Part shown: positions 1-37,221 of the stretch, one piece after another | Layout of the letters: every line of letters starts with the position of its first letter | Position numbering within the stretch: position 1 is the first letter of the stretch | Notes under the pieces: model-generated | Databases searched by the model: none | Told to the model about the DNA's origin: nothing | What the model saw: only the letters and a program-made list of their open reading frames with translations | Source: Lachnospiraceae bacterium | GTDB lineage: Bacteria > Bacillota > Clostridia > Lachnospirales > Lachnospiraceae | Direction: 5' to 3' | DNA: 37,221 nucleotides | NCBI GenBank assembly: GCA_017619975.1 | Contig: JAFZRH010000016.1 | Span: 1 to 37,221 of the forward strand | Program-made: the position numbers and the translations under genes

Positions 1-792
1 AGAGGGGATACGCGTGCACGCTTCCCGGAACCAGGCGTTTTTCTTATCGTCCAGATACAGTTTAACGGCATTGTAAGGGCAGCTTTCTCCGTACGGGCAG
101 CCGTCGATGCACCGTTCCGGTGCGTCTTCCGGCCGGTTCTCGTGCGTAAAATACCGCAGTGATCCGAAGGACTGGATCTTTCTGCAGGGCTTTCCGATCA
201 GCCACTGCAGAATATCCAGATCATGGCAGGATTTCTGCAGAAGCATATTGGAGGAACGGGCGGTATTGCCCCAGTTCCCGCGGACGAAGCTGTGGCTCTG
301 ATGGCGGTTGCCGACGTTTTCTTCATGGTTGACCGAAATGATCTCGCCCAGTCTGTCCTCCTCGATCAGACGTTTGATCCCGGTGAAAAGCGGCGTATAG
401 CGAAGCACGTGACAGACGACGACTTTGACGCCGGCCTTTTCGGCAGCCTGCGCCAGACGCTCACAGCGGACCGGATCCGGAGAGACCGGTTTTTCCAGAA
501 GAAGATCGTAGTGAAGCGCGATCGCCGCCATGGCCGGCTCAAAATGATCCTGATCCAGGGTGCAGATCAGGGCCAGGTCCGCGATCCGCCCTAAAGAAAA
601 CATCTCTTTCCAGTCGGTAAAGCAGCGGTCCGCCGGAAGATGATGCTTTTCGCGAATATACTCCCTGCGGCGCGCAAGAGGCTCCGCCACGGCGACAACT
701 TTGTATTTTCCCGCCATTTCATCCATGATGTCCGTGTAAGTCCGGCCGCGGTCTCCGGCGCCGACCAGAACGGCAGTGATCTGCTTGCTCAT
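1..792 (-). CDS. Gfo/Idh/MocA family oxidoreductase, 3' end outside window
   Basis: NAD(P)-dependent dehydrogenase of the Gfo/Idh/MocA superfamily, which usually oxidises or reduces sugars, inositols or their derivatives; the substrate cannot be read from sequence. The reverse strand is open for 264 codons from ATG (790-792) to the window edge with no stop. Visible: an N-terminal Rossmann start (VLVGAGDRGR, residues 8-17), the family EKP motif (100-102, the usual catalytic-Lys position) and CHDLDIL (189-195), where the family carries its conserved Asp/His. A cysteine group (C228, C232, C238, in DGCPYGESCPY) marks the subfamily with a Cys-rich insert before the C-terminal sheet. A GGAGG site lies about 5 nt upstream of the ATG. 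It is divergent from the XRE regulator. About 100 or more C-terminal residues are probably missing, judging from the family's usual 350-400 aa length. Confidence 0.9.
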   Translation of the reverse strand, partial: MSKQITAVLVGAGDRGRTYTDIMDEMAGKYKVVAVAEPLARRREYIREKHHLPADRCFTDWKEMFSLGRIADLALICTLDQDHFEPAMAAIALHYDLLLEKPVSPDPVRCERLAQAAEKAGVKVVVCHVLRYTPLFTGIKRLIEEDRLGEIISVNHEENVGNRHQSHSFVRGNWGNTARSSNMLLQKSCHDLDILQWLIGKPCRKIQSFGSLRYFTHENRPEDAPERCIDGCPYGESCPYNAVKLYLDDKKNAWFREACTRIPS

Positions 793-837
793 CTTTTTCC
801 TCCGCTTAAACAGGATCGATCGGTTCAAAGTAATTTC

Positions 838-867
838 ATCATATCTCAAAGAAACGGAACGTGTCAA
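838..867 (-). promoter_or_regulatory. Promoter of the oxidoreductase gene
   Basis: On the minus strand there is TTGACA (862-867), an 18-bp spacer and TATGAT (838-843). The start codon is about 45 nt downstream. This is a near-consensus sigma-A promoter by eye and has not been tested. Confidence 0.6.
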
Positions 868-899
868 TCATTCCGGGAAAAACCGCAACAGCGCGTTGC

Positions 900-928
900 T
901 TGCAAAACCGACGTCCGTGGATTACAAT
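900..928 (+). promoter_or_regulatory. Promoter of the XRE/zinc-ribbon regulator
   Basis: TTGCAA (900-905), a 17-bp spacer and TACAAT (923-928). The predicted start point falls only about 18 nt before the ATG at 953, leaving a short leader that holds the AGGAGGG site. The short divergent gap with the oxidoreductase promoter would let one DNA-bound regulator affect both genes. Confidence 0.55.
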
Positions 929-952
929 TCGTTCAGCAGGAGGGATTTTGAA

Positions 953-1717
953 ATGAATACAAAAGATGTGATCTACGAACTGCGAACGAAGAACGGCCTG
1001 TCGCAGGACGATCTGGCTGAGAAAGTCTTTGTGACCAGACAGGCGGTCTCGCGCTGGGAGAACGGGGACACCGTCCCGAATACGGAAACGCTCAAACTGC
1101 TTTCCGGTCTGTTTCACGTCTCTATCAACACGCTGTTGGGATCTCCGCATCAGCTTGTCTGCCAGTGCTGCGGCATGCCGCTGGAGGATTCGATCATCGG
1201 GCACAATCAGGACGGGTCGATGAACGAGGACTACTGTAAATGGTGCTATGCGGACGGAACCTATACCTACAGCGACATGGACGATCTGATCCGCGTCTGC
1301 ATCCCGAACATGGTACAGCAGGGCTTTTCCGAGGAGCAGGCCCGCACGTACTTAAAGCAGTCGCTGCCGAAACTGGATTACTGGAAACGTTATGAGGAGC
1401 TCAGCGACAACGGACAGTTTGAGGCCTTCAAAAAGCAGCTGATGGAGGAGATCAACGCCCTTCACATTGAAGGAATGCCGAAGGTGGAAACGCTGAATGC
1501 GCTGGTCGGAAGCTACGTGAATCTCGAGTACCGGCTGCCCGGCGGTCAGAAAGTGAAATTTCTGAACGATGACACGACCTATCTGGGCAATCAGCTGGAG
1601 TCGGAATTCGGCGGAGACCGCTGCTTCGGCGTGCTGGCCAATATGGATTTCATCCTGGTCTGCACATACGGAAAGGACGGAATCGATCCGGAACTGGTCG
1701 TTTATAAGAAAAGATAA
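953..1717 (+). CDS. XRE-family HTH regulator with putative zinc-ribbon domain
   Basis: Probable one-component transcription regulator of 254 aa. Residues 1-62 form a Cro/C1-type HTH (LSQDDLAEKVFVTRQAVSRWENG, split here as LSQDDLAEKV then FVTRQAVSRWENG). Residues 68-105 hold four spaced cysteines (C70, C73, C95, C98, in QCCGMPL and YCKWCY) matching the family called putative zinc ribbon domain. The C-terminal 70 residues (from about 185) form an unrecognised domain with alternating hydrophobic strands, ending DPELVVYKKR. The ATG at 953 is chosen because AGGAGGG lies 8 nt upstream; an in-frame extension to 776 would run through the promoter and the neighbouring gene. It may regulate the divergent oxidoreductase, but that is inference from position. 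It could equally be a metal- or redox-responsive regulator. Confidence 0.85.
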   Translation: MNTKDVIYELRTKNGLSQDDLAEKVFVTRQAVSRWENGDTVPNTETLKLLSGLFHVSINTLLGSPHQLVCQCCGMPLEDSIIGHNQDGSMNEDYCKWCYADGTYTYSDMDDLIRVCIPNMVQQGFSEEQARTYLKQSLPKLDYWKRYEELSDNGQFEAFKKQLMEEINALHIEGMPKVETLNALVGSYVNLEYRLPGGQKVKFLNDDTTYLGNQLESEFGGDRCFGVLANMDFILVCTYGKDGIDPELVVYKKR

Positions 1718-1740
1718 ACTTCATTGGTGAATCATGCCGC

Positions 1741-1784
1741 ATTGCCTGTCAGGGGATCCTGCCCGACAGGCAATTTCTTTTTCC
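1741..1784 (+). terminator. Rho-independent terminator after the XRE regulator
   Basis: A perfect 10-bp stem (ATTGCCTGTC 1741-1750 with GACAGGCAAT 1765-1774) is followed by TTTCTTTTT. The same arm sequence returns 27 bp downstream in the dyad at 1802-1829. Confidence 0.85.
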
Positions 1785-1801
1785 GTAAAAATATTTTTTT
1801 T

Positions 1802-1829
1802 GCCTGTCAAGAAAAAATACTTGACAGGC
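1802..1829 (+). repeat. Inverted repeat covering the -35 of the ylxM-ffh promoter
   Basis: GCCTGTCAAG (1802-1811) and CTTGACAGGC (1820-1829) are perfect 10-bp arms around an 8-bp A-rich centre. The right arm contains the TTGACA -35. The arm core GCCTGTC/GACAGGC is shared with the terminator just upstream. This could be an operator, or a byproduct of local duplication. Confidence 0.8.
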
Positions 1830-1849
1830 GTTTTCCTTTATGGTATCTT
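1821..1849 (+). promoter_or_regulatory. Promoter of the ylxM-ffh-rpsP-khpA-rimM-trmD operon
   Basis: TTGACA (1821-1826), 17-bp spacer, TATCTT (1844-1849). Transcription would start near 1856, about 38 nt before the ylxM ATG. Its position rules out the longer ylxM start at 1840, which would lie inside the promoter. Confidence 0.75.
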
Positions 1850-1893
1850 ACTCCGGCGGCCATAAAAGGAAAGCCGCCAACGTCGGGAGAGCT

Positions 1894-2238
1894 ATGGACA
1901 AATTAGGCGAATACAGCTTGTTATACGATTTCTACGGAGAACTCCTGACGGACAAGCAGAGGCAGATCTACGAAGAAGTCAAGTTCAAAGATCTGAGCCT
2001 TTCGGAAGCGGCGGAGATCTTCGGCGTCAGCCGCCAGGGCGTCCATGATACCGTTCGCCGGGTGGAGGAAGCGCTGGACCAGTACGAAGAAACGCTCGGC
2101 CTTGTGAGACAGTTCCGGGCCGTAAAAGAAAAGACGGAGAGGATTCGGGAAATCTGCGGAAAGATCAACGCGCTGCTCGGCGAAACAGACGAGATCGCGG
2201 AGATCCTGAAGCTGACTGAAGAGATCGAAGAGCTTTAA
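1894..2238 (+). CDS. ylxM: YlxM family SRP-associated HTH protein
   Basis: Small 114-aa protein of the YlxM/UPF0122 family, encoded directly before ffh in most Firmicutes and reported to assist the signal recognition particle. Visible: residues 1-60 form a sigma-70 region-4-like HTH (LTDKQRQIYEEV then LSLSEAAEIFGVSRQGVHDTV), followed by a charged helical tail predicted to be coiled coil. The ATG at 1894 has GGGAG 6 nt upstream and lies about 38 nt after the predicted start of transcription. It begins the SRP/ribosome-maturation operon and is 43 nt from ffh. Length matches the family. The HTH does not by itself show DNA binding in vivo. Confidence 0.95.
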   Translation: MDKLGEYSLLYDFYGELLTDKQRQIYEEVKFKDLSLSEAAEIFGVSRQGVHDTVRRVEEALDQYEETLGLVRQFRAVKEKTERIREICGKINALLGETDEIAEILKLTEEIEEL

Positions 2239-2281
2239 ACGGGAAAAGACAGAAACCGATCTAAGATAAAGGACTTTTGGC

Positions 2282-3625
2282 ATGGCATTTGAAAGCTTAT
2301 CGGATAAAATACAGGCAACCTTCAAAAAGCTGACCGGCAAGGGCATGCTCACCGAGGCGGACGTTAAGGCCGCCATGCGGGACGTCAAGCTGGCGCTCCT
2401 CGAAGCCGATGTCAACTACAAGGTCGTCAAGGACTTTGTAAAGGCTGTCGAAGCCCGCGCCGTCGGCAGCGAGGTCATGAGTTCGCTGACGCCCGGCCAG
2501 GCCGTCATCAAGATCGTCAACGAAGAAATGATCCGCATGATGGGCAGCGAGGGGACGGAGATCAAGCTTCTGCCGCGCAACGAGATCACGGTCTATATGA
2601 TGGAAGGCCTGCAGGGCGCCGGCAAGACCACCACAGCCGCCAAGCTGGCCGCCCTTCTTCAGAAAAAGAAAGACCGCAAGCCGCTGCTGGTCGCCTGCGA
2701 TATCTACCGGCCAGCCGCCATCGATCAGTTAAAGGTCAACGGCGAAAAGCTCGGCATTCCCGTGTTTTCGCCCGGCAGCGACATCAAACCGCCCGTCATC
2801 GCACAGATGGCGATGGAAGAGGCGAAGCAGAAGGGATATAACCTGGTTCTTCTGGATACCGCCGGCCGTCTGCACGTCGATCAGGCCATGATGGACGAGC
2901 TGAAAGAGATCAAAGCCACCGTTCCCGTGACGCAATCCGTGCTGGTGCTGGACGCGATGACCGGTCAGGACGCCGTGAACGTAGCCCAGTCCTTTGACGA
3001 ACAGATCGGCGTGGACGGCGTGATCCTCACCAAGCTGGATTCCGACACTCGCGGCGGTGCGGCGCTTTCCGTCAAAGCCGTGACCGGCAAACCCATTTTT
3101 TACGCCGGCATGGGCGAAAAGCTCACGGACCTGGAGCAGTTCTATCCGCAGCGCATGGCCAACCGGATCCTCGGGATGGGCGATATCCTGAGCCTTATCG
3201 AAAAGGCGGAAGCGCTGGAGCTGGACGATGCCAAGACCGAGGCGACGCTCCGCAAACTCCGCAAGTCCGAATTCGATCTGGAAGACTTTCTGGAGCAGAT
3301 GCAGCAGATCAAGAAGATGGGCCCGCTCTCGGACCTTCTGGGCGCGATCCCCGGTCTGGGCAGCAAACTCCGCGGTGCGCAGATGCCGGACGACGGCGCT
3401 TTAAAGAAGGTCGAAGCCATCATCTATTCGATGACGCCGAAGGAACGCCACAAGCCTGAGATCATCAACGGCTCGCGCCGCCGGCGCATCGCGAACGGAG
3501 CCGGCACCACGGTCATGGAGGTCAACCGTCTGTTAAAGCAGTTTGACCAGAGCAAACAGATGATGAAGCAAATGACCGGAAAAATGGGCAAGAAGGGAAA
3601 AATGCCCTTCAATCTGCCTTTTTAA
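2282..3625 (+). CDS. ffh: Signal recognition particle GTPase Ffh
   Basis: SRP54 homologue (447 aa) that binds signal sequences and SRP RNA and docks with FtsY at the membrane, delivering ribosome-nascent chains to SecYEG. Domain order: N (1-90), GTPase G with P-loop GLQGAGKTT (109-117), DTAGRLHVD and TKLDSDTRGG, then the methionine-rich M domain carrying the RNA-binding GSRRRRIANGAGT segment and a C-terminal MMKQMTGKMGKKGKMP tail. Length is normal for Firmicutes. ATG is preceded by AAGGA. It sits between ylxM and rpsP in the conserved order. No SRP RNA gene was seen in this window. Confidence 0.98.
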   Translation: MAFESLSDKIQATFKKLTGKGMLTEADVKAAMRDVKLALLEADVNYKVVKDFVKAVEARAVGSEVMSSLTPGQAVIKIVNEEMIRMMGSEGTEIKLLPRNEITVYMMEGLQGAGKTTTAAKLAALLQKKKDRKPLLVACDIYRPAAIDQLKVNGEKLGIPVFSPGSDIKPPVIAQMAMEEAKQKGYNLVLLDTAGRLHVDQAMMDELKEIKATVPVTQSVLVLDAMTGQDAVNVAQSFDEQIGVDGVILTKLDSDTRGGAALSVKAVTGKPIFYAGMGEKLTDLEQFYPQRMANRILGMGDILSLIEKAEALELDDAKTEATLRKLRKSEFDLEDFLEQMQQIKKMGPLSDLLGAIPGLGSKLRGAQMPDDGALKKVEAIIYSMTPKERHKPEIINGSRRRRIANGAGTTVMEVNRLLKQFDQSKQMMKQMTGKMGKKGKMPFNLPF

Positions 3626-3703
3626 CACATCTTCCGTCTGAAAAGACGAACAGATAAATCAAGCGCAGACAGCGTATATAACCCAAAAGGGAGGAAATTT
3701 ATT

Positions 3704-3946
3704 ATGGCAGTCAAGATTCGTTTGACCAGAATGGGCAAGAAGAAAGCCCCCACCTACCGTGTGATCGTAGCGGATGAGCGCGCTCCCCGCGACGGCCGCT
3801 TCATCGATCAGATCGGTTTCTATGATCCCACTGCTGATCCGAGCATCGTCAAGATCGATACCGAAAAGGCTGCGGAATGGATCAAGAACGGTGCGAAGCC
3901 GACCGATACCGTAGCGAAGCTGTTAAAGATCGCCGGTCTCGAATAA
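3704..3946 (+). CDS. rpsP: 30S ribosomal protein S16
   Basis: 80-aa S16, a primary binder of the 16S rRNA 5' domain needed for early 30S assembly. The N-terminus [20 protein letters not shown] and [14 protein letters not shown] are the family signatures. It has a GGGAGG site 9 nt before ATG. The 78-nt gap from ffh holds a short hairpin (CGTCT GAAA AGACG, about 3629-3644) without a U-tract, possibly a processing or partial-attenuation site that separates r-protein output from ffh. khpA follows 15 nt later. Confidence 0.98.
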
Positions 3947-3961
3947 TTCAGAGGTAGGCCC

Positions 3962-4189
3962 ATGAAAGAATTAGTTGAAGTGATCGCGAAAGCGCTGGTG
4001 ACCAATCCCGACGCCGTCGTGGTTACGGAGACGGTGACGGAGCGCGAAACCGTGCTGACGCTGACGGTAGATCCGGCCGATATGGGCAAGGTCATCGGGA
4101 AGCAGGGAAGGATTGCCAAAGCGATCCGCACCGTCCTGAAAGCAGAAGCGGTCCGCGAAGACAAGCGGGTCAGTCTGGATATCGGGTGA
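3962..4189 (+). CDS. khpA: KH-domain RNA-binding protein KhpA
   Basis: 75-aa single KH domain protein (YlqC/KhpA family). In Firmicutes it pairs with KhpB (Jag) and binds many RNAs, affecting cell length and division; its placement between rpsP and rimM is conserved. Visible: the KH GxxG loop as IGKQGRIAKAIRTVLK (residues 45-60) and a C-terminal strand VSLDIG. Its TGA stop shares one base with the rimM ATG (TGATG at 4187-4191), so translation of the two is probably coupled. Confidence 0.95.
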   Translation: MKELVEVIAKALVTNPDAVVVTETVTERETVLTLTVDPADMGKVIGKQGRIAKAIRTVLKAEAVREDKRVSLDIG

Positions 4190-4710
4190 TGGAACAGTAT
4201 TTCCGAATCGGGATCTTCAGTTCCACTCACGGCATACGCGGGGAGATCAAGGTCTATCCGACCACAGATTCTCCCGCGCGTTTTTCGCGTCTGAAAAAAG
4301 TGATCCTGGAAACGCCGAAGGAAAAGCTGGACCTGGAAGTGGAAAAAGCCCGCTTCTTCAAAGGCATGGTGATCCTGAAGTTCAAGGGGATCGACAACAT
4401 CAACGACATCGAGCGCTATAAAGGCGCTTCGCTCTTCGTATCCCGCGAGGACGCGGAGCCCCTGGAGGAAAACAGCTACTATGTGGCGGATCTTCTGGGC
4501 TGCCGGGTCGAAACGGAAGAGGGACGGTATCTCGGAACGCTGCGGGAAGTCATGCCGACCGGCGCCAACGACGTATTCGTGGTAAAGGATCCTGAGAAAG
4601 CGGACAGCAAAGAATATCTTCTGCCGAATATCAGGGACTGCATTCGGAAAATCGATCCCGAAGCAGGCCGGATCACCGTCCGCATGATGCCGGGGCTGGA
4701 GGATCTGTAA
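4189..4710 (+). CDS. rimM: 16S rRNA processing protein RimM
   Basis: 173-aa 30S maturation factor that binds S19 and helps assemble the 16S 3' domain. N-terminal RimM domain (FRIGIFSSTHGIRGEIKVYP, residues 4-23) and C-terminal PRC-barrel-like domain (YYVADLLGCRV then GANDVFVV). The ATG at 4189 is preferred over an in-frame GTG at 4186 because it forms the TGATG overlap with khpA. The TAA stop overlaps the trmD ATG by one base. Confidence 0.96.
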   Translation: MEQYFRIGIFSSTHGIRGEIKVYPTTDSPARFSRLKKVILETPKEKLDLEVEKARFFKGMVILKFKGIDNINDIERYKGASLFVSREDAEPLEENSYYVADLLGCRVETEEGRYLGTLREVMPTGANDVFVVKDPEKADSKEYLLPNIRDCIRKIDPEAGRITVRMMPGLEDL

Positions 4711-5456
4711 TGCGCTTTACCGTACTGACACTGTTTCCGGAGCTGATCGAACAGGGCTTTTCCACCAGCATCACCGGCCGCGCGGCGGAAAAAGGACTCC
4801 TTTCTCTTCGCTGCGTCAACATCCGCGACTATGCCCTGGACCGTTACGGCCATGTGGATGATTACCCCTACGGCGGCGGTGCGGGGATGGTCATGCAGGC
4901 GCCTCCCATTTACCGTGCGTATGAAGCCGCGGTGGGAGACGGGAAAAAGCCCCGTCTGATCTACGTCACGCCGCAGGGACGGGTCTTCGATCAGAAACTC
5001 GCCACCGAACTCGCCAAAGAAGAGGAGCTTTACATTCTCTGCGGGCATTATGAAGGCGTGGACGAGCGGATCCTGGAGGAGATCGCCACCGACCGCATCT
5101 CGATCGGCGATTACGTGCTGACCGGCGGCGAACTGCCGGCTCTGGTCATCATGGACGCCGTCTCCCGGATGGTGCCCGGCGTCCTGAGCAACGAGGAATC
5201 CGGAGAAGACGAGTCCTTCATGAACGGTCTGCTGGAATACCCGCAGTATACCCGCCCCGAAGTTTTTCTGGACCGGCCGGTTCCCGAGATCTTAAAATCC
5301 GGGCATCATGCGAATATCGCCCGCTGGCGGCGGAACGAGTCTCTGAAACGTACGAAAAAGGTACGTCCGGAACTCCTGGAACAGGCCGATCTGGACAAAG
5401 CGGACCGAAAATTCCTTTCGGAACTCGAAAGAGAAGAAGAGAGCGAAAACCAGTAA
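4710..5456 (+). CDS. trmD: tRNA (guanine-N1)-methyltransferase TrmD
   Basis: 248-aa SPOUT methyltransferase that makes m1G37 next to the anticodon, preventing +1 frameshifts. Visible: YPYGGGAGMVM (52-62), the trefoil-knot AdoMet site (GHYEGVDERI then ISIGDYVLTGGELPAL), and the C-terminal helix region with RPEVF. Starts at ATG within the TAATG overlap with rimM. In many bacteria rplS follows trmD directly; here trmD is the last gene of its operon and the rplM-rpsI unit intervenes with its own strong promoter. Confidence 0.97.
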   Translation: MRFTVLTLFPELIEQGFSTSITGRAAEKGLLSLRCVNIRDYALDRYGHVDDYPYGGGAGMVMQAPPIYRAYEAAVGDGKKPRLIYVTPQGRVFDQKLATELAKEEELYILCGHYEGVDERILEEIATDRISIGDYVLTGGELPALVIMDAVSRMVPGVLSNEESGEDESFMNGLLEYPQYTRPEVFLDRPVPEILKSGHHANIARWRRNESLKRTKKVRPELLEQADLDKADRKFLSELEREEESENQ

Positions 5457-5476
5457 AATTTTATTGAAAAACACCG

Positions 5477-5524
5477 GATTTTTTATAAAAAATCGTTGAC
5501 AGACCAATTCTTTGGTCCTATAAT
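5477..5524 (+). promoter_or_regulatory. Strong consensus promoter of rplM-rpsI with AT-rich palindrome
   Basis: TTGACA (5496-5501), exactly 17 bp, TATAAT (5519-5524): a full sigma-A consensus. Immediately upstream is an 18-bp perfect palindrome, GATTTTTTATAAAAAATC (5477-5494), an A/T tract that could act as an UP element. The spacer itself is a dyad, GACCAA-TTCT-TTGGTC (5502-5517). Strength is expected for a ribosomal protein operon; the spacer dyad suggests a possible operator. Confidence 0.85.
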
Positions 5525-5530
5525 AGTGAA

Positions 5531-5615
5531 GCTTGCCTTGTGAAGCCTGCCAAAAACCTGCCCCGGTGAGGAAATGCTTCGAAAGGAAAGTCATATTGAT
5601 TGGATTATTTGTAAG
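5531..5615 (+). promoter_or_regulatory. rplM 5' leader, candidate L13 leader RNA
   Basis: About 95 nt of untranslated leader separate the predicted start point from the rplM ATG. It can form GAAGC (5542-5546) with GCTTC (5576-5580), enclosing ACC-TGCCCC-GGT. Firmicute rplM leaders are a known autoregulatory RNA family (L13 leader); the match here is by position and foldability only, not by a covariance search. Confidence 0.4.
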
Positions 5616-5626
5616 GAGGCTTTTCC

Positions 5627-6061
5627 ATGAATACATTCATGGCCAACCCCGAAACCGTTGAAAGAAAATGGTACGTGGTTGATGCAAACGGCAAAACGCT
5701 CGGCCGTCTTGCAGCAACAGTAGCTGCTGTGCTGCGCGGCAAGAACAAGCCCGTGTTCACCCCTCATGTCGATACCGGCGATTATGTGATCGTCATCAAT
5801 GCGGAAAAAATTGCTGTCACCGGCAAGAAACTGGATGATAAGATCTACGGCAGCCACAGTGAATATGTCGGCGGTCTCAAGACCGTTACGCTCCGTGAGA
5901 TGCTTGCTTCCAAGCCGTGCACCGTAATCGAAAAGGCTGTCCGCGGCATGCTCCCCAAGGGAACGCTCGGCAATCAGATGTACAAGAAACTGCACGTTTA
6001 CGCAGGTCCTGAACATCCTCATACCGCGCAGCAGCCTGAAGTATTGGAAATCGAAGGTTAA
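5627..6061 (+). CDS. rplM: 50S ribosomal protein L13
   Basis: 144-aa L13, an early assembly protein of the 50S subunit. Signature segments: [16 protein letters not shown] (residues 14-29), [16 protein letters not shown], and the C-terminal [25 protein letters not shown]. The ATG follows TAAGGAGG by 8 nt. First gene of the classic rplM-rpsI pair, driven by the consensus promoter at 5496-5524. The next gene begins 13 nt downstream. Confidence 0.98.
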
Positions 6062-6074
6062 GGAGGATTAGATC

Positions 6075-6464
6075 ATGGCGACTCAGTATTATGGAACCGG
6101 CAGACGCAAGAAAAGCATTGCCCGCGTGTATCTGATTCCCGGTACCGGCAAGATTACCGTCAACAAGCGGGATATCGAAGAATATTTCGGTCTGGAGACT
6201 CTGAAGGTCGTTGTCCGTCAGCCTTTCACGGCGACGGAGACCCTGGACAAGTTCGATGCCATCGTTACCGTTAAAGGCGGCGGCTTTACCGGACAGGCCG
6301 GTGCCATCCGTCACGGCATCGCCCGCGCTCTCTTAAAGGTAGACGGAGAGTTTCGTCCCACTTTAAAGAAGGCCGGATACCTGACCCGCGATCCTCGTAT
6401 GAAAGAACGCAAGAAGTACGGCTTAAAGGCAGCCCGCCGTGCGCCTCAGTTCTCGAAGCGTTAA
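6075..6464 (+). CDS. rpsI: 30S ribosomal protein S9
   Basis: 129-aa S9, whose C-terminal tail reaches the P-site tRNA. Visible: [16 protein letters not shown] at the N-terminus, [19 protein letters not shown] in the core and the basic tail [17 protein letters not shown] ending in the conserved SKR. AAGGAGG precedes the ATG. Cotranscribed with rplM. Confidence 0.98.
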
Positions 6465-6510
6465 TTCGTTTCCGGATTGTTGCTGCTGCAGAGTGAGTGA
6501 TTATAGGAGC

Positions 6511-6543
6511 GGTCCGCTGGCGCTTTGGGCGTTATGAACGACC
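6511..6543 (+). promoter_or_regulatory. Hairpin in the rplS leader, candidate L19 leader
   Basis: GGTC (6511-6514) and GACC (6540-6543) close a stem with an inner CGC-TTTGG-GCG hairpin, 18 nt before the rplS ATG. Known Firmicute rplS leaders (L19 leader family) sit at this position. Support is weak: short stem, no family search possible. The 97-nt gap otherwise shows no clear promoter. Confidence 0.3.
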
Positions 6544-6561
6544 TGAACAATAGGAGGAACT

Positions 6562-6909
6562 ATGAACGAGATCATCAAGAAAATCGAAGATGAACAGCTG
6601 AAAGAAAACGTCGGTGAATTCCGCGTCGGCGATACCGTCAGAGTATACGCGAAGATCAAAGAAGGCAGCCGGGAACGTATTCAGATGTTTGAAGGCATCG
6701 TCTTGAAGCGTCAGAACGGCGGAGCCCGCGAAACCTTTACGGTTCGCAAGATCTCCAGCGGTGTCGGCGTAGAGAAGACCTGGCCTCTTCACACCCCGCT
6801 GATCGACAGGATTGAAGTCGTCCGCCGCGGCAAAGTCCGCAGAGCGAAGCTGAACTACCTGCGCGACAGAGTCGGCAAGGCAGCCAAGGTAAAGGAAGCC
6901 AGCCGCTGA
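6562..6909 (+). CDS. rplS: 50S ribosomal protein L19
   Basis: 115-aa L19, located at the 30S-50S interface. Signatures: [29 protein letters not shown] (residues 20-48, split as [16 protein letters not shown] / [13 protein letters not shown]) and the C-terminal [29 protein letters not shown] lies 6 nt before the ATG. A strong terminator follows 6 nt after the stop. Confidence 0.98.
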
Positions 6910-6915
6910 TGAAAG

Positions 6916-6946
6916 AAACAGCTGTGAGACCCACAGCTGTTTTTTT
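6916..6946 (+). terminator. Rho-independent terminator of rplS
   Basis: An 11-bp perfect stem, AAACAGCTGTG (6916-6926) with CACAGCTGTTT (6932-6942), has a 5-nt loop and runs into a T-tract ending at 6946. Confidence 0.92.
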
Positions 6947-6957
6947 GTGCCCGATTC

Positions 6958-6986
6958 TTGCGGCGCACTCCGCCGTGTGGTATAAT
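6958..6986 (+). promoter_or_regulatory. Promoter of the lepB-rbgA-lepB-rnhB-yraN operon
   Basis: TTGCGG (6958-6963), 17 bp, TATAAT (6981-6986). The expected start near 6993 leaves a leader of about 60 nt before the first signal peptidase gene. Confidence 0.7.
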
Positions 6987-7052
6987 CTTCGCCGGACAGA
7001 AAGAGGATCCTCCGATCCCGATTTTCAAGTTTTCCTTTACGGGAGTGGTTTT

Positions 7053-7613
7053 ATGGCCGGAAAACGCAGCTACGAAGTCGTAACAGCAGGCGATATTGTC
7101 AAAACCGTCAGTGTCTGGATCATTGACGTGATTCTTGTCGTTTCGCTGGGACTGGTCCTGACACACCTGTTCGGGACCCGCGTCCGCATGGAAGGCAGTT
7201 CCATGACCCCCACCATCTCCGGCGGTGACCGCATGCTGTTAAACCGCGTGAAGGGAAAGATCATCCCCGTAAAGCGCTACGATATCGTCGTATTCCACCT
7301 GCCCGGTCAGGACGGCGTCTATCTGAAACGGGTCCTGGCTCTTCCCGGTGAAACGCTGCAGATCATACAGGGCGTTGTTTATATCAACGGAGAAGCGCTG
7401 CCGGAAAGCGAATACACCAGTACGCTTGCCTATGCCGGTGTAGCTGTTTCTCCGCTTACGCTGCGGAAGGATGAATATTTCGTGATCGGAGAGAACGCCG
7501 ACGCTTCCCTGGACAGCCGATTTACCGACGTCGGCAATATCCCTGCGGAAAACATACTGGGAACCGTATGGATCCGCTTTGCGCCTTTTAAAAATCTGAA
7601 GTTTTTAAGCTGA
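7053..7613 (+). CDS. lepB: Type I signal peptidase (copy 1)
   Basis: 186-aa membrane serine protease that removes signal peptides from exported proteins. One N-terminal membrane segment (about residues 19-40), catalytic Ser50 in MEGSSMTPT, catalytic Lys92 in VYLKRVLALPGE, and the box-E region as GENADASLDSR, which departs from the usual GDNR by having GENA. The catalytic dyad is intact. The ATG at 7053 has GGGAGTGG upstream; an in-frame extension to 6909 would cross the terminator and promoter. rbgA follows after 9 nt and a second signal peptidase follows that, so the copies flank a ribosome-assembly GTPase. Confidence 0.94.
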   Translation: MAGKRSYEVVTAGDIVKTVSVWIIDVILVVSLGLVLTHLFGTRVRMEGSSMTPTISGGDRMLLNRVKGKIIPVKRYDIVVFHLPGQDGVYLKRVLALPGETLQIIQGVVYINGEALPESEYTSTLAYAGVAVSPLTLRKDEYFVIGENADASLDSRFTDVGNIPAENILGTVWIRFAPFKNLKFLS

Positions 7614-7622
7614 GGACTGACA

Positions 7623-8474
7623 ATGAATCTGCAATGGTATCCCGGGCATATGACAAAGGCCAGACGGGCTATGGAAGACAACCTGAAACTGGTCGATGTG
7701 ATCATAGAAATCCGCGACGCCCGGATCCCGTATTCCAGTGCCAATCCCGATCTGAAAACACTGGGGCAGGGCAAGAAGCGGCTGATCGTTCTGAACAAAG
7801 CGGATCTGGCGGATCCTTCCGTTACCGCAGACTGGGAACAGGCCTTTCTGCAGAAAGGTTACCGGCCGGTCTCCGCGGATTCACGGCTGAAAAAAGAGGC
7901 GGAGTCCGTTCGGAAGCAGCTGGATGTCTGGGCAGCGGAAAAAAGTGAACGGGATGCCAAACGGGGCATCCGGAACCGTCCCGTCAGGGTGATGGTGGTC
8001 GGAATCCCGAATGTGGGCAAATCCACGCTGATCAATTCCCTGGCCGGCCGCGCCAGCACCAAAACAGGCGATAAACCGGGCGTCACCAAAGGCCTTCAGT
8101 GGATCCGTCTTTCCCGCAGCGTCGAACTGATGGACACCCCCGGCATTCTATGGCCGAAATTTGACGAGGAAACGGTCGGCCTTCATCTGGCTCTGATGGG
8201 AGCGATCAGCGAAGAAGTCATCCCGGCAGAAGAGCTGGCCTGTTACGGCATCGGTTTTCTGGAAAAAGCCTATTCCGGCGCTCTGTACAGTCGGTATTCT
8301 CTTGATCCGGCCGATCCGCCTTCGTTTCTGGAAAAACTGGCTGTGAAGCAGGGAATTCTGAAAAAGGGAGCTTCCCCGGACACTGAAACAGCGGCCAGAA
8401 GGCTGCTCAACGATTGGCAAAGCGGCAGACTGGGGCGGATCTCTCTGGAAAAACCTGAGGAATTTGAGGCATAA
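7623..8474 (+). CDS. rbgA: Ribosome biogenesis GTPase RbgA (YlqF)
   Basis: 283-aa circularly permuted GTPase that acts late in 50S assembly, helping install proteins such as L16. The motif order is permuted: G4 NKAD (58-61), then G1 GIPNVGKST (127-135), then G3 DTPG (171-174). The N-terminal WYPGHMTKA and the C-terminal ANTAR-like helical region are family marks. GTG-free ATG start 9 nt after lepB. The rbgA next to rnhB arrangement is conserved in Firmicutes. Confidence 0.96.
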   Translation: MNLQWYPGHMTKARRAMEDNLKLVDVIIEIRDARIPYSSANPDLKTLGQGKKRLIVLNKADLADPSVTADWEQAFLQKGYRPVSADSRLKKEAESVRKQLDVWAAEKSERDAKRGIRNRPVRVMVVGIPNVGKSTLINSLAGRASTKTGDKPGVTKGLQWIRLSRSVELMDTPGILWPKFDEETVGLHLALMGAISEEVIPAEELACYGIGFLEKAYSGALYSRYSLDPADPPSFLEKLAVKQGILKKGASPDTETAARRLLNDWQSGRLGRISLEKPEEFEA

Positions 8475-8475
8475 C

Positions 8476-9114
8476 ATGAACAGCGAAGAAAACTCTCTGA
8501 AATCGGAAAGAAAAAGGAAGAAAGACAAAAAGAACGAGCCGGTCATTCTTGTGCCGCAGCCTTCTCTCGGAAAAGATATCCTTTCGACCGTATTCTCGCT
8601 GGCCTTTATGGTCGCTTTTGTCGTATTCTTTCTGACCTGCGTCGGGCAGCGCGTAGCCGTGGAAGGGACTTCCATGGTAGACACGCTGAAGGATAAAGAT
8701 CAGCTGATCGTAGACTGTTTCAGCTACCGTTTCCTTCGCAACCCCAAACGGTATGAGATCGTTGTTTTCCGTCTGAAGGATAAACCGGATACCTTCTATG
8801 TCAAAAGAGTGATCGGCCTTCCCGGAGAGACCGTGCAGATCGTCAATTCCAAGATCCTCATTAACGGGGAAATCATAGAAGATCCGTATGCCACCCAGTC
8901 TGTTTTTCCGGCCGGTTCCGCCGAAAAAGCGATAACCCTGGGAGAAGATGAGTATTTTGTCATGGGTGACAACCGGACGAACAGCATCGATTCCCGTTAC
9001 GCAGTCGGCACCGTGAAACGCTCTCAGTTTGTCGGGCGGGCGATCTGCCGCATTCTTCCTTTCGCCAGCAGGACCAGCCTGATCCCGGAGGAGATCAAAA
9101 ATGCCGCGCCTTGA
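8476..9114 (+). CDS. lepB: Type I signal peptidase (copy 2)
   Basis: 212-aa second signal peptidase. It has a long Lys/Arg-rich cytoplasmic N-terminus (residues 9-20), one membrane segment (about 35-56), catalytic Ser66 in VEGTSMVDT, catalytic Lys110 in YVKRVIGLPGE and a canonical GDNRTNSIDSR box. The ATG at 8476 has GAGG six bases upstream; the TTG four codons earlier has none and would overlap the rbgA stop. It overlaps rnhB by 14 nt. Compared with copy 1 it keeps the full box E, so the two may differ in substrate preference (inference). Confidence 0.94.
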   Translation: MNSEENSLKSERKRKKDKKNEPVILVPQPSLGKDILSTVFSLAFMVAFVVFFLTCVGQRVAVEGTSMVDTLKDKDQLIVDCFSYRFLRNPKRYEIVVFRLKDKPDTFYVKRVIGLPGETVQIVNSKILINGEIIEDPYATQSVFPAGSAEKAITLGEDEYFVMGDNRTNSIDSRYAVGTVKRSQFVGRAICRILPFASRTSLIPEEIKNAAP

Positions 9115-9733
9115 TCTTGAAAAAGAAAGAGAACGGCTTTCTGTCATGCGCTTCTATGAACGCAGCTATGCCGACAGGGGGCTGATCGCCGGCATCGATG
9201 AAGTCGGACGAGGTCCTTTGTTCGGCCCGGTAGCGGCAGCCGCCGTGATACTGGATCCGGACAAGGAAATTCTCTATCTGAATGATTCCAAGAAGCTTTC
9301 GGAATCCAGGCGGGAAGCTCTGTACGACGAGATCATGGAAAAAGCGCTGGCGGTCGGTCTTGCCTATGTCAGCGCCGAACGGATCGATCAGATCAACATT
9401 CTTCAGGCCACGTTCGAAGCCATGCGGACGGCGGTCTCGCGTCTTGCGCTTCAGCCTGATTTTCTTCTTGTCGACGCGGTGACGATCCCTGCGATATCCA
9501 TTCCGCAGCTTCCGATCATCAAGGGAGATGCGAAGAGCGTTTCCATTGCGGCCGCCAGTATCGTTGCCAAAGTCAGCCGCGACCGTCTCATGAAAGAATA
9601 CGACAGGATCTACCCCGGTTACGGTCTGCTGAAAAACAAAGGTTACGGCACGGCTGAGCATATCGAGGCGCTGAAGCGTCTCGGTCCGACGCCGCTGCAC
9701 CGCCGCAGTTTCATCAAAAACTTCACGGAGTAA
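9101..9733 (+). CDS. rnhB: Ribonuclease HII
   Basis: 210-aa RNase HII, which cleaves RNA in RNA-DNA hybrids and removes misincorporated ribonucleotides. Catalytic carboxylates are visible in GIDEVGRGPLFGPV (Asp and Glu, residues 31-44), in LLVDAV (third Asp) and downstream of the ASIVAKVSRDR block, with NDSKKLS between them. Starts within the 3' end of lepB copy 2 and ends 8 nt before yraN. Length is usual for the family. Confidence 0.97.
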   Translation: MPRLDLEKERERLSVMRFYERSYADRGLIAGIDEVGRGPLFGPVAAAAVILDPDKEILYLNDSKKLSESRREALYDEIMEKALAVGLAYVSAERIDQINILQATFEAMRTAVSRLALQPDFLLVDAVTIPAISIPQLPIIKGDAKSVSIAAASIVAKVSRDRLMKEYDRIYPGYGLLKNKGYGTAEHIEALKRLGPTPLHRRSFIKNFTE

Positions 9734-9741
9734 ATGAATAA

Positions 9742-10092
9742 ATGAATAAACGGGAGATAGGCAGTTCGCACGAAGTGCAGGCTGCCGAATTTCTGCAGGC
9801 GCGGGGAATGACAGTTCTGATGCACAGCTTTCGCTGCCGGCTCGGAGAGATCGACCTGATCGCCTTAGACGGAGATACGCTTGTCTTTGTCGAAGTAAAA
9901 TACCGTTATTCCGACCGCTTCGGCTGGGGAGAAGATCATGTGGATCATAAAAAACAGGCGACCATCTTTCGGGTCGCCCAGGTGTATTTAAAACAGTTTT
10001 GCCGGGACCGCATACCGCCCTGCCGGTTCGACGTCGTCGCCATCGATAAGGAACAGATCGTGTATTATCCCAATGCTTTTGAAAAAAGCTGA
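9742..10092 (+). CDS. yraN: YraN family (UPF0102) endonuclease-like protein
   Basis: 116-aa UPF0102 protein with the PD-(D/E)xK-like core: GEIDLIALDGDTLVFVEVKYR gives the E-D-EVK order typical of Holliday-junction-resolvase-like folds (residues 34-54, quoted in part: GEIDLIA and VFVEVKYR). The function is poorly known. The start at 9742 is preferred to an ATG at 9734 that stops after three codons. It is last in its operon and meets the convergent PRPP synthetase gene with one base between the two stop codons. Confidence 0.9.
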   Translation: MNKREIGSSHEVQAAEFLQARGMTVLMHSFRCRLGEIDLIALDGDTLVFVEVKYRYSDRFGWGEDHVDHKKQATIFRVAQVYLKQFCRDRIPPCRFDVVAIDKEQIVYYPNAFEKS

Positions 10093-10093
10093 C

Positions 10094-11293
10094 TCACGCA
10101 TCCCCTTTTTTGATCAGATCCTGCAGAAGGCCGATGGGGCTGACCACGTTGGAAACGGCGATATTGTGATTCATCGTATTGATGATCTTACCGATATAGC
10201 CGGAAAGATCCGCCTCAAAATACCAGGGCTGCTGCAGCACGATGGGATCCCGGTAGTTCAGGTTGGTCGTTACCATATAATCGAAAACGCCTTCGTCATG
10301 CGCTTTGATATACTTCTCGAAGCCGGTAACAAACAGGCCGAAAGTCGCGCAGATAATGATCCGGCTCGCATTGCGGCGGCGCAGATCCCGGGCCGCTTCC
10401 AGAATATTGAAGCCGGTGGAAATGATATCATCCAGAATCAGAACGGTTTTCCCGGCGGGATCCGGGCCAAGATACTCGGAAGCCACAATCGGATTGACCC
10501 CGTCTTCCACGACGGTGTAATCGCGTCTTTTATAATACATGCCGAGATCGACGCCGACGGTATTGGCCAGGAAAACGCCGCGTTTCATGGAGCCTTCATC
10601 CGGACTGACGATCAGAAAATCGCCGCGGCTCATATGATCGTTGTTTTCGCTGTCCAGTTTCTGAAGAAGAACTTTCAGAAAATGATAGTCGGGAGAGTAG
10701 TTGTCGAAATCGTGCAGCGGGATCGCATTCTGAACAGTCGGATCATGCGCGTCGAAAGTCACGATATTGGCGACGCCCATGCTGCTGAGCTCTTCCAGCG
10801 CCATGGCACAGTCAAGTGACTCGCGGCGCTGTCTTTTATGCTGCCGGCTCTGATAAAGAAAAGGCATGATCACGCTGATCCGGAAAGCGGAAGAGCGGGC
10901 GGTTGCCACGATGCGTTTCAGATCCTGATAGTGATCGTCCGGAGACATATAATGCGTCCGGCCGTTGATCTTGAAACTCATGCTGTTGTTGGTCACGTCG
11001 GAGACGATAAACAGATCACAGCCGCGAACCGATTCGTGGATCATGCCTTTTGCTTCTCCGGAACCGAAGCGGGGGCATTCGGTGCGGATCAGATAGCTTT
11101 CGCGGTCATATTCGCGGGACGCAATGGTCGGATCATCTTCCAGATGATCGGCCAGATACTGCTTTCTTAAGGCTACGATGTGTCTGTCGGCTTTTTCCAC
11201 CAGTTTGCGGCAGTTGTCCATCGCAACAATCTTTAAAGGAGCAAGCGGCGTACGATTTTTAAAGAAATACTGTTTTTCCTGATCGTTTAACAT
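10094..11293 (-). CDS. prs: Ribose-phosphate pyrophosphokinase (long clostridial form)
   Basis: 399-aa PRPP synthetase, which makes PRPP from ribose 5-phosphate and ATP for purine, pyrimidine, His, Trp and NAD synthesis. The PRPP-binding loop VLILDDIISTG lies around residue 285, and the catalytic/ATP region is recognisable in PFLYQSRQHKRQRRES. The protein is about 80 residues longer than standard Prs (about 315 aa), with an N-terminal helical extension and insertions; Clostridia carry such forms. ATG at 11291-11293 follows CGGAGGATCCT; a longer in-frame start at 11356 would cover its own promoter. Monocistronic. Whether this is the only Prs of the organism cannot be told here. Confidence 0.9.
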   Translation of the reverse strand: MLNDQEKQYFFKNRTPLAPLKIVAMDNCRKLVEKADRHIVALRKQYLADHLEDDPTIASREYDRESYLIRTECPRFGSGEAKGMIHESVRGCDLFIVSDVTNNSMSFKINGRTHYMSPDDHYQDLKRIVATARSSAFRISVIMPFLYQSRQHKRQRRESLDCAMALEELSSMGVANIVTFDAHDPTVQNAIPLHDFDNYSPDYHFLKVLLQKLDSENNDHMSRGDFLIVSPDEGSMKRGVFLANTVGVDLGMYYKRRDYTVVEDGVNPIVASEYLGPDPAGKTVLILDDIISTGFNILEAARDLRRRNASRIIICATFGLFVTGFEKYIKAHDEGVFDYMVTTNLNYRDPIVLQQPWYFEADLSGYIGKIINTMNHNIAVSNVVSPIGLLQDLIKKGDA

Positions 11294-11327
11294 AGGATCC
11301 TCCGGGTTAAAGATGCCTTGCGTAAAA

Positions 11328-11356
11328 ATACTATCACTTTTCGGTGGAATTGGCAA
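11328..11356 (-). promoter_or_regulatory. Promoter of the PRPP synthetase gene
   Basis: On the minus strand TTGCCA (11351-11356), 17 bp, TAGTAT (11328-11333). The ATG is about 28 nt downstream of the predicted start. Confidence 0.6.
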
Positions 11357-11364
11357 GAAAGATA

Positions 11365-11373
11365 TGCTAAAAT
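11365..11373 (+). promoter_or_regulatory. Extended -10 promoter of the DUF512-der-plsY operon
   Basis: TGCTAAAAT (11365-11373) is a TGn-extended -10, with only a weak -35 (TGGAAT at 11345-11350). The ATG at 11398 follows 24 nt later. It overlaps the divergent prs -35 region, so the two promoters may compete. Confidence 0.5.
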
Positions 11374-11397
11374 GTGTTATCGAAGGAGGGAGGAAGG

Positions 11398-12762
11398 ATG
11401 ACCAGGCATCAGATCACCGGGATCAAACCCGGGTCTATTGCAGAAGAGCTGAATATACAAGCCGGTGATTCCATCCTGTCGATCAGCGGTCAGAACATCG
11501 AAGATGTTTTTGACTATGAGTTTTTGTGCCGCGATGAATATCTTGAACTCCTGATAGAGACCAAGGCGGGAGAGCAGATCCTCTTCGAGATAGAGAAAGA
11601 GGAAGACGAAGACCTGGGGCTCGAGTTCGGAGAAGGCCTGATGGACCGGTATCGCTCCTGCCGGAACAAATGCGTTTTTTGTTTCATCGATCAGATGCCG
11701 CCCGGTATGCGGGAGACCCTGTACTTTAAAGATGATGATGCGCGGCTCAGTTTTCTGCAGGGAAACTATGTAACGCTGACGAATATGGATGACCACGATA
11801 TCGCCCGCATCATCCGTTACCGCCTTTCCCCGATCAATATTTCGATCCATACGATGAATCCGGATCTTCGCTGCCGGATGCTGAACAACCGATTTGCCGG
11901 CATTGCCTTGCAGAAGCTGGACCGCCTGTATGAAGCCGGTCTGACCATGAACGGGCAGATCGTCCTCTGCCCCGGCTGGAATGACGGCGCGGAACTCGAC
12001 TTTACGATCCGCGAGCTGTCCAAATACCTGCCTGTCATGGAAAGTGTTTCGGTCGTGCCGGTCGGTCTGACGAGATTCCGCGAAAAGCTGACGCCGCTTC
12101 GCCTCCTTACGAAAGAGGAAGCCGTTCAGACAGTGGAACTGATCGAAAAATGGCAGAGGGAGCTTTTCCCGAAATACGGACTGCACTTTATTCATGCCAG
12201 CGACGAGATCTATCTGAAAGCCGAGCTGCCGCTTCCGGAGGAGGAACGCTACGACGGGTATCTGCAGCTGGAAAACGGCGTCGGAATGCTGCGCCTGTTT
12301 ATCGATCAGTTCCGTGAGGAGCTGTCCCATCACCGCCGTTCCCAAAAGAAGCGGGAGATCTCGCTGGCCTGCGGAGAACTGCCGGCACCGACGCTTCAGA
12401 TGCTGCTGAACGAGCTCTGCCAGAAATTTCCCGGGATCACGGCGCATCTGTATCCGATCAAAAACCGCTTTTTCGGAGAGTCCATTACCGTCTCCGGTCT
12501 GGTGACGGGACAGGATCTCATCGCGCAGCTGAAAGGAAAACCGCTCGGAGAAACGCTCTATCTGCCGGATTCCATGCTGCGCGCCGGGGAAGACGTTTTT
12601 CTGGACGATATCCACGCCGGCCGGATCGAAGAGGTGCTGAACGTGACGGTCACCGCACTGGAATGCAACGGCGCCTCTTTAGTCAAGAGCATTCTTCAAT
12701 CGGCGGGAAAACCTGCCGCAAAACGCCTGTTCCGGGCTTATGAACCGGGAGGAAAAGTATGA
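11398..12762 (+). CDS. DUF512 family radical SAM-like Fe-S protein with PDZ domain
   Basis: 454-aa protein of the DUF512 family found mostly in Clostridia and cyanobacteria. An N-terminal PDZ-like segment (GIKPGSIAEELNIQAGDSILSI, residues 7-28, quoted as GIKPGSIAEELNI) is followed by a radical-SAM-type cluster motif, CRNKCVFCF (about 86-94, CxxxCxxC), a TIM-barrel-like core and the C-terminal DUF512 domain. The function is not established. The ATG at 11398 follows GGAGGGAGGAAGG; the earlier in-frame start at 11374 overlaps the promoter. It overlaps der by ATGA, and the pairing of DUF512 with der is conserved in Clostridia, which hints at a role in ribosome or translation-related maturation (inference). 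Confidence 0.9.
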   Translation: MTRHQITGIKPGSIAEELNIQAGDSILSISGQNIEDVFDYEFLCRDEYLELLIETKAGEQILFEIEKEEDEDLGLEFGEGLMDRYRSCRNKCVFCFIDQMPPGMRETLYFKDDDARLSFLQGNYVTLTNMDDHDIARIIRYRLSPINISIHTMNPDLRCRMLNNRFAGIALQKLDRLYEAGLTMNGQIVLCPGWNDGAELDFTIRELSKYLPVMESVSVVPVGLTRFREKLTPLRLLTKEEAVQTVELIEKWQRELFPKYGLHFIHASDEIYLKAELPLPEEERYDGYLQLENGVGMLRLFIDQFREELSHHRRSQKKREISLACGELPAPTLQMLLNELCQKFPGITAHLYPIKNRFFGESITVSGLVTGQDLIAQLKGKPLGETLYLPDSMLRAGEDVFLDDIHAGRIEEVLNVTVTALECNGASLVKSILQSAGKPAAKRLFRAYEPGGKV

Positions 12763-14087
12763 GCAAACCGATCATTGCCATTGTGGGGCGTCCGAACGTC
12801 GGAAAATCCACATTGTTTAATAAGCTGGCCGGCGAACGGATCTCTATCGTCGATGACAAGCCCGGCGTGACGCGGGACCGCATTTACGCGGACTGCAGCT
12901 GGCTGGACCGTTCGTTTACCCTGATCGATACCGGCGGCATCGAGCCGGAAAGCGATGACGTGATCCTGAAACAGATGCGGGAACAGGCTGCCGTTGCAAT
13001 AGAAACAGCCGACGCGATCATTTTCCTGACAGACGTCAGGCAGGGTCTGGTCGATGCCGATATGCGCGTCGCCGATATGCTTCGGCGGTCTCACAAGCCG
13101 GTCGTCCTCGCGGTGAACAAGGTAGATCATTTCGCGAAATTCGGCAACGACGTTTTTGAGTTTTACAATCTCGGCCTGGGAGATCCGATCCCGATCTCGG
13201 CGTCTGAAATGCAGGGACTCGGCGATCTTCTGGACGCCGTTCTGAAGCAGGTACCGCGAAAAGCCGAAGAAGAGGAAGAAGACACGCGTCCCCGGATCGC
13301 GATCATCGGCAAGCCGAACGTCGGAAAAAGCAGCCTTGTCAACCGGATGGCCGGCAACCAGCGCGTGATCGTCTCCGATATCGCCGGAACGACGCGGGAC
13401 GCGATCGATACCGTCGTGCGGCGCAATAAAAAAGAATACGTTCTGATCGATACCGCCGGGCTCAGACGCAGGAGCAAAGTCAAGGAAAACATCGAGCATT
13501 ACAGCATCATCCGAGCGGTCAGCGCGGTAGAACGCTCCAACGTTGTCATTCTGGTGATCGATGCAAGCGAGGGCGTCACGGAACAGGACGCCAAGATAGC
13601 CGGCATCGCGCATGACAACAATAAAGGCATTCTGATCCTTGTCAACAAATGGGATCTGGTGGAAAAGGACAACAGCTCTGTAAAAGAGTTTACCCGGAAG
13701 ATCCGTGAAGTCCTGTCCTTCCTGGAATATGCCGACATCCTGTTTGTTTCCGCGGAAACCGGTCAGCGGCTGTCTCAGATTTTCGACTGTGTCGATCAGA
13801 TCGTGGAAGCCTGCAATCTGCGGGTCAGCACCGGCGTTCTGAATGAGATCGTCTCTCAGGCAACCGCACTGCACGAACCGCCTTCGGACAAGGGAAAGAG
13901 GCTTCGGATCTATTACAGCACCCAGGTTGCGGTTGCTCCGCCGACCTTTGTCTTCTTTGTCAACGATAAAAAGCTGATGCATTTTTCCTATCAGCGTTAT
14001 TTGGAGAACCAGATCCGGGAGACCTTCGGCTTCCGCGGAACCAGTATCAGGATAATTGTTCGCGAAAGGAGCGAAAAAGATCAATGA
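12759..14087 (+). CDS. der: Ribosome assembly GTPase Der (EngA)
   Basis: 442-aa tandem GTPase required for 50S assembly. Two GTPase domains are visible: P-loops GRPNVGKST (10-18) and GKPNVGKSS (about 186-194), DTGG and DTAG switch motifs, NKVD and NKWD specificity motifs, then a C-terminal KH-like domain ending FGFRGTSIRIIVRER. Linked by an acidic run (EEEEED). Starts inside the DUF512 stop (ATGA) and itself overlaps plsY by ATGA: tight coupling. Confidence 0.98.
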   Translation: MSKPIIAIVGRPNVGKSTLFNKLAGERISIVDDKPGVTRDRIYADCSWLDRSFTLIDTGGIEPESDDVILKQMREQAAVAIETADAIIFLTDVRQGLVDADMRVADMLRRSHKPVVLAVNKVDHFAKFGNDVFEFYNLGLGDPIPISASEMQGLGDLLDAVLKQVPRKAEEEEEDTRPRIAIIGKPNVGKSSLVNRMAGNQRVIVSDIAGTTRDAIDTVVRRNKKEYVLIDTAGLRRRSKVKENIEHYSIIRAVSAVERSNVVILVIDASEGVTEQDAKIAGIAHDNNKGILILVNKWDLVEKDNSSVKEFTRKIREVLSFLEYADILFVSAETGQRLSQIFDCVDQIVEACNLRVSTGVLNEIVSQATALHEPPSDKGKRLRIYYSTQVAVAPPTFVFFVNDKKLMHFSYQRYLENQIRETFGFRGTSIRIIVRERSEKDQ

Positions 14088-14713
14088 TCCGCCTTCCGCT
14101 CTTATTGATCGGATACCTTTTCGGCTGCGTGCAGACGAGTTTTTTCTATGGAAAGAAACAGGGGCTGGATATCCGGGAGCACGGCAGCGGCAACGCGGGA
14201 ACAACGAACGCCCTGCGCGTTATGGGCCGCAAAGCGGGTGTCATCGTGTTTATCGGCGACATGGGAAAGATGATCCTCGCCCTGCTTTTTACCGGCTTTC
14301 TGTTCAGACGGATGGGAGAGGCGTACAGCCTGCTGATCAAGCTATGGACGGCAGTCGGTGTGATCCTGGGGCATGACTTCCCTTTCTACATGCATTTTAA
14401 GGGCGGAAAGGGCATTGCCTCCACCGGCGGTCTGATGTTTTTTCTGGACTGGCGGATGACACTGTTTTCCTTCATCTGTTTCTTCGGGCTGACGTTTCTC
14501 ACAAAACTGGTTTCGCTGGCCTCCTGCGTCATGGTAACCGGGGATCTGATCTTATTTACCATTCTAATCTTGACAGGACGTATCAATCCCGGTATTATGC
14601 CTGTTGGGGAGAGTATCCTGATCATGATCTTTATTGTGGTCCTTTCACTGATCCGGCACAAAGAAAATATCGCCCGGCTGCTGAAAGGAGAAGAGAAGCC
14701 GATCACCCTGTAA
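14084..14713 (+). CDS. plsY: Glycerol-3-phosphate acyltransferase PlsY
   Basis: 209-aa integral membrane enzyme that moves an acyl group from acyl-phosphate to glycerol 3-phosphate, the first step of phospholipid synthesis. The three family motifs are present: GSGNAGTTNALR (about 35-46), GHDFPFYMHFKGGKGIAST, and a C-terminal RHKENIARLLKGEE. About five to seven membrane segments. The der-plsY linkage is common in Firmicutes. Confidence 0.96.
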   Translation: MIRLPLLLIGYLFGCVQTSFFYGKKQGLDIREHGSGNAGTTNALRVMGRKAGVIVFIGDMGKMILALLFTGFLFRRMGEAYSLLIKLWTAVGVILGHDFPFYMHFKGGKGIASTGGLMFFLDWRMTLFSFICFFGLTFLTKLVSLASCVMVTGDLILFTILILTGRINPGIMPVGESILIMIFIVVLSLIRHKENIARLLKGEEKPITL

Positions 14714-14734
14714 ACACATGAAGAGAGCCATAAC

Positions 14735-15829
14735 ATGAAGATAAACGGTAAAAAAAGCATTTGGGAGCTCATTACGGCGGGAATTCTCGGCGTTCTTTTT
14801 GTTTTTGTGCTGACGGCATGTTTTGTGCGCGTTCCCGCTTCGGCAAGAATCTCCGTCAATGAGTCTCTTTTGTCTCTGATCCAGGATCAGGCGAAGGATG
14901 AAAACGGGGCGGAAGCCTCCTGCGTGCAGGCGGCGGAAAGCTCCCGTCAGAAACGGATCCAGGATTCCATCGATTACAGTATTTACGTAGAGGAATCCAT
15001 TGCGGCGTCCGTTTCGGAATCTGCCTCCGTGGAAGAATCGATCCGGGAATCCATCGAGGAGTCTCAGTGGCAGGAGAGGAAAAGCTCGATCGCGGCTTCT
15101 CTTCTGGAACAGGCCGCGCTTTATGAATCTTTAGAGGAAAGCAGCCGCGAAGAAGAAGCTTATATGGAATGGCTGTTGGCTTCCATGGATGCCTCCCGTG
15201 AAGCATCCATAGCGGCTTCCAAAGAAGAGGCCTCGCTGGAAGCTTCCCGGGAAGCCGCGTCAAGAGAAGCCTCCAGACAAGCGGCGGAGAATCAGACCAG
15301 TCCGATCGTAACGCCCTGGAACGGGGAGAACGTCGTATTTTTCGGAGATTCCCGCACCTCTGGCTTTTATCCGAAGATCTATAACTGCTGGCCGGCACAC
15401 CTGATCGGACATACGATTTCCCGTTCCTGGGGAGATGTCGCGAAGCAGGAACTGCAGGCCCTGATCGCCCAGAACCCTGTCAAAGCCGTGTTTATGAATG
15501 CGGGGGACGATGTCAGTGCCGGGCTTGATGTTGCTATCACAAAATATGAAGGCGTTATCCGGGATTTCTCGGCTCAGGTCCCCAACTGCAAGATCTACGT
15601 CGTTTATGCGATCCCTGCCACGGCCGAAGCCGTCGAAGCGCGTTCTTTCCTGGGACTGCTGCCGCAATATAATGTATTGCTGAAGGAAATGTGCGAGCGG
15701 AACGGCTGGACCTTCGTCTATGGCGCGCAGGGCTTTTCTGATGCATGCTATGCCTCTGACGGCGTCCACTTTACTCCCTCCTGGACACGGCAGTGGTTCA
15801 ATAATATCCGGGCGGAGGTAGGATTCTGA
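14735..15829 (+). CDS. Membrane-anchored SGNH-hydrolase-like protein with Ser/Glu/Ala-rich stalk
   Basis: 364-aa surface protein. Residues 9-35 are one hydrophobic segment that ends in LTAC (Cys29), so it is either a membrane anchor or a lipoprotein signal. Residues about 65-190 are a low-complexity, highly charged stretch built from ES/EAS/REAS repeats (for example EASREAASREASRQ), likely a long helical stalk. Residues 200-360 form a GDSL/SGNH-type domain: GDSRTSGFY gives the nucleophile Ser206, and DGVHFTP (342-348) the Asp/His pair. Such hydrolases add or remove acyl groups on surface glycans. It shares one base with the DUF4358 start and precedes an MBOAT acyltransferase, which fits an acyl-transfer role. 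The substrate is unknown. Confidence 0.85.
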   Translation: MKINGKKSIWELITAGILGVLFVFVLTACFVRVPASARISVNESLLSLIQDQAKDENGAEASCVQAAESSRQKRIQDSIDYSIYVEESIAASVSESASVEESIRESIEESQWQERKSSIAASLLEQAALYESLEESSREEEAYMEWLLASMDASREASIAASKEEASLEASREAASREASRQAAENQTSPIVTPWNGENVVFFGDSRTSGFYPKIYNCWPAHLIGHTISRSWGDVAKQELQALIAQNPVKAVFMNAGDDVSAGLDVAITKYEGVIRDFSAQVPNCKIYVVYAIPATAEAVEARSFLGLLPQYNVLLKEMCERNGWTFVYGAQGFSDACYASDGVHFTPSWTRQWFNNIRAEVGF

Positions 15830-16338
15830 TGCCGGAAGAGACGCGCAAACAGACTGCAGATAAGATCGTATATGTTCTGCTTCTTCTTGTCCTGACTGCT
15901 TCGGTGGTACTTTTCGTCCGATCCCGCCTTCAGGAAGCGGTCGGGGTGCCTTACGATCTTGACGCGCTCAGGGAGGAGATCATGGCCAGCGGTCTTCTGG
16001 AGGAGGCCCAGCCCGGTTCGGAAGCCAGTATCCGCCGCAATTACGATCTGCTTCCTTCGGCCTACGGAGAAGCTTTGCATATCGCTCCGCGTGATTTTAT
16101 GTCCGTGGAGGAGATCATTATTGTCCGCCTGGATGAAAACTCCGATGCAGAGAGCATCCTGAATGCTTTTACCAGAAGAACGGACAACCTGAAGCAGACA
16201 TTTGAGAATTACGGCACGGATCAGTTCGACCTGCTCAATTCCTGTCTGCGCTATGAAAACGATTTATATCTTGTATCCGTGACAGGTCATCAGGCATCGC
16301 GCCTGATGGAGATGATCCGGTCACGGATCGAAAGGTGA
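15829..16338 (+). CDS. DUF4358 family membrane-anchored protein
   Basis: 169-aa protein with one N-terminal membrane segment (about residues 12-31: IVYVLLLLVLTASVVLF) and an extracytoplasmic domain with LPSAYGEALHIAPRDFMSVEEIIIVRL, the DUF4358 pattern. The function is unknown; the family regularly neighbours AlgI-like acyltransferases in Clostridia. It begins in the TGATG overlap with the SGNH gene and ends 4 nt before the MBOAT gene, so it is surely cotranslated with them. It may be a scaffold or regulator of the acylation machine (inference). Confidence 0.82.
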   Translation: MPEETRKQTADKIVYVLLLLVLTASVVLFVRSRLQEAVGVPYDLDALREEIMASGLLEEAQPGSEASIRRNYDLLPSAYGEALHIAPRDFMSVEEIIIVRLDENSDAESILNAFTRRTDNLKQTFENYGTDQFDLLNSCLRYENDLYLVSVTGHQASRLMEMIRSRIER

Positions 16339-16342
16339 GAGC

Positions 16343-17725
16343 ATGGTATTCAGCAGCAATATTTTCATATTTTTCTTTCTGCCGGCATGCCTTCTCCTCT
16401 ATTTTCTGATTCCGGGGATCCGCGCCAAAAACATGATCCTGCTTCTGTTTTCCCTGGTCTTTTATGCCTGGGGAGAGCCGATCTACCTGTTTCTGATCCT
16501 CGTTTCCATCCTGCTGAATTACCTGACCGGCCTGTACATGGAACGGATTCCGTCCTGGCGGAAAGGGATCATGGTCATGGCTGTCATCCTGAACCTGGCA
16601 CTGCTGGGCTTCTTTAAGTACTATTCATTCCTGCTGAGCATCGTCAACAGCCTTTTCGGCCTGGCTCTGACTTCACGGAAACTGCCCCTGCCGATCGGGA
16701 TCTCCTTCTACACCTTCCAGGCCCTGTCCTATGTGATCGATCTCTACCGGGGCAAGATCAAAGTTCAGAAAAATGTCTTCCGTTTTGCCCTGTACATTTC
16801 GTTGTTCCCGCAGCTGATCGCCGGACCGATCGTCCGCTATTCGGAGGTTGAAAACGCTCTGACCGACCGGCCTGTCACACCGGAACGGCTTGGCACAGGC
16901 CTGATGCGCTTTGCCTACGGTTTTGCCAAAAAAGTGCTCCTTGCCAACACACTCGGCGCTGTCTATGAAAAAACGGGCTTTCAGCTCGGACCGGTCAGTG
17001 TGCTCACTGCCTGGATCGGGATCGCTGCCTACGGACTGCAGATCTATTTTGACTTTTCCGGCTATTCGGATATGGCGATCGGCCTGGGGCACTGCTTCGG
17101 CTTTGAATTCCCCGAAAACTTCCGCGCCTCCTACGGATCGAAGAGCATTACGGAGCTGTGGCGCCGTCATCATATGTCGCTGGGCAACTGGTTTAAGGAG
17201 TATGTTTACATTCCTCTCGGCGGCAACCGGGTCGGGACCTTCCGCTATATCATCAACATCCTGATCGTCTGGGGGCTGACCGGTCTCTGGCACGGAGCCG
17301 GCTTCCACTTTGTCCTCTGGGGCCTGTATTTCGGCGTCTGGATGCTGTTTGAGAAATATGTTCTCTTTAAGATCAAACATTTCCCGGCGGTGCTGGCCCA
17401 TCTGCTGACGATCTTCGTATTCTTCTTCGGATTCGGCATGTTCCAGAGCGAAACCTGGGCCCAGGCCGTGCAGTCATATCAAAATATGCTTTTCAGTTCC
17501 GGGATGCCCGCCTGGGACCAGAGCGCGCTAAGACTGCTGGTGACCGGAGGTCCCATCCTGGTGATCGGCGGATTTTTTGCCTCACCGCTTATGCTGCGGA
17601 CCCGCGAAAAACTGATGAAAGATCATTTCGCCGTCTCGGCCGTGATCTCGCTGTTCCTGATGATTCTGTCCATTGCCTTTATGGTGGCGCAGGATTACAA
17701 CCCCTTCCTGTATTATCGTTTCTAG
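16343..17725 (+). CDS. MBOAT family O-acyltransferase (AlgI/PatA-like)
   Basis: 460-aa polytopic membrane protein of the MBOAT family, which passes acetyl groups across the membrane for O-acetylation of exopolysaccharide or other envelope polymers. Family marks: N-terminal FSSNIFIFFFLPACLLLYF, SYVIDLYRGKI, the YSDMAIGLG block, ELWRRHHMSLGNWFKEYVY and the catalytic His of GLWHGAGFHFVLWG (near residue 316). About eleven membrane segments. ATG with AAGGTGAG upstream. Followed by a DHHW protein, the pairing seen in alginate-type and clostridial acylation loci. Confidence 0.93.
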   Translation: MVFSSNIFIFFFLPACLLLYFLIPGIRAKNMILLLFSLVFYAWGEPIYLFLILVSILLNYLTGLYMERIPSWRKGIMVMAVILNLALLGFFKYYSFLLSIVNSLFGLALTSRKLPLPIGISFYTFQALSYVIDLYRGKIKVQKNVFRFALYISLFPQLIAGPIVRYSEVENALTDRPVTPERLGTGLMRFAYGFAKKVLLANTLGAVYEKTGFQLGPVSVLTAWIGIAAYGLQIYFDFSGYSDMAIGLGHCFGFEFPENFRASYGSKSITELWRRHHMSLGNWFKEYVYIPLGGNRVGTFRYIINILIVWGLTGLWHGAGFHFVLWGLYFGVWMLFEKYVLFKIKHFPAVLAHLLTIFVFFFGFGMFQSETWAQAVQSYQNMLFSSGMPAWDQSALRLLVTGGPILVIGGFFASPLMLRTREKLMKDHFAVSAVISLFLMILSIAFMVAQDYNPFLYYRF

Positions 17726-17737
17726 GAGATGAATCGT

Positions 17738-18961
17738 ATGGATGCGCCGCAAAACGATAAACAAGTCAATGCTTCCGCCCCTAAGGCTCCGCGTTCCCGT
17801 ATTCTTCAGAAGCAGGAATGGAGCCAGAACTATCATTCGGCCGCCATATACGGCTATGTTTTTGTCGTACTTCTGATCTGTGCCGCCCTGTGGCATATTT
17901 TCACCCCGGACCGCGGCTACAGTGCTTTGGAAAAGCGGACGCTGACCGCTTTCCCGCAGCTTTCCTGGCAGAATCTGGCCAGTGCGGAATGGATGCAGAA
18001 AGTTGAAAAATATGCTTCCGATCAGTTCCCGGCCAGGGATGCCATGATGAAGCTGAAATCCGACGTATCGCTCCGCCTGGGGGAGACGGAATCGAACGGC
18101 GTGTATTACGGACGCGACGGCAGCCTGATGCAGGCGATGACTCCCTGGGAGCCGGAGCTTTTAGATAAAACCGTGGAGGCGGTCACCCGTTTTACCGAGC
18201 GCTATACCTTCCGCAGCAGCTATTTTCTGCTGGTTCCCAGTGCGATGGTCCTGTATTCCGAAAACCTGCCGTTTTTTGTAGACAATCAGGCTGAAACGTC
18301 CTATATCGAGGCTTTCCGGGAAAAGCTGCCGGAAACGCTGCTGGCGCCGGATCTTCTGCCGATTCTGAATGAAACGAAACAGAGCGGAGAGCGGGTCTTT
18401 TATCTGACCGATCACCACTGGACCACCGACGCGGCCTATCACGTTTTCACCAGCGTAGCCCCCTCCTTCGGATGGAAAGAGAGCCGGATGGATTTCTCGG
18501 TCGTCAGCAATCATTTCCTCGGCGCTTTAGTCTCCAAAAGCGGCTATATGCCTGCCTCTTCCGATTCCATTCTGGCCGGATATGACCGGGAGACCAGCGT
18601 CCGCGTTGCCCGGACAAACGGGGAGATCCAGAGCAGCTTTTACCGTCCTGAAGCGCTGGGGACCTCGGATGAATATCTCTTTTTCCTGGGTGACAACGAA
18701 CCGATGCTCACCATTACGACCACGGCAGACAGCGATGAAACCCTGCTGGTATTCAAGGATTCCTACGCCAACTGCTTCCTGCCTTTTCTGGCAGCGAGCT
18801 ATAAGACGATCATTGTGATCGATCCGCGATACTATTCGGAACCTGTTTCTTCCCTGTTTATCACCGGCGGCTATACGGACGTGCTCTTCCTTTACAGCCC
18901 GCATACGCTGGCCTATAACGAGGCTCTCTCCATCCTTCTGGTCGACGAAGCAGAGGAATAG
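17738..18961 (+). CDS. DHHW family protein (AlgJ/AlgX-like acetylation partner)
   Basis: 407-aa protein with an N-terminal membrane anchor (about residues 27-45) and an extracytoplasmic SGNH-related domain. DHHW is at residues 225-228 (TDHHWTTDAAYHVF), the motif naming the family; a second conserved region is the C-terminal LVFKDSYANCFLPFL, the likely nucleophile-containing block. Such proteins finish O-acetyl transfer started by the MBOAT partner. The ATG at 17738 is chosen because AGGAG (17724-17728) then has a 9-nt spacer; the in-frame ATG at 17729 is only one base from it. Last gene of the operon. No terminator hairpin is obvious before the tmRNA promoter. Confidence 0.9.
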   Translation: MDAPQNDKQVNASAPKAPRSRILQKQEWSQNYHSAAIYGYVFVVLLICAALWHIFTPDRGYSALEKRTLTAFPQLSWQNLASAEWMQKVEKYASDQFPARDAMMKLKSDVSLRLGETESNGVYYGRDGSLMQAMTPWEPELLDKTVEAVTRFTERYTFRSSYFLLVPSAMVLYSENLPFFVDNQAETSYIEAFREKLPETLLAPDLLPILNETKQSGERVFYLTDHHWTTDAAYHVFTSVAPSFGWKESRMDFSVVSNHFLGALVSKSGYMPASSDSILAGYDRETSVRVARTNGEIQSSFYRPEALGTSDEYLFFLGDNEPMLTITTTADSDETLLVFKDSYANCFLPFLAASYKTIIVIDPRYYSEPVSSLFITGGYTDVLFLYSPHTLAYNEALSILLVDEAEE

Positions 18962-18969
18962 AAGAACAC

Positions 18970-18997
18970 TTGACTTTTTTACGTCTTCTGCTATAAT
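18970..18997 (+). promoter_or_regulatory. Promoter of the tmRNA gene
   Basis: TTGACT (18970-18975), 16 bp, TATAAT (18992-18997) preceded by TGC, an extended -10. The mature tmRNA 5' end is predicted at 19033, about 28 nt after the expected start, implying a short 5' trailer that is processed. Confidence 0.8.
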
Positions 18998-19032
18998 GAC
19001 ACTGCTTTCGGCTTTATCAGCCGCAAAAACCA

Positions 19033-19375
19033 GGGGTTGTACTGGTTTCGACGGGGGTTTTGAAGTTCGGGGCGCCATCCGCAGACCGTGGCTGCGCAAA
19101 AAAACGGAACCTAAATATAAACGCCAACAACAACGTTGCGTTAGCTGCTTAAGCAGCTTGTCGGCCCGGGGCTGCCTGCCCCTCCGGTCACCGGCATCAT
19201 GAACGGCAGGGCACTGACGCGCCTAAGCTTTGCGGTGCGAACAGTAAAATGAAGCTACTGAAGTCCTGAGCCTGTCTGCGGGCGCCTGACGGAGGGAATG
19301 TCAAATCACAGACTATGATGGTAGGGCCCGGGAGGGAGAGGCTTTCGGACAGGGGTTCGATTCCCCTCAGCTCCA
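19033..19375 (+). ncRNA. ssrA: tmRNA (transfer-messenger RNA)
   Basis: Trans-translation RNA that frees stalled ribosomes and tags the unfinished peptide. The 5' GGGGTTG pairs with the 3' CAGCTCC, forming the tRNA-like acceptor, and the 3' T arm reads GGTTCGATTCC. The mRNA-like part holds the resume codon GCC (19123) and tag ANNNVALAA, ending in TAA at 19150-19152. The LAA tail is the usual degradation signal. CCA is not encoded after the discriminator A at 19375. The gene is a normal one-piece tmRNA of about 343 nt. It lies between the acylation operon and guaB with its own promoter and terminator. Confidence 0.97.
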
Positions 19376-19382
19376 TAGCTGA

Positions 19383-19428
19383 AAAACGGCGTTCCATCCG
19401 CCCTCAAAGCGGTTCGGACGCCGTTTTT
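19383..19428 (+). terminator. Terminator of the tmRNA gene
   Basis: A long stem (AAAACGGCGT 19383-19392 with ACGCCGTTTT 19418-19427) includes an inner CCGC/GCGG helix and ends in TTTTT. Confidence 0.88.
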
Positions 19429-19474
19429 GTAGTATCTTATTCAAGAAACTCTTGCCGAAAACGGCAGATAGCTC

Positions 19475-19503
19475 TTTACAAAGCTTCCGATTTACGATAT
19501 AAA
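19475..19503 (+). promoter_or_regulatory. Promoter of guaB
   Basis: TTTACA (19475-19480), 17 bp, TATAAA (19498-19503). The leader to the ATG at 19549 is about 40 nt, too short for a purine riboswitch. Confidence 0.65.
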
Positions 19504-19548
19504 AATGAAAAATACTATGATTCATGCTTCAGATCAAAGGAGGACTTC

Positions 19549-21063
19549 ATGGCAATCTTTGTAGAAGAACAGGCAAGAACCTTTAACGAGTATCTGATCA
19601 TCCCCGGGTATTCCTCGAAAGAATGCATCCCGGCCAACGTCTCCCTGAAAACGCCGCTGGTGCGTTACAGGGCAGGAGAGGAGCCTGCTCTGAGCATGAA
19701 TATCCCCATGACGTCTGCCATCATGCAGTCAGTTTCCGGCGACAGGCTCGCCGTTGCCCTGGCCATGGAAGGCGGCGTTTCTTTTATCTACGGCTCCCAG
19801 ACCGTTGCCTCACAGGCGGCTATGGTAAAGCGAGCCAAAAGCTTTAAAGCCGGCTTCGTCCGCAGCGATTCCAACATCCGGCCGGATCAGACGCTGGCGG
19901 ATATCGTGGAACTCACACACCGCACCGGTCATTCCACGATCGCAGTTACCGAAGACGGCACGCCGGAAGGCAGATTGGTCGGTCTTGTAACGAGCCGGGA
20001 CTACCGCGTCAGCCGCATGGACTTAAAGACACCGGTTCATGAATTCATGACACCGCTGGAAAAACTGATCTGCGCGCCGGAAGGCACTTCGCTGGCGGAT
20101 GCGAACGACATCATCTGGGAGCATAAGCTGAATGCGCTGCCCATTGTATCGGAAGACGGCAGACTCTGCTACATCGTGTTCCGCAAGGATTACGACATGC
20201 ACAAGCTCAATCCCAACGAGCTGCTGGACGATCACAAGCGCTACGTGGTCGGTGCCGGCATCAATACCAGAGATTACGCGGAACGCGTCCCGGCCCTTTT
20301 GGAAGCCGGTGCGGACGTGCTCTGCATCGATTCGTCCGAAGGCTTTTCGGAATGGCAGAAGCTGACCATCGACTGGATCCGTAACAATTACGGCGATTCC
20401 GTCAAAGTCGGTGCCGGCAACGTGGTGGACGCGGACGGTTTCCGCTTCCTGGCGGACTGCGGCGCGGACTTTGTGAAGGTCGGCATCGGCGGCGGATCCA
20501 TCTGTATCACGCGGGAGACCAAAGGTATCGGCCGCGGCCAGGCAACGGCAGTCATCGAGGTCTGCAAAGAGAGAGATAAATACTTCAAAGAAACCGGTAT
20601 TTACGTACCCGTCTGCTCAGACGGCGGCATCGTCTATGATCATCATATCACGCTGGCGCTGGCTATGGGCGCGGATTTCGTGATGCTGGGCCGCTATTTC
20701 GCCCGCTTCGATGAAAGCCCGACCAACCGCGTGAGCATCGGCGGGACCTACTACAAGGAATACTGGGGCGAAGGCTCGGCCCGCGCCCGCAACTGGCAGC
20801 GCTACGACCTGGGCGGCGAAAAGAAGCTGTCTTGTGAGGAAGGGGTGGATTCCTACGTTCCGTACGCCGGATCCTTAAAGGACAACGTCCAGATGACCTT
20901 AAGCAAGATCCGCTCCACCATGTGCAACTGCGGCGCGCTGACGATTCCCGAGCTGCAGAAGAAGGCCAAACTGACGCTGGTCTCTTCGGTCAGCATTGTG
21001 GAAGGCGGCGCGCACGACGTGCTGCAGAAAGACCAGACCGCGGCTGCCGTCAGCAATCGCTAA
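19549..21063 (+). CDS. guaB: IMP dehydrogenase
   Basis: 504-aa enzyme that converts IMP to XMP with NAD+, the committed step of GMP synthesis. The catalytic TIM barrel is interrupted by two CBS domains (about residues 105-220), including a [11 protein letters not shown] segment and [11 protein letters not shown]. The catalytic Cys loop reads [20 protein letters not shown]. The ATG at 19549 has AAAGGAGG about 6 nt upstream; the open frame continues far upstream through the tmRNA gene and cannot be coding there. A small Cys-rich gene follows 12 nt later in the same transcript. Confidence 0.97.
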
Positions 21064-21075
21064 AGGAAAAAAGTC

Positions 21076-21270
21076 ATGCCTTCGAAGAAACGGATTGAAA
21101 GCTGCTGCGACGACTGCATGAATTACGAGTATGACGAAGAATATGACTGCTACAGCTGCATCATGGACCTGGACGAGGACGAGATGCGCTTGTTTCTGAT
21201 CGGAGAGTTTCCGGCCTGTCCGTATTACCGTCCGGGTAATGAATATACGATCGTACATAAACAGATCTGA
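21076..21270 (+). CDS. Small four-cysteine-cluster protein (DUF6472-like)
   Basis: 64-aa acidic protein with paired cysteines in SCCDDCMNYEYDEEYDCYSC (residues 8-27) and a late CPYY (48-51). The spacing suggests a zinc- or Fe-S-binding knuckle. It resembles a small clostridial family annotated as DUF6472; the function is unknown. It lies 12 nt after guaB with an AGGAAAA site, so it is probably cotranscribed. Too regular in Cys spacing and codon use to be a chance ORF. Confidence 0.75.
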   Translation: MPSKKRIESCCDDCMNYEYDEEYDCYSCIMDLDEDEMRLFLIGEFPACPYYRPGNEYTIVHKQI

Positions 21271-21316
21271 GACCCTTTGATGAGCTGCTCCTGTCTGGAT
21301 CTCATATATTGATACT

Positions 21317-21367
21317 CTGATGGAAAACAGTCTAAAAACGCTTGTTTCCTTTCAGTTGTTTTCTTTA
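21317..21367 (+). terminator. Possible terminator after the guaB operon
   Basis: CTGA-T-GGAAAACA (21317-21328) can pair with TGTTTCC-TT-TCAG (21343-21355), with one bulged A, followed by TTGTTTTCTTT. The structure overlaps the last codons of the convergent recombinase gene. Imperfect stem, moderate support. Confidence 0.4.
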
Positions 21368-22434
21368 CCGCCGTTCTCCGGATCCTGATACACGTGCAGA
21401 GTCCCGGCGATCTTTTTGTGCTGTTCGCTGATATCCGCATAATGCTTCCGGGTCGTATCTACGCTTTTATGCCCCAGTGTTTCGCTGACCAGTCCGATGT
21501 CCGAAGTGGCTTCATAGAGCATGGTTCCGTACGTTTTGCGTAAGGTATGCGGGTGCAGATTGTCCTTCTGAAGGATGGAGCGCCCGTATTTTTCAAACAT
21601 GGCCTGTATGGAACGGACGGCCATGCGCTGGCGGCGGTTTGATAAAAACAGAGCCGGTTCTTTGGGATTCGGCAGGAAATTCGGCCTTTCCAGCTCGATA
21701 TAGTCCCGGATCGCTTTTGCGGTTTCATCGTTCATATAGACGTATTCGATCCGGCCGCCTTTCCGGACGACGCAGACCGACATTTCTTCAAAATTGATGT
21801 CTTTCAGATCCAGACCGACGCATTCCGACACACGGATTCCGGTGTTCAGCAGAAGAGTAGCTATGGCGGTATCGCGCAGCTGCGTATGTACCGTAAATGC
21901 GCGGGATCTGTCCGAACCGGACTCACTGGCTTCAATGCCCTGCAGCAGCTGATTTACCTGATCCGCGCGCAGGCGTTCGATGGGTTTTTCCTTCGGTGCC
22001 TGCGGTTTGGCGGCTCCGAGCATGGGATTTTTGACGATATGTTCCCGGGCGACTTCAAAGCCGAAATAGCCCCGCAGCGTACACATCATGCGGTTTAAAG
22101 CGTTTTCCGCATTGTAATGAGCGTTCGTCCCGTTATTTTGCTTCAAATACTGCAGAAAATAGTTGATGTCGTCGTAGGTCAGGCATTCCATGCATTCATG
22201 CGGAATGTCACTGATCGGCATATCCGTATATAAAGGATTGACTTCCTGAATATATTTCATGAAGGTGATGAGGTCGCGCGTGTACGCAATGGCGGTGCGG
22301 ACACGTTTGCTGAGTTCGATATTGGAAAGATACGGCTTCATGTGAGCCGGCAGCTGTTTCTGCAGCTCATGCAGCTGTGAATAATAGTTTTTGTCTTTTT
22401 CGGCATAGTATTCGGATTTGAAGCGTTTCGGCAT
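21352..22434 (-). CDS. Tyrosine recombinase, XerS-like
   Basis: 360-aa site-specific tyrosine recombinase. All catalytic residues are present: Arg201 (NTGIRVSE), Lys225 (VRKGGR), His296 and Arg299 (HPHTLRKT), His322 (LGHKS) and Tyr332 (TTRKHYA). The N-terminal SAM-like core-binding domain (about 15-130) and the length resemble the single-recombinase XerS of streptococci more than XerC or XerD (about 300 aa). It stands alone, with no excisionase, integrase partner, tRNA or phage gene beside it, so a housekeeping role such as chromosome dimer resolution is plausible; a domesticated integrase is the alternative. AAGGA precedes ATG. Its own promoter lies about 100 nt upstream. Confidence 0.88.
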   Translation of the reverse strand: MPKRFKSEYYAEKDKNYYSQLHELQKQLPAHMKPYLSNIELSKRVRTAIAYTRDLITFMKYIQEVNPLYTDMPISDIPHECMECLTYDDINYFLQYLKQNNGTNAHYNAENALNRMMCTLRGYFGFEVAREHIVKNPMLGAAKPQAPKEKPIERLRADQVNQLLQGIEASESGSDRSRAFTVHTQLRDTAIATLLLNTGIRVSECVGLDLKDINFEEMSVCVVRKGGRIEYVYMNDETAKAIRDYIELERPNFLPNPKEPALFLSNRRQRMAVRSIQAMFEKYGRSILQKDNLHPHTLRKTYGTMLYEATSDIGLVSETLGHKSVDTTRKHYADISEQHKKIAGTLHVYQDPENGGKENN

Positions 22435-22531
22435 GGCAAAAGCATCCTTTCTGAAGAAAAGCGGCTGACCACTCTTTTTGGTGTATTTTTACCTGTATTT
22501 TTGCATTAAACATACATTTAACGCATAAATA

Positions 22532-22561
22532 AGTATAGCAGAACTGCTCTTCTTTTGTCAA
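22532..22561 (-). promoter_or_regulatory. Promoter of the tyrosine recombinase
   Basis: On the minus strand TTGACA (22556-22561), 18 bp, TGC-TATACT (-10 at 22532-22537). The spacer contains the dyad AGCAG-AA-CTGCT (22537-22548). The leader to the ATG is close to 90 nt and AT-rich. Confidence 0.65.
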
Positions 22562-22564
22562 GTC

Positions 22565-22597
22565 TTTTCTGAAAATCCTGATATTTCAAGGATTTTT
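22565..22597. repeat. AT-rich dyad upstream of the recombinase, possible recombination site
   Basis: AAAATCCT (22572-22579) and AGGATTTT (22589-22596) are perfect inverted arms 9 bp apart; a second palindrome, TTTTCTGAAAA (22565-22575), overlaps the left arm. Size and arm-spacer-arm plan resemble a dif-like recombinase core site, and it lies just behind the recombinase promoter. A weak transcript-end hairpin is the alternative. The rest of the 340-bp gap (22435-22774) holds only promoters. Confidence 0.4.
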
Positions 22598-22703
22598 CGC
22601 GTTTTGAAACGACCCGGTACGGGAGCTGCTTTTCACTGATATTGTTTTACGACTGTATGGGAATGACTTAAGAAGGAATACTGATTTTTTCTGCTTCCTG
22701 TGC

Positions 22704-22709
22704 TATAAT
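22704..22709 (+). promoter_or_regulatory. -10 element upstream of the TtcA-like gene
   Basis: TGTGCTATAAT places an extended -10 (TATAAT at 22704-22709). The -35 position (CTGATT, 22681-22686) is poor, consistent with an extended -10 promoter. Confidence 0.55.
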
Positions 22710-22774
22710 CTGGATCAAATGAATGCAGGGATATCCGCCTGCAGGCAATTTCTTCAGCAAAAGGTTTTTGTCCT

Positions 22775-23503
22775 ATGACTCTTCAGCACTTACTCAGCCT
22801 GACGCGAAAGGCTGTCGATGATTATCATATGATCCTGCCCGGTGACCGGATCGCTGTCGGAATCTCCGGCGGCAAAGACAGTTTAACGCTGCTTTGTGCG
22901 CTGAACGGCTTAAAACGCTTTTATCCGGCTCCTTTCGAAATTGTTCCGATCTGTGTGGATCTTGGCTTTGCAGATAAGGATCCGTCTGCTTTTGAAGCGC
23001 TGCGGGCTTTTACGGCCAATTTGGGACTTGAACTGCAGATCGTCGAATCACAGATTGCCGAAGTCGTATTTGACATTCGAAAAGAATCGAACCCGTGTTC
23101 GCTTTGTGCAAAACTCCGAAAAGGAGCCTTTAATACGCGCGCCAAAGAACTTGGCTGCAATAAGATTGCTTACGCGCACCATAAAAACGATTTTACCGAG
23201 ACGCTTCTGATGTCCCTGATCTTTGAAGGCCGCATCAGCTGTTTTTCTCCGGTCAGTTATCTGGACCGCATGGATCTGACCCTGATCCGGCCGCTGATGT
23301 ATGTCGAAGAGCCTGATATTATAGGATTTTCCCGTGAAAACGCACTTCCGGTCATGAAAAATCCCTGTCCGGCCGACGGCAATACCCGCCGGGAGGAAAT
23401 CAAGCAGCTTCTTTCCGAGCTGAACAAGACTTATCACGGCGTCAGCGAACGGATGTTCGGCGCCATTCTGCGCGGCGATTTAAAAGGCTGGCCGAAAATA
23501 TAA
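22775..23503 (+). CDS. TtcA-like PP-loop tRNA thiolation protein
   Basis: 242-aa PP-loop ATPase of the TtcA/TilS group. SGGKDS (31-36) is the ATP-pyrophosphatase loop. CSLC (Cys108, Cys111) plus Cys198 in NPCPADG give the three cysteines that hold an Fe-S cluster in TtcA-type enzymes, which thiolate cytidine 32 of tRNA. Firmicute members often lack a proven substrate, so the exact tRNA position is unproven. Monocistronic, divergent from the recombinase. After the stop, the 106-bp gap holds CAGAATC (23518-23524) and GATTCTG (23586-23592), a wide-spaced inverted repeat, but no good terminator. Confidence 0.85.
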   Translation: MTLQHLLSLTRKAVDDYHMILPGDRIAVGISGGKDSLTLLCALNGLKRFYPAPFEIVPICVDLGFADKDPSAFEALRAFTANLGLELQIVESQIAEVVFDIRKESNPCSLCAKLRKGAFNTRAKELGCNKIAYAHHKNDFTETLLMSLIFEGRISCFSPVSYLDRMDLTLIRPLMYVEEPDIIGFSRENALPVMKNPCPADGNTRREEIKQLLSELNKTYHGVSERMFGAILRGDLKGWPKI

Positions 23504-23609
23504 GACCCCGGCGGCGACAGAATCAGCTTGTGATGAATAACAGCGCATGAAACGCCCGGAAAGGCTTCTAATCGGCCCGTAAATCGATTCTGAGCCGTTT
23601 TTCGCTCTC

Positions 23610-24968
23610 TTATGCATTGTTTTTATAATGCAGCCTTATTTCCCCGTTTTCTTCATAAATGACCGCCTGAGCGGTAAAGCTCAGCTTTTCAACCGCTTCC
23701 AGGTATTCCGAAATGCTGGCAAAGGCTGTATGTTTCTGTGCAATGACGGCTTTTGCTTTTTCGGCATCGTTTTCCAACAGCCGCACAGCCGTCTCCGCCT
23801 GGATCTTCGCGCTGACGACTGTTGCAAGATACGGATCTGTGATATAAAGATCGTTGCCGTGTTCCGTCCCCGAATAGCCGCCGATATTCGGATGGATCGC
23901 AGGCATGACCGAAGAAACATCCCCGATATCACTGCAGCCGGTCCCGAAAGGTCTGTTATTGTCGACTCTGTCCTCTCCCAGCAGATCTTTGGCGGCTTCC
24001 AGCGCCACCTTGGCAAAAAGCGGATCTCTATAGTATGGCGCGTATCCGTGCAGATCTTGAATCACCAGACCGCAGCCGATGGAGGCCGCTGCCGCTGCGA
24101 AAGCCCGATTGATCTTCTCGTTATAAAGAAGGATGGCATCCAGTGTCGCCGCCCGTACGTATGCCTCGATCGTGACGCAGTCCGGGATGGAATTCACGGC
24201 GGAGCCGCCGGCTGTGAGGATAGGATGAAAACGGACGTGATCAGTGTCCCGGAACGTCTCCCGGAGTGCATTGGCCGCATTTAAGGCGGCATTGGCCGCA
24301 TAGAGCGCATTGATGCCGTCATCCGGAGAACCGCCCGCATGCGCGGCTTTTCCGGTAAATGTGAACTGCTTGATGATACAGCCGTTGGAGCCGGGTGCAC
24401 TTTTGTAGCCCCGGCCGTCTGCCATGTGGATCATCATGCACAGGTCTGCACCATCCAGGATGCCGCGGGCCATCAGTTCCTGTTTTCCGCCGAAGAAACG
24501 GATGATGCCCTGATCTTTTAACTGCTGACGGTATTCCAGTTCAATCAGTTCTTCCGCCGGAACGGCAATCAGGCGGATCTTTCCGCTCAGTCCGTCCAGT
24601 GCGCCCGGCGCTTTGAGGCCGACAGCCAGTCCGTAAAGGGCTGCCGCCTGGCAGTTGTGTCCGCAGGCGTGCACGGCTCCAGTTTCGGGATCACACTCCG
24701 GATGTGTCGGAACGATCAGCGCGTCCAGTTCACCGAAAACCGCAAGACAGGGACCGGGCTTTCCGCTGTCCAGATCCGTATAGAAGCCGGGGATATTTCC
24801 GAATTCCGTGAGCGTATATCCGAGTTCTTCAAATAATCCCTTCAGATAGCGATGTGTTTTCCATTCTCTGTATCCCGTTTCCGGATGCTTCCAGATGAAC
24901 CGCTCTGCCGCGAGGATCTTCTCTTTTCCGTTCTCTATGGCTGTCAGTATTGCCGAATAATCTTTCAC
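23610..24968 (-). CDS. M20 family amidohydrolase
   Basis: 452-aa zinc aminoacylase/carboxypeptidase-like enzyme of peptidase family M20 (AbgB/HipO-like). Metal-site motifs are GELDAL (about 78-83), HACGHNCQ (103-110) and PAEE (135-138), with FTGKAAHAGGSPDDGINAL in the dimerisation domain. Likely splits an acyl group from an amino acid or peptide; the substrate is unknown. GTG start at 24968 with AGGAG six bases before it. It is a lone gene with its own promoter. Confidence 0.9.
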   Translation of the reverse strand: MKDYSAILTAIENGKEKILAAERFIWKHPETGYREWKTHRYLKGLFEELGYTLTEFGNIPGFYTDLDSGKPGPCLAVFGELDALIVPTHPECDPETGAVHACGHNCQAAALYGLAVGLKAPGALDGLSGKIRLIAVPAEELIELEYRQQLKDQGIIRFFGGKQELMARGILDGADLCMMIHMADGRGYKSAPGSNGCIIKQFTFTGKAAHAGGSPDDGINALYAANAALNAANALRETFRDTDHVRFHPILTAGGSAVNSIPDCVTIEAYVRAATLDAILLYNEKINRAFAAAAASIGCGLVIQDLHGYAPYYRDPLFAKVALEAAKDLLGEDRVDNNRPFGTGCSDIGDVSSVMPAIHPNIGGYSGTEHGNDLYITDPYLATVVSAKIQAETAVRLLENDAEKAKAVIAQKHTAFASISEYLEAVEKLSFTAQAVIYEENGEIRLHYKNNA

Positions 24969-25012
24969 ACCGCTCTCCTTTCGTGCCGCTCGTACGAATG
25001 TTTTCTACCGTT

Positions 25013-25041
25013 TTTTTACCACAGTCTTCTTCTTTTGACAA
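25013..25041 (-). promoter_or_regulatory. Promoter of the M20 amidohydrolase
   Basis: On the minus strand TTGTCA (25036-25041), 17 bp, TAAAAA (25013-25018). The -10 is poor, so this is tentative. Confidence 0.4.
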
Positions 25042-25084
25042 GCTGTAAAACCGGGGGCATTTTTTTGTTCCGCACGGCGCAGAG

Positions 25085-25124
25085 AAAAACAAAATAAAAT
25101 GAGAACGGCGGGGGGACCGTTCTC
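25085..25124 (-). terminator. Terminator of the YneA-like gene
   Basis: On the minus strand GAGAACGG (25117-25124) pairs with CCGTTCTC (25101-25108) around a C-rich loop, followed by ATTTTATTTTGTTTTT. No T-tract exists on the plus strand. Confidence 0.82.
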
Positions 25125-25149
25125 AAGGGGAAACCGGGATTGAAGGAAT

Positions 25150-25473
25150 TTATTGATAATAGGGGATGATCAGGATCTGTCCGGGCCTCAAACGGTCTTC
25201 CCGGCAGATCTGGTTGATCTGCCGCAGCGTATCGACGTAGTCGCTGATATCACTGTAGGCGGGGGCGTATTTCTGCGCAAGGCTCCAAAGACTGTCACCT
25301 GCTTCGATCCTGACAGACGTATAATACACTTCTTTTTCTTCCTGCTTGGCCGAAGCGGCCGCCATGCCCTTTCCCCAGAACAGAATAATCAGGACTCCTG
25401 CGGCCAGGATCAGGGCATAGATCAGGGCTCTTTTTCTGTTCACTGTTTTTCTTCTGCTTCTCTTTGTATTCAT
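25150..25473 (-). CDS. YneA-like LysM protein, SOS cell-division inhibitor candidate
   Basis: 107-aa protein: a basic N-terminus (KRSRRKTVNRKR), one membrane segment (about residues 15-34), and a C-terminal LysM domain (VRIEAGDSLWSLAQKYAP then LRPGQILIIPYY). The architecture and divergent placement next to lexA match YneA of Bacillus, which halts division during SOS. ATG at 25471-25473 follows AGAGGTGA; the longer in-frame start would run across the promoter and LexA boxes. The promoter carries a LexA box between -35 and -10. Confidence 0.85.
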   Translation of the reverse strand: MNTKRSRRKTVNRKRALIYALILAAGVLIILFWGKGMAAASAKQEEKEVYYTSVRIEAGDSLWSLAQKYAPAYSDISDYVDTLRQINQICREDRLRPGQILIIPYYQ

Positions 25474-25495
25474 GCTGTCACCTCTTTGCTTTAGT

Positions 25496-25507
25496 GAACA
25501 TTTGTTC
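25496..25507. promoter_or_regulatory. LexA box 1
   Basis: GAACATTTGTTC, a near-perfect palindrome of the Firmicute SOS type (GAAC-N4-GTTC). It lies downstream of the yneA-like start point, where bound LexA would block elongation or initiation. Confidence 0.8.
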
Positions 25508-25518
25508 TGTGTATCTGC

Positions 25519-25547
25519 ATCATACACCCCGAACAAATGTTTGTCAA
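25519..25547 (-). promoter_or_regulatory. Promoter of the YneA-like gene
   Basis: On the minus strand TTGACA (25542-25547), 17 bp, TATGAT (25519-25524). LexA box 2 lies in the spacer and touches the -35, so repression by LexA is expected. Confidence 0.8.
25530..25543. promoter_or_regulatory. LexA box 2
   Basis: CGAACAAATGTTTG: CGAAC-N4-GTTTG, one base off the symmetric consensus. It sits between the -10 and -35 of the yneA-like promoter. Confidence 0.85.
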
Positions 25548-25566
25548 TACTTTTTCCGCAAAAAAT

Positions 25567-25580
25567 CGAACAAATTTTTG
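25567..25580. promoter_or_regulatory. LexA box 3 (weaker)
   Basis: CGAACAAATTTTTG keeps the CGAAC half; the right half is TTTTG. It abuts box 4 and is upstream of the lexA -35. Confidence 0.65.
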
Positions 25581-25594
25581 CAAACAAATGTTTG
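25581..25594. promoter_or_regulatory. LexA box 4
   Basis: CAAACAAATGTTTG, flanked by G and C to give a 16-bp dyad. It overlaps the first bases of the lexA -35 (25592-25597), the expected place for autoregulation. Confidence 0.8.
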
Positions 25595-25620
25595 CATTTC
25601 ACAAAAAGCTGTGCTATACT
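25592..25620 (+). promoter_or_regulatory. Promoter of lexA
   Basis: TTGCAT (25592-25597), 17 bp, TATACT (25615-25620) preceded by TGC. The 24-nt leader carries a weak GGGGG ribosome site. Confidence 0.75.
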
Positions 25621-25650
25621 GGCAGTAACTGAATTATCGGGGGTTCTGTC

Positions 25651-26277
25651 ATGAGAAAGAAAGAAGGCCTCTCGGCCAAACAGAAAGAAATACTGGACTT
25701 TATCCGCTCCGAGATCCTTGCGAAGGGCTATCCGCCTACGGTCCGCGAGATCGGCGAAAAAGTAAAACTTCGTTCCACTTCTTCCGTGCACGCCCATCTT
25801 TCCACGCTGGAAGCCGGCGGCTATATCCGGAGAGATCCCAGCAAGCCGCGCACCATAGAAATCTGCACCGGCGAGGCGTATCCCGAAAGGCGCGAGATGC
25901 TGAACATCCCCGTCGTCGGACAGGTCGCCGCGGGTCAGCCGATCCTGGCGGAGCAGAACATCGAGAGCTATTTCCCTTATCCGGCAGACGAGCTCTCTCC
26001 CACACAGGCGAATTTATTTATGCTGGAAGTTAAAGGCGACAGCATGATCCAAATCGGGATCCTGAACGGTGACCGTCTGATCTGCCAGGAAGCCGCGTCC
26101 GTCCGGAACGGAGAACTGGCCGTCGTACTGGTAGAGGACTCTGCCACCGTAAAGCGTTTTTACAAAGAAAACGGTCACTTCCGCCTGCAGCCGGAAAATG
26201 ACGAAATGGAACCGATCATCGTGGAGGACTGCCGGATCCTGGGCAAACCGGTGGCGCTGATCCGCAGCTTCCGGTAA
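25651..26277 (+). CDS. lexA: LexA SOS repressor
   Basis: 208-aa repressor of the DNA-damage response, which cleaves itself when RecA filaments form. Winged HTH domain (residues 1-72, GYPPTVREIGEKVKLRSTSSVHAHL, read as GYPPTVREIG / EKVKLRSTSSVHAHL), cleavage site Ala94-Gly95 (QVAAGQP), catalytic Ser131 (KGDSM) and Lys168 (TVKRF). Length matches the family (about 205 aa). Four LexA-type boxes in the shared 177-bp gap with the yneA-like gene show autoregulation. It converges with recN across a bidirectional terminator. Confidence 0.97.
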   Translation: MRKKEGLSAKQKEILDFIRSEILAKGYPPTVREIGEKVKLRSTSSVHAHLSTLEAGGYIRRDPSKPRTIEICTGEAYPERREMLNIPVVGQVAAGQPILAEQNIESYFPYPADELSPTQANLFMLEVKGDSMIQIGILNGDRLICQEAASVRNGELAVVLVEDSATVKRFYKENGHFRLQPENDEMEPIIVEDCRILGKPVALIRSFR

Positions 26278-26292
26278 AAGAACAGGAAAAGG

Positions 26293-26322
26293 AAAAGAAC
26301 AGGCTTTCAGGCCTGTTCTTTT
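26293..26322. terminator. Bidirectional terminator between lexA and recN
   Basis: AAAAGAACAGGC (26293-26304) and GCCTGTTCTTTT (26311-26322) form a perfect 12-bp stem with a 6-nt loop, with T-tracts in both directions. The recN stop codon (26307-26309) lies in the loop, so one arm also encodes the last recN codons. Confidence 0.88.
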
Positions 26323-27968
26323 AATTCCCGGGCAGCTTTGAGGACGCTTTCACCGAGCCTGTCTCCACCCATCAGCCGCGCCAGTTCTCCGACGGCGCCT
26401 TCCTGATCCAGAAGTCGGATCCGGGTCTGTGTGCGGCCGCCGGCTGTTTCCTTGCTGATCTCGTAATGCCGGTCAGCCGGTGCCGCGATCTGCGGCAGAT
26501 GGGTTATCAGAAGGACCTGGCGGTAACGAGAGATCTCCTTCAGCTTCGTACCCACTTTCCGGGCTGTCAGGCCGCTGATGCCGCTGTCGATCTCATCAAA
26601 GATCACGGTCGGGATGCGGTCGCGGTCGGCTAAGATCGTCTTGATTGCGAGCATGATGCGGGAAAGTTCTCCGCCGGAAGCAGCTTTCTGCAGCGGCAGC
26701 AGCGGTTCTCCGGGGTTCAGCGAAATCATGAAGCAGGCTTCATCCTGTCCGTCCGGACCGGGATCCTTTGTTTCGGAAAGTCGTGTCTCGACCTGTACGG
26801 AAAGGAAATTCAGTTCTTTTAAGGCGGTACTCAGTTCGGCATCCAGCCGGGGCGCAGCCTGCCGGCGGATCCGGCTCAGTCTGTCCGCACTCTGCCGCAT
26901 CTGATGCTCCGCTGTTTCCAGACGGGCGGCAGCCGCTTCCCTTCGCGCCGCGTAGTCTTCCAGACGGTCCCGCTCCTCTTCCCTCTCGTCCAGGGCCCGG
27001 TTATCCGGGGCGCACAGATCTCCGTATTTCAGTTCCAGACGGTTCAGTTCATCCAGCCGTTTTTCGGTGTCATACAGCTCCTGCGGATCAAAGCGGGATT
27101 CTTCCAGATAGGAACGGATCTCCTTTTCCGCCTCGGAGAGCATCTCCTGCGCGGTATTGAAATCGTCCAGAACGGCCTGCACAGAAGGCGCAACGCCAGC
27201 TATGCGGCTGACTTCCCGGTATGCCTGCATCAGAAGATCCACCGTGTTTTCCCGGCCTTCACTGATATATTCCAGAGCCTTTCCGAGGCCGCTCTCGATC
27301 TTTTCGAACGAGGACATTTCTCTGTGACGGGCGGAAAGCTCGTCTCGTTCGCCGGGTCTGACCGCGGCTCTTTCGATCTCTTCGATCTCATAGTTCAGAA
27401 AATCAAGACGGCGCAGCCGTTCTTCCTCCGAGAGCGAGAAGCTTTCCAGCTCGGCGCAGGCCTGTTTCCATTCTTCGTACGCGCCTTTTAAGATTTCCTT
27501 TTCCCGGCGGCTGTCCTCTCCGGCGAACTCGTCCAGGATCTCCAGCTGACGTTTCGGTTTGAGAAGCGACTGATGCTCGTTCTGGCCGTGAATATCCAGC
27601 AAAAGCTCGGTAACGGCACGCAGTCTGGCGGCCGTTGCAAATTCGTCGTTGATCCGGCAGAGACTGCGGTTCGGCTGGATCCGCCGGGAGATCAGCAGCA
27701 GTCCGTCCTCGGGAACCGCATCCAATTCGCGCAAAGCATCGCAGAGTCCCTCCTCTTCCACCGAAAAGACCAGTTCTATCAGCGCCTCGTCGGCGCCGCG
27801 GCGAATGATCTCCGCCCCGGCCCGCGCGCCCAGTCCCGCACTGATCGCGTCGATCAGGATGGATTTGCCCGCGCCGGTCTCGCCGGTCAGCACGTTGAGC
27901 CCGCTGCCGAATTCGATCCGCGCCTCTTCGATCAGGGCAAAATTTTTGACGTGACAGGATATCAGCAT
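26307..27968 (-). CDS. recN: DNA repair protein RecN
   Basis: 553-aa SMC-like ATPase that acts early at DNA double-strand breaks. N-terminal Walker A GETGAGKS (about 29-36), long coiled-coil arms (about 150-370, rich in Glu/Arg/Leu), then the C-terminal ABC signature SGGELSRIMLAIK and Walker B PTVIFDEIDSGISG. It lies 9 nt after nadK and ends the minus-strand operon. argR, which sits between nadK and recN in many Firmicutes, is absent here. No LexA box is seen within its own upstream gap. Confidence 0.97.
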   Translation of the reverse strand: MLISCHVKNFALIEEARIEFGSGLNVLTGETGAGKSILIDAISAGLGARAGAEIIRRGADEALIELVFSVEEEGLCDALRELDAVPEDGLLLISRRIQPNRSLCRINDEFATAARLRAVTELLLDIHGQNEHQSLLKPKRQLEILDEFAGEDSRREKEILKGAYEEWKQACAELESFSLSEEERLRRLDFLNYEIEEIERAAVRPGERDELSARHREMSSFEKIESGLGKALEYISEGRENTVDLLMQAYREVSRIAGVAPSVQAVLDDFNTAQEMLSEAEKEIRSYLEESRFDPQELYDTEKRLDELNRLELKYGDLCAPDNRALDEREEERDRLEDYAARREAAAARLETAEHQMRQSADRLSRIRRQAAPRLDAELSTALKELNFLSVQVETRLSETKDPGPDGQDEACFMISLNPGEPLLPLQKAASGGELSRIMLAIKTILADRDRIPTVIFDEIDSGISGLTARKVGTKLKEISRYRQVLLITHLPQIAAPADRHYEISKETAGGRTQTRIRLLDQEGAVGELARLMGGDRLGESVLKAARELKEQA

Positions 27969-27977
27969 GACGCTCCT

Positions 27978-28805
27978 TTAATCGGGCAGCTTGATCCGCA
28001 TCGTTTCGATAAAACTGCGTTCGCTCAGCTTCAGGAACTGGATCGTCGTGGAAGCCTGCGTGATCTCCACGCTGTCGCCGACGTCCAGCGTTTCCGGCTT
28101 TTCACCGTCGAAACAGACCTGAAAAGCTTCCTCTGTCTCATTGCCGCTGGAGGGCGGCAGGATCTCGACGGAGATTTTGTCACTCGGTGAGAATACGATG
28201 CTGCGGTTGTTTAACGAGTGTGCCGCAACGGGGGTCAGAACCAGCAGACGGGCTGTGGGTTCCACGATCGGTCCGCCTGCGGAAAAATTGTAGGCAGTGG
28301 ACCCGGTCGGCGTCGAGGCGATAAGGCCGTCACAGCGGTAATCCTTTAGGAATTGTCCGTTGACGTAAACGCGCAGATTGACGATCTTCATCGCGTTTTT
28401 CGAGCGGACCACGACGTCGTTCAGAGCCCGGTGCCGCCCGGCAGAGCGTCCGTTTCTATAGATCCGTCCGAAGATCATCATGCGCTTTTCACGGATGAAA
28501 CGATCCTCCAGGAGGGCGTCAAGCACCGTCGGGATCATCCTCCGGTCGCCTTCGGTCAGATAGCCCACCGTGCCGGTATTGATACCGATAAAGGAAAGGG
28601 ACAGATCGGCGAAGCGGCGGACGACGCGCAGCAGCGTTCCGTCGCCGCCCAGCGTGATCACGCATTCGGTCTCGGGATCGGGTTTCAGGCCGTCTTCATG
28701 GATCATGCAGGTAGCACCGCGCTCCGTCAGATAAGCGGCGACCTGATCACGCAGGCGGAAGCCTTCGTCCTTATAGATGTTGCTGACTAAGTAAAAACGC
28801 TTCAT
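27978..28805 (-). CDS. nadK: NAD kinase
   Basis: 275-aa enzyme that phosphorylates NAD to NADP. GGDGT (53-57) is the ATP/NAD site, followed by NTGTVGYLTE (residues 74-83) and the DGLIASTPTGSTAYNFSAGG block. Tight spacing with tlyA upstream (9 nt) and recN downstream (9 nt) indicates one transcript. Length is ordinary. Confidence 0.96.
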   Translation of the reverse strand: MKRFYLVSNIYKDEGFRLRDQVAAYLTERGATCMIHEDGLKPDPETECVITLGGDGTLLRVVRRFADLSLSFIGINTGTVGYLTEGDRRMIPTVLDALLEDRFIREKRMMIFGRIYRNGRSAGRHRALNDVVVRSKNAMKIVNLRVYVNGQFLKDYRCDGLIASTPTGSTAYNFSAGGPIVEPTARLLVLTPVAAHSLNNRSIVFSPSDKISVEILPPSSGNETEEAFQVCFDGEKPETLDVGDSVEITQASTTIQFLKLSERSFIETMRIKLPD

Positions 28806-28814
28806 AAACGGCCT

Positions 28815-29645
28815 CTATTTCTCCGCGTCCAGCGATTCATGCGAGATCCGGACCAGTTCCCGGATGGTTTCATTTTTGATTTCCCCGTTTTCGCCTTCCG
28901 GCGAAGCATCCTGCGGCAGTTTGCGCAGATACATCAGATATTCGATATTCCCTTCCGGCCCTTTGATGGGTGAATAGTCCAGAGCGAGCACTTGATACCC
29001 GTGAGCCGCCGCGAAGGAAGTTACTTCCCCGAGCACCTCCCGGTGAACGGCCGGATCGCGGACGACGCCTTTTTTCCCCACCTTTTCCCGTCCCGCTTCA
29101 AACTGCGGCTTGACCAGGCAGACCAGCTCGGCATCTTCCGAGAGCAGCGGGTACAGGGCCGGCAGGACCAGCTTCAAAGAGATAAAGGAAACGTCCACCG
29201 ACGCAAAACCGGCCTTTGTGCCGAGCTGCTCCGGTGTCAGATACCGGACGTTTGTTTTTTCCATGCACACGACACGCTCGTCCGTGCGCAGCTTATAGGC
29301 CAGCTGACCGTAGCCGACATCGACCGCAAAGACTTTGGCGGCTCCGTTCTGCAGCATACAGTCCGTAAAACCGCCCGTGGAAGCGCCGATATCCAGACAG
29401 GTCTTTCCGGCAAGACTGATCGGAAAGCTTTTCAGCGCTTTTTCCAGCTTCAGGCCGCCGCGGCTGACGTAAGGCAGCGTCTTTCCGTGAAACTCGATAA
29501 GAGCGTCGTCATCAAAACGGTCTCCCGCTTTATCTTCCCGGACGCCGTTGACAAAGATTTCGCCCGCCATGATCATCGTTTTTGCCTGTTCCCGGGAGGC
29601 GGCGAGACCTTTTTCCGTAACCAAAATATCCAGCCGGTTCTTCAT
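28815..29645 (-). CDS. tlyA: TlyA family rRNA (cytidine-2'-O)-methyltransferase
   Basis: 276-aa protein with an N-terminal S4 RNA-binding domain (residues 3-62) and an FtsJ-type methyltransferase domain with AdoMet motif LDIGASTGGFTDCML (about 84-98) and KPQFEAGRE. TlyA methylates C1409 of 16S rRNA, and in longer forms C1920 of 23S; whether this copy is TlyA-I or -II cannot be decided. Some family members are called hemolysins, which is not supported here. Its ATG overlaps the dxs stop by ATGA. Confidence 0.94.
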   Translation of the reverse strand: MKNRLDILVTEKGLAASREQAKTMIMAGEIFVNGVREDKAGDRFDDDALIEFHGKTLPYVSRGGLKLEKALKSFPISLAGKTCLDIGASTGGFTDCMLQNGAAKVFAVDVGYGQLAYKLRTDERVVCMEKTNVRYLTPEQLGTKAGFASVDVSFISLKLVLPALYPLLSEDAELVCLVKPQFEAGREKVGKKGVVRDPAVHREVLGEVTSFAAAHGYQVLALDYSPIKGPEGNIEYLMYLRKLPQDASPEGENGEIKNETIRELVRISHESLDAEK

Positions 29646-31510
29646 GGTGCGATCTCCTGCCAGCTTCTCACGATCCTGTCCAGAATGCTTTCGGTATCCA
29701 GTCCGATCTGTTTTTTCAGTTCGGCGACGCTGCCGTGGGAGTAGAAAGCGTCTTCGGGGGCAAAGTCCAGCAAACGGAACGGAAGCTTCTCCGCTTCGCA
29801 GAAATCCGCGATATGCTCTCCCAGCGCGCCGCTGCGGTTGCTCTCCTCCAGTACCGCCAGCAGACGGTGCGTTGCGGAAAGAGAACGAAGCAGCTGCCGG
29901 TCAAAAGGCTTTACAAAGCGGGCGTTGACCAGCGTCGGTTCAAAACCTTTCCGGCGGAGGGCTTCCGCAAGCGTCTGAGCGGTCTGCACCATGCTGCCTG
30001 CGGCAAAGAGCAGGATATCCCGCCCTTCTTCCAGGATCTCCGCCTGACCGAAAAGGATCGGCGTGCGGGTATAGACCAGTTCTTCCGGCGCACAGCCGCG
30101 CGGATAGCGGATCGCAAGAGGACCTTTAAAGCTCTCGCTGAAACGGATCATTTCCTTCAGCTCCCGGCCGGCCCGAGGCGCCATCAGGGTCATGTTTGGA
30201 ATCGTCTGCAGGAAAGCGCTGTCCATCATGCCCTGATGCGTTACACCGTCCGCGCCGACCAGACCGGCCCGGTCGATCAGGAAGGTCACGTCTGCCTTCT
30301 GCAGCGCGATATCGTGAACGATCTGATCGTAGGAGCGCTGCAGGAATGTGGAATAGATGCAGACGTAAGGTTTGAAACCGCCTTTTGCCAGGCCGGACGC
30401 GAATGTGACGGCATGCTCCTCGGCGATGCCGACGTCAAAAAATCGGGACGGATATTTCTCTTTAAAGGCGGAAAGACCGGTGCCGCCGGTCATGGCTGCC
30501 GTAATCGCCAGGACCCTGTCATCCCGATCGGCCAGCTCCAGCAAAGCTTCGGAGGCGTAATCCGTATACGACTTCGTTCGAGCGCGTTTCTCCTCTCCGC
30601 TTGCGATATCGAAAGGGCCGATGCCGTGGAAGCGTTCCGGATCCTCTTCGGCGAAGCGGTATCCTTTGCCTTTTTTGGTCACCACATGCACCACGACCGC
30701 ACGGTCCAGACGCCGGGCATCCTCGAAAGCCTTCAGCATGGCAGCAATATTGTGTCCGTCGATCGGGCCGAGATAGGTCAGCCCCATGGTCTCGAAATAC
30801 ATATTCGGCAGGAAGATCTGCTTAACGACGTCTTTTGCCTTTCCGATCTGCCGGACCATGCTGTTGCCGACGCTGGGGATCTTGTCCAGCGTGTTCTTTA
30901 CGTTCTGCTTCAGGCGGTTGTAGCGGGGCGCCGTACGCAGATTCTGAAAGGCGCCTGACATGCCGCCGACGTTATCGCCGATGGATTTGCCGTTATCGTT
31001 CAGAACGATGATGAAATTGCCCTTCAGCTCGGTCGCGTTGTTCAGCGCTTCAAAGGCCATGCCGCCGGTCATGGAACCGTCCCCGATCACACTGACGACG
31101 GTATAATTCTCATGATTCAGATCCCGGGCCTTTGCCAGCCCCAGCCCGAGAGAAAGGGAGGTGGAGCTGTGTCCGGTGGTAAAAAGATCTGTCTCGCTCT
31201 CTTCCGTTCGGGGAAAGCCGCTCATGCCGCCGAACTGCCGCAGGGTATCAAAGCCTTCTTTCCGGCCTGTCAGCAGTTTGTGCACGTAGCACTGGTGACC
31301 GACGTCAAAAATTAATTTATCTTCGGGAAAGTTCAAAAACAGATGAAGGGCCATGGTCAATTCCACGACCCCCAGATTGGCGGAAAGATGTCCGCCTGTC
31401 TGACTGACTTTTTCCACAATAAACCGACGGATCTCCGCCGCCAAAGCCGGATAATCCTTCGGTTCGATCTTTTTTATATCATTTGTCTGCTTTATGGAAT
31501 CCAGAAGCAT
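29642..31510 (-). CDS. dxs: 1-deoxy-D-xylulose-5-phosphate synthase
   Basis: 622-aa TPP-dependent enzyme joining pyruvate and glyceraldehyde 3-phosphate to DXP, feeding the MEP isoprenoid pathway and the thiamine and pyridoxal routes. Visible: GHQCYVHKLLTGR, the TPP motif GDGSMTGGMAFEALNNA followed by NDN, DRAGLVGADGVTHQG in the transketolase-like middle domain, and the C-terminal transketolase domain with RYPRGC. It directly abuts nusB (stop and start codons adjacent). In many Clostridia xseA, xseB and ispA lie between nusB and dxs; none is here. Confidence 0.98.
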   Translation of the reverse strand: MLLDSIKQTNDIKKIEPKDYPALAAEIRRFIVEKVSQTGGHLSANLGVVELTMALHLFLNFPEDKLIFDVGHQCYVHKLLTGRKEGFDTLRQFGGMSGFPRTEESETDLFTTGHSSTSLSLGLGLAKARDLNHENYTVVSVIGDGSMTGGMAFEALNNATELKGNFIIVLNDNGKSIGDNVGGMSGAFQNLRTAPRYNRLKQNVKNTLDKIPSVGNSMVRQIGKAKDVVKQIFLPNMYFETMGLTYLGPIDGHNIAAMLKAFEDARRLDRAVVVHVVTKKGKGYRFAEEDPERFHGIGPFDIASGEEKRARTKSYTDYASEALLELADRDDRVLAITAAMTGGTGLSAFKEKYPSRFFDVGIAEEHAVTFASGLAKGGFKPYVCIYSTFLQRSYDQIVHDIALQKADVTFLIDRAGLVGADGVTHQGMMDSAFLQTIPNMTLMAPRAGRELKEMIRFSESFKGPLAIRYPRGCAPEELVYTRTPILFGQAEILEEGRDILLFAAGSMVQTAQTLAEALRRKGFEPTLVNARFVKPFDRQLLRSLSATHRLLAVLEESNRSGALGEHIADFCEAEKLPFRLLDFAPEDAFYSHGSVAELKKQIGLDTESILDRIVRSWQEIAP

Positions 31511-31948
31511 CTATTCTGTCAGATTCAGCGCGTCGGCCAGTTTGCCCAGCACGGCATTGACAAAACCGGGAGAATCTTCTCCTCCGTATGTTTTCGCGAG
31601 CTCCACCGCCTCATTGATGGCAACACGGTAAGGGATCTCATCGTCATATTTCATTTCAAACAGAGCCAGCCGGATAATCGCGAGTTCCGCCCGTCCCATC
31701 CGGTGCGTCTTCCATCCCGTTGCCACCTGATTGATCAGGGCATCCAGATCTTCCTGATGCGACATGATCTCGGCAGCCCGAGCACGCAGCTCGGCGCGGG
31801 ATTCTTCGTTCAGGCCTGCAGAATCCATTTCCCGGAGCAAATCGTCGTCTTCGGAAAGCGTTCTCAGCTGGCTTTCCACTTCCTCTGCGTTATAGAATTC
31901 GCACATGAAAAGCTGCTCAAATACAAATTTCCTTTTCTGTCTGTTCAT
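31511..31948 (-). CDS. nusB: Transcription antitermination protein NusB
   Basis: 145-aa all-helical protein that, with S10, loads the rRNA antitermination complex on boxA. N-terminal RKFVFEQLFMCEF resembles the arginine-rich RNA-binding helix, and the C-terminus carries the conserved EIPYRVAINEAVELAKTYGGEDSPGFVNAVLGKL, quoted here in parts: PYRVAINEAVELAKTYG and FVNAVLGKL. Follows the Asp23 gene by 18 nt. Confidence 0.96.
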   Translation of the reverse strand: MNRQKRKFVFEQLFMCEFYNAEEVESQLRTLSEDDDLLREMDSAGLNEESRAELRARAAEIMSHQEDLDALINQVATGWKTHRMGRAELAIIRLALFEMKYDDEIPYRVAINEAVELAKTYGGEDSPGFVNAVLGKLADALNLTE

Positions 31949-31966
31949 GAAAGAAATACCGCCCGT

Positions 31967-32341
31967 TTATTTGGACCGAACGTCCGAGATCTGTATATTA
32001 ACACGGCTCAGGGTACAGCCGATAATATCCCTGACAGCGTTCAGGACCTTATTCTGTACGGCCGTGCTGACGGCAAGAAGATTAGAGCCGGCTTCCACAA
32101 CGATTCCGATCAGCACGGTGATCTGATCACTGCTGAAATCGAAACGAAGGCATTTGCTCAGGTTCCGTACAGTGGGTTTCAGACAGATCTCCCCCGTATT
32201 CAGATCGGAAAGGCTCAGGACCCCCTCAACATCCGAAGCAGCCATCCCCACCACGGTAATAAAAACGTCATCTGCCGCGTAGACGGTGGTTCGGTCATTT
32301 TCGTAGATCTTGTGAATGGATTTTAAAAGTTCGTTTTCCAT
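31967..32341 (-). CDS. Asp23/Gls24 family envelope stress protein
   Basis: 124-aa single-domain Asp23 protein. VYAADDVFITVVGMAASDVEGV (residues 20-41, read as VYAADDVFITVVG / MAASDVEGV) and VRDIIGCTLSRVNIQISDV are family signatures. In Firmicutes the copy next to nusB (YqhY) has been linked to fatty-acid synthesis control or envelope homeostasis. Only 12 nt from thiT, so cotranscribed. Confidence 0.92.
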   Translation of the reverse strand: MENELLKSIHKIYENDRTTVYAADDVFITVVGMAASDVEGVLSLSDLNTGEICLKPTVRNLSKCLRFDFSSDQITVLIGIVVEAGSNLLAVSTAVQNKVLNAVRDIIGCTLSRVNIQISDVRSK

Positions 32342-32353
32342 GTGGTACTCCTT

Positions 32354-33028
32354 TTAGGATAAGGCCATCTCCCGGACCTTTTCCATAGCTTTGTGAACAG
32401 GCGGAAGCATAATGATGATACAGGTGATCACGGCTTCGATCCCGATATAGCTGATATTATAAAGCGCCGAATAAACAGCGGGATTCATCCCCTCCGGGGC
32501 ATAATAAGCAAAGAATAAATATCCGCTTAAAAAAGCAAAGACAAAGCGGCCGAAAGCGCCCAGAATATATCCTTTCAGTAAGCCTTCTTTGGCTTCGCTG
32601 AAGAAGCCTGATAAGCCGAGCGCGGCAAAGGCCAGCGGATAATCGACCAGCATCTGCGGCAAACTGTAAATGGAACTCCCCAGAAGCAGCTGCAGGATCC
32701 CGTGGGCAAAGCCGGTCAGAAGGCCGGCAGCAGGGCCGTAGATCCAGCCGATCAGCACCACAAAGAGCATGCTCATCAGCGTAACGGATCCGCCCATGGG
32801 TGCCTGGAAGAGCTTCACTTCGGAAAGCACGGTGGCCAGGGCAATGGCAACAGCAGAAAAGACCAGCTGTTTCGTCGGGATCGTCCGGTTTTTCTTACTG
32901 ACCAGAGCGATTGCCAGCGCAAGCAGCATCAGGAACAGTACGATAAAGAAGATGTATCCCCAGGTGTTTAAGCGATAAACGGTCTCATCATATTTGTTGA
33001 CGGTTTCATAGAAAAAAAGGTGCAGCAT
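32354..33028 (-). CDS. thiT: Thiamine ECF transporter substrate-binding protein ThiT
   Basis: 224-aa membrane S component for thiamine uptake by energy-coupling factor transporters. The core from residue 58 matches ThiT: AIALATVLSEVKLFQAPMGGSVTLMSM, with conserved residues split here as AIALATVLSEVKLF / QAPMGGSVTLMSM, then SIYSLPQMLVDYPLAF. It has an extra N-terminal membrane segment (about 24-46) not present in the shorter Bacillus form. ATG with AAAGGAG in the leader; a TPP riboswitch directly precedes it, fixing the substrate as thiamine. First gene of a seven-gene run. Confidence 0.94.
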   Translation of the reverse strand: MLHLFFYETVNKYDETVYRLNTWGYIFFIVLFLMLLALAIALVSKKNRTIPTKQLVFSAVAIALATVLSEVKLFQAPMGGSVTLMSMLFVVLIGWIYGPAAGLLTGFAHGILQLLLGSSIYSLPQMLVDYPLAFAALGLSGFFSEAKEGLLKGYILGAFGRFVFAFLSGYLFFAYYAPEGMNPAVYSALYNISYIGIEAVITCIIIMLPPVHKAMEKVREMALS

Positions 33029-33035
33029 ATTTCTC

Positions 33036-33104
33036 TCCTTTCGCCGGTATGATCCGGATCAAGTTCTAAGGGTATGTTCTCAGCCGAACGGCACCCCCGG
33101 ACAT
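33036..33104 (-). promoter_or_regulatory. TPP riboswitch upstream of thiT
   Basis: On the minus strand the THI-box core is clear: GGGGGTGCC, then GGCTGAGA, then ATACCC, then TTGATCCGGATCATACCGGCG. Pairing gives GGGT with ACCC (P2), GCC-GTTC-GGC (P3) and CCGG with CCGG (P5). The Shine-Dalgarno AAAGGAG directly follows the P1 3' strand, about 10 nt before the ATG, and no terminator hairpin lies between, so translational control by TPP is the likely mode. Confidence 0.95.
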
Positions 33105-33125
33105 ATTTTTATTTGATTGATTTTT

Positions 33126-33159
33126 CCGGAGCCTCCCGAAGGAATCCGGAAGGCTCCGG
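33126..33159 (-). other. GC-rich hairpin after pckA without U-tract
   Basis: CCGGAGCCT (33126-33134) pairs with AGGCTCCGG (33151-33159) in a 9-bp stem. On the minus strand it is followed by A-rich, not U-rich, sequence, and on the plus strand by GATGG, so it does not look like a normal rho-independent terminator. It separates pckA from the TPP riboswitch and could be a 3'-end stabiliser or a processing site. Confidence 0.6.
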
Positions 33160-33173
33160 GATGGAATGGGAAA

Positions 33174-34757
33174 TCAGGCTTTCGGTCCCGCTTCCACGAT
33201 TTCCTTCGGCATGTTCGGATACTTCTTGGCGAAGTTGTCGCAGAACATGGCAGCCAGCTTCTTCGCAGTGGCATCGTAAGCCTTCTTATCGGCCCAGGTG
33301 TCGCGCGGATTCATGATATTCTTCGGAACGTTCGGGCAGCTCTGCGGAACATCCAGATTGAAGATCTTATCATGCTTGTATTCGACTTTTTCCAGTTCGC
33401 CGTTTAAGGCTGCCGTGACCATCGCACGGGTATAGGACAGCTTCATGCGGGAACCGACACCGTAGGAACCGCCGGACCAGCCGGTGTTGACCAGATAGAC
33501 CTTGGTGCCGTACTTGTCCAGTTTATCGCCGAGCATCTGCGCATAAACGGAAGGATCCATCGGCATGAAAGGCTCGCCGAACAGGGTGGAGAATGTCGGC
33601 TGCGGTTCTTTGACGCCGCGCTCCGTACCGGCCAGCTTGGAGGTAAAGCCGGTCACGAAATGATACATCGCCGCGTTTTTATCCAAACGGGAGATCGGAG
33701 GCAGAACGCCGAACGCATCCGCAGTCAGGAAGATCACGACTTTCGGAATACCGCCGATCCCGGGGATCTGTGCGTTGTCGATGTATTCGATCGGATAACC
33801 GACACGGGTGTTTTCGGTCAGGGACGCGTCATCGAAATCCAGTTCACGGGTCTCTTCGTCAATGACGACGTTTTCCACCAGGGAACCGAACTTGATGGCG
33901 TGATAGATCTCCGGTTCGTTCTCTTCTTTCAGGTTGATGCACTTGGCATAGCAGCCGCCATCAAAGTTGAAGACGCCGTTTTCGGACCAGCCGTGCTCGT
34001 CGTCGCCGATCAGCTTGCGGTTCGGATCGGCGGAAAGGGTGGTCTTGCCGGTGCCGGACAGGCCGAAGAAAATGGCGGTCTCATGGGTTTCCGGATCCAT
34101 ATTGGCAGAGCAGTGCATCGGCAGCACGTCTTCCAGCGGCATCAGGAAGTTCATGACGGAGAAGACGCTCTTCTTGATCTCGCCGGCATAGGCGGAACCG
34201 GCGATCAGGACTTCTTTATCCACATAGTTGACGAGGATGGCCGCTTCGCTGTGCACGCCGTCGATGGCAGGATCGCAGTGGAAATCCGGCGCTACGATAA
34301 TGGTGAAATCAGGTTTTCCAAAGTATCTTAATTCCTTCTCCGTCGGACGGATCAGCAGCTGATGAATAAAGAGGTTCTGGCAGGCCAGTTCATTGACGAT
34401 GCGGAATTTCTTCCGGTGATCGGGATCGGCGCCGGCAAAACCGTCAAACACAAAGATGTCGCGGCCCTGCAGATAGGCTACCATTTTGGAACGGATCGCG
34501 TTGTATTTTTCTTTTGAGATCGGACGGTTGACTTTGCCCCAGGCGATCTTTTTGTGGATCTTCGGAACATCGACGATGAACTTATCGTCCGGAGAACGGC
34601 CGGTATATTTGCCGGTTTCGATCACCAGTGCGCCGGTTTTGCTTAAGATTCCTTCTCCGCGCAAAAGGGCGAGCTCGGTCAGCTCGGCGGGGGTCAGATT
34701 TCTGTAAACCCCGTTCGTATTAAAGATGCCGAGTTTCTCTAAGTTGAATTCTTTCAT
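33174..34757 (-). CDS. pckA: Phosphoenolpyruvate carboxykinase (ATP)
   Basis: 527-aa ATP-type PEP carboxykinase, interconverting oxaloacetate and PEP; in fermenters it often runs toward oxaloacetate. P-loop GLSGTGKTTLSAD near residue 232, followed by IGDDEHGWSENGVFNFDGGCYAK (read as IGDDEHGWS and FDGGCYAK), RSPDDKFIV in the N-terminal domain and TRVGYPIEYI. GGGAGG precedes ATG. Monocistronic with its own promoter. Length and motifs are normal. Confidence 0.98.
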   Translation of the reverse strand: MKEFNLEKLGIFNTNGVYRNLTPAELTELALLRGEGILSKTGALVIETGKYTGRSPDDKFIVDVPKIHKKIAWGKVNRPISKEKYNAIRSKMVAYLQGRDIFVFDGFAGADPDHRKKFRIVNELACQNLFIHQLLIRPTEKELRYFGKPDFTIIVAPDFHCDPAIDGVHSEAAILVNYVDKEVLIAGSAYAGEIKKSVFSVMNFLMPLEDVLPMHCSANMDPETHETAIFFGLSGTGKTTLSADPNRKLIGDDEHGWSENGVFNFDGGCYAKCINLKEENEPEIYHAIKFGSLVENVVIDEETRELDFDDASLTENTRVGYPIEYIDNAQIPGIGGIPKVVIFLTADAFGVLPPISRLDKNAAMYHFVTGFTSKLAGTERGVKEPQPTFSTLFGEPFMPMDPSVYAQMLGDKLDKYGTKVYLVNTGWSGGSYGVGSRMKLSYTRAMVTAALNGELEKVEYKHDKIFNLDVPQSCPNVPKNIMNPRDTWADKKAYDATAKKLAAMFCDNFAKKYPNMPKEIVEAGPKA

Positions 34758-34809
34758 GTTTTCCTCCCGTATAAGATTTTTAGAAAACGTGTCTTTTATA
34801 TGTTATTTT

Positions 34810-34838
34810 ATTGTATCACCCCTCCCGCAGAAACACAA
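34810..34838 (-). promoter_or_regulatory. Promoter of pckA
   Basis: On the minus strand TTGTGT (34833-34838), 17 bp, TGA-TACAAT (-10 at 34810-34815). Leader of about 45 nt. Confidence 0.6.
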
Positions 34839-34871
34839 GAGGCGGAACACAGCAAATACGGATTCATCGCA

Positions 34872-35483
34872 TTATCCGAGCGTTTTCTCGCGGTTCAGAA
34901 CAAGCTCCCGGAGCAGTTTTACGCTTTCTTCGATACTGATGACGCTGGTGTTGAGGCAAAGGTCGTAATTTTCCCGCGCGCCCCAGATCCGTCCGGTATA
35001 ATGCCGGTAATACCGCGCCCGTTTTTTGTCGGTATTCAGGACGTGCTTCGTCATGTCGGACTCTTCAATCTCCAGATTCATAGCTTCTTTGCGGGCCACG
35101 CGGTCCTTCAGATCTCCGTACAGAAAGACCCGAAGCAGATTCTCGTTCTTTTCCAGAATATAGTCCGCGCAGCGTCCCACGATCACGCAGGCGCCGTCTT
35201 CCGCCAGCTTCCTAATGATCTCCGCCTGACGGAAAAAGACCTTGTCACTGATCGGCTGATTATAAACGGAATAATTCGACCTTGTCGCCAGAAAAGGAGC
35301 GATATGGATCCCGACTTTCTCGTCCATCTCTTCCAGATACTTTTCTGCAAATTCCCCTTCTTCCGCAACCATCGAAACGAGAAGCTTATCGTAGAAAGGA
35401 ATTCCCAGTTCTTCCGCCAGACGGAAGCCGATCTCATGGCCGCCGCTGCCGAATTCCCGTCCGATCGTGATAATGGTCTTCAT
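34872..35483 (-). CDS. Cytidylate kinase-like family protein
   Basis: 203-aa P-loop kinase of the cytidylate-kinase-like family (distinct from the essential Cmk). GREFGSGGHEIGFRLAEELG (residues 8-27) is an atypical P-loop with GSGGHEIG, then FYDKLL, a central VIVGRCADYIL and a basic LID-like stretch KKRARYYRHYTG. The substrate is unknown; the family is frequent in Clostridia. ATG at 35481-35483 chosen because GGAGGT lies 8 nt upstream; the GTG three codons earlier overlaps that site. Divergent from the 6S-like RNA gene. Confidence 0.85.
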   Translation of the reverse strand: MKTIITIGREFGSGGHEIGFRLAEELGIPFYDKLLVSMVAEEGEFAEKYLEEMDEKVGIHIAPFLATRSNYSVYNQPISDKVFFRQAEIIRKLAEDGACVIVGRCADYILEKNENLLRVFLYGDLKDRVARKEAMNLEIEESDMTKHVLNTDKKRARYYRHYTGRIWGARENYDLCLNTSVISIEESVKLLRELVLNREKTLG

Positions 35484-35516
35484 AGAGCACACCTCCAGTG
35501 TCTGCGAAAAACTTGC

Positions 35517-35545
35517 TTGCTATCGGCAGAAACATGTGATATACT
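35517..35545 (+). promoter_or_regulatory. Promoter of the 6S-like RNA
   Basis: TTGCTA (35517-35522), 17 bp, TATACT (35540-35545) preceded by TGTGA. The start point would be near 35552. Confidence 0.6.
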
Positions 35546-35551
35546 GAATCT

Positions 35552-35728
35552 GCCTGGGTTGTACGAACGCCTTACTGTTTTTGAACCTACAGTATGACAT
35601 AAGGGACTCCTATATTTTCAGGTGGCTGTCAGGCCTCCGTCGAGTGGAAGGCAAAAGCCTGAGTGCGGAAACCCGCTTAGCGAGAGCTAGGCGTCAAAAA
35701 GTAAGGAACGGCATCCTGGGTCTCTTTT
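35552..35728 (+). ncRNA. ssrS: Structured RNA, probable 6S RNA
   Basis: About 177 nt with promoter and no ORF, between divergent and convergent genes. The ends pair: CCTTACT (about 35570-35576) with AGTAAGG (35700-35706), and outside that GGGTTGT with GCATCCT (one U-U mismatch). The 3' strand ACGGCATCCTGGG resembles the closing strand of known 6S RNAs. Inside are a large AT-rich 5' bubble and small hairpins AGGC-AAAA-GCCT, GCGG-AAAC-CCGC and TAGC-GAGA-GCTA. A CTTTTTG tract ends it. 6S RNA binds the housekeeping RNA polymerase holoenzyme and damps transcription in slow growth. Length fits. SRP RNA was considered and lacks its conserved tip. Identified by eye, not by covariance model. Confidence 0.65.
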
Positions 35729-35733
35729 TGTCT

Positions 35734-36681
35734 TTACAGGGTCACGACCTCTTCTGCCGGGGCCTCCGCATCTTTCAGATCGATCAGCCGCAGAACCGGC
35801 ACCTGCACGGGATTCCCGCTTCGGGGATCTTTTCTTTTTTCCGTCCCGAATTCCACCGTGATCGTATGCCAGCTGTTGTTCGCAAAGCGCAGCGGCCTGT
35901 CACTCTTGCAGGGAAAACCGTAAAACTGAATATCCGCCGCGCAGCAGGCCATGATCTTCCGTCCCGGAACGAACATGTTTTTCGGCATGCCGATCGGCCG
36001 GAAAAGCTGACAAAGAAAGGTGATCCGTTTTTTCAGATACCGCTCCGGATTCTCCGAAGCATCCGAGAAAAACGTCCCGTAGTCGATCTCGTCCACGGTA
36101 AAGGCCGGCGCTTTGATATCGTAAGGCAGGTCTTCTTCCCCGAACTCGATGATCTCGCCGGTCACCGATTCAAAGATCAGCTGGGCTACCGGATTCTGCA
36201 GCTTGATCGCTTTGCGGAACTGCTGGCGGTTCAAATCTTTCCGGCAGCGGTTGATCACGATCAGATCAGATTCCGTGTGCTGGCTCATAAACAGATTCCG
36301 CATGTTGTTCATGACCAGTTCCAGATCTTCGCCGTTTACAACGGAATAGATACCGGCCAGTCCCCAGTTCTTTGGGAAATCCTTCTGCAGAAAGTCCTTC
36401 AGATTCCACATCCCGTTGAACTCAATGATGATCTGCGCCGGCCGCATGGCCGCCGTAATCTCCTCACAGTAGTCCTTGGTAAATACGTCCGGTGAACCGA
36501 TCGGAATACTGACGAGTTTTTTCCGCTGCCTGTACGCTTCCGTCAGCTCATGTTCGCCTTCTTCGCAGAGGATCAGAAGGGTGGTGCCCTTTCCCATCCA
36601 CTCCTGCTCCATAAGGGTATTTTCTATAAATGTCGTCTTTCCGCTGTCCAGAAGGCCGGCAACGATATAGACAGGAATCAT
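35734..36681 (-). CDS. COG0523-like GTPase fused to a TIGR03943/DUF1980-like domain
   Basis: 315-aa P-loop protein of the G3E (CobW/UreG/HypB) GTPase family, which deliver metals to target enzymes. Walker A is AGLLDSGKTT (8-17). Departures from canonical members: the CxCC metal motif is replaced by LCEEGEHE (38-45), and the NKxD-type specificity site reads NRCRKD (144-149). Residues about 215-305 form a C-terminal domain with MACCAAD (244-250) and GFPC, resembling the CC-A-D signature of the YcgQ/TIGR03943 family, which accompanies Zn-regulated permeases. ATG is preceded by TAAGGAG that overlaps the stop of the upstream gene, so translation is coupled. Metal unknown; zinc is the best guess. 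Confidence 0.8.
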   Translation of the reverse strand: MIPVYIVAGLLDSGKTTFIENTLMEQEWMGKGTTLLILCEEGEHELTEAYRQRKKLVSIPIGSPDVFTKDYCEEITAAMRPAQIIIEFNGMWNLKDFLQKDFPKNWGLAGIYSVVNGEDLELVMNNMRNLFMSQHTESDLIVINRCRKDLNRQQFRKAIKLQNPVAQLIFESVTGEIIEFGEEDLPYDIKAPAFTVDEIDYGTFFSDASENPERYLKKRITFLCQLFRPIGMPKNMFVPGRKIMACCAADIQFYGFPCKSDRPLRFANNSWHTITVEFGTEKRKDPRSGNPVQVPVLRLIDLKDAEAPAEEVVTL

Positions 36682-36690
36682 GCTCTCTCC

Positions 36691-37221
36691 TTATTTCAGG
36701 CCGAAGAGTTCAGCCAGCTTCTCTTCTTTCAGTTCGCAGCCGATCACGCACAGCCGTCCGGTATAATCCGCTTCGCATGTCCTGACCTCGGTCTCTTCCG
36801 GGACCAGATCGAACTGACGCCAGCTGCCGTCCGCCATCGGGATGATGCCTTTCGCCCGAAGAATGATCTGACCGTATTCGCCGTTCTCATCTGCCAGCGC
36901 CTTCAGGATGCCTGCCAGTTCCTCTTCCGTATACTTTCTGGCACTTTCACGGCCCCAGCTCGTAAAGACTTCATCCGCGTCATGCTCGCCGGGATGGTGA
37001 TGATGATGGTGGTGCTCATGCCCGTGATGGTGGCAGCATTCGTGCTCCTCGTCATCATCGTCGTGGTGATGGTGGCAGCACTCATGCTCGTCGTCATCAT
37101 GACCATGGTGATGGTGATGGTGGTGTTCGTGCTCTTCCTCGTCGTCATCATCATCGTGATGATGGTGATGGTGGCACTCGCATTCGGGATCGTCACATTC
37201 TTCGCCGTCATGGTGATGGTG
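36691..37221 (-). CDS. CobW C-terminal-domain protein with extreme His/Asp/Cys tract, 5' end outside window
   Basis: The reverse strand is open for 177 codons from the window edge to TAA (36691-36693). Residues 1-80 of the fragment hold 37 histidines and 7 cysteines amid Asp/Glu runs, including a near-tandem unit DDDEHECCHHHH then DDDDEEHECCHHHGH. Residues about 85-177 are a CobW C-terminal domain: IILRAKGIIPMADGSWRQFDLV and TGRLCVIGCELKEEKLAEL, quoted in parts: LRAKGIIPMADGSWRQFD and GRLCVIGCELKEEKL. A GTPase domain is expected before the His tract, off the window. Such His-rich COG0523 proteins chaperone or store Zn, Ni or Co. It lies 9 nt upstream of the other GTPase gene. Confidence 0.88.
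   Translation of the reverse strand, partial: HHHHDGEECDDPECECHHHHHHDDDDDEEEHEHHHHHHHGHDDDEHECCHHHHDDDDEEHECCHHHGHEHHHHHHHPGEHDADEVFTSWGRESARKYTEEELAGILKALADENGEYGQIILRAKGIIPMADGSWRQFDLVPEETEVRTCEADYTGRLCVIGCELKEEKLAELFGLK

Follow-up and report, generated by a model that had tools for sequence, protein, structure and literature searches.

A COG0523 protein with a histidine-rich tract and a constant GTPase-DUF1980_C partner in Lachnospiraceae, probably concerned with zinc

COG0523 proteins of the G3E class, such as YjiA of E. coli (PDB 1nij, 4ixm), combine a GTPase fold bearing a Walker A motif, a Walker B glutamate and a GCxCC metal motif with a CobW_C domain. YciC/ZagA-type proteins of Bacillus share this COG0523 architecture and have a role in zinc. 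According to excerpts of Haas 2009 (PMC2770081), an intact NKXD motif separates G3E proteins from their class and the Walker B glutamate is a G3E feature; up to 29 His are reported among 887 COG0523 proteins, and the N-terminal His stretch of HypB from Bradyrhizobium japonicum binds 18 Ni per dimer. The latter, a His-rich metal-storing stretch on a G3E GTPase, is the closest worked analogue of the mechanism that we propose below. A further described system pairs an ArsP_1 permease with a TIGR03943 (DUF1980) protein; in Bacillus anthracis, an excerpt of PMC6336718 reports, Zur binds in vitro to the Zur boxes of both BAS1632, an ArsP_1 permease gene, and yciC.

The CobW protein described here has the domains and motifs listed for YjiA, which is its best match in both sequence and fold, but it reads SRTQ where the aligned YjiA has TKTD. 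It also contains at least 37 His together with Cys, Asp and Glu, against the maximum of 29 cited above, and has a constant GTPase-DUF1980_C partner that sets it apart from COG0523 proteins and YjiA alike. Compared with HypB, its tract lies between domains instead of at the N-terminus and is rich in Cys and poly-Asp, a CobW_C domain is present, and the protein is not generally found with HypA. Relatives of the present CobW are partly found in a zinc-importer context; unlike YciC/ZagA, however, it has a long tract and a different partner, and no Bacillus-type Zur box stands out. In the full-text literature, a coverage that mostly excludes subscription journals, we recognised no paper describing this CobW/partner pair, and neither DUF1980 nor TIGR03943 occurred in the top matches checked for them.

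The window, by which we mean the whole 37,221-nucleotide stretch analysed, is the entire contig C24 of a 2.12-Mb assembly of 82 contigs from a gut bacterium. The reading frame of interest enters at the contig end and terminates with TAA (Table 1); the contig breaks off inside the tract, and the true tract is longer than the tabulated interval. Its first 80 codons specify 37 His, 15 Asp, 15 Glu, 7 Cys, 4 Gly and 2 Pro, in agreement with the 37 His and 7 Cys of the preliminary description. The repeat of about 13-15 residues placed there at 37024-37098, which translates as DDDEHECCHHHHDDDDEEHECCHHH, is borne out as a 14-residue unit in 2.2 copies with 86% matches. The CobW-type identity proposed there is supported by a profile match of the CobW_C domain, and the GTPase domain expected upstream is present at the end of contig C33, which holds the best CobW GTPase domain of the genome (PF02492, 137 bits). 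The tract's His density is not due to chance: across all six frames of window bases 1-36900, other 80-codon stretches reach at most 11 His, and when the bases of the tract were shuffled 2000 times, the His count averaged 3.7 with a maximum of 10. Genome-wide, 12 of the 14 matches to (CAY)5 fall within the two halves of this gene, while the other two, on contigs C60 and C62, showed no HHHH in the open frames inspected.

Table 1. Features of the split CobW gene and its partner gene; positions are those of the window unless another contig is named.
Feature	Position	Strand	Remarks
His-tract CobW (COG0523) gene, C-terminal half	36691..37221	minus	176 aa, open 5' end
His/Asp/Glu/Cys tract, 80 codons	36982..37221	minus	linker between GTPase and CobW_C domains
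42-bp tandem repeat, DDD-EHECC-HHH unit	37024..37116	minus	Tandem Repeats Finder
CobW_C domain (PF07683)	36703..36963	minus	frame residues 87-173; 27.8 bits, cut-off 22
Partner gene, 315 aa	35734..36681	minus	G3E/CobW-type GTPase domain fused to DUF1980_C
Partner GTPase-like domain (PF02492)	36244..36675	minus	residues 3-146, without CxCC motif
DUF1980_C domain (PF21537) of partner	35752..36114	minus	residues 190-310
N-terminal GTPase half of His-tract CobW	L003:6017-6706, end of contig C33, same assembly		profile match

The half on C33 begins after leuS, carries GFLGAGKTT and GCICC, and exits the contig in ...EEEEHEHHHHHHHH, contributing 11 further His before the contig end. Since the ends of C33 and the window share just 7 bases, the total tract length is not fixed by the two halves. 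In a sister species (L073), one contig carries leuS, an unbroken CobW gene, the partner gene and then genes resembling cytidylate kinase and PEP carboxykinase, which is the order of C33's end and then the window's end; leuS and the two enzyme genes after the partner are named by our presumption from the sequences. The CobW protein of this species has 415 aa, with a 111-aa tract of 47 His and 9 Cys; from a shared anchor to CobW_C, the window gene counts 76 residues against 59 in the sister species. Together with L072, a Lachnospiraceae MAG, L073 (a Bacillota MAG from goat omasum) is nearest to our genome among the best 80 of at least 585 relatives, with a partner identity of 95%. The frame is conserved in unbroken relatives, in support of the reading in the preliminary description. 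All 15 same-genus loci examined have leuS adjoining the His-tract CobW. In another genus (L081), a leuS-like gene, named by eye, lies downstream of the partner, while leuS precedes the pair in the window's genus; as a speculation, clients could include a LeuRS that has CxxC pairs.

The Walker A motif (GxxxxGKT; GFLGAGKTT in L003), the GCxCC metal motif (GCICC) and the Walker B glutamate (E91, in IIIEPSG of L003) are invariant in 58 aligned proteins. The NKXD base motif is not intact, being SRTQ in our protein and in 16 of the 27 rows of the 'lach' set (20 of the 80 named loci and 8 relatives in the linker comparison below), and elsewhere mostly other SR or SH variants, also TRIE and SKTI. GTP use is for this reason assumed for the CobW, which is a divergent COG0523/G3E relative that keeps the other features and not a member to the letter of the NKXD definition. 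In an AlphaFold model of the L073 protein, the GTPase and CobW_C domains are confident, while most of residues 200-319 (the linker) have a pLDDT under 50, as does most of the low-confidence CICC loop (39-69). By this model, the tract is predicted to be disordered and to connect two folded domains. The fold that best matches the modelled protein is that of YjiA, in its Zn(II)-bound form as well.

The partner gene starts 9 bases past the CobW stop. Its DUF1980_C domain scores 54.3 bits (cut-off 25.9), and C246, C247 and C258 of this domain are invariant in a 60-row alignment. The DUF1980_C terminus is shared with the ArsP_1/TIGR03943 pair, and in sister clusters the GTPase is fused to ArsP_1; the present partner, by contrast, has no hydrophobic segment over threshold, no profile match to ArsP_1 or to PF09323 (the N-terminal membrane part of TIGR03943), and a TIGR03943 score below the curated cut-off (54.9 vs 88.8 bits). 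The partner was modelled with a mean pLDDT of 91.6, and the fold of its GTPase domain resembles HypB and YjiA in a comparison informative for residues 1-183. A diverged paralogue of the partner (27% identity; G000:C45:5626-6516, L176:2540-3544) is found in the same genome, with no His-tract CobW among its adjoining frames.

Several other features of the window were identified. A 6S RNA (RF00013, 66.7 bits) lies just downstream of the partner on the opposite strand (35548-35726, plus), and a tmRNA gene (RF00023, 165.3 bits) lies at 19033-19378 (plus). A TPP riboswitch (33019-33108, minus, 67.4 bits) is located upstream of a 224-aa membrane-like protein (32354-33028) that may be a thiamine transporter component, and a 364-aa protein (14735-15829, plus) has a long Ala/Ser/Glu-rich repetitive stretch followed by a part judged hydrolase-like by eye.

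The 80 named loci are the best of the at least 585 relatives found in a scan with the partner alignment. A whole His-tract CobW lies beside the partner in 74 of them, namely 72 parsed loci (L130 with ambiguous letters), L140, and L135, which starts at a contig edge. The remaining six comprise three loci cut by a contig edge (L105, L111, L149), one with a run of N within the tract (L091), one with only 70 bases upstream (L095), and L072, which is probably a chimera. By our scoring rule the tracts of the 72 loci measure 24-142 aa (median 79), or 31-142 aa with L078 set aside, whose score of 24 aa is a scoring artefact and which measured 111 otherwise. They contain 14-56 His (median 38; above 29 in 55 of 72) and 0-15 Cys. 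In a sample of 391 genomes from across the class, 76 have the soluble partner, by a manual count of listed rows that includes the partial G130 and excludes the partial G190, and 95 have any match at 1e-20. A long His/Cys tract is the norm for this orthologous group and not a one-off, and the partner gene is constant. No third conserved gene was found beyond the partner; recurring neighbours are scattered.

Tract size goes together with partner architecture. One genome of the same family, and others elsewhere in the class, carry what we call the permease type: here the GTPase domain of the partner either forms a fusion with an ArsP_1 permease or sits next to one, and a membrane TIGR03943-like protein comes next wherever the stretch was read. 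The CobW linker has 0-13 His in this type (21 loci, median 2) and 11-58 His in the soluble type (57 loci, medians 36.5 and 39), a difference with a Mann-Whitney p of 2e-11, uncorrected for kinship. Besides the 'lach' set, this comparison used a 'sol' set of 31 of the 35 soluble-type regions, omitting L233, L235, L244 and L246 (CobW outside the stretch or cut); L226 and L053 were lost to the motif filter, though both have tracts. Permease matches without a CobW in the flank (L190, L194, L198, L200, L201, L205, L206, L207 and L210) were left out, and at L187, L191 and L193 CobW and permease gene are divergently oriented. Four genomes have both types, with permease-type vs soluble-type counts of 1 vs 46 (G301), 1 vs 34 (G307), 1 vs 29 (G226) and 1 vs 11 His (G037).

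In a CobW tree, a branch (69/74, 68% of bootstraps) sets the permease types apart from the others, with the permease-type L197 and L203 on long branches. In a midpoint-rooted partner tree, which holds 40 of the 47 intended soluble rows after the motif filter dropped L223, L230, L234, L236, L237, L256 and L257, the soluble type forms one group (99/96, 98% of bootstraps) nested among the permease types. Since both trees fit a single switch, whose direction would be from permease to soluble type, the link between tract and architecture is best counted as about one evolutionary event; we therefore rejected its treatment as independent replicates.

Genomic context offers some indication of the metal. 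In G034, znuA, an ABC ATPase gene, znuB, CobW and partner run in one direction, with znuACB directly before the pair, and in G018 two genes separate the pair from a downstream znuA, ABC ATPase gene and znuB (both ATPases assigned by eye). In G301, a FUR-family gene, a short frame, znuACB, a tract-less CobW, a GTPase-ArsP_1 fusion and TIGR03943 likewise run in one direction. The three ZnuA proteins have His-rich loops; among NCBIfam models the binding proteins are closest to those for zinc, with manganese next, and none reaches a cut-off. Among the 80 loci, 2 have ZnuA and 6 a ZIP transporter, which is adjacent in 3. Just 39 of 61 relatives have ZIP over cut-off anywhere, and a rough estimate puts the chance expectation at about 0.3; the ZIP matches of L089 and L091 are near-identical, and the six loci may represent five lineages. 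Neither ZnuA nor ZIP was found in 72 of the 80 loci within the DNA examined, and our own genome has no ZIP match and one ZnuA match, on another contig. The metal of the pair is probably zinc, as several genomes have znuACB or ZIP genes next to the pair or next to its permease-type cousin.

Regulatory elements were also searched for. Upstream of 154 CobW genes, including some near-duplicates, the best scores for a Bacillus-type Zur box equalled those of shuffles, leaving Zur control through such a box unsupported; this consensus may not be that of Clostridia. As our CobW follows leuS, its promoter may lie further up, beyond the stretch scored. No metal or B12 riboswitch was found near the CobW gene in 19 sources. 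In Anaerosporobacter, a ZMP/ZTP riboswitch (L133:11345-11426, plus, 64.5 bits) lies about 4.4 kb downstream of the pair, not adjacent to it. A role as cobalamin CobW sensu stricto was rejected, there being no match to cobN (PF02514) in our genome, which is 94% complete (5 of 14 control genomes have one), and no B12 riboswitch at gathering score in the window or L003.

We consider it fairly likely that the protein acts in the cytosol as a metallochaperone of the COG0523 type, with zinc as its most likely metal, a His/Cys/Asp/Glu linker that holds many ions and a dedicated partner. The folded GTPase-like domain, with its CICC metal site, and CobW_C would flank a long disordered linker whose His, Cys, Asp and Glu residues would collect and hold many metal ions, which we infer to be zinc. 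Transfer out of the collected pool would be gated by the GTPase-like domain as it binds and hydrolyses nucleotide, CICC would take over metal from the linker, and the metal would be passed on to client proteins. GTPase-DUF1980_C would be the dedicated partner, probably the other half of a hand-over complex. The protein may in this way act as a store as well as a chaperone.

Nickel, like zinc, is bound by His-rich chains, and the protein could instead store and chaperone nickel (or cobalt), in the manner of HypB proteins with a His stretch, for hydrogenase or some other nickel enzyme. The nickel loading of Bradyrhizobium HypB, the two HypA matches of our genome and its two adjacent PF02492 GTPases without a His stretch, which we take to be HypB-like, agree with such a role. 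We nevertheless regard it as unlikely, given that HypA is over cut-off in 6 of 17 partner-bearing same-family genomes of other genera (some incomplete), that the informative neighbours are zinc importers, and that neither cobN nor a B12 riboswitch was found in the searches above. A link to hydrogenase in particular was rejected on the remaining 11 of these 17 genomes.

There is little probability that the tract is mainly a detoxifying sponge buffering excess Zn, Cd or Cu, with the GTPase secondary. While the size and Cys content of the tract would suit this role, and the ArsP_1 relative of G301 weakly matches a Cu/Zn efflux family (63.5 bits, cut-off 300), the invariance of the Walker A and CICC residues and the finding of importers as metal neighbours both argue against it.

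The tract DNA had been described as a near-microsatellite likely to vary in length between strains. The first term fits just in part: the codons are mixed (His 19 CAC/18 CAT; Asp 8 GAC/7 GAT; Glu 9 GAG/6 GAA), on which ground recent codon-level slippage was rejected, and neighbouring His codons switch between CAC and CAT more often than expected, the same codon being used in 6 of 25 adjacent pairs against about 12.5 expected. This alternation may reflect a hexamer repeat or avoidance of slippage. Same-codon pairs likewise number 7 of 32 in the L073 tract, about half the expectation; pooled over ten loci, L073 included, they number 94 of 182 against 102 expected, and L132 leans the opposite way. 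Length variation is seen between species (31-142 aa), which is what the comparison covered. The presumed rarity of His with CC and poly-Asp holds even within the subfamily, 5 of 72 tracts combining His, CC and a run of at least 4 Asp. The wide variation in sequence and length of the tract (L078 set aside), like the tandem repeat, is what one would expect if the tract were a nearly neutral low-complexity expansion of little function. That reading is very improbable, however, as the presence of the tract and its His/Cys/Asp/Glu make-up are kept across many families with mixed synonymous codons, and the permease-type paralogues of the same genomes have no tract.

Among 16 same-genus assemblies (15 scanned together, and G006 read from a separate scan), the CobW gene is whole in 8 and the partner in 15. 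Five of the broken copies end exactly in the tract, the contig of G012 ends 30 residues into CobW_C, G008 loses the frame and G006 is split. The tract is thus a recurrent assembly break point, and this is why the present finding sits at a contig end. In L072:74-1462 (same contig as G010:C25), this tract and CobW_C are joined in one ORF to another COG0523 GTPase (with GYLGSGKTT), while G010:C129 carries the expected GTPase half and ends in the tract; this ORF is probably a chimera assembled through the repeat, or else a domain swap. Despite these breaks and this joined ORF, we give almost no credence to the tract being a collapsed or chimeric assembly artefact, since unbroken copies of the gene exist in the sister species L073, on a complete chromosome of Blautia parvula (L131) and on contigs of 2.3 and 5.4 Mb from isolates (L132, which is Kineothrix alysoides, and L074).

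Returning to a zinc metallochaperone with a storing linker, the pair may derive from a permease-linked module of CobW, GTPase-ArsP_1 permease and TIGR03943. The present lineage would then have shed the permease part, joined the GTPase to the soluble TIGR03943 end and come to have a His-rich CobW linker. That the tract occurs where the partner has lost the permease suggests a soluble zinc sponge in place of, or beside, the membrane route. More tentatively, and with rather more doubt than belief, one may picture a single switch in an ancestor within the Clostridia, in which the permease disappeared, its GTPase became fused to the TIGR03943 soluble end, and the CobW acquired a disordered His/Cys/Asp linker as a cytosolic zinc reservoir replacing that route, loaded and emptied by two unequal GTPase-like proteins. 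Given the altered base-recognition motif, these two may read a nucleotide other than GTP.

The tract, first noted as a peculiarity of one gene, is standard in its orthologous group, has a constant partner gene and is tied to the architecture of that partner. Because it breaks assemblies, MAG databases probably hold many truncated copies of this gene. A tract size tied to a specific change in gene architecture provides a testable handle on the role of COG0523 His stretches, and the genomes with both versions permit a paired experiment within one cell.
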